DNA from: an uncultured Pelagibacteraceae bacterium
GTDB taxonomy: Bacteria > Pseudomonadota > Alphaproteobacteria > Pelagibacterales > Pelagibacteraceae
Length of the DNA stretch: 57,603 nucleotides
Assembly: GCA_902581775.1 (NCBI GenBank)
Contig: CACHPJ010000007.1
Span: forward strand, 1 to 57,603
Reading direction: 5' to 3'
The stretch's first letter is position 1; each line of letters opens with the position of its first letter. The notes beneath the pieces were generated by a model. It saw only the letters and a list, made by a program, of their open reading frames with translations, searched no databases and was not told the DNA's origin. Position numbers and translations under genes: made by a program. Positions 1 through 57,603 of the stretch are shown in pieces.

Positions 1-1074
1 TATAATCTAGCAAAAAAATTATATAAAAATACAGAAATAAATATATCGTTACTTACAGGTAAAACTCCATATTCAATTAGAAATAAGATTATTAAAGATT
101 TAGAATTAAAGAAAATTAATCTAATAATCGGTACACATTCTTTGTTTCAAAAAAAAATTAATTTTAAAAATTTAGGTTTAGTTGTTATCGATGAACAACA
201 TAAGTTTGGTGTTAAACAAAGAATATCTTTAACAGACAAGGGTACTTCTAACTGTGATCTATTGCTTATGTCTGCAACTCCAATTCCTAGAACTTTGATG
301 CTGGGTGTTTATGGAGATATGGATATATCAAAGTTAACTGAAAAGCCTAAAAATCGTGAAAAAATTCTCACTTATAGTAAGCCTGAAAATAAAATTGAAG
401 AAATATGGAAATTGGTAAAAAAAAAGATTGCTGAAAATAATCAAGTCTTTTGGGTCTGTCCATTAATAGATGAATCTAAAATATTCGATTATTCGTCTGC
501 AAAAAAAAGATTTGAGCAAATTAATAAAAAGTTTCCCAATAGAACAGCTTTATTACATGGAGCTATTGATAAAGACAAAAAAGAATTAATATTAGATGAT
601 TTTAAAAATAAAAAAATAGATATTTTAGTTTCAACTACCGTAATTGAAGTTGGCGTAGATTTTCCAAATGCAAATGTTATAATAATAGAAAATGCTAATA
701 AATTTGGATTAGCACAACTGCACCAATTAAGAGGAAGAGTAGGACGAGGTAATAAGCAAGGTATTTGTATACTTTTATACAAAGGACATCTCACTAAAAA
801 CGCAACCAAAAGAATTAAAATTTTAAAACAAACTGATGATGGATTTATAATATCTGAAGAAGATTTAAAATTAAGAGGATTTGGCGATTTATTAGGATAT
901 GACCAAAGTGGTTTGAAAAATTTTAAATTAGCAGATCCAGTGCATCATGCTGATTTGTTTGAAATTGCGAAGAAAAATATTGATTTTTTTGCAGAAAATA
1001 AACTTGATTTAGATAAGTATAATTTATTACTCAAAATTTTTGACAAAGCTGAAATTATAAATAACCGAGATTAA
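1..1074 (+). CDS. recG: ATP-dependent DNA helicase RecG, C-terminal part (5' end outside window)
   Basis: Frame 1 is open from the first base to the TAA at 1072-1074, so the gene enters from the left. RecG remodels stalled forks and branched DNA in the cytoplasm. Visible superfamily 2 motifs are the GTHSLF segment (about 130-147), the DEQH box at 190-201 (motif II), SATPIPR (motif III) near 271, a STTVIEVGVD segment (motif V) near 630, and QLRGRVGRG (motif VI) near 724. The Walker A motif and the wedge domain lie outside. The stop overlaps the stop of the converging hydratase gene by 4 nt. Family assignment is firm. Confidence 0.95.
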   Translation, partial: YNLAKKLYKNTEINISLLTGKTPYSIRNKIIKDLELKKINLIIGTHSLFQKKINFKNLGLVVIDEQHKFGVKQRISLTDKGTSNCDLLLMSATPIPRTLMLGVYGDMDISKLTEKPKNREKILTYSKPENKIEEIWKLVKKKIAENNQVFWVCPLIDESKIFDYSSAKKRFEQINKKFPNRTALLHGAIDKDKKELILDDFKNKKIDILVSTTVIEVGVDFPNANVIIIENANKFGLAQLHQLRGRVGRGNKQGICILLYKGHLTKNATKRIKILKQTDDGFIISEEDLKLRGFGDLLGYDQSGLKNFKLADPVHHADLFEIAKKNIDFFAENKLDLDKYNLLLKIFDKAEIINNRD

Positions 1075-1850
1075 ACGATTTTAGTTTTAACAGAACCAAT
1101 TCTATCAACTTTGCCTGTATAAAGACCTTTACCTTTTAAAGGGACAACACCTACAGTTGAACCTGTAAATATATAAAAGTTTGTATTTAATCTGACTTTA
1201 TCTTTTTTTAATTTTTTTAAAACAAATCTTAGTGAGTTAATAGGGTTCACATAAACAGTGTTTGTATTGCCATGCACTAAATATTTCAATTTTTTATTTG
1301 AAATATAGGTCTTTAAATTATATTTAATTCTTTTAAATTTCTTTTTTGGTCCAAGAATAAATTTTATATTTCCTCCAAAATCAGAGCATAAATCTCCTAA
1401 GGTTTTAATACCCTTCTTTCTTTGTCTATAACCCACTACTTCAATGCAAGGTGCCGTATACATAATAAATTTAATTATATTTTTATTTGTTGGTTGTTTT
1501 TTAAAATCAAAAAAATTTTTTTTGATTAGAAAGCAAACTTCAAGTTCAATACCCAGTGTGTAATTATTTATCTTAACTCTTTGATTATTTTTCAATAAAT
1601 TTGACTTATAAATAGCTGCATAAAAAGGCTCTTTTTCTTTTAACTTTTTTAATAACGGTATTGAAGTTCCACCTGCCTTAAAACCTATTATTGGTATTTT
1701 TATTTTGCTTTCACATAACCGTCTAAAATAATTTGCATTTTTTAGATTTTTTGTAAATCTTTTAGGAATTGGAGTGATAATTTTTTTTTTTAAAAAGGCT
1801 TCTACTAATTTATTTGCATAATGATTCATTTTATAATTCATATTTTTCAT
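1071..1850 (-). CDS. 2-keto-4-pentenoate hydratase / fumarylacetoacetase-fold family protein (MhpD-like)
   Basis: A 259-residue protein resembling MhpD and 4-oxalocrotonate decarboxylase, cytosolic metal-dependent enzymes acting on 2-hydroxy-dienoates. The metal-binding E-x-E pair is in GIELEV (E102, E104). The C-terminal half has the family layout: an A-P-x-I-E-V segment, a HGN segment and FTGSTVGVVPL. Its start ATG overlaps the stop of the aldehyde dehydrogenase gene (TAATG), so the two are probably translated as a pair. Starts at M1, M4 or M8 cannot be separated. The true substrate is unknown, and the sequence is divergent enough that a different carbonyl substrate is possible. Confidence 0.8.
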   Translation of the reverse strand: MKNMNYKMNHYANKLVEAFLKKKIITPIPKRFTKNLKNANYFRRLCESKIKIPIIGFKAGGTSIPLLKKLKEKEPFYAAIYKSNLLKNNQRVKINNYTLGIELEVCFLIKKNFFDFKKQPTNKNIIKFIMYTAPCIEVVGYRQRKKGIKTLGDLCSDFGGNIKFILGPKKKFKRIKYNLKTYISNKKLKYLVHGNTNTVYVNPINSLRFVLKKLKKDKVRLNTNFYIFTGSTVGVVPLKGKGLYTGKVDRIGSVKTKIV

Positions 1851-3295
1851 TAGTCCAAATGTATGCCAAAATGAGTATATTTAATATTTAAATAATCTTT
1901 TATCGCCATCGAACCACCTTCTCTACCATAACCAGTTTGTTTAATTCCTCCAAATGGAGCTTCGGGTAAAGCTACTACGCCTGTATTAACAGCTACCGTG
2001 CCTGTTTCCATTAACTCAGAAGCTTTATGCGCCCTTTTTAAATTATTTGTGTAAATATAACTTGCTAATCCTAAGTCATTATTATTTGCTCTTTCTATTA
2101 CTTCATCAAAGTTTTTAAAAGATAGAATGGGAACCAAGGGTCCAAAAGGCTCCTGGTTCATAATAGTAAAATCATCATTGATATTATCAAATACTGTGGG
2201 TTCATAAAAAAAACCTTTATTAAATCCAGCTGGTTTTTTTCCTCCACATAGAACATTGGCTCCCTCTTTCTTGGTTAATTCAACCAAAGATTCGACTTCG
2301 TCTAATCTTTTTTTAGTTGTTAATGGTCCTAAAATTGTATCTTTTTCAATTCCATTTCCTATCTTTAATTTTTTTGTTTTTTCTACCATCATATTAGTGA
2401 AATCTTTTTTTTTACTTTCATGAATATAAAATCTACTAGGAGAAATACAAACTTGTCCGTTATTTCTAAATTTTGCAAAAATAGCTATATCAGTTACTTT
2501 ATCTAAATCTACATCATCAAATACTATAAAAGGAGAGTGGCCACTTAGCTCCATTGTTACTCTTTGAACTTTTTCGGCTGCTTTTTTTAGAATAATTTTT
2601 CCAACTCTTGTTGATCCAGTTATTGAAACTTTTTTAATTATATCAGATGATAATAACTGATCTGAAATAAATGCTGGATCTCCCGAAAGTAAATTTACAA
2701 CACCCGGAGGGATGCCAGCCTCATTACAAATGTTTACCAATTCCATTACAGAACCTGGTGTAATAACATCAGGTTTTACTATAACAGAGCAACCTGCTGA
2801 TAAAGCGGTAGAAATTTTTCTTGCTGCTAAAGTTACTGGAAAATTCCATGGAACTAATGCTGCTACTACACCAACAGGTTGATAGTAAACATGTATTTTC
2901 GTGTCTGCGGCTCTACCTTGTAAAGTTTCACCATAAATTCTTTTAGCTTCTTCTCCACTCCATTCAAAGATATCTGCAGCGCCATTAGCTTCACCTTTTG
3001 CTTCAGCGATAGGCTTTCCAACCTCTAAGGTAAGCCATTTTGATAAAGAGTCATTTTTTTTTCTAATAAGATCTGAAATTTTTCTTATAATTTTTGACCT
3101 TTCCCAGGGTGGAGTATTTTTCCAAACTTCAAAACCTTTTTTGGCAGATTTAAGACATAGATCAATATCATTTTTATTTGCTTTTGATGCTCTACCAATC
3201 GTCTCCTCTGTCGCAGGATTAATTACTTCGTAAGTCTCACCACTTGATGAATTTTGCCACTTACCATTTATAAACTGACCAAATTTTTCGTACAT
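1850..3295 (-). CDS. NAD(P)-dependent aldehyde dehydrogenase (succinate-semialdehyde dehydrogenase-like)
   Basis: About 481 residues, the usual length for this family, which oxidises aldehydes to acids. The ATG at 3295 was chosen because the frame only extends upstream through a TTG at 3340 and homology starts with a GQFINGKW segment. Key residues are present: PWNFP at 149-153, the cofactor-side Lys in VIVKP (about 174), the general base Glu in MELSG (about 249) and the catalytic Cys in GQVCIS (about 283). The C-terminus carries the EAPFGGIKQTGYGREGG signature typical of the GabD branch. It lies 47 nt downstream of tRNA-Glu and overlaps the hydratase gene. Substrate is inferred only from overall resemblance. 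Confidence 0.85.
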   Translation of the reverse strand: MYEKFGQFINGKWQNSSSGETYEVINPATEETIGRASKANKNDIDLCLKSAKKGFEVWKNTPPWERSKIIRKISDLIRKKNDSLSKWLTLEVGKPIAEAKGEANGAADIFEWSGEEAKRIYGETLQGRAADTKIHVYYQPVGVVAALVPWNFPVTLAARKISTALSAGCSVIVKPDVITPGSVMELVNICNEAGIPPGVVNLLSGDPAFISDQLLSSDIIKKVSITGSTRVGKIILKKAAEKVQRVTMELSGHSPFIVFDDVDLDKVTDIAIFAKFRNNGQVCISPSRFYIHESKKKDFTNMMVEKTKKLKIGNGIEKDTILGPLTTKKRLDEVESLVELTKKEGANVLCGGKKPAGFNKGFFYEPTVFDNINDDFTIMNQEPFGPLVPILSFKNFDEVIERANNNDLGLASYIYTNNLKRAHKASELMETGTVAVNTGVVALPEAPFGGIKQTGYGREGGSMAIKDYLNIKYTHFGIHLD

Positions 3296-3342
3296 ATTTA
3301 ATTTATAATATAATTTATATTTAAAAGCGTTATTTTTCAATA

Positions 3343-3417
3343 TGGCGGTCCCAAGGGGAATCGAACCCCTCTTTCATGGATGAAAACCATGTGTCCTAAC
3401 CGATAGACGATGGGACC
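3343..3417 (-). tRNA. tRNA-Glu (anticodon TTC)
   Basis: The reverse complement folds as a standard cloverleaf. The acceptor stem is GGTCCCA/TGGGACC, the anticodon stem CATGG/CCATG has loop TTTTCAT giving anticodon TTC, the T arm contains GGTTCGATTCC, and the discriminator is G. CCA is encoded (3343-3345). The first 22 nt overlap the 3' end of recJ, whose TAG stop lies in the D-loop. It would be transcribed together with recJ and needs RNase P processing to be released. Confidence 0.97.
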
Positions 3418-5180
3418 TTATTTTTGACTGTCTTAATAACAGATATATCATCGATAATAAACTCTACATTTTCTTTTCCTTTCCAATTATTTAAACTCAA
3501 TTTACCTGCCATATGAAAGAAATCCTTATTATTATTGATTAAAAATTGTCCCATTTGATTATCAACACAATTAAAGCATATAGATGAGACTGAAGAGCCG
3601 TCTTTTGCAGATAAAATTGACTTTACGTGTTTTTCTCCTACAATTTTTGATTTTATCACTTTGAGGTTCTTAATAATGAATTTTGGTTCAGCATTACCAG
3701 ATCCAAAAGGAGCCAATTTTTGTATGTTTTCATAAAATTTAAGATTAATTGCTGAAGCAGAAATTTCAGTATCAATATAAGTTTTTTCCTTATCATATTT
3801 TTCTTTTTTGTACTTTTCAAATTTCTTAAAAAAAAAAAATTTAAGATCATTTAATTTATCTTTACTGACAGAAAAACCTCCAGCCATTTTATGGCCACCA
3901 CCTTTTATTAATAAATTATTATTGACTGCAGAGATTATTATTGATCCTATATCAAATCCTACTACAGATCTGGCCGATGCTTTACCGATACCGTCTTTAA
4001 AAGAAATTATTATTGTTGGTTTGTTAAATTTATCTTTAATTCTTGATGCTATTATACCTATTATTCCTTCATGCCAGTTTTCTCCACTAAGAATTAAAAC
4101 TGGTTCATCTTTTTCATCTGTACTCGAATTTAAGACTAAACTTAATAAATTTGCCTCTAATAACTTTCTCTCATTATTAAATTGTTCCAGTTCATTTGCA
4201 ATCTTGAATAATTGTTTGGGTTCAGAAGTCAAAAGTAGATTCGCCCCATGAGAAGATTTACCAACTCTACCGCCAGCATTAATTCTAGGTCCTATCATGT
4301 AGCCAAGATGATAAGTTGATAGGTTTGATTCAATATTGCACATATCAAATAATGTTTTAAGGCCAAGATTTTTTTTTAAATTTAGTACTTTTAAACCCTG
4401 TTTAACCAATGCACGATTTAGGCCAATCAATGGTACTACATCACAGATAGTACCCAAAGAAACTAGATCTAAAAAATTTAAAAGATTTGGTTCATTTATC
4501 TTATTCTTTTTAAACCATCCTTCTTCCCTCAATTTTTTATTAAGAGATATTAAAAACATAAAACAAACACCAACAGCGCTTAAATAATTTAAATTTGATT
4601 TATCATCAACTCTGTTTGGATTGATAATGGAATATGCATTGGGTAATTTTAATTCACTTTGATGGTGATCTAAAACTATTATATCTGTTTTAATTGAATT
4701 TGCATATTCTATAGGTTCAAAAGACATAGTTCCGCAATCAACAGTAAAAATTAATTTGACTTTCAAATCTATTAATTTTTTTAAACCTTTTATAGTTGGA
4801 CCATAACCTTCGGTTTTTCGATCGGGTATATATATTTCATATTTATGTTTTATTTCTTTAAAAAAGTTTCCTAATAGTGCAGTTGAACTTGCACCATCAA
4901 CATCATAATCTCCAAATATACCAATTGACTCACCATTTCTTATAGAATTAAAGGCTCTATCGGTAGCAGTATCCATATCTTTTAAAATATTTGGATTAGG
5001 AAGTATATTTTTCAAAGATGGATTAAGAAATAATTCCACCTCATTTTTAGGTATACCTCTTATTGATAATAATTTTGAAACTGTAGTATCTAAAAAAAAA
5101 TTCTCTTTAAAAAAGTTTATATCTTCATTATTAAATTTTCTAAGTACCCATTTCTTTCCTAATACAGAAGTTAGACTCAT
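3396..5180 (-). CDS. recJ: Single-stranded-DNA-specific 5'-3' exonuclease RecJ
   Basis: A 594-residue DHH-family nuclease of the RecF repair pathway. The N-terminal catalytic core shows DYDVDG (91-96), VDCG (148-151) and the DHH motif (171-173). GPRINAGGRVG (about 297-307) and GGGHKMAGGF (about 436) belong to the DHHA1 region, followed by the OB-like domain. The start codon overlaps the glpX stop by 4 nt. Oddity: the last seven codons and the TAG stop run into the tRNA-Glu gene, the stop being supplied by the tRNA D-loop sequence GGTTAG. RecG (left edge) and RecO (24 kb) in this window act in the same repair network. Confidence 0.96.
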   Translation of the reverse strand: MSLTSVLGKKWVLRKFNNEDINFFKENFFLDTTVSKLLSIRGIPKNEVELFLNPSLKNILPNPNILKDMDTATDRAFNSIRNGESIGIFGDYDVDGASSTALLGNFFKEIKHKYEIYIPDRKTEGYGPTIKGLKKLIDLKVKLIFTVDCGTMSFEPIEYANSIKTDIIVLDHHQSELKLPNAYSIINPNRVDDKSNLNYLSAVGVCFMFLISLNKKLREEGWFKKNKINEPNLLNFLDLVSLGTICDVVPLIGLNRALVKQGLKVLNLKKNLGLKTLFDMCNIESNLSTYHLGYMIGPRINAGGRVGKSSHGANLLLTSEPKQLFKIANELEQFNNERKLLEANLLSLVLNSSTDEKDEPVLILSGENWHEGIIGIIASRIKDKFNKPTIIISFKDGIGKASARSVVGFDIGSIIISAVNNNLLIKGGGHKMAGGFSVSKDKLNDLKFFFFKKFEKYKKEKYDKEKTYIDTEISASAINLKFYENIQKLAPFGSGNAEPKFIIKNLKVIKSKIVGEKHVKSILSAKDGSSVSSICFNCVDNQMGQFLINNNKDFFHMAGKLSLNNWKGKENVEFIIDDISVIKTVKNKVPSSIG

Positions 5181-6118
5181 ATTTTATGAATATTACTAAC
5201 TTTTTTTTTTGTTTTAGAGCTCTTATGCAAAGCAAAAGTAGATGTGGTGTATGAATTTTTATTGTTAATAATCCCAGGAACTAATTCTCCATCTGTGACT
5301 GCAGTAGCACAAAATAAAACGTCTCCTTTTACCATATCTTCAATGTTGTACTTTTTCTTTAAATCTTTAATTCCAAATTTTTCTGCTCTAACAATTTGAT
5401 TTTTATCTAAAACCAATCTTGTTTGAATTTGCCCGCCTAGGCAACTCAAAGCTGCAGCTGCTAATACACCCTCGGGGCCGCCACCTATTCCTAGGTAAAT
5501 ATCAATTTTAGAATTTTCGTCTGCAACTGAAATTGCTCCTGAAACATCACCATCTGAAATATATTCAATATTTACACCAAGATTATTTAAGGAATTAATA
5601 ATCTTATCATGGCGTGGTCTCTTAAGTACACAAGCATACATTTCATTTAATTTTTTATTTTTTGCCTTTGCCAAAATACTTAAATTTTCTTCGACTGAAT
5701 TATCTAGATCTAGAAGATTTTTTGGTAAATTACCACCTATAGCAATTTTTTCCATATAGGTGTCTGGTGCGGAGAAGAGATTATTTTTTTCTGTAACAGC
5801 AATCATTGAGAATGAATTAGGTAAATCATTTGCAACAAAATTTGTACCTTCTAAGGGATCAAGGGCAATATCAAATAAGGGTCCTTTCTTTGTTCCTACC
5901 TCCTCCCCTACATATAACATTGGAGCTTCATCCATTTCACCTTCACCAATGACAACTGTCCCTTTCATATCTATCTTGTTAAGTTCTGACCTCATATTAT
6001 CAACAGCGCCTTGATCGGCTCCAACTTTATCTTTTTTACCTATATAAAAAAATGATCCAATTGCAGCTTTTTCTGTAGCTAAAATAAATTTATCAAGATA
6101 CTTTATATCTATAGCCAT
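5177..6118 (-). CDS. glpX: Class II fructose-1,6-bisphosphatase GlpX
   Basis: A 313-residue cytosolic enzyme that hydrolyses fructose-1,6-bisphosphate to fructose-6-phosphate in gluconeogenesis. The class II metal site is visible: IGEGEMDEAP (57-66) and DPLEGTN (87-93), with ISDGDVSG and GIGGGPEGVLAA further on. The start ATG overlaps the stop of hom (TAATG), and its stop overlaps the recJ start. In a streamlined marine heterotroph it is probably the main bisphosphatase. I see no regulatory site of its own; it appears to be translated from the hom transcript. Confidence 0.95.
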   Translation of the reverse strand: MAIDIKYLDKFILATEKAAIGSFFYIGKKDKVGADQGAVDNMRSELNKIDMKGTVVIGEGEMDEAPMLYVGEEVGTKKGPLFDIALDPLEGTNFVANDLPNSFSMIAVTEKNNLFSAPDTYMEKIAIGGNLPKNLLDLDNSVEENLSILAKAKNKKLNEMYACVLKRPRHDKIINSLNNLGVNIEYISDGDVSGAISVADENSKIDIYLGIGGGPEGVLAAAALSCLGGQIQTRLVLDKNQIVRAEKFGIKDLKKKYNIEDMVKGDVLFCATAVTDGELVPGIINNKNSYTTSTFALHKSSKTKKKVSNIHKI

Positions 6119-7404
6119 TAGCTATTTTCAATTCTTATTAGTTTAGGCTTTTTTATTATATAATTCTTTTTAGATATTATTTTCAATGATTTTTGCAGAC
6201 TCAAATCCTTAGCTTTGTGAGTAATTATTATAATAGATGATTGATTTTTCAATTTATAAGGATTTTGTATTAATCTCTTAATAGAAACCTTAAATTTTGA
6301 AAAGATTTTTGTAATGTCAGATAAAACACCATGTTTATCGGTAACATCAAGTCTAATATACGAAGAAAATATTAAACTTGAAATATTTCCTGTTAAAAAT
6401 CTTTTTCTTTTTTTTGCTGAAGTTGCAAAAGGATATTTAATGTTTCCTCTTAATATAGATGATATATCAGAAACTAAAGCTGAAGTTGTGGCAGAAGGTC
6501 CAGCCCCCTCTCCTTGAATAACACTTTGTCCAACTGGTAAACCATTAATTATTACAGCATTCAAAACTCCATCTATACTAGCTATATAAGATGATTTTTT
6601 AATCAAAGTTGGATGAACCCTTTGATATATTTTATTATTTATAAGTTCTGAAAAACCTAGCAATTTAATTTTATAACCTAACTTATTGGCATTTATTATA
6701 TCGTTCATATCAATATCTTTTATTCCCTCAATATGAATATTTTTATTTATTAATGAATTAAAACTTAATGCTGCTAGTATTTGTACTTTAGATGCAACAT
6801 CGCTACCATTTAAGTCAGAAACTGGGTTACTTTCTGCGTAACCAAGTTTTTGAGCTTTTTTAAGAACTTCAGAGAATATAAGTTGATTTTTGTCCATGGA
6901 GGATAAAATATAATTAGAAGTTCCATTTAAAATTCCATAAATCTTTTGAATTTTATTAGCAATCAAGCCTTCTTTAATCGATCTAATAACTGGAACTCCG
7001 CCACATACTGCTGCTTCAAATTCTAGATTAACTTTATTAATTTCAGCAATTTTTGAAAACTTGTCACCATGTTTTGCAATTAGGGCTTTATTTGCTGTAA
7101 CAACATGTTTTTTATTTGATAAACTTTTTGAAATCAGGTCTTTAGCAGCGCCACCACTGCCTCCAATTAATTCAACTACAATATCGACCCTTTTGTCTTT
7201 AATTATTGTATTATAGTTACTTACCCATTTATTTTTTGGTATTTTAAATAATCTATTCTTGTTTTTGTTTTTTGCGCATACATAAATAATGTTTGGAACT
7301 ACATTTGTTTTTTTTGCAATTATAAATTTATTCTTATTCATAAAATTATAAAAATATGCACCAATAGTTCCTAAACCAACAATTGCTATATTACATTTTT
7401 TCAT
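6118..7404 (-). CDS. hom: Homoserine dehydrogenase
   Basis: A 428-residue monofunctional enzyme reducing aspartate semialdehyde to homoserine, the branch point to threonine and methionine. The N-terminal NAD(P) fold shows IVGLGTIGAYF (9-19). The catalytic core has TANKALIAKHG, EAAVCGGVPVIRSI and ILNGTSNYILS, and a C-terminal ACT domain begins near residue 350 with RLDVTDKHGVLSDI, suggesting allosteric feedback as in other ACT-bearing homologues. It lies 3 nt after a lipoprotein gene and is followed by glpX with a TAATG overlap. No kinase domain is fused. Confidence 0.95.
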   Translation of the reverse strand: MKKCNIAIVGLGTIGAYFYNFMNKNKFIIAKKTNVVPNIIYVCAKNKNKNRLFKIPKNKWVSNYNTIIKDKRVDIVVELIGGSGGAAKDLISKSLSNKKHVVTANKALIAKHGDKFSKIAEINKVNLEFEAAVCGGVPVIRSIKEGLIANKIQKIYGILNGTSNYILSSMDKNQLIFSEVLKKAQKLGYAESNPVSDLNGSDVASKVQILAALSFNSLINKNIHIEGIKDIDMNDIINANKLGYKIKLLGFSELINNKIYQRVHPTLIKKSSYIASIDGVLNAVIINGLPVGQSVIQGEGAGPSATTSALVSDISSILRGNIKYPFATSAKKRKRFLTGNISSLIFSSYIRLDVTDKHGVLSDITKIFSKFKVSIKRLIQNPYKLKNQSSIIIITHKAKDLSLQKSLKIISKKNYIIKKPKLIRIENS

Positions 7405-7407
7405 AAA

Positions 7408-8001
7408 CTATTTAGACAGATTTGGAAATTCTTTATCATTTCCTTTTTTAATTAAGTATTCGCTGATTTGATCTATATCACATTTATCAATTATTGAACA
7501 AATTTCGTCTTTTTTAACTACCTTGCTCATAGAATTTTTTATTTTATTGTCTGTTTTTTTTACGATATTGTTTGATTTATTTTTCTTGAATAAATTATCT
7601 AAGATATTACTTTGTTTTTCTAATTCTGGTTTAGATTTTTTTTTTGAAAGTTGAATTTTTTCTTCTTTATCTTTTTTTTTAATTTCACTTTTTATTTTTT
7701 TTTCTTTTAATTTCACCTGTTTTTGAATAGCTTTTTTTTCTTTACTGCTTAGTTTAAAAAAAGTCTTTTTTCTTTTTTCGTTTACGTTGTATTTAATTGT
7801 ATCAGTATTTAATTTAACCAGATCAATTGATTTAGTCTTTTTTTTATCTGTAAAAATAACCTCTAATATTAAATTTTCCTCAAAAAACTGTTCAGCTTCT
7901 TTTTTATTAACACACTCTCTGTCACCACATAAATAGACTTTATTTGTTGAGCTACAACTTGCTAAAAATATTGTTATAAAAAAAAATATGAATACCCTCA
8001 T
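7408..8001 (-). CDS. Lysine-rich predicted lipoprotein of unknown function
   Basis: A 197-residue protein I do not recognise. The N-terminus is a lipoprotein signal ending in the lipobox LASC with C16 as the lipidated residue. The mature protein starts with a short Cys-containing segment (YLCGDRECVNKKEA) and then a long, strongly charged Lys/Glu-rich stretch (about 60-150) likely to be extended or coiled. The C-terminus has two more Cys (EICSIIDKCDI). The four Cys after the lipobox could form two disulfides in the periplasm. It overlaps argC by 4 nt and precedes hom by 3 nt, so it is embedded in an amino-acid biosynthetic run with no evident link. Confidence 0.75.
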   Translation of the reverse strand: MRVFIFFFITIFLASCSSTNKVYLCGDRECVNKKEAEQFFEENLILEVIFTDKKKTKSIDLVKLNTDTIKYNVNEKRKKTFFKLSSKEKKAIQKQVKLKEKKIKSEIKKKDKEEKIQLSKKKSKPELEKQSNILDNLFKKNKSNNIVKKTDNKIKNSMSKVVKKDEICSIIDKCDIDQISEYLIKKGNDKEFPNLSK

Positions 8002-9029
8002 TTTAATCCTAATTTTTCATTTAAACCATAAATTAAATTCATGTTTTGAACGGCTTGGCCAGAAGCACCTTTGATCAAATTATCTAGTGCTGAAAATATT
8101 ACTATTCTTTTTTTTATTCTGGTTTTGCAAACAGAAATTTTACAAAAATTTGTATTAATAACACTTCCAGTTCCAATTGATTCATTAATTTTCAAAATTT
8201 TTACAAAAAAGTTTTTGTTATGAGATTTTTTTAAACAATTGATTGCATCACTAATCGTTTTTCCTTTATTTAATTCTAAATAAATACTTGAAATAAGACC
8301 TCTAAATGTCGGTATTACATGTGGATTAAAAGAGTAAAAGAACTTTGATTTTGTTCTTTTTTTGATTTCTTGATCTAATTCAGACATATGTCTATGTTTT
8401 TCAATTCCATATACTTCGATAGATTTGTAAATATTTTTCCCTTTAAATTTTTTTTTAAAGTTTTTTCCTGCTCCCGAAAAACCAGACTTTGAGTCAATTA
8501 TAATTCTTTTTATATTGATAATTTTTGCACTTATTAAAGGAAGCAAGGCTAATTGTATCGAAGTTGGATAACACCCTGGATTGGAAATTATTCTAAACTT
8601 TTTTATTTTATTTTTATTAAATTCAGATATTGAATAAAGACAATTTTTTATTAAGTTTTTTGCTTTGTGTTTAATACTATACCATTTTTTAAAATCTTTT
8701 GGATTAGTTAATCTAAAATCTGCTGATAGATCTATAAACTTTAGATTTTTATAGAGAAATAATTTTTTAACAATTTTTTGTGCTTCACCGTTTGGTAACG
8801 ATAAAAATATTAAATCAATATTATTCCAATCAACATTTTTAATATTTGATATTTTTGGAAGTTTCTTTTTAATTCTTTTGTCAAAAAATTTAATATCTTT
8901 ACCAATATTTTTTTGAGCACATAAATATTTTACATCTACAAAAGGATGTTTAGATAATAGATTTACTAAATCTAATCCAACATAACCTGTAGCACCAACC
9001 ACTGCTATATTTATTCTTTTTTGATACAT
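7998..9029 (-). CDS. argC: N-acetyl-gamma-glutamyl-phosphate reductase
   Basis: A 343-residue enzyme reducing N-acetylglutamyl phosphate to the semialdehyde, third step of arginine synthesis, in the cytosol. NADP-binding VVGATGYVGLDL is at 10-21. The active-site Cys is C153 in SNPGCYPTS, and FNPHVIPTFRGL and ASGQAVQNMNL are the usual C-terminal signatures. The length matches the long form of the family. It sits 44 nt downstream of rpsI and overlaps the lipoprotein gene. Other arg genes are not in this window. Confidence 0.95.
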   Translation of the reverse strand: MYQKRINIAVVGATGYVGLDLVNLLSKHPFVDVKYLCAQKNIGKDIKFFDKRIKKKLPKISNIKNVDWNNIDLIFLSLPNGEAQKIVKKLFLYKNLKFIDLSADFRLTNPKDFKKWYSIKHKAKNLIKNCLYSISEFNKNKIKKFRIISNPGCYPTSIQLALLPLISAKIINIKRIIIDSKSGFSGAGKNFKKKFKGKNIYKSIEVYGIEKHRHMSELDQEIKKRTKSKFFYSFNPHVIPTFRGLISSIYLELNKGKTISDAINCLKKSHNKNFFVKILKINESIGTGSVINTNFCKISVCKTRIKKRIVIFSALDNLIKGASGQAVQNMNLIYGLNEKLGLK

Positions 9030-9073
9030 TAATCCTTATACCACTGAAGATTGATATTTTAAATTTAAATGAT

Positions 9074-9508
9074 TTATCTTTTAGAAAATTGAAAGCTTCG
9101 TCTAGCTTTTCTATGCCCGTATTTTTTTCTCTCAACCACACGAGAATCTCTGGTAGTAAGCTTTTCTTTTTTTAGACCCTTTTTCAAACTCTCATCTTGA
9201 GAAACTAAAGCTCTAGATAAACCATGTATAATTGCTCCTGCTTGACCTGACAGTCCACCTCCTTTAACGGAACATTTAACATCATAAGAATTTAAAACTT
9301 TTGAAACCTCTAAAGGTCTTGTAACAATTATTTGGTGTACGGGTCGTTTAAAGTATTTATTCATCTCAATACCATTAACGTAAATTTTACCTGATCCTTT
9401 TTTTACCCAAACTTTTGCAATAGATCTTTTTCTTCTTCCAGTAGCATATTTGCTTTCTTTAAAATCTAACTTTATTTTTTTTGGTATATTTTGATCAAGA
9501 TTGCTCAT
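9074..9508 (-). CDS. rpsI: 30S ribosomal protein S9
   Basis: A 144-residue uS9 protein. The core shows YATGRRKRSIAKVWVKKG, then YVNG, GGGLSGQAGAIIHG and the conserved basic tail ending KARRSFQFSKR, which reaches the ribosomal P-site. The N-terminal extension of about 20 residues is typical of alphaproteobacterial S9. The start ATG shares a base with the rplM stop. The rplM-rpsI pair is the universal bacterial arrangement. Confidence 0.97.
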   Translation of the reverse strand: MSNLDQNIPKKIKLDFKESKYATGRRKRSIAKVWVKKGSGKIYVNGIEMNKYFKRPVHQIIVTRPLEVSKVLNSYDVKCSVKGGGLSGQAGAIIHGLSRALVSQDESLKKGLKKEKLTTRDSRVVERKKYGHRKARRSFQFSKR

Positions 9509-9969
9509 TATAAAGATATTGTATTTTTTTTATTCATTGTTTTAAAATTAAGTTCCTCAATTTTTTGCGACTCGTGAGGGTGTTTGTCTCCCTGATATAT
9601 TTTTAACTTTGTTAATTGTTTTTTTGCAAGAGGACCACCGGGTAGCATTCTTTTTACTGCGAGCCTTAAAATTTCGCTAACTTTGTTTTTTGACGTAAAA
9701 GTAGCTGGAGTTGAACTTTTGATTCCACCAGGGTGTCCAGTGTGCTTATAATAAATTTTTTGATTAAATTTTTTTCCAGTAAATTTAATTTTTTCAATAT
9801 TTGTAACAATGATAAAGTCACCGTTATCAATGTGAGTGTTAAAAGAAGGCTTATTTTTTCCTCTTAAAATTTTTGAAATATATGCCGCCAATCTTCCAAC
9901 CACAAGGTTTTCAGCATTTATTAAATACCAATTTTTTTTTGTTTCACTTTTTTTTATAAAGGGTGTCAT
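9508..9969 (-). CDS. rplM: 50S ribosomal protein L13
   Basis: A 153-residue uL13 protein. Visible signatures include NLVVGRLAAYISKILRGK, the YYKHTGHPGG segment and RMLPGGPLAKKQLTKLKIY, followed by HPHESQ. An early large-subunit assembly protein, it is first in the rplM-rpsI pair. The 76-nt gap upstream to ctaA contains TTGACT hexamers on the minus strand that could be a -35 element, but I could not find a convincing -10, so no promoter is called. Confidence 0.97.
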   Translation of the reverse strand: MTPFIKKSETKKNWYLINAENLVVGRLAAYISKILRGKNKPSFNTHIDNGDFIIVTNIEKIKFTGKKFNQKIYYKHTGHPGGIKSSTPATFTSKNKVSEILRLAVKRMLPGGPLAKKQLTKLKIYQGDKHPHESQKIEELNFKTMNKKNTISL

Positions 9970-10045
9970 AAATAAAATAATGCGTTAAGTACTAATAAAC
10001 TTAGTCAAAGTCAAACAAATTGTACTAAAAAAGCACTCTTAATTA

Positions 10046-11083
10046 CTATATGGTGTTCTTTTGAATTAAAAAATAAAGATTAATTGAAAGCAAAGTCAAA
10101 AAAATACTAGAGATTTGATGAAGAAGAGCAACATAGATATTTAGATTAGATAATAGAGTAAAAACCCCCAGAAAAATTTGTAATAAAATAAAAAAGAAAG
10201 TAAGTATATATATGTTATACCATTTTTTTTCCTTATAAATAAAAAATATTTTATATCCAATGTATATAAATAAAAAAAATATAATATATCCTAAATTTCT
10301 ATGTAGAAATTGAACGTAACTATTGTTGCTAAAATCAAAAAAGTTAAAATTTTTAAAATTTATATCATCAGGTAACATTTCTCCGTTATATGTTGGCCAG
10401 GATTGATAGATTTTTCCTGCATCTAATCCAGAAACCCAGGCACCAATAATAATTTGTAATGATAATAATAAAAAAAATATTTTGTAAGACAAAAAATATT
10501 TATAATTTGAAAAAAAATATTTTATTGTAACGTGTTTTAAATTTAAATATGTCCAAATTAATAAAAAAAAAATCAGGAATGCTGTAAATAGATGTAATGA
10601 TAATCTATAGTGACTTACAGTCACAGAATTATCTAACCCACTTAAAACCATATACCAGCCAATAATACCTTGAAATAATATTAAGAAAAAAATTATTAAA
10701 AGTTGTAAGAATAAATATTTTGAAAGAATCTTTTTATAGATAAAATAAATAAACGGTATTATAAATGTTAAACCAATAATTCTTCCTAATAATCTATGAA
10801 TATATTCCCAAAAAAAAATATATTTAAATTCCTGAAGACTCATACTGGGAAATAAATATTTAAATTGGTCTGTTTTTTTATATAAATTAAAGTATTCTTG
10901 CCATTCACTTGTATTCAAAGGTGGAAAGACACCTTTAAATAATTCCCATTGAGTTATTGATAGGCCTGAGTCTGTTAATCTTGTAAACCCGCCGATTGTT
11001 ATTATTGATGCCACAAGGAATATCATCAATATAATCCATGTAGTTACAGCTTTATGATATTGATTTTTCAATATTAATAGCAT
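10046..11083 (-). CDS. ctaA: Heme A synthase (CtaA/COX15 family)
   Basis: A 345-residue integral membrane protein with about eight transmembrane segments that oxidises heme O to heme A for cytochrome aa3 oxidase. Heme-ligand and conserved His residues occur in the paired helices: EYIHRLLGRIIGL and SHYRLSLHLF in the first half, FLHRNLGYIIFF and LLHQISSIF in the second. GGFTRLTDSGLSITQW near the N-terminus is a strong family signature. It is divergent from the chorismate mutase gene across 53 nt. There is no Cys pair in the periplasmic loop, as expected for the alphaproteobacterial/mitochondrial type. Confidence 0.95.
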   Translation of the reverse strand: MLLILKNQYHKAVTTWIILMIFLVASIITIGGFTRLTDSGLSITQWELFKGVFPPLNTSEWQEYFNLYKKTDQFKYLFPSMSLQEFKYIFFWEYIHRLLGRIIGLTFIIPFIYFIYKKILSKYLFLQLLIIFFLILFQGIIGWYMVLSGLDNSVTVSHYRLSLHLFTAFLIFFLLIWTYLNLKHVTIKYFFSNYKYFLSYKIFFLLLSLQIIIGAWVSGLDAGKIYQSWPTYNGEMLPDDINFKNFNFFDFSNNSYVQFLHRNLGYIIFFLFIYIGYKIFFIYKEKKWYNIYILTFFFILLQIFLGVFTLLSNLNIYVALLHQISSIFLTLLSINLYFLIQKNTI

Positions 11084-11136
11084 TAATTAAATATATAATT
11101 ATTTTAATACAAAAATATATTATAATTGTCGCTATT

Positions 11137-11418
11137 ATGAATTCTAATATTAAACAAATCAGAATCAAGCTAGATCAATTAGATAATAGTTTGCTTAAAC
11201 TTATAAAAAAAAGGACAAAATTAGTAGATAGTATATTAAAGAATAAAAAATTTAAAAATCAAATAATTGATCAAAAAAGAATCAAGCTTATCCTTAATAA
11301 TATAAAAATAAAATCACAAAAACAGAATATAGATATTATTGTTACGAGGAAGATTTGGTCTTCGATGATAAGAGCTTATATTGATTATGAGTTTAGAAAC
11401 TTCAAAAAAAGAAAATAA
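11137..11418 (+). CDS. AroQ-class chorismate mutase domain protein
   Basis: A 93-residue all-helical protein with the AroQ pattern: N-terminal IRIKLDQLDNSLLKLIKKR (Arg, two Asp, Lys/Arg), a Lys in the middle helix and a third helix ending with WSSMIRAYIDYE. This family converts chorismate to prephenate for Phe/Tyr synthesis. It stands alone, divergent from ctaA, and its stop abuts the rpmG stop. A TATAAT hexamer at 11121-11126 lies only 10 bases before the ATG, suggesting a very short or absent leader; no good -35 was found. Several active-site positions are divergent, so activity is likely but not proven. Confidence 0.75.
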   Translation: MNSNIKQIRIKLDQLDNSLLKLIKKRTKLVDSILKNKKFKNQIIDQKRIKLILNNIKIKSQKQNIDIIVTRKIWSSMIRAYIDYEFRNFKKRK

Positions 11419-11610
11419 TTATTTACTGTGTGGAGGTAGTTTTTTCTCAACAAAAATTTCATGCTTTTTTGTTGCTGGATTATACTTGTTCATTTTAAGT
11501 TTAACTTTAGCCTTTTCACCCTTGGTTGGTTTCTTTACGTAATAAAAAAATGGGCTATCGGGTTTGTTTTCTGGAACCATTCTTACTTTTAAATGTGTTT
11601 TTTTAGCCAT
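11419..11610 (-). CDS. rpmG: 50S ribosomal protein L33
   Basis: A 63-residue bL33 protein. It begins MAKKTHLKVRMV and has the FFYYVKKP segment and the KYNPATKKHEIFVEKKLP tail. The zinc-binding Cys residues of the Cys-type L33 are absent, so this is a zinc-independent form. It overlaps the end of the MerR-like gene by 8 nt and is last of the plsX-ihfA-merR run, converging on the chorismate mutase gene. Confidence 0.93.
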   Translation of the reverse strand: MAKKTHLKVRMVPENKPDSPFFYYVKKPTKGEKAKVKLKMNKYNPATKKHEIFVEKKLPPHSK

Positions 11611-11983
11611 TTTTTTTTTTAATTTTTTTAATTCTTTTTAAAATATTTCTTGTTTTTGTTTTAAATTTTATTTTTAAATATTCTGTTGTTATATTAGATG
11701 TTTCGCTTTGGTCAAGTATATAATTCTTGTTTTTAAGGAGTTTTTTTGCTCCTTCAATAGTTAACTTTTGATCCTTTAAAAGGTAGATAATTAATTTTAA
11801 CATCTCTACGTCTTTTTGATTATAATATCTTCTGTTGTTTTGTATTAATCTTGGTTTAATTTCTTTAAACCTTTTTTCCCAAAACCTTATTACATGAGTT
11901 TTGGGTTTGCCGTAATCATCAATTAAACCCACTTTTTTAGCTAAAGCAGAGATATTAAAAAGTTTTTTAGATTCATTTACCAT
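11603..11983 (-). CDS. MerR-family transcriptional regulator
   Basis: A 126-residue protein with an N-terminal MerR winged helix: SALAKKVGL, then HVIRFWEKRF, RRYYNQKDVEMLKLIIYLL and LTIEGAKKLL, ending near residue 85. The remaining Lys-rich tail is short, with no recognisable effector domain. A MerR-type gene directly after ihfA is common in alphaproteobacteria, but its target is not known to me. Its start lies one base after the ihfA stop, so the two are probably co-translated. Confidence 0.87.
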   Translation of the reverse strand: MVNESKKLFNISALAKKVGLIDDYGKPKTHVIRFWEKRFKEIKPRLIQNNRRYYNQKDVEMLKLIIYLLKDQKLTIEGAKKLLKNKNYILDQSETSNITTEYLKIKFKTKTRNILKRIKKIKKKNG

Positions 11984-12286
11984 TTAATCTTTGTTGAGTT
12001 TATTATTTAAAGACTTAGAGGTTTTAAAAACAATTACGTTTCTCTTGCTAATTACAAATTTTTCTTTTGACTTTGGGTTTCTGCCAATTCTCTCTTTTTT
12101 ATTAAGAATTCTAAAAGTTCCAAAATTTTTAATTTTTAATATTTTGTCAGTTTTTACTATATTAGTTAGATGAAATAATAGACTGTTGATTAATTTTTCG
12201 CTAAAACTTTTCGTTAAACCAAACTGGCGATTTATATTTTCTGCTAATATTTCTTTGGTTAAATTTTTTTTTTCTTTATTTCTCAT
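11984..12286 (-). CDS. ihfA: Integration host factor alpha subunit (HU/IHF family)
   Basis: A 100-residue DNA-bending protein. The dimer core begins NLTKEILAENINRQFGLTK and the beta-arm contains the IGRNPKSKEKF segment with the intercalating Pro (GRNP at 68-71). Its position between plsX and a MerR gene is that of alphaproteobacterial ihfA and supports alpha over beta or HU. It overlaps the plsX end by 11 nt. Confidence 0.9.
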   Translation of the reverse strand: MRNKEKKNLTKEILAENINRQFGLTKSFSEKLINSLLFHLTNIVKTDKILKIKNFGTFRILNKKERIGRNPKSKEKFVISKRNVIVFKTSKSLNNKLNKD

Positions 12287-13310
12287 TTAAATGGCTTAGA
12301 TTTTCTTGAATTCTATTCATCAAATTTCCTTTGACTATCTTGTAACATAAGTCTATTGAATGATAAAATCCTATGGCATCTGTGCCTCCATGACTTTTAA
12401 CAACAGGACCCTTCAAGCCCAAAAATATAGCACCATTAAATTTTCTTGGGTCAAGCTTGTTCTTAAATTTTTTTAAAGCAAAATATGAAAATAAAAGTGA
12501 TATTCTTGAAAAAATATTTTCTAATAACGACTCTTTTAATGAGTCCGTAATAAATTTAGCGGTTCCCTCTGCTGTTTTTAAAGCTATATTTCCAGTAAAT
12601 CCATCACTTACTATTACATTCGTATCGCCTTCAAGAATTTTATTACCTTCTATGTATCCATTAAAATCAAAATCACCAATCTTACTGATTTCTTTTAATT
12701 TGGAATATGCTTTTTTTATAGAATCTGTTCCTTTAATCTCTTCAGATCCTATATTTAATAATGATACCTTTGGTTTTTCTTTTGGAAAAATTGATTTATA
12801 TAAAGCCGAACCTAATTCTGAAAAATCAACTAAATTATTTTCATCGCATTCTATGTTTGCTCCTAAATCTAATACTACTATAGATCCTTTTTTGCTAGGC
12901 CACAAAGCTGCTAAAGCAGGTTTGCTGACCTTCTCAATGGTTTTAAGAAGCATTCTAGAAATTACTAGCAGAACGCCAGTGTTCCCTGCCGATAATGTTA
13001 TATCTGCATTATTAATTAATTGAGAATTAATTGAATTCCACATACTTGTATTCTTAGAATTTTTTATAGCTGTTAATGGGGTTTCTTCATCAGAGACAAT
13101 ATTTTCACAATTAAAAATTTTAATATTTTTATCGTTTATTTTAAATTTATTCAAATAAACTCTAATATCTTTTTCTTTTCCAAATAAATTAAAATGGATA
13201 TTTTCTACTTTTTTATTTTTTCTTAAAAAAATGCTTAGACCTTCAATATTTTTAGAGGGTGAGTTGTCACCACCCATTGCATCTATAGCAATTGTAATTT
13301 TATCTGTCAT
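12276..13310 (-). CDS. plsX: Phosphate acyltransferase PlsX
   Basis: A 344-residue peripheral membrane enzyme that makes acyl-phosphate from acyl-ACP, feeding PlsY (encoded at 48.4 kb here). Signatures are TIAIDAMGGDNSP at the N-terminus, SAGNTGVLL, LDLGANIECD, NIGSEEIKG, VSDGFTGNIALKTAEG and KSHGGTDAIGFYHSI. It lies 10 nt after rpmF and runs into ihfA. The fabH gene that usually sits between plsX and ihfA in related bacteria is absent here. Confidence 0.96.
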   Translation of the reverse strand: MTDKITIAIDAMGGDNSPSKNIEGLSIFLRKNKKVENIHFNLFGKEKDIRVYLNKFKINDKNIKIFNCENIVSDEETPLTAIKNSKNTSMWNSINSQLINNADITLSAGNTGVLLVISRMLLKTIEKVSKPALAALWPSKKGSIVVLDLGANIECDENNLVDFSELGSALYKSIFPKEKPKVSLLNIGSEEIKGTDSIKKAYSKLKEISKIGDFDFNGYIEGNKILEGDTNVIVSDGFTGNIALKTAEGTAKFITDSLKESLLENIFSRISLLFSYFALKKFKNKLDPRKFNGAIFLGLKGPVVKSHGGTDAIGFYHSIDLCYKIVKGNLMNRIQENLSHLNEK

Positions 13311-13320
13311 TGAAATTTTG

Positions 13321-13494
13321 TTAAATATCTAAAACTTTTTTACCCTTGTAAAAACCTGATTTTAAATCAACATGATGGGAAAGTCTGTACTCACCACTTT
13401 TTTTATCTTCAATCACATTAGAATTTTTAATTTTATGATGTGATCGTCTTTGATCTCTTCTAGATTTAGATGTTTTTCGCTTAGGAACTGCCAT
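13321..13494 (-). CDS. rpmF: 50S ribosomal protein L32
   Basis: A 57-residue protein read from the ATG at 13492-13494 to the TAA at 13321-13323. It begins [20 protein letters not shown], the canonical bL32 N-terminus, and has the [11 protein letters not shown] segment with the ending YKGKKVLDI. No zinc Cys pairs are present. It sits between the bc1 chaperone gene and plsX; rpmF-plsX is a classical bacterial pair. Confidence 0.95.
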
Positions 13495-13498
13495 ATAA

Positions 13499-13999
13499 TT
13501 AATATTTAAAATTTATCCTTCCTTCTACCACACTTTTAGGATCTAGTTCAAAACAAAAATGATAAAAACTATTAAAATACTCGCATAAAATTGAGTTAAT
13601 ATTTGCGTTTACTTCCTTATTATTAATCAAGTGTTTATTTATTATTTCATGATTTATTTTAAATTGTTTGTATTTGTCATCATTTAATTTTATCAAGATA
13701 TCATAGAATATTTTATTTAAATTCTTCATTTGTTTGTTTACTGAAATATCGCCATATCCAAGTTCTCTTAAATTATACTCTATATTGAGAAAAATATTGT
13801 CGTATATTTCTTGCGGAAAGTTTTTTTTTATATTTATCTTATAATGTTTAAGAATTATGGCAAAATGAAAAAAAATTAACACTACTCTTGTTTCAAATTT
13901 ATCACTTAATTTGATATTTTTGTAAAAAAAAATATTACGTGATAATTTTACTAAACTGTTATAAAGTTTATCATTATGTCTTTTATAAAAAGAAAACAT
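13499..13999 (-). CDS. Ubiquinol-cytochrome c chaperone family protein (CBP3-like)
   Basis: A 166-residue protein resembling the C-terminal domain of CBP3/UQCC1, which helps assemble cytochrome b of complex III. Family-like features are [15 protein letters not shown] at the start, a [16 protein letters not shown] helix and the [19 protein letters not shown] motif, the most conserved part. It lies in the usual alphaproteobacterial position beside bamE and upstream of rpmF-plsX. The start at 13999 makes its first 24 nt overlap the first 24 nt of the divergent bamE gene; no other ATG is available, although a non-ATG start inside is possible. Confidence 0.8.
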
Positions 14000-14449
14000 T
14001 TTAAAATAGTTAAATTTATTACCCTTATTCTTATATTATGCAGCTGTGCCATGGAACCTGCTAAAAATACTCATGGGATAAATTTTTTAAATAATAGAGC
14101 AGATTCATTAACTGTCAATAAAACTAATAAAAATGATGTGATAAAAAGAATAGGAAACCCTCATACAATTTCAATAAATGACGAAAATATATGGATTTAT
14201 TTTGAACGAAAAATGGAAAAAGGTAAATATTATAAAATGGGACAGAATGTAATTAAACAAAATAATATCTTAGAATTAAAATTTAATAAATACGGTATTT
14301 TAGTAAACAAAAAAACTTATGTAAAAAAAGATATGAATAAAGTTTCATTTTCTAAAGACGAGACTGAAAACACTGTGAAAAAGAAAAGTTTTGTAGAGAA
14401 GTTCCTGTCAAGTGTTAGACAGAAAATGTACGGAAAAACAAAATTTTAG
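13976..14449 (+). CDS. bamE: Outer membrane protein assembly factor BamE (SmpA/OmlA lipoprotein)
   Basis: A 157-residue lipoprotein of the Bam complex that inserts beta-barrel proteins in the outer membrane. The signal peptide ends in the lipobox LCSC (C24). The BamE fold is recognisable from [19 protein letters not shown], then an IWIYFERK strand and [12 protein letters not shown]. The Lys-rich C-terminal extension (about 115-157) is of unknown role. Its start codon lies inside the divergent chaperone gene, so its promoter must lie inside that gene. It converges on hppA with a 4-nt overlap of the ends. Confidence 0.88.
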
Positions 14450-16548
14450 TGCGCAATTACAGCTAAAAGTAAAAGAGCTACAATATTTGTAATTTTTATC
14501 ATTGGATTAACAGCTGGTCCTGCAGTATCTTTATAAGGATCTCCAACAGTATCACCTGTTACGGCAGCTTTGTGGGCTTCAGATCCCTTACCACCAAAGT
14601 TTCCATCTTCAATATATTTTTTTGCATTGTCCCAGGCTCCACCTCCTGCTGTCATTGAAATAGCAACAAATAATCCTGTAACTATTACTCCTAAAAGCAT
14701 GGCTCCTAAAGATGATAATGCCGCTGACTGACCAGCAATATAAAAAATTATTGTATATAAAATAATTGGAGAGAGTACTGGTAAAAGAGAGGGAATAACC
14801 ATTTCTTTAATCGCTGCTTTAGTTAAAAGATCTACTAGTTTACCGTAATCCGGCTTTCTTTTTCCTTTCATTATACCTGGTATTTTCTTAAATTGTCTTC
14901 TAACTTCGACTACGACTGCACCACCTGCTCTACCTACTGCTTGCATTCCCATTGATCCAAATAAATAAGGTAATAATCCTCCAATTAATAATCCAATTAC
15001 TACAAAAGGATTTGATAAATCAAAATTTACTACAGTGCCATAAAGTGATGAAGTAGAGTCTCCTGAATAGAATTTAATATCTTCAGTATAAGCGGCAAAA
15101 AGTACTAAAGCACCTAAACCCGCAGATCCTATTGCATAACCTTTAGTAACTGCTTTTGTAGTGTTACCCACCGCATCCAAAGCATCTGTGGTTTTTCTTA
15201 CATTCTTCGGTAATTTAGACATTTCAGCTATACCGCCTGCGTTGTCAGTTACAGGTCCGTAAGCATCAAGAGCAACTACCATTCCAGTAAGAGCAAGCAT
15301 AGAAGTTACTGCTATAGCTATTCCATACAGGCCAGCTAAATTATTTGTAAAAAGAATTCCTATAACAATTATAAGTGCAGGTATAGCAGTGGCTTCCATA
15401 GAAATAGCTAATCCCTGAATTACATTTGTTCCGTGGCCTGTTGTAGAAGAATTGGCAACACTTTTGACTGGTCTGAAATTTGTTCCAGTGTAATATTCAG
15501 TAACCCATATTATTAATCCTGTAATTACCAAACCTGCAATTGCGCAAACATATAAATCAAATCCTGTAAAATTAATACTATTTGCATTATAATTGTTGTC
15601 TAAACCTATTGATGACTCTGTTACAGGATATAAAATTAGTATTGAAAGTATTGCTGTGGCTATAAACCCTTTGTATAACGCACCCATAATATTCTTACTT
15701 TTCCCCAATCTTACAAACCAGGTTCCAATTATAGATGTAATTATACATGAACCCCCAATAGCTAACGGGTAAATCATCATATTCGCGTCATTAGTAAAAA
15801 AAATTGAAGACAAAACCATTGTGGCAACAATCGTTACCGCGTAAGTTTCAAATAAGTCCGCAGCCATACCGGCACAATCCCCTACGTTGTCACCAACATT
15901 ATCTGCAATAACAGCAGGATTTCTTGGATCATCTTCCGGAATTCCCGCTTCTACCTTTCCAACTAAATCTGCACCAACGTCTGCTCCTTTAGTAAAAATT
16001 CCCCCACCTAATCTTGCGAAAATAGAAATTAATGACGCTCCAAAACCAAGAGCCACTAGAGCATTAATTACATCCCTGTCATTTACATTGAGGTTTATTA
16101 AAATTACATAGTAAATACTAATTGCTAATAAGGCTAAACCAGCTACCAACAAACCAGTAATTGCTCCAGATTTAAAAGCAATTGATAATCCTTGTTGTAA
16201 ACTTTTTCTAGAGGCTTCAGCCGTTCTTACATTGGCTTCAACTGATATAAGCATCCCTATATACCCAGCCAAACCAGATAAAGTTGCACCTATCAAATAT
16301 CCAAGACCAACAAGTAAATTAAAAAAATAACTTACGATTATTAATACAACCACTCCTACGACTGCAATTGTTTTATATTGGCGATTTAAATAAGCTTTTG
16401 CTCCTATTTGAATAGCGCTAGCTATATCTCTCATTTTTTCATTTCCTGAGCTAGCCTTAAGGACTTGACCTGAGAGCAAGTAACTATAACCAACTGCTAA
16501 TATGCCAGTAAAAATTATTAGATATAATAGTTCTAAAGAAGAATTCAT
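14446..16548 (-). CDS. hppA: K+-independent H+-translocating membrane pyrophosphatase
   Basis: A 700-residue polytopic protein (about 16 helices) that couples pyrophosphate hydrolysis to proton pumping. The substrate site is intact: [18 protein letters not shown] and [11 protein letters not shown] in the first third, and [18 protein letters not shown] near the C-terminus. [19 protein letters not shown] has Lys at the position that marks K+-independent, proton-pumping enzymes. It has a leader of about 80 nt after nusB containing a small stem-loop, so it may be transcribed separately from the rib-nusB run. Confidence 0.97.
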
Positions 16549-16575
16549 TTTAAAGTGTGATAAATGCCAAATTAA

Positions 16576-16592
16576 AGCTTGAAAGGCAAGCT
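16576..16592 (-). terminator. Small stem-loop between nusB and hppA
   Basis: AGCTTG and CAAGCT form a 6-bp stem around a 5-nt loop. On the minus strand it is followed by TTTAATTT, an imperfect T tract. It could end the rib-nusB transcript or be part of the hppA leader. Weak evidence: short stem, interrupted T run. Confidence 0.3.
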
Positions 16593-16629
16593 AAAGTTTT
16601 ACTTATTAAATATATAAATGGCCCATTTT

Positions 16630-17028
16630 TTAATCTTTTTTTATAAATTTTGATATTTTATCAAGAATCGCATTCAAATATTTAATTTGCGAAGTTTCAA
16701 GAAAATATTCAGAAGTTTTTAAATATTCACTTATAATAACTTTTTTTGGATTATTGTGTTTAAATAAAAACTCAAAAATTGCGCAAAATAAGATAATCTT
16801 TAATATTTTATCTGTTCTTTGAAGATTAATATCTTCTTTCAGGTATTTGTCTATAGTTTCCTCTATCATTTCTTTTCGTTCAATGGTTCCTTCAACAACA
16901 TCTTTAATAAACTTTTTATACTGACCCTGTGAATAAATAATTTTTTCGTCGGGATTCATCATGTGCCCGTAAATCTTTTGAATTATTCTGACTCTAGGAG
17001 TTATTAATTTATTATTTTTCTGGGACAT
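16630..17028 (-). CDS. nusB: Transcription antitermination factor NusB
   Basis: A 132-residue all-helical RNA-binding protein that, with NusE, supports rRNA antitermination. The pattern RVRIIQKIYGHMM at the start, the middle helices with LKIILFCAIFEFL and VIISEYLKTSEYF, and KYLNAILDKISKF at the end match the family. It overlaps ribH by 17 nt; ribH-nusB is a widespread pair. The N-terminal Arg-rich RNA-binding patch is modest. Confidence 0.9.
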   Translation of the reverse strand: MSQKNNKLITPRVRIIQKIYGHMMNPDEKIIYSQGQYKKFIKDVVEGTIERKEMIEETIDKYLKEDINLQRTDKILKIILFCAIFEFLFKHNNPKKVIISEYLKTSEYFLETSQIKYLNAILDKISKFIKKD

Positions 17029-17413
17029 TATTTAAAACAGCAATGACCGCCTTAGCAGCTTCACTACCTTTACTAAATCTTTGTTTTGCTTGTGAAGCAT
17101 TAAAACATGTCAAAATAGCATTCCCAATTGGTTTTTTACTTATTATCGATAAATACATGATTGCATCAGTGATTGAACTTGTAATTAAATCAAAGTTTTT
17201 AGTTTTGCCCTTAATTATACAACCAATAGCGATAAAACCATCATATTTTTTAATATTTCTAGATATCGCAACGGGTATTTCGAACGATCCCGTAACTTTT
17301 AAAGTTTGTATGTTTATATCTTTATTTTTTAATAACTCTTTTTTGGTAGAAGCATAAACTTTGTTAGTTATTCCGGAACTATATGTTGAGAGAATTATAC
17401 AGATTTTTTTCAT
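17012..17413 (-). CDS. ribH: 6,7-dimethyl-8-ribityllumazine synthase
   Basis: A 133-residue enzyme joining the RibD-derived pyrimidine to the 4-carbon product of RibB in riboflavin synthesis. Conserved segments are VTGSFEIPVAI, FIAIGCIIKGKTKNFDLI (substrate loop) and GNAILTCFNASQAKQRF. Two substitutions are visible against the usual IRGET-H loop (K for R, N for H), probably lineage drift. The ribBX stop overlaps its start. Confidence 0.93.
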   Translation of the reverse strand: MKKICIILSTYSSGITNKVYASTKKELLKNKDINIQTLKVTGSFEIPVAISRNIKKYDGFIAIGCIIKGKTKNFDLITSSITDAIMYLSIISKKPIGNAILTCFNASQAKQRFSKGSEAAKAVIAVLNNVPEK

Positions 17414-18474
17414 TATTTTATAATCTCCTGTTTAATAATTTTTATACCATATCCTTTTAAAGCAATAATACGTTTTTTTGATCTGGAAACTAATATCATT
17501 TTTCTAATTTTTAATTCTTTGATAATTTGTGCTCCTATACCATAGTATCGCAAAATTCTATTATTTTGTGATGATGTTGATCCGGTATTTGAACTTTTAA
17601 CCAGGATCAAAGCAAAATTATTGAATTTATTTAAATGTTGTAGTGAATTTTTAAAAATATTATTGTTAAAATTTAGAAAACTATTTATAATATTTGTGGA
17701 TATTACTCTTACTCTAGATGATTTATTTATATTAAATTTACCTTTAGTTATTGCATAATGTTCTGCTCCATCAAGTTTGCTTTTAAATATTCTAAGATCA
17801 AAGGTACCAAATTTATTAATATTAATTTTTTTGTTTAATAAATTTTTAATAAGAATTTCATTTTTAAGTCTGTAAGATATTAAATCTTCTATTTTTGCTA
17901 TTTTAAGTTTATGTTTTTTTGCGAAAAGAATAAGATCCTTATGGCGAGCCATTGTGCCATCTTCATTCATTACTTCACATATAACCGCGCTAGGATTTAA
18001 TTTTGCAAGTTTTGATATATCAATAGATGCTTCTGTGTGACCAGCTCTTTCCAAAACACCGCCTGATTTTGCTACTAAAGGAAAAACGTGACCAGGTGAA
18101 ACAATATTTTTTTTTGTAGATAAAGGATTTATTGCTGTCTTAATTGTTTTAGCACGGTCTTGAGCCGAGATGCCGGTAGATATTCCTTTTTTAGCTTCAA
18201 TAGAAACTGTAAAGGCAGTTTGAGTACGAGATTTATTTATTGATGACATTAGTGGTAAATTTAATTTTTTAACTTTTTGAGGTGTCAATGCTAGACAAAT
18301 CAATCCTCTACCATGTTTTGCCATAAAATTTATTTTCATTGAATTGCATTTTGAACCAGGAATTACTAAATCACCTTCATTTTCTCTATTTTTATCATCG
18401 ACTAAAATAAACATTTTTCCTTTCTTGGCATCTTTAATAATTTCTTTTATTGGATAAAGAGTTTTATTTTTCAT
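17413..18474 (-). CDS. ribB: 3,4-dihydroxy-2-butanone 4-phosphate synthase with degenerate GTP cyclohydrolase II-like domain (RibBX type)
   Basis: A 353-residue two-domain protein. Residues 1-205 are a complete RibB: VDDKNRENEGDLVIP near the N-terminus, FMAKHGRGLICLAL, GISAQDRA, KSGGVLERAGHTEAS and CEVMNEDGTMARHKDL. It converts ribulose-5-phosphate to the 4-carbon riboflavin precursor. The C-terminal domain (about 206-353) keeps only the end of the RibA fold (YYGIGAQIIKELKI, LKGYGIKI). It lacks the three zinc Cys residues and the catalytic segment and is about 45 residues short, so GTP cyclohydrolase activity is not expected. This is the arrangement called RibBX in proteobacteria. A true ribA should lie elsewhere in the genome. 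Confidence 0.92.
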   Translation of the reverse strand: MKNKTLYPIKEIIKDAKKGKMFILVDDKNRENEGDLVIPGSKCNSMKINFMAKHGRGLICLALTPQKVKKLNLPLMSSINKSRTQTAFTVSIEAKKGISTGISAQDRAKTIKTAINPLSTKKNIVSPGHVFPLVAKSGGVLERAGHTEASIDISKLAKLNPSAVICEVMNEDGTMARHKDLILFAKKHKLKIAKIEDLISYRLKNEILIKNLLNKKININKFGTFDLRIFKSKLDGAEHYAITKGKFNINKSSRVRVISTNIINSFLNFNNNIFKNSLQHLNKFNNFALILVKSSNTGSTSSQNNRILRYYGIGAQIIKELKIRKMILVSRSKKRIIALKGYGIKIIKQEIIK

Positions 18475-18478
18475 AATA

Positions 18479-19075
18479 TTATTTCGTTAATTTAGATAAA
18501 TATTTGCTAAATATATCAAACTCTATATTTACCATAGAGCCTTTTTTTAGTTTTATTAAATTAGTTAATCTAAGAGTATGTGGAATTATTGTAACCTGGA
18601 AACCATTTTTTTTAATTTTTGATATAGTTAAAGAAACACCATTAATAGAAATAGAAGCTTTTTCTACTAAAGATTTCATAAATTTTTTCTGAAGACTAAA
18701 ATCAACAACCCAAGATTTGCTTATAATTTTAATATTTTTAACTTTTGAAGTAGTATCAACATGACCTTGTACATAATGACCTGAAATTTTTTGACCTAAT
18801 AAGAGCGATTTTTCTAAATTTATAATGGATCCAATTTTAGCTACTTTAAAATTTGATCTTTTTAAAGTTTCTTTTGACAAATAAAATAAGAATGATTTTG
18901 GATTTATTCTTATAAGAGTTAAGCATACGCCGTCGCAACATACTGACTCTCCTATATCACTTTTTTTAAAACGAATTTTAGAACTTATTTCAATAACAAG
19001 ACTACCTGATACATATCTCTTTCCCTTTTTGATATTTTTAATTATACCGGAGTTGTATATTATACCACTGAACAT
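18479..19075 (-). CDS. ribE: Riboflavin synthase alpha chain
   Basis: A 198-residue enzyme dismutating two lumazines to riboflavin. The internal duplication is visible: repeat 1 begins MFSGII and includes GESVCCDGVCLTL; repeat 2 includes LLGQKISGHYVQGHVDTTSKV and ASISINGVSLTISKI. The C-terminal trimerisation helix is present. It shares one base with ribD and lies 4 nt before ribBX. Confidence 0.95.
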   Translation of the reverse strand: MFSGIIYNSGIIKNIKKGKRYVSGSLVIEISSKIRFKKSDIGESVCCDGVCLTLIRINPKSFLFYLSKETLKRSNFKVAKIGSIINLEKSLLLGQKISGHYVQGHVDTTSKVKNIKIISKSWVVDFSLQKKFMKSLVEKASISINGVSLTISKIKKNGFQVTIIPHTLRLTNLIKLKKGSMVNIEFDIFSKYLSKLTK

Positions 19076-20169
19076 TACTTTAATCTTTCTTTATAAAGGT
19101 TGTCGCTTTTCAAGTTAATTTTAACTCTATTCCTAAGACGTATTTTTTTCAATTTATTTACTGTCGCAAAATTAAGCCCTTTTTTTTTAATATTTTTATT
19201 AGATTTAAAGATATATATATTATTAATAAATTTTTGGCTTATTAAAAAATTTATAAAAGTTAATCCACTTTCGATAAAAACCCTAGAATATTTTATTTTT
19301 TTTAGTTGAAAAAAAAGATTATTATAATCAATTTTGGTCCTCATTGAGTCAAAATTATAAACTTTGACACCTTTTTTTTTTAATAAAGATATTTTTTTTT
19401 TATCACTTGATATTGTGAATATTAATATTTTTCTTTTAATTTTTTTTTTAAAAATTATTAAGTTTTTTTTTAAATTAAGATTCCTGTCAATTATTATTAT
19501 ATCAGGGCTTTTTTTTTCCAACCCTTCAATTCTGCAATCCAATATTGAATTATCTTCATTGATTGATTTGGAAGTTGATACAATACAATCATACATAGAT
19601 CGTAAAAGATGAGCTACTTTTCTTGAATGCTGATTAGTAATCCATTTATGATTTTTTTCCTTGGTATAATAATCTTTTGATATTGCAATTTTAGCATCTA
19701 TTAAAGGTAAATTAGAACTATGAAGCAATTTATAACTTTTATAAAAATCATTTGAATAATCTTTAAGTATACCTTTTTTAAGTGAAATCTTTTTATCCTT
19801 AAATATTTTTTCTGATTTATTTTTTGATCTATTATCAAAATCTAATGACGAAATATAAACTTTATTAATATTTTTTTTTAAAATTATTTTGGTGCAAGGA
19901 GGTGTTTTACCATAATGTGAACATGGCTCAATTGTTACATAGAGGTTAGCGTTTTTAAAATTTTTTTTTTTATTTAATGCATTAAACTCTGCGTGTGGTC
20001 TACCATTAATCGAGGTAACACCTGATGATATTACAGAACCTTCTTTCTCGATAACACAACCTACTGAAGGATTTTCTTTAGTGTTACCTAAATTAATTTT
20101 AGCCTGTTCAAAAGCTAATTTAAGAAATCTTGCGTGTTTATAGTCTAATTTATTTTTTAGGCTTGCCAT
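19075..20169 (-). CDS. ribD: Bifunctional diaminohydroxyphosphoribosylaminopyrimidine deaminase / 5-amino-6-(5-phosphoribosylamino)uracil reductase
   Basis: A 364-residue protein for steps 2 and 3 of riboflavin synthesis. The N-terminal deaminase has the zinc motif RPHAEFNAL and [12 protein letters not shown], with NPSVGCVI before it. The C-terminal reductase (about 150-364) shows [27 protein letters not shown] and [13 protein letters not shown], more divergent than the deaminase and very Lys-rich. Its start overlaps nrdR by 20 nt, the conserved nrdR-ribD arrangement. Several very long T/A runs occur in the gene without loss of frame. Confidence 0.93.
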
Positions 20170-20614
20170 CTAACTTTTCAATATATTCTCCAAATTCACC
20201 TACTTCTCTAAAATTTGTATATACTGAAGCAAATCTAACGTAAGCAATTTTATCTAGATTTTTTAAAGTTTCCATAACCTTTTTTCCAATAACGCTTGAT
20301 TGAATTTCTGATTGACCCAACTCCTCAAGTTCTCTTGAAATTTTAGAAACAACTTTTTCAATTGTATCGGAGTCAATTGGTCTTTTTTTTAAAGCAGTAA
20401 AAAAAGATTTAGCTAATTTTTCCCTGTCAAAAGGAGTTCTTCTACCATTTTTTTTTATTACAGAAAGTTCCCTAAATTGAACTCTTTCAAATGTTGTAAA
20501 CCTTTGTCCACCTCCACAAGTACAAACTCTTCTACGTCTAATAGCGGTTCCATCTTCTGTTGGTCTCGAGTCAACTACAGATGTATCTTTTTCTCTACAA
20601 AAGGGACAAATCAT
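20150..20614 (-). CDS. nrdR: Transcriptional repressor NrdR with atypical zinc ribbon
   Basis: A 154-residue ATP-cone repressor of ribonucleotide reductase genes. The N-terminus has [22 protein letters not shown] and then [16 protein letters not shown]. The ATP-cone follows ([19 protein letters not shown] to about residue 135). The second zinc pair reads C-T-C-G-G-G-Q-R-F instead of the usual C-x-x-C-G-x-R-F, that is, one extra residue and CxC spacing. It lies 11 nt after glyA and overlaps ribD. Confidence 0.93.
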
Positions 20615-20625
20615 AGAATATTTTA

Positions 20626-21927
20626 TTATTCACTATATATAGGAAATTCAGAACAGAGATCAACAACCTCTTTTTGTACTTCATTTTCGACTTTTGTGTT
20701 GTTTTTTGGGTTTTCTGAAAGTCCCTTTATTACTTTAGTAATTAATTCACCGACTAATTTAAATTCTTCTTTTCTGAATCCTCTAGTTGTGGCGGCAGGT
20801 GTACCTAAACGAATACCTGAAGTTATCATAGGACTTTGTGTATCAAAAGGTATCCCATTTTTATTACACGTTATATTTGCTCTACCAAGACTTTCTTCTG
20901 CATCTTTACCTGTTACTCCATAAGGTCTCAGATCAACTAACATTAAATGCGTATCTGTCCCTCCTGAGAAGATTTTAAAATTATTTTTTATAAGTGTTTC
21001 ACACAAAACTTTTGCGTTTGAAATAACTTCCGAAGTATAATCTTTAAATTCTTTACCTAAGGCTTCCTTAAAACAAACTGCTTTCGCTGCTACTACATGC
21101 ATTAGAGGTCCTCCTTGAAGTCCAGGAAAAACTGCGCTATTGAATTTTTTATAAAGAGTTTCATTGTTAGTTAATATTATTCCACCTCTAGGTCCTCTAA
21201 GTACTTTATGTGTTGTTGAAGTAACGACATCTGCATATTCGAGAGGATTAGGATAAGCTCCTCCAGCAACAAGTCCAGAAAAATGAGCCATATCAACTAA
21301 TAAATATGCATCTATTTTTTTACAAATTTCTTTAAACTTTTTAAAATCTATTATTCTTGAATATGCACTTCCACCAGCAATAATTAATTTTGGTTTGTGT
21401 TCTAAAGCTAGTTTTTCAACATTTTCATAGTCAATCAATCCTGTGTCTTCTTTTACATCGTAGTGTATGGCATTAAACCATTTACCAGATTGAGCTGGTT
21501 TTGCACCGTGAGTCAAGTGTCCACCAGAATTTAAACTCATACCTAAAATAGTATCTCCAGGTTTAATTAATGCTAGATAAACAGCACCATTTGCTTGAGC
21601 ACCTGAATGCGGCTGAACGTTTGCAAATTGACATTTAAAAAGTTTTTTAGCTCTTTCGATAGCCAAATTCTCTGATATATCCACAAATTCACAACCACCG
21701 TAATATCTTTTTCCAGAATATCCTTCTGCATATTTATTTGTTAATACTGAACCTTGGGCTTCCAATACTGCTCTAGAAACTATATTTTCTGAAGCAATTA
21801 ACTCAATATGGTTTTTTTGTCTTACGAATTCTTTTGATATTGAATCAAACAGTTCTTTATCTGATGACTGTAAATTCTCATCAAAGAATTTATTTGAAAC
21901 TCTGTTTATTTTTGTAACTGTAGACAT
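20626..21927 (-). CDS. glyA: Serine hydroxymethyltransferase
   Basis: A 433-residue PLP enzyme interconverting serine and glycine and feeding tetrahydrofolate one-carbon units. Conserved segments are [20 protein letters not shown], the [18 protein letters not shown] loop, [18 protein letters not shown] and [16 protein letters not shown], whose Lys binds PLP. Its start lies directly after the rpiB stop with no leader, so there is no room for a glycine riboswitch here, although such switches are known on other SAR11 glycine genes. Confidence 0.97.
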
Positions 21928-22365
21928 TTATATTTTTTTTATTCTCCTTTTATGTCTTCCGCCCTCAAACTTTGTTTTTAAAAAAATAGAAACAATTTTT
22001 TTTATATTTCTTTTTTTAGTTAATCTTGAGCCTAAGCAAATTATATTAGCATTATTATGCTGACGAGACAATTGAGTAGATTTTGTATTATAGCCCACAG
22101 CAGCTCTAATTCCCTTTGTTTTATTGGCAGTTATTGCCATTCCCGTACCTGAACCACAAACCAAGATACCAATATCACTTTTTTTAGCCGCAACCCGTTT
22201 AGAAACCTTTTTTGCATAGTCCGGATAATCAACCGATTTTGCTGAAAAAGGACCTAAATCAATTATAGAAATTCCTAATGATATCAGTTCATCTTTAATA
22301 AATTCTTTAATTTTATATCCGGCGTGATCAGACGAAATACAAATTTTTTTAAAAATTGATTTCAA
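21928..22365 (-). CDS. rpiB: Ribose-5-phosphate isomerase B
   Basis: A 145-residue enzyme interconverting ribose-5-phosphate and ribulose-5-phosphate. It shows SSDHAGYKIKEFI near the N-terminus, SVDYPDYAKKV, and LVCGSGTGMAITANK with the catalytic Cys; NNANIICLGSR follows. It abuts glyA and the hydroxylase gene, a tight minus-strand cluster. Its product supplies ribulose-5-phosphate to RibB further downstream. Confidence 0.94.
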   Translation of the reverse strand: MKSIFKKICISSDHAGYKIKEFIKDELISLGISIIDLGPFSAKSVDYPDYAKKVSKRVAAKKSDIGILVCGSGTGMAITANKTKGIRAAVGYNTKSTQLSRQHNNANIICLGSRLTKKRNIKKIVSIFLKTKFEGGRHKRRIKKI

Positions 22366-22962
22366 TTAATTGAATCTATTTTCTAACATGCAAGCTACAA
22401 TATGGATCCTATTCTGCTCACCACCATTAAAAAAGTTATGATACCTAGTATTATTAGTGATCCAAACTTTTCCATCTGCCGGCATGTGTTTTGCTACATC
22501 CTCTATTACCATTTTGCATCCAGGGTTTGTAATTATAGGTATATGTAATCGAGGCTCAGGATCTTTGTGCCAACTTAAAGTAGATCTTGGTTCTTTAAGA
22601 AGTATTCTAATTCTTCCTAACTTAAATTTTGAACTTAGAATTTTATAAACTTCTTCAAAATATGTGTTTTTAAAATCTCCAGTCAACTCGGTGTACTTTG
22701 ACTCGTCGATTGGTTTATCTCTAGCAACTTCTTTCCCAGACTCATCAGGTTTGGTCCAATAAATTCCTCTAACGTTGTGGCCTTGTATTGAACTATCATC
22801 TCCAGGAATTTTATTCATTGGTATAGCTGCAAAATTAGTAATACCAAGTGTTTGATATTTTGATTTTTTTAAAATTTTATCTAAATCAGACCTCAATTTG
22901 TTAATATCAAAAGAAAGATCTGGAACTTGATAAAAATCTTCGAATGTTACTGAGTTAGACAT
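22366..22962 (-). CDS. Aspartyl/asparaginyl beta-hydroxylase-like Fe(II)/2-oxoglutarate dioxygenase
   Basis: A 198-residue cupin-type dioxygenase. The facial triad is visible: H132 and D134 in WHKDPEPRLHIPI, and H175 in NNTRYHNFFNG. The Arg that binds 2-oxoglutarate is probably R185 in NRIHIVA. Residues 1-110 have no feature I recognise. Substrate unknown: members of this family hydroxylate Asp/Asn in proteins or free amino acids. It is first of the rpiB-glyA-nrdR run and divergent from hemB. Confidence 0.8.
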   Translation of the reverse strand: MSNSVTFEDFYQVPDLSFDINKLRSDLDKILKKSKYQTLGITNFAAIPMNKIPGDDSSIQGHNVRGIYWTKPDESGKEVARDKPIDESKYTELTGDFKNTYFEEVYKILSSKFKLGRIRILLKEPRSTLSWHKDPEPRLHIPIITNPGCKMVIEDVAKHMPADGKVWITNNTRYHNFFNGGEQNRIHIVACMLENRFN

Positions 22963-23041
22963 AATTGTTTAATAAATTACTTTGCTTATAAGGTATAATA
23001 TTATATTTGTCGCATAAATAAATAATTATAAATAAAAAAAA

Positions 23042-24040
23042 ATGAAGATTTTAGGGAAATTTCCGTCAACAAGATTGAGAAGAGTTCGCAACTCCGACTG
23101 GATCAGAAGATTGATTTCGGAAAATAATCTATCAGCTAATGATTTGATTTTACCAATATTTCTTAGAGAAGGAAAAAATAAAGTCGAAAAAATTAAAAGC
23201 ATGCCGGGTATTAACAGATACACTGTGGATAAACTTCCATATATATTAGATAAAGCTAAAAAATTTAAAATACCTCTCGTTGCTTTATTTCCACAAACGC
23301 CAGGAAAGAAAAAAGATAAGGATGGGACAGAAGCTTTAAATGAAAATAATTTAATTTGTAGAGGTATTAGATTAATTAAAAAAAAATATAATAACTTAGG
23401 AGTAATGACCGACGTAGCCTTAGACCCTTATACTACACACGGTCATGATGGAATTATTTTTAACAATAAAATTGATAATGACAAAACTCTAAAAATATTA
23501 GTTAAACAGGCTGTCCTACAAGCTGAAATGGGTTCTGATGTAATAGCGCCTTCTGATATGATGGATGGACGAATAGGTGTTATTAGAAAATCTTTAGATA
23601 AAAATAAATTTATAGAAACAAAAATTTTATCATATGCGGTTAAATATGCTTCAAATTTTTACGGACCATTTAGAGATGCAGTAGGATCAAAAAGCAAATT
23701 AAAAATAAATAAAAAATCTTATCAAATGGACTTTCGAAATTCTGATGAACTGTTTAGAGAAGTTTCTTTAGATATCAAGGAGGGAGCTGATTTTGTTATG
23801 GTAAAACCTGGGTTACCATATTTAGATATAATTTCAAAAATTAAAGAAAATTTTAAAATTCCAGTTTTTTCTTATCAAGTTTCGGGGGAATACTCGCTCC
23901 TTAAAGAAGGTGTTAAAAAAAAACTAATTAATGAGGAAGCGATATATGAGAGTCTTATATCATTGAAAAGAGCTGGTTCTTCAGCAATAGTTACTTACTT
24001 TGCTATTGATATTCTTAAAAGTATGAAAAAATTTAAGTAA
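23042..24040 (+). CDS. hemB: Delta-aminolevulinic acid dehydratase (porphobilinogen synthase)
   Basis: A 332-residue enzyme condensing two 5-aminolevulinates to porphobilinogen for heme. DVALDPYTTHGHDG carries Asp where zinc-type enzymes have Cys, so this is the magnesium/aspartate-type common in alphaproteobacteria. The Schiff-base Lys residues are in YGPFRDAVGSKSK and MVKPGLPYLD. A TATAAT (22994-22999) upstream is a likely -10, with no clear -35. It converges on recO with an 8-nt overlap. Confidence 0.96.
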   Translation: MKILGKFPSTRLRRVRNSDWIRRLISENNLSANDLILPIFLREGKNKVEKIKSMPGINRYTVDKLPYILDKAKKFKIPLVALFPQTPGKKKDKDGTEALNENNLICRGIRLIKKKYNNLGVMTDVALDPYTTHGHDGIIFNNKIDNDKTLKILVKQAVLQAEMGSDVIAPSDMMDGRIGVIRKSLDKNKFIETKILSYAVKYASNFYGPFRDAVGSKSKLKINKKSYQMDFRNSDELFREVSLDIKEGADFVMVKPGLPYLDIISKIKENFKIPVFSYQVSGEYSLLKEGVKKKLINEEAIYESLISLKRAGSSAIVTYFAIDILKSMKKFK

Positions 24041-24719
24041 AGTATTTCTCTAGTAATATACGTGATTTTGGAAAAATTATATTATTAGGTAAAAAAAATT
24101 TGTTCAGAAAGATATTTCTAGTAAGAGAAAGCGAATTTATAATTAATTTATTGTTATTGTTTTTAGGAATTTCCTTATTAATAATAAACAAAGGCACTTT
24201 ATATTTGATAGAGTCAATATTTAATGTAACCATATTTTCACCATCAATTTTATAGTTTTGATCATTTACGGACTTAAATTCAAAACCATACCCAAGTTCA
24301 CTAATTATTTTAAGTTCCCAATAAATATAAAGTAAAATCCAATTTTCATAATCAAAATTTTTTAATAGTTCGTTTAAAGCAATATATAATTTTTGATATA
24401 CTTGGGACTCTGGTAGTAAATAGTTTAAAATTGATCCGATAGAAAGAAGAGCAGCGGTTCTTTTTTTATCATTAAAATACTTCGGAGAAATCGGTTCGAT
24501 TAATTCAGTTTGAAAATAGCCAATCTTGTTTAAATTTTTACTAGAATAATTTAAAAAAAGTTTATTTATTATTTGTAGATAATTTCTTTTTTTTCTGGAT
24601 AAAGCTCCATAAACAATCCCTGATACTTTTCCATATTTAGGTGTAAATACATTGATTAAATTTTCATTTTCTCTGAACTTTCTTTTACTTAACAAAAAAC
24701 CTTCATCTTCCCAGTTCAT
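24033..24719 (-). CDS. recO: DNA repair protein RecO
   Basis: A 228-residue recombination mediator that loads RecA with RecR. The N-terminal OB domain starts MNWEDEGFLLSKRKFRENENLINVF with KYGKVSGIVYGALSRK; the helical C-domain contains YWELKIISELGYGFEF. The zinc Cys motifs of many RecO proteins are absent, as in some other proteobacteria. It is last of the acpS-lepB-rnc-recO series, 1 nt after rnc. Confidence 0.92.
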   Translation of the reverse strand: MNWEDEGFLLSKRKFRENENLINVFTPKYGKVSGIVYGALSRKKRNYLQIINKLFLNYSSKNLNKIGYFQTELIEPISPKYFNDKKRTAALLSIGSILNYLLPESQVYQKLYIALNELLKNFDYENWILLYIYWELKIISELGYGFEFKSVNDQNYKIDGENMVTLNIDSIKYKVPLFIINKEIPKNNNNKLIINSLSLTRNIFLNKFFLPNNIIFPKSRILLEKYFT

Positions 24720-24720
24720 A

Positions 24721-25389
24721 TTAAATTTTTAATTCATTTATAAGTTTTTTGGCAGCGTTTTGCTCTCCATCCTTCTTAGAACTACCAACCGCAGAAAAAG
24801 TCTTTGAATTTGGAATTGATACCTCTACTCTAAAAATGGGACTATGTTGAGGTCCAGATTCTCTTAAAATTTTATATTTAGGGAGAATCTTGTATTTTTT
24901 TAAACTAAATTCTTGAAGTTTTGTTTTTGGGTCAACTTGTGTATGTTCAGAAAGTTTAATCTTCTCCTTCCAATAATTTAATATAAATTTTTCCACAATA
25001 TTTAAACCTTTGTCTAAATAAATTGCTCCAATTAATGCCTCAAGAGCATCACTTGCGATCTTTTCATCTGATCTTTTTAATCTTTTATAAGACTGACCAA
25101 AAAACATAAATTTTTGTATGTTGATTTTCTTTGCTATATCAGCACATGTTTTTTTATTTACAAGTGATGCTAGCTTTTTATCAATTATTCCCTCTTTTTC
25201 ATTAGGAAAAGTCTTCAAAAGTTTTTTCGCTAAAATTAAACCTAGAACTCTATCTCCTAAAAACTCTAATTTTTCATTATTATGGAAATTATCATAACTT
25301 TTATGAATAAGACTTTCCTCTATAATATTTTTATTATCAAATTTTATCTTAATAATATTTTCTAAATCTAATATATTTTTATTTATCAT
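24721..25389 (-). CDS. rnc: Ribonuclease III
   Basis: About 222 residues from the ATG at 25389, chosen because it gives a 4-nt ATGA overlap with the lepB stop; the frame extends upstream only to a TTG. The catalytic motif is KLEFLGDRVLGLILAK, with ASDALEALIGAIYLDKG carrying the second acidic cluster. A double-stranded RNA-binding domain starts near DPKTKLQEF and ends with KKDGEQNAAKKLINEL. It processes rRNA and other duplex RNA. Confidence 0.96.
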   Translation of the reverse strand: MINKNILDLENIIKIKFDNKNIIEESLIHKSYDNFHNNEKLEFLGDRVLGLILAKKLLKTFPNEKEGIIDKKLASLVNKKTCADIAKKINIQKFMFFGQSYKRLKRSDEKIASDALEALIGAIYLDKGLNIVEKFILNYWKEKIKLSEHTQVDPKTKLQEFSLKKYKILPKYKILRESGPQHSPIFRVEVSIPNSKTFSAVGSSKKDGEQNAAKKLINELKI

Positions 25390-26123
25390 AAAGTTTTGAA
25401 GAAACGGTCTAACCTTAATGATTTGTTTAGATTCCAAATCTTTAAAATGCTATTTATATTTGTGTCGTTTGAAAAAAAAATTATTGATGCTTTACCAACT
25501 AAATTTATTTTATTAACATAACCTACACTACTTAAAAATCTACTATCTTTAGAGCAATCCCTATTGTCTCCCATTAAAAAAAAGCTATCATTAGGAACTT
25601 TATATTCGTCTGAATTTTTTAACGTTCCTTTTGTTGAATAAACAGCATTATAAGAAACACCGTTTGGTAGAGTCTCAATAAAGGATACAGTATTTAAATT
25701 TTGTGATCCACATCTAATTATACTTTCATTTTTTATCTTTTCTCTTTTTATCTTCTTATTGTTTAAAAAAATTTCACCATTTTTAAATTGAATAGTGTCG
25801 CCAGGAAGACCTATTAATCTTTTGATATAATCCGTCCTGTTATCTGATGGTGTTTTAAATACAACTAAATCTCCTCTTTTTGGATCTTTAGTAAAAAAAC
25901 GTTCATTAGAAAATGGTGGACTAAAAGGAAATGAATGCTTGCTATAACCATAGGAATATTTTGAAACAAAAATACGATCACCCACTAAAAGAGTTGGTTC
26001 CATTGAAGAAGATGGTATGTAGAAAGGTTGAAAAAAAAGACTTCTAATTACTATTGCAATAATCAGAGCATATAAAATTGTTTTAATATTATCAAATATA
26101 GCGTGTAATAATTTATTTTTCAT
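25386..26123 (-). CDS. lepB: Signal peptidase I
   Basis: A 245-residue inner-membrane protease with one N-terminal transmembrane segment (about 8-30). The catalytic Ser is in [15 protein letters not shown] and the catalytic Lys in [13 protein letters not shown]; the [12 protein letters not shown] box is intact. It removes signal peptides from exported proteins, such as the binding protein at 38 kb. Its first 11 nt overlap the end of the frameshifted acpS gene. Confidence 0.96.
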
Positions 26124-26509
26124 ATGTAGCTAAAACTATTGCTATTGCCGAAGGTTTATCATCAGATAATGATATTGAAAATTTATATTTTTTGTTTTTG
26201 AAAATTTTATTAACAACCAGCTTAGATTGACCAATTATATTAATTTTAGGCTTTCCGAATTTATCATTTTCAATAAGAACTTCATTAAAAGTTAGGCCTT
26301 TCGTAAAGCCAGTTCCTAATGATTTAGAGAAAGCCTCTTTAGCAGCAAACCTTTTTGCTAAACAATCAATCTGAGTTTTACGTTTTTTTTTTACAATACT
26401 TAAGCTCTTTTTGGTTGAAAATTCTTTTTTTAAAATTTTTATTTTTATTTAATATGTTTTTGAATCTCAAAATATTTACTGTATCAATACCAACACCATA
26501 TAATTTCAT
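26113..26509 (-). pseudogene. acpS: Holo-[acyl-carrier-protein] synthase, reading frame broken at an A10 tract
   Basis: The gene starts at ATG 26507-26509, 2 nt after pdxJ. The first 42 codons contain GVGIDTV (metal-binding Asp) and RIFNQKEL. At a run of ten A residues (plus-strand T10 at 26383-26392) the frame must shift by one base. After that it reads [18 protein letters not shown] and [15 protein letters not shown] to the TAA at 26113, all canonical for AcpS. With nine A residues the product would be a normal 131-residue enzyme, which attaches phosphopantetheine to acyl carrier protein. As written it stops two codons past the run. A sequencing error, slippage-restored expression or real mutation are possible; the gene is normally essential and flanking residues are fully conserved. 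Confidence 0.9.
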
Positions 26510-26511
26510 TT

Positions 26512-27237
26512 TTATTTTAATATTTTCTTAAATTTTTTAATAATTAGGGGAAATCCCTCAAAGATTGACTCTCCAATTATAAAGTGTCCAATGTTAAACT
26601 CGTTAATATTACTGATTTTTGAAAGAATTTTAGTAGATTTAAAATTTAAACCATGCCCCGCATGTACTTCCAAATTCAAATTTTTTGCATAATCTGCCGC
26701 TTTTTTGAGATTGTTTAAATCATTTTTGTAATTTTTTCCTTGATTGACCTTATTGCAAAATTTTCCTGTATGAAGCTCAACGCAATCAACCTTTAACTTC
26801 TTGGATGCCAAAATATCTTTTTTTTTAGGCTCGATAAATAAACTTGTTCTAATTCTATTCTTTCTTAAAAGTTTTATTACTTTAGATAAAAATTTAGAAT
26901 TATGTTTCAAATTTAGTCCACCCTCTGTAGTTATTTCTTGACGTCTTTCAGGCACTATACAAACAAAATCAGGTTTAAATTTTAGAGAAATGTTCAACAT
27001 CTCTTTGGTAGCGGCGATTTCTAAATTAAGTGGTATTTTTAATTTTGATTTTATTTCTTTTAAATCACCGTCTTTGATATGTCTTCTATCTTCTCTCAAA
27101 TGAATTGTGACTGAGTCTGCTCCGCATTTTTTTGCAAGTAATGCTGCTCTTAGTGGGCTTGGATATTTCTCTCCTCTTGCATTTCTCACTGTGGCTACAT
27201 GATCAATATTAACACCTAATCTTTTTTTATTTTTCAT
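26512..27237 (-). CDS. pdxJ: Pyridoxine 5'-phosphate synthase
   Basis: A 241-residue TIM-barrel enzyme forming pyridoxine phosphate from 1-deoxyxylulose-5-phosphate and aminoacetone phosphate. Signatures are RLGVNIDHVATVRNARG near the N-terminus, DSVTIHLREDRRHI, FKPDFVCIVPERR, VELHTGKF and VHAGHGLN. It sits directly upstream of acpS, the classic pdxJ-acpS pairing, and its ATG shares a base with the pyrE stop. Confidence 0.96.
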   Translation of the reverse strand: MKNKKRLGVNIDHVATVRNARGEKYPSPLRAALLAKKCGADSVTIHLREDRRHIKDGDLKEIKSKLKIPLNLEIAATKEMLNISLKFKPDFVCIVPERRQEITTEGGLNLKHNSKFLSKVIKLLRKNRIRTSLFIEPKKKDILASKKLKVDCVELHTGKFCNKVNQGKNYKNDLNNLKKAADYAKNLNLEVHAGHGLNFKSTKILSKISNINEFNIGHFIIGESIFEGFPLIIKKFKKILK

Positions 27238-27818
27238 TAAAAATTTCTGCTACCAGGTTTTGTTGGTTTAATTAATTTTAGATCTTTTGGAAGATTTTCT
27301 TCAGAAAAAGTTGGGATATTTAATTGTATTTGAGAAATTATTTTACCTTTAATTTGTGATTTATTATTCGATCTATCAATTAAGCAAGCGAAACCTAATA
27401 AGTTAGCCTTTGCATCTTTTATTAATTTTGAACATTCAATTGATGATTTGCCTGTAGTAATTACGTCCTCAATAATCAGTACATTTGAATTGTTTTTAAT
27501 TGAAAAATTTCTTCTTAAATTGAAGACACCATTAACTCTTTCTGAAAAAATGGTTTCTATATTTAATATCCTACCAATTTCATATCCAATAACTATACCT
27601 CCAATAGCGGGAGATAAAATCATGTCCACTTTGCCAAATTCATTTTTAATCTTTTCAGCTAAAGACTTGCAAATCTTTTTAGCTTTAGAGGGCTTACTTA
27701 ATAGTTGCGCACACTGAACATATTTTGAACTTCGTAAACCAGACGATAGTATAAAGTGGCCCTCTATAAGAGCGTTAGTTTCTTTTAAAATTTTTAAAGA
27801 GTCTTTGTAAGAGAGCAT
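27237..27818 (-). CDS. pyrE: Orotate phosphoribosyltransferase
   Basis: A 193-residue enzyme converting orotate and PRPP to OMP. HFILSSGLRSSKYVQC near the N-terminus and the PRPP loop VLIIEDVITTGKSS are clear, with SPAIGGIVIGYEIGR between. Its start lies 44 nt inside the end of the rsh gene, an unusually long overlap, but no later ATG would keep the conserved N-terminus. Confidence 0.94.
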   Translation of the reverse strand: MLSYKDSLKILKETNALIEGHFILSSGLRSSKYVQCAQLLSKPSKAKKICKSLAEKIKNEFGKVDMILSPAIGGIVIGYEIGRILNIETIFSERVNGVFNLRRNFSIKNNSNVLIIEDVITTGKSSIECSKLIKDAKANLLGFACLIDRSNNKSQIKGKIISQIQLNIPTFSEENLPKDLKLIKPTKPGSRNF

Positions 27819-29523
27819 TTTTTTTTTCTTTATGTCGTATTATTTTTAAATTAAGTTGTTTCTGTTTAATTTGACTGATTAAATTTGTAAAGTCTTTTAA
27901 ATCTTTAAGTTGTATATCAAAGGAAAACTGTAAATAATCATCTTTTCTTTTCAAGAGCTCTACGTTAAGGATATTACTTCCGTTTAAACCAATTAAAGTA
28001 CTAACCTCACCTAAAACTCCGGGTTTGTGTGGCAAGTCAATAACTAATGTTGAAGAATAATTTTTATCATTTTCTGAACTGGTATTGTTCATTCTACCTT
28101 GCCAATATTTTTTTATTGCAGATCTGGCTTTTCCAGTTTTTGTGGAAGAGAGCCAATGTAATGATGGTGAAACCTTTTTTGAGGTTATTATTTTTACCAT
28201 ATCACCGTTTTTAAGAGGATATTGTAAGGTCGACTCTCTACCATTAATATAAGAGCCGATTGCAGTGTCCCCAATTTTAGTGTGAACAGCATACGCGAAA
28301 TCAATAGGGGTAGCATCCTTCGGTAGTTTTATTACTGCTCCTTTAGGTGTAAAACAAAAAACATTTTCTTGGAACATTTGCATTTTGGTAAATTCATAAT
28401 AATGTTCTGGATTATTTCCAGCTTCAATAATTTCAACTAGATCTCTTAGCCAGTCATATTCTTTCCATGATAAATCTGAAAATTTTTCAGATGATTTATA
28501 TTTCCAATGAGAGGCTATGCCTCTTTCTGCAAATTCATTCATTTCATAAGTTCTTATTTGAATTTCAATTCGCTGTTTCATGGGTCCAATTAATGAAGTA
28601 TGGATAGATTTATATTTGTTTATTTTCGGTGTAGAAATATAATCTTTAAATTTTCCCGGGACTGTTGGATAATTAGAATGTAAAATTCCTAAAGTTTTAT
28701 AGCAGTCTTCTATACTGTCTACTATAATTCGAAATCCAACAATATCAGTTAATTGCTCAAGTGAAATTTTTTTCTTTTGTATTTTTCTCCAAATAGAAAA
28801 AGACGTTTTTTCTCTTCCTATAATATTTACCTTTACACCTTCTTTTTTAAGTAAATTTGTTAACTCTGTCGAAATAATTTTAAAATTATCTGCTCTATTA
28901 TTCTTGATAAAATTAAGTCTCTCTAATATTAAACTTCTTGCTTTGTTATTAAGTACAGCAAAAGATAGATCTTCAAGTTCATCTCTAATTCTATTCATAC
29001 CCATTCTATCTGATAATGGTGCATAAACCTCCATTGTTTCTTTGGCTATTCTTTTCTTTTTTTCTTCCGAATTCAATGAATTAATAGTTCTCATGTTATG
29101 TAATCTGTCAGCGATTTTTACTAAAAGCACTCTAATATCTTTTGATGTGGCTAATATAAGTTTTCTAAAATTTTCTGCTTTATTATTTTCTATGGCTTTA
29201 TCTTCAAGAGCAGATATTTTTGTAACACCATCCACAAGATCAGCAACTTCTTTTCCAAACTCTTTTAAAACTATTTCATAGGTCGCACTTGTGTCTTCTA
29301 TAGTATCATGTAAAAGTCCTGTAGTAATTGTAGCACTATCTAGTTTAAGATCAGACAATATGTCAGCAACAGCAACCGGATGAATCACATAAGGGTCACC
29401 TGAATTTCTTTTTTGATTTTTGTGGGCGTCAATAGCAAATTTAAAAGCTTTATTTAAAGCGTTATGATTTAAAAATTTATTATAAGATTTAACCTTATTA
29501 ATAAGTTCTTCATTATTTATCAT
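27775..29523 (-). CDS. Bifunctional (p)ppGpp synthetase/hydrolase, short RelA/SpoT homologue
   Basis: A 582-residue stringent-response enzyme. The HD hydrolase domain (about 25-170) has VIHPVAVADIL and GLLHDTIEDT. The synthetase (about 235-350) has GFRIIVDSIED, KFKDYISTPKINKYKSIHT and EIQIRTYEMNEFAE. A TGS domain follows (about 385-445, FCFTPKGAVIKLPKDATPIDFAYA), and an ACT domain closes the protein (about 500-575, LVIDLPHKPGVLGEV). Both catalytic sites look intact. It is over 100 residues shorter than typical SpoT, the helical and Cys-rich segments between TGS and ACT being nearly gone. It is probably the organism's main long RSH enzyme. Confidence 0.93.
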   Translation of the reverse strand: MINNEELINKVKSYNKFLNHNALNKAFKFAIDAHKNQKRNSGDPYVIHPVAVADILSDLKLDSATITTGLLHDTIEDTSATYEIVLKEFGKEVADLVDGVTKISALEDKAIENNKAENFRKLILATSKDIRVLLVKIADRLHNMRTINSLNSEEKKKRIAKETMEVYAPLSDRMGMNRIRDELEDLSFAVLNNKARSLILERLNFIKNNRADNFKIISTELTNLLKKEGVKVNIIGREKTSFSIWRKIQKKKISLEQLTDIVGFRIIVDSIEDCYKTLGILHSNYPTVPGKFKDYISTPKINKYKSIHTSLIGPMKQRIEIQIRTYEMNEFAERGIASHWKYKSSEKFSDLSWKEYDWLRDLVEIIEAGNNPEHYYEFTKMQMFQENVFCFTPKGAVIKLPKDATPIDFAYAVHTKIGDTAIGSYINGRESTLQYPLKNGDMVKIITSKKVSPSLHWLSSTKTGKARSAIKKYWQGRMNNTSSENDKNYSSTLVIDLPHKPGVLGEVSTLIGLNGSNILNVELLKRKDDYLQFSFDIQLKDLKDFTNLISQIKQKQLNLKIIRHKEKKNALLQRLFKNFKRN

Positions 29524-30035
29524 GACTCTAATATAGCACCTTCTTTTAATCTTGTAATCTCATTCCTTTTATTGGCTGTAAGTTTATTTATTAAATCCTT
29601 AATTTTTATATTATTTATTGGATGTTTCCAATTTGGGTTTATTTCGTATAATGGCATTAAAACAAAATTTCTTTCTTGCGCTTTGGGATGGGGCAGTTCT
29701 AGTAGTTTTGTCTTTAAGATAATCTTTTTAAAATCAATAATATCTATATCCAAAGTTCTTGGTTCATTATTAGGTGTTAGAACACGATCCATTTTTTTCT
29801 CTATATCGCTTGTAATTTTTAATAAATCACTAGGTTTTTTAGAAAAATTGATTGATATAGCGATATTTATAAACTTTGGTAAATTTTTATTAGGGTATGA
29901 TGGTGTTTCGTAAAATTTGGATATTTTTATAATTTTAAGTTTTTTATTTTTTAATAATTGAAGTGATTTGTTTATATTATCAAATCGATTTCCAAATCTT
30001 GAATTTAGATTTGAACCTATACTTAAATATATCAT
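29520..30035 (-). CDS. folK: 2-amino-4-hydroxy-6-hydroxymethyldihydropteridine pyrophosphokinase
   Basis: A 171-residue folate-pathway kinase transferring pyrophosphate to the pterin. It has [13 protein letters not shown] at the N-terminus, [12 protein letters not shown] (metal/ATP-binding Asp pair) and [18 protein letters not shown]. It overlaps smpB and rsh by 4 nt each, so it is within a tightly coupled series. Confidence 0.94.
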
Positions 30036-30505
30036 TTATTTTTCCTGCTAAAAATTCTAGCTTTTTCTCGTTGCCAATCTCTTTTCTTTTTTACTAATCG
30101 TTTATCATAAAGTTTTTTTCCTTTGGCAACAGCTATATTTACTTTGGCTTTTCCTTTAACAAAATACATTTTTGTTGGAATTAAAGTTAATCCTTCTTGA
30201 TTTATTCTGCCAATAAGTTTATTGATTTCTTTTTTATTAAATAAAAGTTTCCTGTCTTCTTTGGGGTTGTGATTATTATAACTTGATTGCTTATAAAGAG
30301 GAATATGTGAATTTATTAAAAAAATTTCACCATTTTTATCTATTGCGTAGGAGTCTGAAATACTTCCTTTGCCTTCTCGTAAAGATTTAATCTCAGAACC
30401 TTTCAATACAATACCTGCCTCAATCAATTCTAAAAAATAATAATTAAAACTTGCTTTTCTGTTTAAACAAATAATTTTTTGACCAGGTTCTGTTTTCTTT
30501 CTCAT
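30032..30505 (-). CDS. smpB: SsrA-binding protein SmpB
   Basis: A 157-residue partner of tmRNA in rescue of stalled ribosomes. Recognisable are [40 protein letters not shown] (start of the tmRNA-binding OB core), LLFNKKEI, and the basic C-terminal tail [17 protein letters not shown]. The tmRNA gene itself is not in this window. It shares a base with the dapA stop. Confidence 0.96.
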
Positions 30506-31389
30506 TAAAGTAATTCAACATCTTTTAAAGCCTTTTTAATAGCTTCTTTTGTTTTATCTTTAACTTTAACTAATGGTAATCTCACATCATCAGGTGAAAG
30601 TTTTAATAACGATGCTGCATATTTTACTGGTGATGGATTGCTCTCAATAAATAAAGCTTTATGCAAAGGAGACAGTCTTTTAAAAATTTTTTGTGCTTTA
30701 TTTTCTAAGTTAACATTTCCTTTTGATAAGCTTGCTTCTTGAAACTCAGCACATAATTTAGCAGCTATATTAGCTGTAACACTAATACATCCTACTCCAC
30801 CAAGTTTATTAAATTCTAATGCATTATCATCTTCACCAGTTAACTGTATAAATTCTTCACCCATTGCTTTTCTTTGTTGTTTAACTCTTTCAAGTTTTCC
30901 GGTTGCATCTTTGACACCTTTTATGTTTTTTAGCTCAAATAATTTAGCCATAGTTTCTACATTCATATCTATTACTGATCTTGATGGGATATTATAAATA
31001 ATTATTGGTATACCCACGCTGTCGTTAATTTTTTTGTAATGAGCGTACAAACCTTCTTGGGTAGGTTTATTATAGTAAGGCGTAACAATTAATAATCCGT
31101 CAGCCCCTGCTCTTTCAGCATGAATTGATAAATCTATTGCTTCAGTCGTTGAGTTTGAACCAGTGCCTGCTATTACCGGTATCTTTCCTTTGCATTCCTT
31201 AACTGATATCTCTATAACTTTTTTATGTTCATGGTGGGTTAATGTTGGTGATTCTCCGGTGGTACCAGCCGGTACTATACCATTTGTGCCATTTTTAAGA
31301 TGGTAATGAACGAGTTCCTCATAATTTTGCTCGTCTAGTTTATTTTCTTTAAAAGGTGTTATTAAAGCTACGATTGATCCTTTGAACAT
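30505..31389 (-). CDS. dapA: 4-hydroxy-tetrahydrodipicolinate synthase
   Basis: A 294-residue aldolase condensing pyruvate and aspartate semialdehyde, the first step of lysine/diaminopimelate synthesis. [20 protein letters not shown] holds the Thr pair, [17 protein letters not shown] the catalytic Tyr region, and [14 protein letters not shown] the Schiff-base Lys. It is first of the ten-gene minus-strand run and divergent from slt across 32 nt, where the promoters for both must lie. Confidence 0.96.
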
Positions 31390-31421
31390 AAAACAATATA
31401 AGATTAATTATATTTAAATTT

Positions 31422-33662
31422 ATGCCTATTATCATAATTAGTCTAGTAATATTATTATCTATATTGAAAATTGATTACAGTTATACTAACGAGAAAATTT
31501 TTATTTTACCAAAAGAAAAACCCTCGGTTTTTAAAAAACTAGAAAAACCAACAGGTATTAAAAACATTATACCAAGTAAAAAGCCCATTATTCAGAGTAA
31601 AAACGACAGCCAATTACCTGTAAAAAAAGAAAATATAGAGGTAGAAAAACCTGAAAAACAAAAAATAACAAAAAAAAAGGTTTTAGAAGCAAAAAAAACT
31701 TTAATATTACCTGTAAAAAAACCAAAATCTTATAAAGTTATATCTTCAGTAAAAAAATCAAATTTTCTTAATCAAAAAGACTTTGATAGAGCAAAAGTAG
31801 TATTTGATCAGATTAAATCAGGGAAATGGATAACAGCTTATAAAACTTCAAAAAAAATTAAAGATAAAGAGTTCAGGAAACTTGTAGAGTGGCTTTACCT
31901 GTTGAAAACTGGAAATAACGCTACATTCAATGCTTATCAAAAATTTATTGAAAGTAATTCAGATTATCCAAGAATTGGTAGATTGAGATATTTAGCTGAG
32001 CAAAAGATTTATTTAAAGAATTCTTCACCAAAAATAATTATTAAATGGTTCGATAAATATCCACCTGTAAGTGGTACTGGAAAGCTAAAACTTGCTGAAG
32101 CAATTTTAGCATCCGGGCAAAATAATAATGTAGTAGCATTAATTAAAGATGGATGGATTAATGCTAATTTAAGCAAGAGTGAACTAAGATTTTATCGAAA
32201 AAAATTTAAATCTATTTTAAATTCAACAGATCATATAAAAAGAGCAGATTATCTTGCTTGGGAAAAAAAATATTGGGATCTAAAGAGAATGTTGGTTTAC
32301 CTACCCTCTGAAGAGAAAGCGCTTTATAACGCTAGGCAAATTTTGATGAGCAATTCTTATGGGGTCGATAATGCAATTTCTAAAGTTCCTGCTAAATTTA
32401 AAAAAGATATGGGCTTACAATATGATAGATTAAAATGGAGAAATAGAAGAGGCAGATTAAACTCATCACTTGAAATTCTTTACGAAAATTCTAATAGATC
32501 AGAGGAAGAGTTAATTAGAGCAGATTTGTGGTGGAAACAAAGAGAAAGTATCGTACGAAGTTTAATTTATAAAAAAAGATACAAAACTGCGTATAAAATT
32601 TCTAGTGAACACTCTTTGTCATCTGGACCTGAGTTTGCCGAAGCTGAATGGTTGTCAGGATGGATTGCTCACAGTTTTTTGGACTCCCAAGAGTATGCTG
32701 TAAACCATTTCATAAATTTTTATAATAATGTCGGATATCCTATTAGTGTAGCAAGAGGTGCTTATTGGTTAGGAAAATCTTATAAGGCTTTAGGAGATAT
32801 AAAGAATTCTGAAAAGTTTTTTACGGAGGGATCAAAATTCCTTACGACTTACTATGGACAATTATCATTTCAAGAACTTTACCAGGATCAAATGTTTGAG
32901 TTAAAAGATGAATCATCTTTTTCGAAAGAGTATGAAAAAGAATTTTTAGATAATAAACTAGTCAGACATGTAAAGATTTTAAAAGAGCTTAATCATACAA
33001 AATACTCCAAAAGTATTTTAAAACATTTAGCATTATTAGATGTAGATAATGGTAGTGAAGTTTTGGCTGCAAAATTAGCTACAAATATAGAAAGATACGA
33101 TTATGCAATTCAAATTTCAAAAAAAGCCTCATACGAAAAAAGATTTTATCTTAAATATAATTATCCAATTATTACAACACCAAGAGAAATAAATAAAAAG
33201 ATTATGCCAGAATCAGATGTTATATTGTCAATTATTAGACAAGAAAGTGAATTTGATAGAAAAGCAAACAGTTATGTCGGCGCCAGAGGAATGATGCAGT
33301 TAATGAAGTACACTGCTAAGATTGTTGCAAAACAAGCTAAACTTCCCTACAGCATTAGTGGATTAACTAGGGATGCTGAATATAATATTAAGTTGGGATC
33401 TTATTATTTTAATTCTTTATTAGAGGATTATAACAACGTTTATCCTTTTGCTATTGCCGCATATAATGCTGGACCCAATCGTGTAAAGACTTGGAGAAGA
33501 GTAAATGGTGATCCTAGTAAAGGTGAAATTAGTTTTGTTGATTGGATTGAATTAATAAGATTTGAAGAAACAAGAAATTATGTTCAAAGAGTCTTGGAGA
33601 ATGTAAATGTTTATAAATATATGTTGAGACAAAACCCAACTGATCTTAAGAAATTTTTCTAA
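31422..33662 (+). CDS. slt: Soluble lytic murein transglycosylase (Slt70-like)
   Basis: A 746-residue periplasmic enzyme that cleaves peptidoglycan glycan strands. A hydrophobic N-terminal signal or anchor (2-17) is followed by a Pro/Lys-rich segment (about 25-105) with four LP-x-KKP-like repeats. A large alpha-helical superhelical region comes next (about 115-590). The C-terminal SLT domain has the catalytic Glu at about 608 (IIRQESEFD), ARGMMQLM, and AIAAYNAGPNRVKTW. Its stop is 3 nt from the 3' end of the convergent tRNA-Ser gene. Confidence 0.93.
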   Translation: MPIIIISLVILLSILKIDYSYTNEKIFILPKEKPSVFKKLEKPTGIKNIIPSKKPIIQSKNDSQLPVKKENIEVEKPEKQKITKKKVLEAKKTLILPVKKPKSYKVISSVKKSNFLNQKDFDRAKVVFDQIKSGKWITAYKTSKKIKDKEFRKLVEWLYLLKTGNNATFNAYQKFIESNSDYPRIGRLRYLAEQKIYLKNSSPKIIIKWFDKYPPVSGTGKLKLAEAILASGQNNNVVALIKDGWINANLSKSELRFYRKKFKSILNSTDHIKRADYLAWEKKYWDLKRMLVYLPSEEKALYNARQILMSNSYGVDNAISKVPAKFKKDMGLQYDRLKWRNRRGRLNSSLEILYENSNRSEEELIRADLWWKQRESIVRSLIYKKRYKTAYKISSEHSLSSGPEFAEAEWLSGWIAHSFLDSQEYAVNHFINFYNNVGYPISVARGAYWLGKSYKALGDIKNSEKFFTEGSKFLTTYYGQLSFQELYQDQMFELKDESSFSKEYEKEFLDNKLVRHVKILKELNHTKYSKSILKHLALLDVDNGSEVLAAKLATNIERYDYAIQISKKASYEKRFYLKYNYPIITTPREINKKIMPESDVILSIIRQESEFDRKANSYVGARGMMQLMKYTAKIVAKQAKLPYSISGLTRDAEYNIKLGSYYFNSLLEDYNNVYPFAIAAYNAGPNRVKTWRRVNGDPSKGEISFVDWIELIRFEETRNYVQRVLENVNVYKYMLRQNPTDLKKFF

Positions 33663-33665
33663 TTA

Positions 33666-33757
33666 TGGCGGAAGAGGAGAGATTCGAACTCTCGGTACGA
33701 TATTACTCGTACGGTTAGTTAGCAACCAACTGGTTTCAACCGCTCACCCACTCTTCC
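33666..33757 (-). tRNA. tRNA-Ser (anticodon GCT)
   Basis: The reverse complement gives a class II tRNA. The acceptor is GGAAGAG/CTCTTCC, the anticodon stem GTTGG/CTAAC carries loop TTGCTAA (anticodon GCT), and there is a long variable arm (CGTACGA...TCGTAC). The T arm contains GTTCGAATC, the discriminator is G, and CCA is encoded (33666-33668). It reads codons AGC/AGU. Confidence 0.97.
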
Positions 33758-33827
33758 ATATTCGTCATTGTTATTTAGTACTAATTATTAAATTAATATC
33801 ATATAAATCAACCAAAAAAATGGTCAA

Positions 33828-34700
33828 ATGAAGAAAAAGTTATTTGAAGGATCTTTATATGCAGTTGGAGCCTCTTTGTGGTGGGGTGTCATAGGAGTTA
33901 TTTATTTTAAATTTGTGTCTTTTGCATCACCGATTGAGCTAACAATACATCGAACTTTATGGACAGCACTATTATTGGTATTTACCACGACCTATTTCAG
34001 TAAATGGCAAGAATTTATAAAAATTTGTAAATCTTGGAACACATTGGCACTTCTTTTTATAACTGGACTTTTAGTGTCAATTAATTGGTTTACTTGGTTA
34101 TACTCGATCTCAATTAATAATATGTTAGATGCATCTCTTGGTTATTATATATTTCCAATATTTAGTGTTTTTCTAGGAAAGATTTTTTTAAAAGAGAGAG
34201 TTAATAGAAATAAAATAATTTCAATAGTTTTAGTTTTTATATCAATGGTTTATTTATTAATTGGATTTAAGAATATTCCGTGGATAGGATTGGTAGTAGC
34301 TATTACATTTAGTTTATACACACTAATAAGAAAAAAAATTAATGTTTCATCTGACTTAGGTTTATTTATTGAAACATTATTAATATCTCCTATTGCAATA
34401 GTTTTATTTTTTTTATTAGTTTTTGATAATGTCAATATTTTTGGATTTAATAATCCAGAATTGTCTTTTTATCTTTTTATTGCAGGCTTTATGACTCTTG
34501 TTCCTCTTTTCATGTATATAAAAGGTTTTGAACTTATAGGTATTGGTCCAGCAAGTATGATATTTTTTTTAACACCTACAGCTCAATTTTTCTTAAGTAT
34601 CTTCTATTTAAACCAGCCTTTAGATTTAGAAAAATTGATAAGTTTTATATTCATTTGGATTGCTGTCTTAATTTATTTAAACGAGTTACGTAAAGAATAG
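33828..34700 (+). CDS. RarD-like DMT-superfamily permease
   Basis: A 290-residue inner-membrane protein with about ten transmembrane segments. The N-terminal GSLYAVGASLWWGVIGVIYF, HRTLWTALLL and the NWFTWLYSISINNMLDASLGY segment are characteristic of the RarD subgroup of EamA transporters. Substrate is not known for these in SAR11. The 3' end overlaps the end of thiV by 28 nt on the opposite strand. Confidence 0.87.
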   Translation: MKKKLFEGSLYAVGASLWWGVIGVIYFKFVSFASPIELTIHRTLWTALLLVFTTTYFSKWQEFIKICKSWNTLALLFITGLLVSINWFTWLYSISINNMLDASLGYYIFPIFSVFLGKIFLKERVNRNKIISIVLVFISMVYLLIGFKNIPWIGLVVAITFSLYTLIRKKINVSSDLGLFIETLLISPIAIVLFFLLVFDNVNIFGFNNPELSFYLFIAGFMTLVPLFMYIKGFELIGIGPASMIFFLTPTAQFFLSIFYLNQPLDLEKLISFIFIWIAVLIYLNELRKE

Positions 34701-36124
34701 ATCAATATAATTATAAACGGTACAACTAATGATAATGTAAAAGAAACGAAAAGTAAGTTTGTTGTTATAAATGTAGAAAAATTATCAATAGATAATAAAT
34801 TTCCAACCAAGATACTGCTTTGAAAATTTTGACTAGGAAAAAACAGCAAACCGAAAATAAGTCCACAAATTATAGAATAAGCTGCTAATTTTGAGTTAAT
34901 TTTTTTATTAAAAAAACCATAGAATACTGTAATTACTGCCGCGCAGCATAATAAATCGGCTAATAAAAATAAATAAAGAATACTATAACCTTTTGATGCT
35001 AAAACAAAAACTAATATACTTATCAAGAAAATTACTAAATTAGTTTTATTTTTAATATTTTTTCCACTTAATTTTTTATTAATTTGTTTGCCATCAACTA
35101 TTATTATACTTGAAATGGCATTTATTAAAGTATCTATGGTACTTAATGTTAATGAAAAAGCCAGTATCAAAATAGCTAAAACTATTAATGAATCTTTTTC
35201 ATTAAGTATTAAGTCAAAAAAAGCTAAATCTGGATTAATTTTTGAGTTTAAAGAATAAGATAAAAGTCCCGAATATCCCATCCAAAAAATTATAAAAAAA
35301 ATAATTATCGATGAGTAAATCAAACTGTTTTTTAAAGTATAATTATTCTTAGCGGAGAAAACTCTTTGCCAATTACCTTGATGAAAAAGATTGGTAGCGG
35401 CAACAGCAATAAAAAAAGTTAATCCAGCTGTATAATTAGGTAAATAATTTTTATCTATTAATTTAGGTGAATTATTTTTAATTATTTCATAGCTTGATAA
35501 ATCTAAATTACCTAGAATTAACATTAAAGAGATTAGAATTATAACTACAATAAAACTAAATTGATATTTATCTGTAATTATTGAAAGTTTAAATCCTCCT
35601 TTTAATATGTATAGCAGACAAATTATTAATGTGGCTCCTGCAGTTAACCATAAAGGTACTTTGGATATTAAATTTAACAAAGAGGCTATTGCTGTTACTT
35701 CTGCTATCAAAAATATTGTTAAATAAAATAAAATTAAAAATAAGCTTATTTTAAGTATTCCCAAACCAAATCTTTTCTTTATAAATTCAGTTAATGTCAA
35801 ACCTTTAGGAAATTCTTTTCTTATTTTAGGTCCAAAATTATATAAAAATAGCATTGGTGCTGCTGCACCTAAAGAATATCCGATAACCGCTCCTAATCCT
35901 CCCCAAGTTGCAGCTGAAGCAGGTCCGAATAAAATCCAAGCTCCTAGTGCTGATGCTGTTAAGCTTGCTGTTAGTGAAAACGTATTTTCATCCCTATTAC
36001 CAACAATATAATTTTTGTTATTAGATATTTTTTTTGAATTTAAATAACCTAAACCTATAAAAAACAGACCTATTAAAACTGTTGTGATTATTGATGCTTG
36101 TATTGATAAGTATGTTTTTTCCAT
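34673..36124 (-). CDS. thiV: Sodium:solute symporter, predicted thiamin-precursor transporter (ThiV-like)
   Basis: A 483-residue SSS-family protein with about 13 transmembrane segments. GNRDENTFSLTASLTASALG and GPASAATWGGLGAVIGYSLGAAAP cover the sodium-site region of helices 1-2. It is preceded directly by a TPP aptamer, so it is inferred to import thiamin or its pyrimidine precursor HMP. SAR11 cells are known to require HMP, and a riboswitch-linked symporter named ThiV has been proposed for this. The AAGGGA inside the aptamer end serves as ribosome-binding site, 4-5 nt from the ATG. Substrate is inferred from regulation, not sequence. Confidence 0.85.
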   Translation of the reverse strand: MEKTYLSIQASIITTVLIGLFFIGLGYLNSKKISNNKNYIVGNRDENTFSLTASLTASALGAWILFGPASAATWGGLGAVIGYSLGAAAPMLFLYNFGPKIRKEFPKGLTLTEFIKKRFGLGILKISLFLILFYLTIFLIAEVTAIASLLNLISKVPLWLTAGATLIICLLYILKGGFKLSIITDKYQFSFIVVIILISLMLILGNLDLSSYEIIKNNSPKLIDKNYLPNYTAGLTFFIAVAATNLFHQGNWQRVFSAKNNYTLKNSLIYSSIIIFFIIFWMGYSGLLSYSLNSKINPDLAFFDLILNEKDSLIVLAILILAFSLTLSTIDTLINAISSIIIVDGKQINKKLSGKNIKNKTNLVIFLISILVFVLASKGYSILYLFLLADLLCCAAVITVFYGFFNKKINSKLAAYSIICGLIFGLLFFPSQNFQSSILVGNLLSIDNFSTFITTNLLFVSFTLSLVVPFIIILIYSLRNSFK

Positions 36125-36125
36125 A

Positions 36126-36189
36126 TTTCCCTTACTGAATTATCGGTCAGGTTCATCGGGTATAATCTCAGTCTTTTAGACACCCCGTC
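36126..36189 (-). promoter_or_regulatory. TPP riboswitch (thi-box) of thiV
   Basis: The minus strand reads GACGGGGTGTC, a 5-nt loop, GACTGAGA, then TACCCGATGAACCTGA, and ends CAGTAAGGGAAAT. The conserved TPP aptamer blocks (GGGGTG, CTGAGA, ACCC, GAACCTGA, GATAAT, AGGGAA) occur in order. The variable P3 stem is only 3 bp (GTC/GAC). Its 3' edge includes the Shine-Dalgarno sequence of thiV, so ligand binding probably blocks translation. Confidence 0.93.
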
Positions 36190-36193
36190 ACAT

Positions 36194-36223
36194 TTTATAC
36201 TACAATTTTTGGCAATGAGTCAA
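36194..36223 (-). promoter_or_regulatory. Predicted sigma-70-type promoter of thiV inside the umuC 3' end
   Basis: TTGACT (36223-36218), an 18-nt spacer and TATAAA (36199-36194) on the minus strand. The -10 overlaps the umuC stop codon. The expected transcription start, near 36187, is at the first bases of the TPP aptamer, so the RNA would start with the riboswitch itself. Confidence 0.55.
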
Positions 36224-37478
36224 ATGAGGCTGTATCTATTCTTGAAGAATGTTCTCTTCTCATTTTCCATCCTTTTTTTAATCCAGCCTGAGCTATACTT
36301 ATCGAATACCTTCCGTACTTCGTATTTGTGTAATCTATAGCTTTCATTAATTTTTTAGATTTATTCTCTAACAGTGGGGTTAAAAGATTTTGATCATTTT
36401 GATCAGCATTTTTTAAACCTGATAAGATTATACCTGCTTTTTGATATGAGTATCCATATTTGTATATATCATTTAAAGCTTTGATAGCATTTTTTATTAA
36501 CTCTAAGCTATTGCTGGTTGGAATTGCTAAATCTATTGTTTTTGAATTAGAATAATACTTTCTATTTTTATCAAATGGACTAGTTCTGATAAACACAGTT
36601 ATTGTTTTTGCTATTTGATCATCTGCTCTAATTTTTTCTGCAGCATTTAAGCAGTGAGTGATTACTGACTCTTCTAACTCATTTATATCGTTTACTTTTC
36701 TTCCAAAAGATCTTGAAACGCAACAATTCTTTCTTTTTTCTTGGTCTATCTGTAAATTAATACAAGTTATTCCTCTTAACTCCATTGCTGTTTTTGCACC
36801 TAAAACATTGGTTCCTTTTTTCACCCATGTATTAGATACGTTTTTCAAATCATAAGCGCTATTGATATTATTCTTGTGGTAAAATTTAGACAATTGTTTT
36901 CCTACTCCCCAAACGTTTTCAATTGGAAATTTTTTTAACCTTTCATCAATATTTTTGTTTAAATATATTATCCCTGCTTTTTCCTGCTTTGCAATATGAT
37001 TTGCAATTTTACTTAAAGTCTTTGTAGGGGCAATACCTACACTTGTTGGTATTCCCGTCCATTTAAGCACTCTCGACCTTATTTCTTTTCCATAATCTTC
37101 AATACCTTTTTCATCCATGAAAGATAAGTCAATAAAAGCTTCATCGATTGAATAAATTTCAACTTTTGGTGAAAAAGTTTTTAAAATTTTCATTACTCTT
37201 CTTGATATATCTCCATATAACGCATAGTTAGACGAGTACACTTCTACTTTATTTTTTTTAACTAAATCTTTAACTTTAAAATAAGGTTCACCCATTTTAA
37301 TACCTATATCTTTTGCTTCTCTTGATCTAGATATTACACATCCGTCATTATTTGATAAAACAACAACAGCTTTTTTTCTTATTTTTGGATTAAACAACCT
37401 CTCACAAGAAACGTAAAAAGAATTGCAGTCTACCAAAGCTATTTTATTTTTTTTAATTGTGTACTTGATGGATGACAT
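36195..37478 (-). CDS. umuC: DNA polymerase V catalytic subunit UmuC
   Basis: A 427-residue Y-family translesion polymerase. The palm motifs are ALVDCNSFYVSCERLF (metal Asp near residue 17) and IYSIDEAFIDLS. GRKVNDINELEESV and TVFIRTSPF are in the little-finger region, and the tail ends near SIAQAGLKKGWKMRREHSS as in UmuC rather than DinB. It overlaps umuD by 26 nt and is controlled by the umuD SOS promoter. The thiV promoter lies within its last codons. Confidence 0.95.
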   Translation of the reverse strand: MSSIKYTIKKNKIALVDCNSFYVSCERLFNPKIRKKAVVVLSNNDGCVISRSREAKDIGIKMGEPYFKVKDLVKKNKVEVYSSNYALYGDISRRVMKILKTFSPKVEIYSIDEAFIDLSFMDEKGIEDYGKEIRSRVLKWTGIPTSVGIAPTKTLSKIANHIAKQEKAGIIYLNKNIDERLKKFPIENVWGVGKQLSKFYHKNNINSAYDLKNVSNTWVKKGTNVLGAKTAMELRGITCINLQIDQEKRKNCCVSRSFGRKVNDINELEESVITHCLNAAEKIRADDQIAKTITVFIRTSPFDKNRKYYSNSKTIDLAIPTSNSLELIKNAIKALNDIYKYGYSYQKAGIILSGLKNADQNDQNLLTPLLENKSKKLMKAIDYTNTKYGRYSISIAQAGLKKGWKMRREHSSRIDTASFDSLPKIVV

Positions 37479-37851
37479 AAGTCACTACCCCCCAAATAAT
37501 TATTTCTTGATCTCTTGCTAAATTAATTCTATCTGATGTTTTTTTTGATCCTGATGTTAAAAATGTTTCACCTTTTTCTTTTAAAATTGTTTTCACAACT
37601 AATTCGTCGTTAACATTAGCAATAACAGTTGAAAAATTTTTAGGATTGATGCTCCTGTCTACTATTAGTAAATCACCATCGTAAATCCCCACACTATTCA
37701 TTGATTTTCCTTGAACTCTTATTATAAACGTTGCTGGTGAATTTTTTATAAGATGGCTATTTAAGTCTACATCATCTTCAATATAATCTGTTGCGGGTGA
37801 AGGAAAACCTGCTCCTACTTTATGTATGTAATAAGGTATTTTTAATTCCAT
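37453..37851 (-). CDS. umuD: Self-cleaving SOS mutagenesis protein UmuD (S24 peptidase family)
   Basis: A 132-residue LexA-like protein that, after RecA-stimulated self-cleavage, forms the UmuD' partner of UmuC. The cleavage site is probably A14-G15 (KVGAGFPSPA), the nucleophile S50 in QGKSMNSVGIYDGD and the general base K87 in DELVVKTI. There is no DNA-binding domain, separating it from LexA. A perfect LexA box and promoter abut the start. Confidence 0.94.
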   Translation of the reverse strand: MELKIPYYIHKVGAGFPSPATDYIEDDVDLNSHLIKNSPATFIIRVQGKSMNSVGIYDGDLLIVDRSINPKNFSTVIANVNDELVVKTILKEKGETFLTSGSKKTSDRINLARDQEIIIWGVVTYVIHQVHN

Positions 37852-37855
37852 AAAT

Positions 37856-37870
37856 GTTCTTATTTTGTTC
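37856..37870 (-). promoter_or_regulatory. LexA (SOS) box of umuDC
   Basis: GTTC-TTATTTT-GTTC on the plus strand, an exact match to the alphaproteobacterial LexA operator GTTC-N7-GTTC. It begins 1 nt after the predicted -10 and ends 5 nt before the umuD ATG, so bound LexA would cover the transcription start. Confidence 0.88.
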
Positions 37871-37871
37871 T

Positions 37872-37900
37872 TTTATAGAAAGAAAACTGCCCTTAGTCAA
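37872..37900 (-). promoter_or_regulatory. Predicted umuDC promoter
   Basis: TTGACT (37900-37895), 17-nt spacer, TATAAA (37877-37872), reading toward umuD. Near-consensus sigma-70 hexamers with ideal spacing, followed at once by the LexA box. The expected leader is only about 14-16 nt. Confidence 0.7.
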
Positions 37901-37958
37901 GCATTATGTGGGGCAATATGCGTTTGGAAGTGAAATAAACAAAAAGTTAAAAAAGAGG

Positions 37959-38726
37959 ATGAAAAAATTATTAATACTTATAACTTTATTGCTAACAACA
38001 TCTATTGCGCAAGCGGACTCCAAACTACAAGATATTAAAAAGAATGGTGAGCTAAGAGTTGGCACAACTGGAGATTGGGACCCAATGTCTATGAAAGATC
38101 CAGCTACAAATAAATATAAAGGTTTCGATATAGATGTAATGAGAGAGTTAGCTAAAGATATGGGTGTTAAGGTAAAATTTGTACCAGCTGAATGGAAAAC
38201 TATCGTAGCAGGAATAACGGCCGATAGATATGATATCTCTACGAGTGTTACGAAAACACCTAAAAGAGCAGAAGTAGCAGGTTTCACAGCTACTTATTAT
38301 AAGTATGGAACAGTTCCATTAGTACTTAAGAAAAATTTAAAAAAATTTCCAACATGGAATTCTTTAAACAAAAAAAATGTTACAATTGCTACAACTCTAG
38401 GAACTTCTCAAGAGGAAAAAGCTAAAGAATTTTTTCCGAATTCAAAACTCAAATCAATCGAAGCTCCTGCAAGAGACTTTCAAGAAGTACTTGCTGGTAG
38501 AGCAGATGGAAACATAACAAGTTCAACTGAAGCTAATAAATTAGTAATCAAATATCCACAATTAGCGATAGTACCGGATGGGGAAAAAAACCCAGCTTTT
38601 TTAGCTATGATGGTGCCTAAAGGTGATAAAGAGTGGAATGATTACGTTAGTAACTGGATTAAAGCTAAGCAATCATCAGGATTTTTTAAGAGCTTGTTAG
38701 CCAAATACAATCTTAAAAGTCTATAA
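37959..38726 (+). CDS. Amino-acid ABC transporter substrate-binding protein (family 3, PheC-like)
   Basis: About 255 residues from the ATG at 37959, which gives a clean signal peptide ([19 protein letters not shown], cleavage before DS) after an AAGAGG stretch. The open frame extends upstream to 37854, but that part overlaps the umuD control region and lacks homology. The mature protein is a family-3 periplasmic binding protein: [67 protein letters not shown] and [11 protein letters not shown]. It resembles both polar amino-acid binders and cyclohexadienyl dehydratase (PheC), so enzymatic use cannot be excluded. A permease gene follows 40 nt later. Confidence 0.87.
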
Positions 38727-38766
38727 TTAAGTTTCAATAGCTTTAAATAACAAATATAATTAACTT

Positions 38767-39501
38767 GTGAAGTTTTTTAAATACTCAAGTCTATTTTTGA
38801 TGTTACAAGGTTGTAGCTCTAATTATGAATGGGGATGGTACATATTAAACCCCGATAATGTTGAGGGTTTAACTAATTTAAAGTTTTTAATAAGTGGGAT
38901 AACAACTACGATTTATATTTCAATTGTTTCCATAATTCTTGCAATGTTTATTGGTTTAATTGTTGCTTTACCATCTCTTTCAAAAAATAAATTTTTAACT
39001 TACTTAAATATTACGTATGTAGAAATAGTTAGAGCCATCCCGTTATTGGTTTTAATACTCTGGATTTATTATGGCTTACCGATAATGTTAGGAGTAAGTT
39101 TCTCTCCTTTTGTATCAGGTATTATTGCGTTAACTATTAGTGAAAGTGCTTTTCAGGCTGAAATATTTAGAGCTGGGATAAATTCAATTAATAAAGGACA
39201 ACACGAGGTGTCTGAGTCCCTCGGAATGGACTTCTGGAAAAAAATGAGATTTGTAATTCTTCCCCAGGCTATCAAAGTTGTGCTTCCCGCTATGGGCAAT
39301 CAGTTCGTATATGTTTTGAAAATGTCATCCTTAGTATCAATTATTGGGATAGCAGATCTTACCCGTAAAGCAAATGAGCTTGTAACTACTACATATAGAC
39401 CATTAGAAATATACACTTTTCTAATTTTAGAATATCTAATTTTAATTTTGATAGTTTCTTATTTTGTAAGAAAATTAGAAAATAAATTAAAATACAAATA
39501 A
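38767..39501 (+). CDS. Amino-acid ABC transporter permease (HisM/GlnP family)
   Basis: A 244-residue inner-membrane protein starting with GTG, with about five transmembrane segments. The family coupling loop is clear: EIFRAGINSINKGQHEVSESLGM, then FVILPQAIKVVLPAMGNQFVYVLK. Its N-terminus (LMLQGCSSNYEWGWYIL) resembles a lipobox but probably belongs to the first membrane segment. It pairs with the preceding binding protein; no ATPase gene is nearby, so a shared ATPase elsewhere is inferred. Its 3' end overlaps the MATE gene end by 15 nt. Confidence 0.88.
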   Translation: MKFFKYSSLFLMLQGCSSNYEWGWYILNPDNVEGLTNLKFLISGITTTIYISIVSIILAMFIGLIVALPSLSKNKFLTYLNITYVEIVRAIPLLVLILWIYYGLPIMLGVSFSPFVSGIIALTISESAFQAEIFRAGINSINKGQHEVSESLGMDFWKKMRFVILPQAIKVVLPAMGNQFVYVLKMSSLVSIIGIADLTRKANELVTTTYRPLEIYTFLILEYLILILIVSYFVRKLENKLKYK

Positions 39502-40848
39502 TTTTTTAAAAGAAATTCTAAATACTCTTTTTAAAAAAAATGGAACAAAGGTTAAAACAACTAAACCCATCATCCAATTAGTAATCATTATAGTATAAAA
39601 GATGTCCTGGTAATCTCCGTCCTTTATATTAATCACATACCATAAAGATAAAAATGGTATTAAAGTAAGTCTAAGTATGGTCATATAAAGACTATAAGTT
39701 GGTCTTTTCAGAGCTTGGAAAAGCGCTGAAGTTATAAAAAAGACTGGATAAACTGGACCTATTAAAGCGGCAACCTGTAAGTAAAGAGCCCCACTTTGGA
39801 TTACTTGAAGATCATTTGTAAACATTGATATTATTAATTCAGAAGTTAGATAAATAATGATGCCCGCTAACACCATAAAACCGGAACCAAACATAAGAGC
39901 TTTTCCGTATACTTCTTTAACCCTAAAGTGCATTTTGGCTCCAAAGTTTTGACCAGCAATCGACAATACAGCGGTATTTAAACCAATTACTGGTAACAAT
40001 AATACTTGCTCTATCCTTACAGCTGTACCATAACCTGCGGTTGCTAATTCACCAAATTGGCCTACGAAATAGAAAATATTAAATACACCAAACATAATCA
40101 TTAACATAGTAAACATGATTGGAACTGATTGTTTAAATAAAGTGCTAATGTAATTTATTTTTGGTTTAAAACATTCAAAATATAAATATTTTTTAAGTTT
40201 ACAACAATAAACTTTATTAGCTAAATAAAGTAATCCAATACATTGTGAAACTAAAGTCGCTATAGCCAATCCTGCTATTCCAAAAGCTGGTATAAATCCA
40301 TAGCCAAAAATAAAAAGTGGATTGAGAAAAATATTTAAAAAAAATGTAAAAATTAGAACATTTCTATAACTTTTTGTATCTCCTTGTGCGTTAAGAGTTC
40401 CATTTAAAGATAATTGAACTAATACTATTATGGATCCATAAAAGATTATATCTAAGTACTCACGAGTCAACAGTATGCTGTTTTCAGTAGAGCCCATAAT
40501 TCGTAAAAGTTCATCTGAAAAATTTAAACCGAACATAGTAACAAGTATTGAAATGACAATTGCAAAAATAATTGACTGGGCAACGTACATGGAAGCTTTT
40601 TTATCTTCTTTGGCTCCAATAGCGTTACTTATTAATGCTGTTGTACCCGCACCTATTCCAACCGCTACTGCTATCGCAATAAAATATATTGGCCAAGACT
40701 TAGCTATTGCGGCTAAAGCTTCTGGGGAAATCCTGCCCGCAAAATACGTATCAACAAGATTATAAAATGTTTGAAACAGTGAACCGGTGCTTGCAGGAAC
40801 GGTTACCTTTCTCAATAATTGCCAAATGGAGCCTTTGGTTAAATCCAT
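39487..40848 (-). CDS. MATE-family efflux transporter
   Basis: A 453-residue membrane protein with about twelve transmembrane helices in two similar halves. PASTGSLFQTFYNLVDTYFAG in helices 1-2 and GIGAGTTALISNAIGAKEDKKA are typical of the bacterial NorM/DinF group; the second-half counterpart is LNTAVLSIAGQNFGAK. It exports cationic compounds using Na+ or H+ gradients. It sits 3 nt after trhO in a minus-strand run from gatC. Substrate unknown. Confidence 0.9.
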   Translation of the reverse strand: MDLTKGSIWQLLRKVTVPASTGSLFQTFYNLVDTYFAGRISPEALAAIAKSWPIYFIAIAVAVGIGAGTTALISNAIGAKEDKKASMYVAQSIIFAIVISILVTMFGLNFSDELLRIMGSTENSILLTREYLDIIFYGSIIVLVQLSLNGTLNAQGDTKSYRNVLIFTFFLNIFLNPLFIFGYGFIPAFGIAGLAIATLVSQCIGLLYLANKVYCCKLKKYLYFECFKPKINYISTLFKQSVPIMFTMLMIMFGVFNIFYFVGQFGELATAGYGTAVRIEQVLLLPVIGLNTAVLSIAGQNFGAKMHFRVKEVYGKALMFGSGFMVLAGIIIYLTSELIISMFTNDLQVIQSGALYLQVAALIGPVYPVFFITSALFQALKRPTYSLYMTILRLTLIPFLSLWYVINIKDGDYQDIFYTIMITNWMMGLVVLTFVPFFLKRVFRISFKKLFVF

Positions 40849-40851
40849 ATA

Positions 40852-41757
40852 TTAAAATTCCTTTTGAAACTTATGCTTTTTTCCTGATTTTTTAGCAAGG
40901 TTTATTTGTAGTTGTCTCATTCGGAAACGAGATTTTTGTATACTTGAGAGTGTGTCATAACATCTTGAACAACTCACTCCCTCTTCATATTTGTTAGATC
41001 TTTTGTCGTAATGAGAAATGGGGGTACGACATCCTGCACACATTAAAAAAGTTCCTTGTTTAAGTTTGTGCTTAAGTGAAATTCTATTGTCAAATACATA
41101 ACATTCTCCTCTCCATAAACTATCTTTTTTTTCTACATTACTTAAATAATTAAGAATGCCTCCCTTTAATTGAAAAACATTTTTAAAACCTTTTTGTTTT
41201 AAATAAATCGATGCCTTTTCACATCTTATTCCACCAGTACAAAACATTGCTACAGGCTTTGTTTTTTTAATTTTATTAAAATATTTTGGAAAATCTCTGA
41301 AATTTTTAATTTTAGGATTTACAGCATTTTTGAAAGTTCCAACTTCATATTCGAAGGATTTTCTTGTATCAATAACCAATGTTTCTTTATTTGAAATAAA
41401 TTTATTCCAAGATTTTCCCATCAAATAGTTATTTATTTTTTTATTTTTTAAAGTAATTTTCAAACCTATTGGGACAACTTCTTTCTTAATTTTTACTTTT
41501 CCTTTGTGAAAAGGTTGAAATTTACTAAAAGAAATATTTTTGTTATCAAAATTTTTAAATTTAAATTTTTTTTTTACTAAAATAACAAATTTTCTAATAT
41601 CTTTTCTTTTACCTGAAACTGTGCCATTTAATCCCTCTGATGATATTATTAAAGATCCTCTTATCTTGTTTTTATGTATTTCTTTATCAAAAAATGATTT
41701 ATTTATTTTAATATTTTTAATATTTATAAATTTATAAAAACCAAAGATGTTGTACAT
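40852..41757 (-). CDS. trhO: tRNA uridine(34) hydroxylase TrhO (rhodanese-like, YceA family)
   Basis: A 301-residue protein of the YceA/TrhO family that hydroxylates U34 in some tRNAs. The N-terminal acylphosphatase-like domain has IRGSLIISSEGLNGTVSG, and the rhodanese domain (about 120-215) has VIDTRKSFEYEVGTF and the active-site MFCTGGIRCEKAS. A C-terminal Cys-rich part follows (MCAGCRTPIS, GVSCSRCYD). Shares a base with the upstream methyltransferase stop. Confidence 0.92.
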   Translation of the reverse strand: MYNIFGFYKFINIKNIKINKSFFDKEIHKNKIRGSLIISSEGLNGTVSGKRKDIRKFVILVKKKFKFKNFDNKNISFSKFQPFHKGKVKIKKEVVPIGLKITLKNKKINNYLMGKSWNKFISNKETLVIDTRKSFEYEVGTFKNAVNPKIKNFRDFPKYFNKIKKTKPVAMFCTGGIRCEKASIYLKQKGFKNVFQLKGGILNYLSNVEKKDSLWRGECYVFDNRISLKHKLKQGTFLMCAGCRTPISHYDKRSNKYEEGVSCSRCYDTLSSIQKSRFRMRQLQINLAKKSGKKHKFQKEF

Positions 41758-42410
41758 TATTTTTTTATACAGATAGTTAATCCGTCTCCTACAGGGATAA
41801 TATTTTTTGTTACCCTTATATCGTTTTTAATATGTTTGTTAAAATCTCTGATTATATTAGTTAATTTATCATCATTCGATTTATCAACTACTTCACCGTG
41901 CCATAAGACATTATCTATAATTATTATTCCACCCTGTGTGATCAAATTCATACTAAAATTATAGTATTTAATGTAGTTTTCCTTGTCTGCATCTATAAAT
42001 ATTAAATCAAATATTTCAGAGGAAACCTGTAAATCATTTAAACTTTCTAAAGCGGGTTTTACAATTTGTTTAATTTTTTTATTATTAGCTTTTTCATAAA
42101 ATTTCTTTGCTTTTTCACTATATTCATGATTTTTATCTAAACTTATCAACTGCCCATCTGGCGGAAGAGCTAAAGCCATCGATAAAGCACTAAAGCCCGT
42201 AAAGCTTCCAATCTCTAATATTTTTTTTGTATTAGATATTTTAATCAGTGATTGTAAAAATTGTGCCTGTGATATTGATATTTGTAGTTTCTTTTGATCT
42301 CCAAGGCTTTTATTATAATTAATAATTTCTTTTTGAATTTCAGTTAAGTCATCAGAATGATTGATTATATATTGTTCAAGATTGTCAGTTAAATTTAAAT
42401 TTTTAGGCAT
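41757..42410 (-). CDS. SAM-dependent O-methyltransferase (caffeoyl-CoA type)
   Basis: A 217-residue class I methyltransferase of the O-methyltransferase 3 family. The SAM site is KKILEIGSFTGFSALSMALA, with SLDKNHEYSEKA (motif II) and DLIFIDADKENYIKYY (metal-binding Asp). IIIDNVLWHGEV supplies further metal ligands. The physiological substrate cannot be told from sequence. It lies 2 nt after gatB. Confidence 0.88.
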   Translation of the reverse strand: MPKNLNLTDNLEQYIINHSDDLTEIQKEIINYNKSLGDQKKLQISISQAQFLQSLIKISNTKKILEIGSFTGFSALSMALALPPDGQLISLDKNHEYSEKAKKFYEKANNKKIKQIVKPALESLNDLQVSSEIFDLIFIDADKENYIKYYNFSMNLITQGGIIIIDNVLWHGEVVDKSNDDKLTNIIRDFNKHIKNDIRVTKNIIPVGDGLTICIKK

Positions 42411-42412
42411 AT

Positions 42413-43882
42413 TTAGCCTTTTAATAATTTTTTTAAAATTTCGTTTACTAATTGAGGGTTGGCTTTTCCTCCAGATATTTTCATAACCTGACCAACAAAA
42501 AAACCAAACAATTTTTCTTTACCGGCTTTATATTGTGTAACTTTATCTTTATTTTTATTTATAATTTCATTTATCATTTTTTCCAATTCTTTAGGATCGC
42601 TTTGTTGTTTCATCCCTTTAGTGTCAATAATTTTTCTTGGGTTTTCTCCACTGACAATCATAATTTCAAAAACTTCCTTTGCTATTCTTCCTGAAATTTC
42701 GCCTGATTTAATTGATTGCACTAGTTCAGCTAAATTTTTTGCAGATATGGGTGATTTTGAAATATCAAGACCTTTATCGTTTAACATTGCGAATAAATCT
42801 CCCATCATCCAAGTTGCTGCTAGTTTTTGGTCGGACGCCTTAGCTGCTTCCTCGTAATAATCCGAAATTTCTTTTTCAGAAACTAATACATTAGCTTCAT
42901 AAGAATTAAGTCCATAATCTTTTATGAATCTCTCTTTTTTTTTATCAGGTAATTCAGGTAAAGATTTTTTTAAATCTTCTACTAGTTTTTTATCAAAATT
43001 TAATGGCAACAAATCAGGATCTGGAAAATATCTATAGTCATGAGCATCTTCTTTAGATCTCATTGACCTTGTTTCATTTTTTTTTACATCAAACAATCTA
43101 GTTTCTTGACTAATTTCTTTACCTTTATCAATCAATTCAACCTGCCTTCTCGCCTCATATTCAATCGCCATTTGCATAAACTTAATTGAATTAACATTTT
43201 TAATTTCACATCTGGTTCCATATTTTTTATCACCAACTTTTCTTACCGAAACATTTACATCTGCTCTTAGAGATCCCTCTTGCATATTTCCATCACAGGT
43301 ACCTAAATATCTCATTATAGTTCTCAGTTTTTTTATGTAAGCGTTTACTTCTTCAGGTGATCTCAAGTCAGGTTTGCTCACAATTTCCATCAAAGCTATC
43401 CCAGATCGATTTAGATCAACAAATGTGTTAGATGGATCAATGTCGTGAATACTTTTTCCTGCATCCTGTTCTAGATGTAGCCTCTCTATACCAATTTCTT
43501 TTGAACCATATGGCATATCTAATAAAACTTTTCCCTCCCCTACTATTGGATTTTTATATTGAGAAATTTGATAGCCTTGTGGTAAATCAGCATAAAAATA
43601 ATTTTTTCTATCAAACACTGAATAGTTGTTTATCTTAGCATTTAAACCTAGACCGGTTCTAATTGCCTGATTAATACATTCTTTATTAATTACAGGTAAC
43701 ATGCCTGGAAAAGCAGAGTCTATAAGACTTACTTGGCTGTTGGGTTCTGCACCAAATTTTGTAGCTGATCCTGAAAAAAGTTTTGAATTAGAAGACACTT
43801 GTGCGTGAACTTCTAAACCAATAATTACTTCGTACTGATTTTTTTCCCCTTTAATAAAATAATCAAATTTATCTTTATTCAT
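42413..43882 (-). CDS. gatB: Aspartyl/glutamyl-tRNA amidotransferase subunit B
   Basis: About 489 residues from the ATG at 43882, chosen for its ATGA overlap with gatA over an in-frame GTG/ATG 9 nt upstream. GatB phosphorylates and amidates Glu-tRNA-Gln or Asp-tRNA-Asn with GatA and GatC. Visible are [53 protein letters not shown] and [19 protein letters not shown]. The C-terminal YqeY-like tail domain is complete. Confidence 0.97.
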
Positions 43883-45336
43883 GACCACCAATTCTCAACC
43901 TCATTTTTGAAATCACAATTTTTTTCAAAAGCAAAAGCAATATTAAGTATTCTTTGTTCATCTAATGTCTTGCCAATTAACTGTAACCCTAAAGGATAGC
44001 CTTTTTTATCTAAACCAGCTGGTACTGAAATTGCAGGTAAACCAGCTAAATTAACTGGAACAGTAAATATATCGTTTAGATACATAGAGATAGGATCATT
44101 TGCCTTTTCACCAATTTTAAAAGCTGAACTTGGTGTCGATGGAGTTAAAATAGCATCGACTTTTCCAAAATTTTGATCAAAATCTTTTTTTATAAGTTGT
44201 CTTACCTTTTGAGCTTTTAAATAGTAAGCATCATAATATCCGGATGACAAAACGTAAGTTCCAATTAAAATTCTTCTTTTTACCTCGTCCCCAAATCCTT
44301 CAGATCTTGTGTTTTCATACATTTCAATTAGATCTTTACCTTTAGATGATCTAAAACCGTATTTAACACCATCGTATCTAGCTAAATTTGAGGAAGCTTC
44401 AGCTGGGGCAACTATATAATATGTTGGTAAAGCATACTTTGTATGAGGAAGTGAAATATCTATTAAATTAGCTCCTAAATCTTTTAATATATTTTTTCCT
44501 TTGTTCCAAAGCTCATCAATCTCTTTTGGCATATTTTCAACTCTATATTCTTTCGGTATACCAATTTTAAGACCTTTGATGTTTGTTTTTAAATTTTTAG
44601 AATAGTTTTCTTTTTTTTTCTCTATTGAAGTTGAGTCTTTTTTATCAAATCCTGCCATGGCTTCTAACATAATAGAACAATCTTTTACTGATTTAGTCAT
44701 TGGACCAGCTTGGTCCAAAGATGATGCGAAAGCAACAATACCCCAACGTGAACACAAACCATAAGTAGGTTTTAATCCCACTGTTCCAGTGAATGAGGCG
44801 GGCTGCCTAATTGATCCTCCAGTATCTGTTCCTATAGTGGCAGGAGTAAGTTCAGCCGCCAAAGCAGACGCAGAACCTCCGGAAGATCCACCAGGAACTG
44901 TATTTTCCGCAATTGGATTTATAACATTCCCAAAGTAACTTGTTTCATTAGATGAACCCATCGCATATTCATCACAATTTAATTTTCCTAATAAAATTGC
45001 ACCCTCTTTCCAGATATTTTCTGTAACAGTTGACTCATAATTAGGTATAAAATTTTCAAGCATCTTGCTACCGGCAGTAGTTTTAAATCCATCGGTACAA
45101 AAAAGATCTTTTACCGCTAAAGGTATACCTGGTAACAAACTATTAAAATTAGGATTTTTATCAAATTTCTTAGATTCTTGAGTTGCGTGATCAAAACAAG
45201 TTGTAATATAAGCATTAAGTTTTTTACTTTTGGTAATTTTATTTATATATAATTGAGTAAGTTCTTCAGATTTTATATCTTTATTTTTTATTAAATCTAT
45301 TATTTCAGATAAATTTTTTTTAGTAAGTTCAGACAC
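43879..45336 (-). CDS. gatA: Aspartyl/glutamyl-tRNA amidotransferase subunit A
   Basis: A 485-residue amidase-signature protein that releases ammonia from glutamine for the GatCAB complex. The Ser-cisSer-Lys triad is visible: Lys in [25 protein letters not shown], and [13 protein letters not shown]. It starts with GTG at 45336, sharing a base with the gatC TAG. The gene order gatC-gatA-gatB is canonical. Confidence 0.97.
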
Positions 45337-45623
45337 TATTCTATAACCTTTGGTACAACAAAAAATTCTTCATTTTTTTGCGGTGAATTTTTTAGAATTT
45401 TCTCTCTAATTTTTCCATCATCAATTTTATCTTCTCTTGATCGAAGTGGTGTATTCAAAATAGATGATAAGGGCTCTACATTGTCCGTATTAATTTCATT
45501 TAATTGCTCTATAAATTTAAATATAGATGTCAAATCCTTAGCTAAAGAGTCTGATTTCTTTGAGTCTACTGAGATTCTTGCTAATTTACTAATATGTTTA
45601 ATTTTATCTTTATCTATAGACAT
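45336..45623 (-). CDS. gatC: Aspartyl/glutamyl-tRNA amidotransferase subunit C
   Basis: A 95-residue small subunit that clasps GatA and GatB. It begins with [13 protein letters not shown], has [18 protein letters not shown] and ends FFVVPKVIE, as in the family. It is first of the gatCAB operon, divergent from ruvX across 54 A+T-rich bases that must hold promoters for both. Confidence 0.94.
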
Positions 45624-45677
45624 CTGTGATTTAAGTTAATTATATAGATAATTAATACCATAAAATATAATAAATAT

Positions 45678-46142
45678 ATGTTGGATATTGAGGAATTTAA
45701 GAAAAAACTAGACAAAAAATCAAGGCTAATGGGTATTGACCCCGGAAAAAAACGTATTGGGATTGCTATTTCTGATGAAAACAAAATTATAGCAACACCT
45801 TATACGACATTAATAAAAAATGAGTATTCTATTTTTTTGAAGGAAATAAAGAAAATTATTAGTGATAATGACATTAAAGGAGTGGTGATTGGAAACCCCT
45901 TAAATATGGATGGTTCATCTAGCTCATCATCTCAATCAGCTAAGGATTTGGCTATCAATTTATCAAAAGATATTACTCAATATATCACAATGTGGGATGA
46001 AAGGTTATCAAGTGAAGGGGCATTTAAATTATCTAGTAATTTAGATGTAAATACCAGTAAAAGAGTTCAAAAATTAGATGAAAATGCTGCTCAATTCATA
46101 TTACAGGGTGCTTTAGATTATTTAACTAAAAAAAATACTTGA
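45678..46142 (+). CDS. ruvX: Putative Holliday junction resolvase / pre-16S rRNA nuclease (YqgF)
   Basis: A 154-residue RNase H-fold nuclease. The first strand MGIDPGKKRIGIAISD carries the first acidic residue, GVVIGNPLNMDGSSSSSSQ is the central segment, and WDERLSS and DENAAQFILQGALD provide the remaining acidic residues. A TATAAT at 45666-45671 lies 6 bases before the ATG, hinting at a leaderless message, with no clear -35. It opens a plus-strand run leading to pyrB. Confidence 0.92.
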   Translation: MLDIEEFKKKLDKKSRLMGIDPGKKRIGIAISDENKIIATPYTTLIKNEYSIFLKEIKKIISDNDIKGVVIGNPLNMDGSSSSSSQSAKDLAINLSKDITQYITMWDERLSSEGAFKLSSNLDVNTSKRVQKLDENAAQFILQGALDYLTKKNT

Positions 46143-46177
46143 TATGACAATAGAAAAGGCCTATAGAGTTGATTTTA

Positions 46178-47125
46178 ATGGCAGTGCCAAAAAAAAACGT
46201 AGCTATTAAAAACGAAATAAATCATCTTCTTGGTATCCAAAATCTTTCAATTCTTGAAGCAAAAGAGATACTAAATCAGGCAAAAAAATTTATAACATTA
46301 AATAGGAGTAGTTCAAAAAAGATTGATATTTTAAGGGGAAAAACACAAATCAATTTATTCTTTGAACCATCGACAAGAACACAAAGCTCTTTTGACCTTG
46401 CAGGTAAAAGATTAGGTGCTGATGTAATGTCAATTAATGTAGGAAATTCAGCTTTAAAAAAAGGTGAAACTTTAATTGATACAGCAATGACTCTAAACGC
46501 AATGCATCCTGACATTATCGTGATTAGACACCAAGACTCGGGTGCACCAAATTTATTATCACAAAAAGTCAATTGTGCTGTAATAAATGCTGGAGACGGT
46601 AGAAGAGAACATCCAACACAAGCATTATTAGATGCTCTAACAATCATTAATAGAAAGGGAAAAATTGAAGGATTAAAAATTGCAATATGTGGAGACATAC
46701 TTCATTCGAGGGTTGCAAGATCAAATATTTATCTAATGAATATGTTAGGTGCAGAAGTTAATGTAATTGCTCCAAAAACTTTAATGCCAGAAAATATTGA
46801 AAAATTAGGTGTAAAATCTTTTACCGATATGAAAAAAGGTTTAGATACATGTGATATTGTGATGATGTTAAGAATACAAAACGAAAGAATGCACGGATCT
46901 TTTTTACCATCAAAAAGAGAATATTATGAGTATTTTGGATTAACAACAGAAAAATTAAAGTATGCAAGTAAAGATGCTTTAATAATGCATCCTGGCCCTA
47001 TGAATAGAGGTGTAGAGATTGATACTAGGTTAGCTGACGATATAAATGTAAGTCTAGTGAAGGAACAGGTCGAATTAGGAGTTGCAGTAAGAATGGCATG
47101 TTTAAAAATATACTGTAAAAAATAA
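46178..47125 (+). CDS. pyrB: Aspartate carbamoyltransferase catalytic subunit
   Basis: About 315 residues from the ATG at 46178 (the frame opens at a TTG 9 nt earlier). It condenses aspartate with carbamoyl phosphate in pyrimidine synthesis. [20 protein letters not shown] holds the carbamoyl-phosphate loop, with [31 protein letters not shown] and [13 protein letters not shown] also present. It is directly followed by a dihydroorotase-like gene, as in bacteria with the PyrB-PyrC' complex, and there is no pyrI. Confidence 0.95.
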
Positions 47126-48418
47126 ATGAAAAAAAAAGCAATTATAAACGCAAGAATCATAGATCCATCTCAAAATATGGATGAAATAGGCGGAGTAATA
47201 ATCGACTCGAAAGGAAAAATAGAGGAAATTGGAAAAAAAATTAATAAAAACGAAATTTCTTCTTCTTATGAAGTAATTGATGCAAAAAAAAATATATTGA
47301 TACCTGGAATAGTAGATATGAAAGTTTTTGTAGGTGAGCCAGGTTATGAATATAAGGAAAATTTTAGAACTTTAAGTCAAGCTGCTCTTGCTGGAGGAGT
47401 TACCTCAGTTGTTTCGATGCCTAACACCAAACCAGTTATTGATAATGTTTCAATGGTAGATTTCATTATCAGAAGAGGAAGAGATAAAGCTAAAATTAAT
47501 ATTTATCCATGCGCATCACTTACTAGAGAAATGAAAGGTGAAATGATGACTGAATTTGGTTTATTAACCGCCAAAGGCATCGTAGCTTTTTCTGATGTAA
47601 AAAGAACTATTCAGAACACTGAGATAATGACAAGAATTATGAATTATGCATCAGACTTAGGTGTTTTAATTATGCAACACGCCGAAGATTACGAACTTTC
47701 GAAAAATGGTAATATCAATGATGGTGAGATAGCTACAAGATTAGGGCTCGAAGGGATAAGTGATGTAGCGGAAAAAATTATTGTTGAGAGAGATCTTACA
47801 TTATTAGAAAAGTATCCATGTAGATATCACATAAATCAAATTTCTTCCTCAAAATCTCTTGAAGTAGTTAAAAAAAACAAGGGAAATGGAAAATCTTTCT
47901 CGGTAGGTGTTTCTATTAATAATATTTCATTAAACGAAAATGATATTGGTGAATTCAAAACCTTCTTAAAATTATCTCCTCCTTTAAGATCTGAACACGA
48001 TCGAGTGTCTTTAATTAATGGTATAAAAGAAAATTTAATAGATGTAATTGTTTCAGACCATGTTCCAGAGGATGAGGAAAGTAAAAGACTACCTTTTGCA
48101 CAAGCAGCTCAAGGTGCAATAGGTGTTGAAACTCTTTTGCCTTTATCATTGGAACTTTATCACAATAAGAGTTTGCCATTAAATAAAATTATTGAGGTTC
48201 TCACAATAAATCCCGCAAAGATTTTGAAAATAGATAAAGGTTCTCTTAAAAAAGGATTGAGTGCAGATATATGTATTTTTGATCTTGAAAAACCCTGGGT
48301 TGTTAAGGCTGACAAATTAAAATCAAAGTCAAAAAATACTGCTATAGAAAACAGAAAATTACAAGGTAAGATTTTGATGACTTTTTTAAATGGTGAACTA
48401 TTATATAGTCAATCGTGA
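47126..48418 (+). CDS. pyrC: Dihydroorotase-like protein lacking the HxH metal site (PyrC'-type partner of PyrB)
   Basis: A 430-residue amidohydrolase-fold protein of the class I dihydroorotase family. It begins 1 nt after pyrB. The strand-1 signature reads VDMKVFVGEPG (64-73): K66, F68 and G70 replace the two zinc His and the substrate Arg of the usual D-x-H-x-H-x-R-x-PG. Later family residues survive: MQHAEDYEL, YHINQISS, VSDHVPEDEESKR and GAIGVETLLPL. By analogy with PyrC' of pseudomonads it may be a structural subunit of aspartate carbamoyltransferase; an active dihydroorotase should then be encoded elsewhere. Family is certain, lack of activity is inferred. Confidence 0.88.
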   Translation: MKKKAIINARIIDPSQNMDEIGGVIIDSKGKIEEIGKKINKNEISSSYEVIDAKKNILIPGIVDMKVFVGEPGYEYKENFRTLSQAALAGGVTSVVSMPNTKPVIDNVSMVDFIIRRGRDKAKINIYPCASLTREMKGEMMTEFGLLTAKGIVAFSDVKRTIQNTEIMTRIMNYASDLGVLIMQHAEDYELSKNGNINDGEIATRLGLEGISDVAEKIIVERDLTLLEKYPCRYHINQISSSKSLEVVKKNKGNGKSFSVGVSINNISLNENDIGEFKTFLKLSPPLRSEHDRVSLINGIKENLIDVIVSDHVPEDEESKRLPFAQAAQGAIGVETLLPLSLELYHNKSLPLNKIIEVLTINPAKILKIDKGSLKKGLSADICIFDLEKPWVVKADKLKSKSKNTAIENRKLQGKILMTFLNGELLYSQS

Positions 48419-48996
48419 ATATTGAAGTTTTAATAATTTTTTTATTTTCATATGTTATCGGGTCAATTCCTTTTGGATTGATTTTAACTAAAATTTTTTT
48501 AAAAAAAGATATAAGAGAAATGGGTTCCGGTAATATAGGTGCAACTAATGTTTTGAGGACGGGAAAAAAGTTATTAGCTGCATCAACTTTGTTATTTGAC
48601 GTTGCTAAGGGTTATTTAACAATTTATTTAACACAAAAAATATATCCAGACCTCATTTTATTAAGCGGTCTAATATGTTTAATAGGACATATATTTCCTG
48701 TTTGGTTGAAATTTAAAGGTGGTAAAGGTGTTGCGACCTATTTGGGTGTAGTTCTAGCACTCTCTTTTAATTTAGCGTTAGTTTTTTCAGTCTCCTGGTT
48801 AATTGTGTTTTCTCTTACAAAATATTCTTCACTATCGTCAATCCTTGGTTCGATGAATGTTTTTTTATTTTCTTTTTTTTCTGATAAAATATTATCTGAC
48901 TTTATCTTTTTCATCTTTTTTATAATTGTTGTTTTTACTCACAGAGAAAATATCTTAAGACTAATGAATAAAACTGAAACTAAAATAAAGTTTTAA
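48415..48996 (+). CDS. plsY: Glycerol-3-phosphate acyltransferase PlsY
   Basis: A 193-residue membrane enzyme with about five to six transmembrane segments, transferring acyl groups from acyl-phosphate (made by PlsX, 12.3 kb) to glycerol-3-phosphate. The three motifs are visible: GSIPFGLIL, GSGNIGATNVLRTGKK and FKGGKGVATYLGV, with a final HRENILRLMN. It starts with GTG overlapping the pyrC' stop (GTGA). Confidence 0.95.
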   Translation: MNIEVLIIFLFSYVIGSIPFGLILTKIFLKKDIREMGSGNIGATNVLRTGKKLLAASTLLFDVAKGYLTIYLTQKIYPDLILLSGLICLIGHIFPVWLKFKGGKGVATYLGVVLALSFNLALVFSVSWLIVFSLTKYSSLSSILGSMNVFLFSFFSDKILSDFIFFIFFIIVVFTHRENILRLMNKTETKIKF

Positions 48997-49000
48997 TTTA

Positions 49001-49029
49001 TTGACTTTTTGAACCAAAATTCTGATAAA
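49001..49029 (+). promoter_or_regulatory. Possible promoter of topA
   Basis: TTGACT (49001-49006), 17-nt spacer, GATAAA (49024-49029), 39 nt before the topA ATG. A second TTGACA at 49031-49036 has no good -10. Located in the only sizeable gap of this plus-strand run. Confidence 0.4.
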
Positions 49030-49068
49030 TTTGACAAATTGATTAAATTTTGAAATTAAGTTAATTAG

Positions 49069-51636
49069 ATGAATTTAGTTATAGTAGAAAGTCCTGCTAA
49101 AGCAAAAACTATTAATAAATATTTAGGAAAAGATTATCTCGTTCTAGCTAGTTATGGACACATAAGAGATTTACCATCTAAAAATGGTTCTGTCGATCCT
49201 GACAATAGATTTCAAATGGAGTGGGAAATCGACTCTTTTTCAAAAAAATATTTAAAAGAAATTACAGTTGCTGCAGAGGACTCGGAGAAAATTATTTTAG
49301 CTACTGACCCGGATCGTGAAGGTGAGGCAATAGCTTGGCATGTAAAAGAGGTATTGGAAAAAAAGAAACTTCTTAAAGATAAAAGTTTAGAACGAGTTGT
49401 ATTCAACGAAATAACTAAGAGAGCAATACTCACTGCAATTAAAAATCCAAGAGAAATTCATTTACCATTAGTTGAAGCTTATTTGGCAAGAAGAGCTTTA
49501 GATTATCTTGTAGGATTTAATATATCTCCTATTCTTTGGACAAAACTTCCCGGATCTAAATCTGCTGGCAGAGTTCAGTCAGTAGCTTTAAAACTAATTA
49601 CTGAAAGAGAAAAAGAAATAGAATTATTTAAACCAGAAGAATACTGGACACTTACATCAGATTTCACAAACAAGAATAATAAGAATATTTTTTCTAAAAT
49701 AAGTTTATTTAATGGTAAAAAAATTGAGAGATTTTCGTTTAAGAATAATGAGGAAATTCAAAAAGCTATAGATATAATTAATAAGACAAAATTTAAGATC
49801 GCTGACGTTAATACTAAATTATATAGAAGAAATCCATTAGCCCCTTTTACTACCTCTACAATGCAACAAACAGCTTCTGGAAGATTTGGTTTTGGTGCTT
49901 CGAGAACAATGCAAATTGCCCAACGTTTGTACCAAGGAGTGGACATAGAGGGTGAAACAACTGGTTTGATAACTTATATGAGAACAGATGGTACAAATAT
50001 TTCAAAAGAGGCTATAGAAGATTTTAGAAAATTTATTAATGAAGATTATGGTGAGAAATATTTACCTGATGCTCCAAATAATTACTCCGGAAAAAAAGCA
50101 AAAAATGCGCAAGAGGCACATGAAGCGATAAGACCAACAAATATTGAAATGAAGCCTTCGGATATTAAAAAATACGTAAACACAGATCAGTTCAAACTTT
50201 ATGAACTGATATGGAGTAGAGCTCTTTCATCTCAAATGAAACCAGCTGAATTTGATAGAAATACAATCATTATTTCATCTGGAGATAATAAGATAAATTT
50301 TAGAGCTAGCGGGTCTGTTATCAAATTTGATGGTTTTCTAAAAGTGTATCAATTTCAAGAGTCTGATGAAGATGCTAAAAATATTTTACCTGAAGTTAAA
50401 GTAGGCGAAGAAATAAGTATTTTTAAATTGAATGATGAGCAGCATTTCACAGATCCACCTCCAAGATATTCAGAAGCAAGTTTAGTAAAAAAAATGGAAG
50501 AGCTTGGTATTGGAAGACCATCTACATACGCAAGTATTATTTCAGTATTAGCAACTAGAAATTACGTTGAATTAATAAATAAAAGATTTCATCCAACAGA
50601 TAGAGGTAAGTTAATATCAGCATTTTTAGAGAAATTATTCTCCAAATACGTTGATTATAACTTTACAGCCGATCTCGAAAATCAACTTGATGAAATAACT
50701 AGTGGTAAGATTGAATGGGTGCAGGTCTTAGAGAATTTCTGGAAAGACTTCTATGAAAATGTAGGAAAAGTCAAAGAAAAAAGAACTAGAGAAGTGTTGG
50801 ATTTATTAAATGAAAGTTTGGGAACATTAATCTTCGAGAGAGACGAAAAAAATGCCATAGATAGAAAATGTAAACTGTGTTCTGATGGTGAATTAAGTCT
50901 TAAAAATAGTTTTAGAGGAGGTGCTTTTATAGGTTGTTCAAATTACCCTGAATGTAAATTTACTAGGCCATTATCTAAAACTAAAGCCGCTGCTCAATAT
51001 AATTTAGCAGAACCAAAATTGCTAGGCCAAAACATCAATGGAAAAAATATATATTTAAAAAATGGAAGATTTGGTCCTTATCTTCAATATGAAAAAGAAA
51101 AAGATGAACTTGACTTAAAAAAGAAAAGAGGCAGGAAGAAAAAAAATGAAAATGATCATCTTAAAAATGTTTCTATTCCGAAAGGAATAAATGTAGATAA
51201 TGTGGATTTAGAAAAGGCAAAATATTTATGTTCACTTCCAAAAGTTTTAGGACAACATCCAGAGAATGGCCAGGATATAACTCTTAACTCAGGCAGATTT
51301 GGACCATATTTAAAATGTGAAAACAAATCTGCTAGACTTGAAAATGTAGAAGATCTTTTTTCTATTGGTTTAAATAGAGCAATTATTATGATTGCTGAGG
51401 CAAAACCTGGAAGAATATCATCATCGCTTATTAAAGATTTAGGTGAACATCCTGAAGATAAAAAGCCAGTAAGGATTATGAAGGGACAATATGGTCCTTA
51501 TATAAAATATAAATCTCTTAATGCAACAATTCCAGAGGAAAAAGATCCAAATGAATTAACTATGGAAGAAGCTTTAATATTAATAGAAAAAAGAAAAGAA
51601 TATGATAGAGTTAAGAAAAAAAGTAAGAAAAAATGA
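49069..51636 (+). CDS. topA: DNA topoisomerase I
   Basis: An 855-residue type IA topoisomerase relaxing negative supercoils. The Toprim domain begins LVIVESPAKAKTINKYLG and has ATDPDREGEAIAWH. The catalytic Tyr is Y303 in GLITYMRTDGTNIS, and PRYSEASLVKKMEELGIGRPSTYASI follows. The C-terminus has one Cys4 zinc ribbon (CKLCSDGEL, CSNYPEC). Three GPY-containing repeats follow (GRFGPYLQYE, GRFGPYLKCE, GQYGPYIKYK) and a Lys-rich tail. The stop overlaps the next start (ATGA). Confidence 0.96.
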   Translation: MNLVIVESPAKAKTINKYLGKDYLVLASYGHIRDLPSKNGSVDPDNRFQMEWEIDSFSKKYLKEITVAAEDSEKIILATDPDREGEAIAWHVKEVLEKKKLLKDKSLERVVFNEITKRAILTAIKNPREIHLPLVEAYLARRALDYLVGFNISPILWTKLPGSKSAGRVQSVALKLITEREKEIELFKPEEYWTLTSDFTNKNNKNIFSKISLFNGKKIERFSFKNNEEIQKAIDIINKTKFKIADVNTKLYRRNPLAPFTTSTMQQTASGRFGFGASRTMQIAQRLYQGVDIEGETTGLITYMRTDGTNISKEAIEDFRKFINEDYGEKYLPDAPNNYSGKKAKNAQEAHEAIRPTNIEMKPSDIKKYVNTDQFKLYELIWSRALSSQMKPAEFDRNTIIISSGDNKINFRASGSVIKFDGFLKVYQFQESDEDAKNILPEVKVGEEISIFKLNDEQHFTDPPPRYSEASLVKKMEELGIGRPSTYASIISVLATRNYVELINKRFHPTDRGKLISAFLEKLFSKYVDYNFTADLENQLDEITSGKIEWVQVLENFWKDFYENVGKVKEKRTREVLDLLNESLGTLIFERDEKNAIDRKCKLCSDGELSLKNSFRGGAFIGCSNYPECKFTRPLSKTKAAAQYNLAEPKLLGQNINGKNIYLKNGRFGPYLQYEKEKDELDLKKKRGRKKKNENDHLKNVSIPKGINVDNVDLEKAKYLCSLPKVLGQHPENGQDITLNSGRFGPYLKCENKSARLENVEDLFSIGLNRAIIMIAEAKPGRISSSLIKDLGEHPEDKKPVRIMKGQYGPYIKYKSLNATIPEEKDPNELTMEEALILIEKRKEYDRVKKKSKKK

Positions 51637-51842
51637 GAATATTTTTAACAATTTTATTAATAATTTTTATTCAATATCCAGTTTTCTCTCAAGAAAAAAA
51701 AGCTAATTGTGTAACAGGGCTTCAGAAACTTAACCCTGAATGCAATTTTATTGGAAAAAGTTTTAAGAAGATTAAAAAATTTAGTAGCGAGAACAAAACT
51801 ATAGATCAGAGCTATAAAAATATTAAAAAAAAAATTAAATGA
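51633..51842 (+). CDS. Small secreted protein of unknown function
   Basis: A 69-residue protein I do not recognise. The first 19 residues form a signal peptide (LTILLIIFIQYPVFS, cleavage likely before QEKK). The mature part has two Cys (NCVTGLQKLNPECNF), which could form a disulfide in the periplasm, and a Lys-rich tail. It is translationally coupled on both sides: ATGA with topA and ATGA with the RidA-family gene. The tight coupling argues it is a real gene. Confidence 0.7.
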   Translation: MRIFLTILLIIFIQYPVFSQEKKANCVTGLQKLNPECNFIGKSFKKIKKFSSENKTIDQSYKNIKKKIK

Positions 51843-52300
51843 TAATTGATGATAGAATTAAATCATTAAATATTGTAATACCAGAAGCTCCTAAACCAGT
51901 TGGCTCGTATACAGCATATACTCAAAGTGGAAATTTGATTTTTATTTCTGGACAAATATCAATAAATTCGGAAGGTAAAATTACTAAAGGAAAAGTTGGT
52001 AAGGATTTAAATCTTACACAGGCTCAAGATGCCGCTTTTTTGTGTGGTATAAATATAATTTCTCAAATAAAAGCTGCTTGTAAAAATGATTTAAACAAAG
52101 TTAAAAAATGTGTCAAGATTACTGGATATGTTAATTCATCTGACAATTTTATCGATCAACCTAAAGTCATTAATTCTGCTTCAGAACTTTTAAAAAAAGT
52201 TTTTGATCAAGCGGGAATTCACTCGAGGGCTGCCGTTAGCGTAAATTCTTTGCCATTAGGAGCAGCTGTTGAGATTGATGCAATATTTGAGCTTAATTAG
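51839..52300 (+). CDS. RidA/YjgF family protein
   Basis: A 153-residue member of the long YjgF subgroup. The RidA fold shows GSYTAYTQSGNLIFISGQIS and the conserved Arg in HSRAAVSVNSLPLGAAVEIDA, the residue needed for imine/enamine hydrolysis in RidA. The NKVKKCVKITGYVNSSDNF segment is also typical. It probably removes reactive enamines formed by PLP enzymes. The 3' end overlaps the ugd end on the other strand by 8 nt. Confidence 0.87.
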   Translation: MIIDDRIKSLNIVIPEAPKPVGSYTAYTQSGNLIFISGQISINSEGKITKGKVGKDLNLTQAQDAAFLCGINIISQIKAACKNDLNKVKKCVKITGYVNSSDNFIDQPKVINSASELLKKVFDQAGIHSRAAVSVNSLPLGAAVEIDAIFELN

Positions 52301-53597
52301 TATTTGGTCTACCAACAGAAAAATATCTAATTTTATTTCTTCTCATTTCCTCTGGATTATAAAGATTTCTTAAATCATATAATTTAAAATTCTTATTTTT
52401 TACAACTTTTTTAAAATCAATACTTTTAAATTCATCCCATTCCGTAAGTAGAATAATTAAATCAGCGTTATTACAATTATCGTTGATGTTATTTTTGAAG
52501 AAACAGTTTTTTATTTTTTTAAATTCTCGTTTTTCACCTGAGGGATCGTAATAATTTACTAAAGCCCCTTTCTTACATAAGTAAGGTATCATCTGTAGAC
52601 TTGTAGAGTCTCTCATATCATCTGTATTTGGCTTAAAGGTTACACCTAAAAATGAAATCTTTTTGTTTTTTAAACTTGAACCAAGAATTTTATGTATTCT
52701 ATAAGTTAAAAGATTTACTCTATCAAAGTTAGATTTGATTACGGATTTTACTAAAGAAAGATTAATCTTATATTTATCAGCAGTTGACACTAAACCCTTT
52801 GTATCTTTTGGAAAGCATGAACCACCATAGGCAGGGCCAGCTCTTAGAAACCTACCTCCTATTCTATTGTCAGATCCCATGCCTAAAGAAATGTGCTCAA
52901 CATTTATTCCTGTCTTTTCACATAAATTCGCTAATTCATTAATAAATGTAATTTTCGTTGCTAGGAATGCATTGGAAGCATATTTAATTAGTTCGGCTCC
53001 CCTTCTCGATGTTGTAAAGAATTTTGAACCTTTGCTTATTAAAGGAGAATAAAGTTTTTTCATTGTGTTAAATGCTCTTTTCTCATTGGAGCCAATAACA
53101 ATTCTATCTGGATATCTAAAATCACGTATTGCTTCACCTTCTCTTAAAAATTCCGGATTAGATATAACTGTGAATAGTTTTTTCTTTTTCTTTAATATTT
53201 TTTCAATTTCATCTCCAGTTCCAACAGGTACTGTAGATTTCATCACAAGAATTTTCTTTTTCTTAGTTTTTTTTAGTATTTCCTTGCAACATTTGAATAC
53301 ATATGAAAGATCCACATTAATCGATCCTTTTTTTGTCGGTGTACCTACGCAAATGAATATTATATCTGAAGAATTTATTGCCTGATTAATATCAGAAGAA
53401 AAAGATAATCTTTTTGATAAATAGTTTTTCTTTATTAATTCATTTAAACCAGGTTCATAAATTGGAGATATTCCAGATTTAAGTTTATTTATTTTATCTA
53501 AATTTTTATCTACACATATTACCTGATTGCCAATATCCGCGAAACAAGTTCCACTTACTAAACCAACATATCCTGTGCCTATCATGCATAATTTCAT
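52293..53597 (-). CDS. ugd: UDP-glucose 6-dehydrogenase
   Basis: A 434-residue enzyme oxidising UDP-glucose to UDP-glucuronate with two NAD+. The N-terminal fold is MIGTGYVGLVSGTCFADIG, then FICVGTPTKKG. The catalytic Cys lies in YGGSCFPKDTKGL, and GVTFKPNTDDMRDSTS marks the UDP-binding domain. It overlaps galU by 4 nt (ATGA), so substrate supply and use are co-expressed, presumably for surface polysaccharide. Confidence 0.95.
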   Translation of the reverse strand: MKLCMIGTGYVGLVSGTCFADIGNQVICVDKNLDKINKLKSGISPIYEPGLNELIKKNYLSKRLSFSSDINQAINSSDIIFICVGTPTKKGSINVDLSYVFKCCKEILKKTKKKKILVMKSTVPVGTGDEIEKILKKKKKLFTVISNPEFLREGEAIRDFRYPDRIVIGSNEKRAFNTMKKLYSPLISKGSKFFTTSRRGAELIKYASNAFLATKITFINELANLCEKTGINVEHISLGMGSDNRIGGRFLRAGPAYGGSCFPKDTKGLVSTADKYKINLSLVKSVIKSNFDRVNLLTYRIHKILGSSLKNKKISFLGVTFKPNTDDMRDSTSLQMIPYLCKKGALVNYYDPSGEKREFKKIKNCFFKNNINDNCNNADLIILLTEWDEFKSIDFKKVVKNKNFKLYDLRNLYNPEEMRRNKIRYFSVGRPNTN

Positions 53598-54412
53598 TTT
53601 CTACCTTTATAGATTTGAGCTCCGGAATCAATATATCCTCTTAATGTTCCACAATCTAAATACTTACCTTTAAAAATATTTGCATAAAAATTATTATTTT
53701 TATGTATTAAGTTTTTAATTGCGTCTGTGATATGTATTTCTCCTCCTTGACCTGGCTTTAATCTTTTTATCTCTCCAAATATTTTTGAAGATAAAATATA
53801 TCTGCCTATGATCGCAAAATTTGATGGCGCTTTTTTGATACTAGGCTTTTCTATAACATCTTTAATTTGAAAGTAGCTTTTTTTCTTATTTTTTAATGAT
53901 AAAATTCCCCATCTAGATACAGTTTTTCTTTCTACTCTTTTAGTGGCTATTACAGATCCTTTTGTAATTTTATGTAATTTAATCATTTCTTTTGAGCAGT
54001 TTTGTTTGATAATGAGATCGTCTGGTAAAAGCATCAAAAAAAATTTATTTTTAATTAGTTTCTGACATTTTAAAACAGCATCACCTGTACCTTTGGGAGT
54101 ATTTTGATAAACAAATTTAATCATTTTTTTATATTTTTTTATCTTTTTATATTCTTGAATAATTCTTTTATCTTTTTTTTTCTTAATAATTTTTTTATAA
54201 AAATTATCGTTGTAAAAATATTTTTTAATAGATAATTTATTTTTAGAAATAATGAATATAAATTCATTAACACCAGCATCTAAACATTCTTCTAAGATAT
54301 ATTCAAGATTGGGTTTTCCATTGATTGGCATAAGTTCTTTCGGCATTACACTTGTTAACGGAAGCATTCGAGTGCCTAATCCTGCTAATGGAATAATTGC
54401 TTGTTTTATCAT
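53594..54412 (-). CDS. galU: UTP-glucose-1-phosphate uridylyltransferase
   Basis: A 272-residue nucleotidyltransferase forming UDP-glucose. The signature AGLGTRMLPLTSVMPKELMP is at the N-terminus, then FVYQNTPKGTGDAVLKC, FLMLLPDDLI, DVIEKPS and PGQGGEIHITDAIKNL. The YLDCGTLRGYIDSG segment closes the domain. It feeds the downstream ugd gene and is divergent from panC with a 38-nt gap. Confidence 0.95.
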   Translation of the reverse strand: MIKQAIIPLAGLGTRMLPLTSVMPKELMPINGKPNLEYILEECLDAGVNEFIFIISKNKLSIKKYFYNDNFYKKIIKKKKDKRIIQEYKKIKKYKKMIKFVYQNTPKGTGDAVLKCQKLIKNKFFLMLLPDDLIIKQNCSKEMIKLHKITKGSVIATKRVERKTVSRWGILSLKNKKKSYFQIKDVIEKPSIKKAPSNFAIIGRYILSSKIFGEIKRLKPGQGGEIHITDAIKNLIHKNNNFYANIFKGKYLDCGTLRGYIDSGAQIYKGRK

Positions 54413-54450
54413 ATGATTCTTATAATAATTATTACCATTACAATAAATAA

Positions 54451-55251
54451 ATGAAAATATTTAAAAGTAAACATAAATTACAAAAAGCCCTCTCAAATCA
54501 AAAAAGTTTATCTTTTGTACCAACTATGGGCGGTCTTCATAAAGGTCATATATCTTTGATTAAAAAATCTAAAAAATTTAAAGAAAAGGTAATTGTTTCA
54601 ATCTTTATAAATCCTAAACAATTTAATAAAAAAAAAGATTTTACTAATTATCCAAGAAATTTAAAAAAAGATTTATCAGTCTTAAAGAAATTGAGAGTAA
54701 ATATTGTGTTTATCCCTAATAAAAAAGATATATTCTCTTTTCGTCCAAAAAGTAGCGTATATCTTAATAGTTTTTCAAAAAAACTTTGCGGTCAATTTAG
54801 AAAAGGCCATTTTGAAGGTGTTTTAAATGTTGTAAATAGATTTTTAGAAATAATTAAACCAAAAAGAATATTCTTAGGAAATAAAGATTTTCAACAATTA
54901 GTTTTGATTAAAAAACATATTTTAAAAAAAAAGATTAATACTAAAATTGTTTCATGTAAAACTGTTAGAGAAAGAAATGGTATTGCTTATTCGACTAGAA
55001 ATAGTCTTTTAAGTATAAATGAAATAAAAATAGCTTCTAAAATTTATAGGATTTTGTCAAAAGAGAAAAAAAAATTATCAATAAATTTAAAAAAAGTTAA
55101 AGAAAAGATTATTAATGCTGGGGGTAAGAATATTGATTACCTTGAAATTTATAACATAAATACTCTTAAAAAATCAAATAAGTTAAATAAAAATACTAAA
55201 TTATTTATTGCTTATTATCTAAATAATGTTCGATTAATAGATAATCTCTAA
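54451..55251 (+). CDS. panC: Pantothenate synthetase
   Basis: A 266-residue enzyme ligating pantoate and beta-alanine with ATP. FVPTMGGLHKGHISLIKKS contains the HIGH-like HKGH (30-33), FINPKQFNKKKDFTNYPR follows, and the second signature is FLGNKDFQQLVLIKK. RERNGIAYSTRNSLLS near the middle is conserved. Alone on the plus strand, its end overlaps the mgtE end by 4 nt. panB is not in the window. Confidence 0.94.
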   Translation: MKIFKSKHKLQKALSNQKSLSFVPTMGGLHKGHISLIKKSKKFKEKVIVSIFINPKQFNKKKDFTNYPRNLKKDLSVLKKLRVNIVFIPNKKDIFSFRPKSSVYLNSFSKKLCGQFRKGHFEGVLNVVNRFLEIIKPKRIFLGNKDFQQLVLIKKHILKKKINTKIVSCKTVRERNGIAYSTRNSLLSINEIKIASKIYRILSKEKKKLSINLKKVKEKIINAGGKNIDYLEIYNINTLKKSNKLNKNTKLFIAYYLNNVRLIDNL

Positions 55252-56627
55252 TTTAAAAAGTAATAAGATCCAAGGCCTAAAAAAGACAAAAAGCCTATTA
55301 CATCTGTAATTGTAGTTACAAAAACACTGGATGCTAAAGCTGGATCAATATTAAGTTTTTTTAATGATACTGGAACTAAGATTCCAAATAAACCAGCAAC
55401 AATCATATTCAGTATCATTGATATACCAATTAAAATTGCTAGAGATATCTCATTAAACCATAATTGAACTATTACCGCGGTTATAACAGCAAATATAATT
55501 CCATTTAAAATTCCGATTAGAAATTCTTTACCCACAATTCTATTAAAATTACTTGTTGAAAGTTCTTTTTTTGCTATTGCTCTAATTGTAACAGCTAATG
55601 TTTGCATGCCAGCATTTCCACCCATTGAAGCTACTATTGGCATTAAAAAAGCTAAAGCCACCATTTGTTCTATGGAAGCACCAAATTTACTAATTACCCA
55701 TGTAGCTAATAATGCGGTTATTAAATTTAATAAAAGCCAATTAAATCTTCTTTTTGTCTTAACTAAAACACTGTCAGTAATCTCCTCTTCTCCTACACCG
55801 GCCAATCTTAAAACATCTTCTTCTGCCTCCTCTTGAACAACTGTTACGACATCATCAGCTGTTATCATGCCGACTAATTTATTATTTTTATTTACTACAC
55901 CAGCGGAGACTAAATTATAGTTTTCAAAAGTAAGACCTACTTCTTCTTTATCCATGTTAACTGAAATTAAAACCGGCATCTCTCTCATTATAGAATTCAT
56001 TTTACTTTCTCTAGATGTTCTTAAAACTCTTGAAGAGGGCACTGTACCAATTGGTTTAAAGTCATTATCAACAATAAAAATTTCTAAAAATTCATCTGGT
56101 AATTCCTTATTTTCTCTAAGATAATCAATTGTTTGTCCAACGGACCAATTACTTGGAACAGCAGTAAACTCTCTCTGCATAATCCTTGCAGCAGAGTCTT
56201 CGGGATAACTTAGACCTTCTTCTAATAAGAATCTGTCTTTTGGTGGTAAATTATCTAATACGAGTCCCTTTTTTTCCTTTTCTAAATTCTCTAATATTTT
56301 AATTGAGTTGTCTGACTCTAATCTTTTTAAAATTTTTGCTATTGCCTCTGGTGAAAGTAATTGTAAAACATTCTTTTGAATAGACTCATTTATTTCAATG
56401 AATATATCTGGATCAATATTAAAATCCTCAATTTCGATTAATTTTGCTCTAATTTCATCAGATAAGTTCTCTATTAAGTTAGCTACATCAGAAGGGTGTA
56501 GATCCTTTAGTGTCTGATTTATAAAAGTTATGTCTCTCGCTTTGATTTTATCCGTAAAAATATTTATAAATTCTTTATTAAAGTCAAAATTAACTTTTTT
56601 AGAACCTATGGATTTAACTAAACTCAT
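55248..56627 (-). CDS. mgtE: Magnesium transporter MgtE
   Basis: A 459-residue Mg2+ channel. The N-terminal helical domain (about 1-130) shows LHPSDVANLIENL; two CBS domains follow (about 135-255, beginning MQREFTAVPSNWSVGQTI). The C-terminal membrane domain has about five helices with MPIVASMGGNAGMQTLAV and GILVPVSLKKLNIDPALASS (pore-lining). Length is typical. It is divergent from the chimeric LipB/RluC frame across 63 nt. Confidence 0.95.
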   Translation of the reverse strand: MSLVKSIGSKKVNFDFNKEFINIFTDKIKARDITFINQTLKDLHPSDVANLIENLSDEIRAKLIEIEDFNIDPDIFIEINESIQKNVLQLLSPEAIAKILKRLESDNSIKILENLEKEKKGLVLDNLPPKDRFLLEEGLSYPEDSAARIMQREFTAVPSNWSVGQTIDYLRENKELPDEFLEIFIVDNDFKPIGTVPSSRVLRTSRESKMNSIMREMPVLISVNMDKEEVGLTFENYNLVSAGVVNKNNKLVGMITADDVVTVVQEEAEEDVLRLAGVGEEEITDSVLVKTKRRFNWLLLNLITALLATWVISKFGASIEQMVALAFLMPIVASMGGNAGMQTLAVTIRAIAKKELSTSNFNRIVGKEFLIGILNGIIFAVITAVIVQLWFNEISLAILIGISMILNMIVAGLFGILVPVSLKKLNIDPALASSVFVTTITDVIGFLSFLGLGSYYFLN

Positions 56628-56690
56628 AAAAAACCTCTATATCTTTTTTTTGAGACTATTAGTTCATATGATGATAAAATTCAATTTAAA

Positions 56691-57603
56691 ATGACCATTG
56701 AAGTAATAATAGAAAAGAAACCAGTTCCATACAAAAAAGCCATGAAATATCTGGAAAAGAGAGTCGAAATGCTGAAAAATGGTAAAAATAAGGAATTAAT
56801 TTGGATTTTAGAGCATCCCGTAACTTATACAGCTGGAGTAACCTTTGACAAAAAAGACATTTTAGAAAAAATTAATCTAATAAAAACTAATAGAGGTGGA
56901 AAGATAACAGTCCATAGCCCTGGACAAAAAATAATTTATTTTGCTTTAAATTTAAATTCCAGAAAAAAAGATATAAGAAATCTAATTAGAAAAGTTGAAA
57001 AATCCATCATCACGTTTTTAAATATTTACAATGTTAAAGGTTTTGCCGATAAAAAAAATATTGGTATTTGGGTAAAAGGAAAAAAAACTAAATCCTCATA
57101 TAGAATTAAAAAGGGAGATCTTATTGAATTCGCAAATATTAAGCAAATACAAGTAAAAAAAAACGAAAATAAAAAAATTTTATATAAATCAACAAATAAA
57201 GAAAAAAAAAGTTATGATAATTTTATAATAGAAGATAATGAAAATTTTTTAGTTATTAATAAACCAGCTGGAATTGCGGTACAATCAGGAACAAAATCAT
57301 TTAAAAATATAATTGATATATTAAAAGATACAAAATATTTCCTTAATTCAAAACCATATATAGTACATCGAATCGACAAAGAAACATCAGGTGTACTAAT
57401 AATTGCAAAAAACAGAAAATATGCACAACTTTTTACCTCTTTATTTAGAATTAGAAAAATTCACAAAACTTATTTAGCAATAGTTTACGGAAGATTGTCT
57501 GAAAAAATTAAGAAATTAGAAAATGATTTGATAACTTATGATAATAAGAAAAAAAATATTCAAAAAGCAATAACAAATATAAAGATTATAAAATCAAATG
57601 ATA
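56691..57603 (+). CDS. In-frame chimera: LipB N-terminal part joined to RluC-type pseudouridine synthase (3' end outside window)
   Basis: A single open frame from ATG 56691 to the window end (304 codons). Residues 1-131 are octanoyltransferase LipB: LIWILEHPVTYTAG, NRGGKITVHSPGQKIIYFAL and GIWVKGKK. From about residue 129 the sequence is RluC-like: the end of an S4 RNA-binding domain (KKTKSSYRIKKGDLIEF), then LVINKPAGIAVQSG and the catalytic HRIDKETSGVL (Asp about 229). LipB lacks its C-terminal third with the catalytic Lys and Cys; RluC lacks about the first 50 residues of its S4 part. The join falls at a GKK shared by both families (about 57075-57088). It may be a microhomology deletion or an assembly error. 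Confidence 0.85.
   Translation, partial: MTIEVIIEKKPVPYKKAMKYLEKRVEMLKNGKNKELIWILEHPVTYTAGVTFDKKDILEKINLIKTNRGGKITVHSPGQKIIYFALNLNSRKKDIRNLIRKVEKSIITFLNIYNVKGFADKKNIGIWVKGKKTKSSYRIKKGDLIEFANIKQIQVKKNENKKILYKSTNKEKKSYDNFIIEDNENFLVINKPAGIAVQSGTKSFKNIIDILKDTKYFLNSKPYIVHRIDKETSGVLIIAKNRKYAQLFTSLFRIRKIHKTYLAIVYGRLSEKIKKLENDLITYDNKKKNIQKAITNIKIIKSND

Follow-up and report, generated by a model that had tools for sequence, protein, structure and literature searches.

The window, 57,603 nucleotides in length, is the whole of contig C7 from an uncultured Pelagibacteraceae assembly of 890,410 bases in 32 contigs (76.7% complete). A stop-free frame of 304 amino acids (56691–57602, forward strand), still open at the right end of the contig, leads from the N-terminal half of the octanoyltransferase LipB into the catalytic part of the pseudouridine synthase RluC (Table 1). 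The earlier note had described a single LipB-to-RluC frame, and this was borne out by 304 uninterrupted codons and by Pfam domains of both parents.

Table 1. Features at and beside the LipB–RluC frame of contig C7
Feature	Position	Strand	Basis
Intact mgtE-type gene flanking the join on the left, collinear with relatives	55248..56627	-	name taken from the earlier note
lipB, 5' part (octanoyltransferase), ~codons 1–132	56691..57086	+	domain and tblastn alignments
Putative chimeric join, plausible A-rich short homology, exact base ambiguous	57066..57095	+	region shared by the LipB and RluC alignments
rluC, internal part, ~codons 46–219 of 298 (closest relative's numbering), to the contig end	57081..57603	+	alignments

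The LipB half was matched by the Pfam family LplA-B_cat over frame residues 14–132 (58.1 bits, model positions 2–125 of 200), so the frame does not contain the whole catalytic domain of a LipB, a protein whose gene is ~203 codons long in most relatives. The top LipB model of NCBIfam covers residues 2–136, and this stretch resembles the N-terminal part of LipB (NF010921, TIGR00214). In contrast to those proteins, the frame lacks the C-terminal part, including the PCG motif that is present in 87 of 89 LipB alignments from relatives; we take this missing part to be the holder of the catalytic lysine and cysteine. From about residue 126–132 onward the frame matches the RluC/RluA family of pseudouridine synthases (TIGR00005, NF008249), with TIGR00005 starting at 132 and the RluC models at 126, and it contains the catalytic domain expected of an RluC, PseudoU_synth_2 (residues 185–302, 83.5 bits, model positions 1–125 of 152, truncated where the contig ends). 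Unlike a complete RluC gene, the contig is missing the first ~40 codons and the last ~80. No S4 family match was found in the frame with Pfam, and the RluC alignment begins at RluC residue 40–41. The Pfam and RluC alignment borders thus uphold the earlier description, in which the C-terminal part of LipB and the S4 N terminus are lost. None of the 12 NCBIfam models listed for the frame reached its cut-off, the scores being 73.5 against 83.55 for TIGR00214 and 135.6 against 230 for NF010921.

A functional fused LipB–RluC enzyme under selection would account for the open frame. However, joining two coding frames preserves the frame in one case out of three, so a frame that stays open over the join is weak evidence when taken alone. 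Such an enzyme would also have to work without the LipB part that presumably carries the catalytic residues and without most of the S4 domain, and it is absent from all 108 related loci described below. This reading was given next to no probability.

The join lies ~0.5 kb from the right end of contig C7. When the closest relative's proteins were aligned by tblastn, LipB similarity stopped at 57095 and RluC similarity started at 57066; the overlap agrees with the switch position proposed in the earlier note, while a looser alignment continues to 57164. The letters around the join are GTAAAAGGAAAAAAAACT. Motifs of both parents lie near this site, VKGKK in the LipB of some relatives and NGKKTKSS in the RluC of the closest relative, and the A-run fits both parents as judged from relatives' genes rather than from the species' own intact copies. 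It is plausible that the join letters represent an A-rich short homology, of a length that the relatives do not fix.

The arrangement of lipB and rluC was compared across 109 related loci (L003–L111), in which some genomes occur twice and 80 of which, the best 80 of 157 candidates, carry names. Both genes were present in 108 of the 109, and in every one of these 108 loci (89 distinct pairs) they were neighbours on opposite strands. The window alone has them on the same strand, and its rluC part is inverted relative to all 108. The alignment 3' ends of the two genes were 2–337 bases apart in the related loci, and the sites that are joined in the window lay 960–991 bp apart (median 979; n = 87 of 89 pairs). 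The set includes five MAG-named records from other projects and strain HIMB058, which we take to be a cultured strain. The closest relative's stretch (G007) corresponds to the record AG-430-G14 (L032), with 100% identity over both proteins; its lipB (202 amino acids) and rluC (298 amino acids) stand on opposite strands with stops that overlap by four bases, and the genes next after the pair are, from their sequences, presumably rplQ and rpoA. The full lipB and full rluC that the earlier note had proposed to look for in close relatives therefore exist, for example in L003.

Three loci showed irregularities of their own. The 109th, L107 (AG-439-M21; lipB 70% identical to that of the window), is cut by its own contig end, which falls inside lipB near codon 173. 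In L014 (G022) lipB is apparently broken by one in-frame TAG, and in L070 the LipB match spans just 93 residues, so that the gene again appears broken; sequencing error or real decay could explain either case.

Because the parental genes are convergent in relatives, a same-strand join requires an inversion over ~0.98 kb. The earlier note had ascribed the frame to a short-homology deletion joining two tandem genes, and the GKK common to both genes at the join would suit such an event. However, a deletion alone cannot place genes from opposite strands in one frame, and with a same-orientation pair in none of 108 related loci it becomes viable only if the lineage had first inverted rluC. The convergent order makes this an inversion-type join, and a deletion was considered to have a negligible chance of being correct.

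Sixty of the 61 genomes searched (the source genome included) had some match, in some cases only a paralogue among the matches listed, and none of these listed matches except the window spans both parts in one piece. In the other family the listed matches place the two parts several kb apart on one contig or on separate contigs, which suggests that tight lipB–rluC linkage belongs to the window's family. At a threshold of 1e-60, 100 of 169 genus genomes (again with the source genome included) were matched, only the window over residues 1–304; the 69 genomes without a match at this threshold are uninformative. A candidate second fusion in G108 (match over 52–304, with two stops) was rejected as an ordinary convergent pair.

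The position of the join within the assembly was then considered against the relative G021. The left flank is collinear with G021 as far as lipB, and the terminal 0.5 kb then changes strand. Contig C12 picks up the G021 order and orientation again ~7 kb beyond, at a point inside rplF. C12 (L124) thus appears to follow the window on its right, with a gap of ~7 kb between them. In G021 the corresponding stretch presumably holds rplQ, rpoA, rpsK, rpsM, adk, secY, rplO, rpsE and rplR. RpoA was not found in the assembly by protein or family search, and all three relatives included in the comparison have it; SecY and S11 were likewise not found in the assembly, each family being present in 13 of 14 control genomes. 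Living cells possess RpoA, SecY and S11, and because none of the three was found here, C7 is concluded to end at an assembly gap into which the inverted rluC piece projects as a spur. The assembly gave no second match for the remainder of lipB or for either of the missing ends of rluC, 5' or 3', and nine proteins of the AG-430-G14 locus had no tblastn hit in its 11 smallest contigs.

Other contig ends were surveyed by comparing both ends of each of the 21 largest contigs (C1–C21; 42 ends) with 549,332 bases (~54%) of G021. Fifteen ends, each with several strong hits, were judged mappable by eye (C1 right, C3 right, C4 both, C6 both, C7 right, C11 both, C12 both, C13 right, C14 right and C20 both), and a strand flip was seen in C7 right only. 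No good G021 match was obtained for the terminal 1.5 kb at C6 right or the terminal 0.7 kb at C13 right. A further 26 ends were not judgeable, and the C7 left end was excluded from the count. This left end (window 1–5000) hits several distant G021 places with a strand change; a shuffled gene order, the reading adopted here, or else a second join could explain this. With a flip in just 1 of 15 judged ends, such joins do not pervade the assembly, and the survey neither proves nor rules out an amplification origin.

A real inversion of ~1 kb between short homologies, in the cell or its lineage, would have fused lipB to rluC and broken both genes. The geometry fits a simple inversion at short homologies in inverted orientation, a genuine local rearrangement of this kind with the same breakpoints would give an identical join and an identical outer order, and the rarity of flips among the judged ends indicates that joins of this kind are not widespread in the assembly. 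On the other hand, the orientation seen here recurs in none of the 108 related loci, no other genus genome that matched carries the whole frame, the reciprocal join (the lipB 3' part beside the rluC 5' end) was not found in the assembly, and the join is located next to a gap, where the contig ends. A real inversion would, moreover, have destroyed the sole LipB found. The assembly yielded a single LplA/LipB-type domain, and the second lipB or LplA for which the earlier note had suggested a search was not found there; LipA and four biotin/lipoyl-type domains are present, and from this gene content the cell probably needs LipB. A real inversion is therefore very unlikely. No more credible is its consequence for a streamlined SAR11-type cell, in which the only lipB and rluC would be broken, the fused frame retained and lipoate drawn from outside.

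Taken together, these observations argue that the LipB–RluC frame is almost certainly an artefact, an inverted chimera at a contig end, and not a gene fusion. The earlier note, which had rightly named misassembly as the main alternative, is therefore supported in part. Lasken and Stockwell 2007 (PMC1855051) report that 406 of 475 chimeras from an E. coli single-cell MDA reaction were inverted, that inverted partners lay mostly within 10 kb, and that 93.5% of the inverted joins spanning less than 10 kb had short complementarity. According to the same study, the commonest chimera of phi29 multiple displacement amplification is inverted, with short homology and closely spaced sites. The join described here is likewise inverted, as judged from relatives (108 of 108 opposite) and not from the species' own genome, with sites less than 10 kb apart in the 87 relatives' pairs; the intervening segment is skipped, as in those chimeras, and an A-rich short homology is plausible. 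It differs from those chimeras in being seen at an assembled contig end and not in reads, so that its in vitro origin is a deduction. The locus combines an inverted geometry, a short distance, a contig-end position and an adjacent gap of ~7 kb.

The source genome is presumably a single-cell genome. Single-cell pipelines discard contigs under 2,000 bases, as stated in two reports (PMC5519541, PMC10224968). The smallest contig of this assembly, at 2,038 bases, is consistent with such a cut. A cut at 2,000 bases is not unique to single cells. Among the 80 named loci (the best 80 of 157), 70 have AG-/AH- names and 4 have SAG-MED or SCGC names, all of which we take to denote single-cell genomes, although 16 of the 70 AG-/AH- records bear titles starting 'MAG:', which counts against this reading of the names.

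One interpretation of these data, and in our judgement very probably the correct one, is that the inverted chimera arose when the whole genome of a single cell was amplified with a phi29-type polymerase. In this scheme a 3' end that had been copied on lipB and then displaced would have re-annealed, via an A-rich short homology, to a displaced strand of the convergent rluC ~0.98 kb away, and would then have been extended back through rluC. The assembler may have kept the product because it bordered on a stretch of low coverage. The true chromosome would carry lipB and a convergent rluC, followed by rplQ, rpoA, rpsK, rpsM, adk, secY and rplO, as in relatives. A library or assembler misjoin would produce the same geometry and is unlikely.

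The annotation of this organism should treat lipB and rluC alike as genes interrupted at a contig end, and not as fused or lost. For incomplete genomes more generally, a fusion whose parents are convergent in relatives and whose join lies within ~1 kb of a contig end should be suspected of being an inverted amplification chimera. Cataloguing such frames at face value would lead to false fusion proteins and false gene losses.
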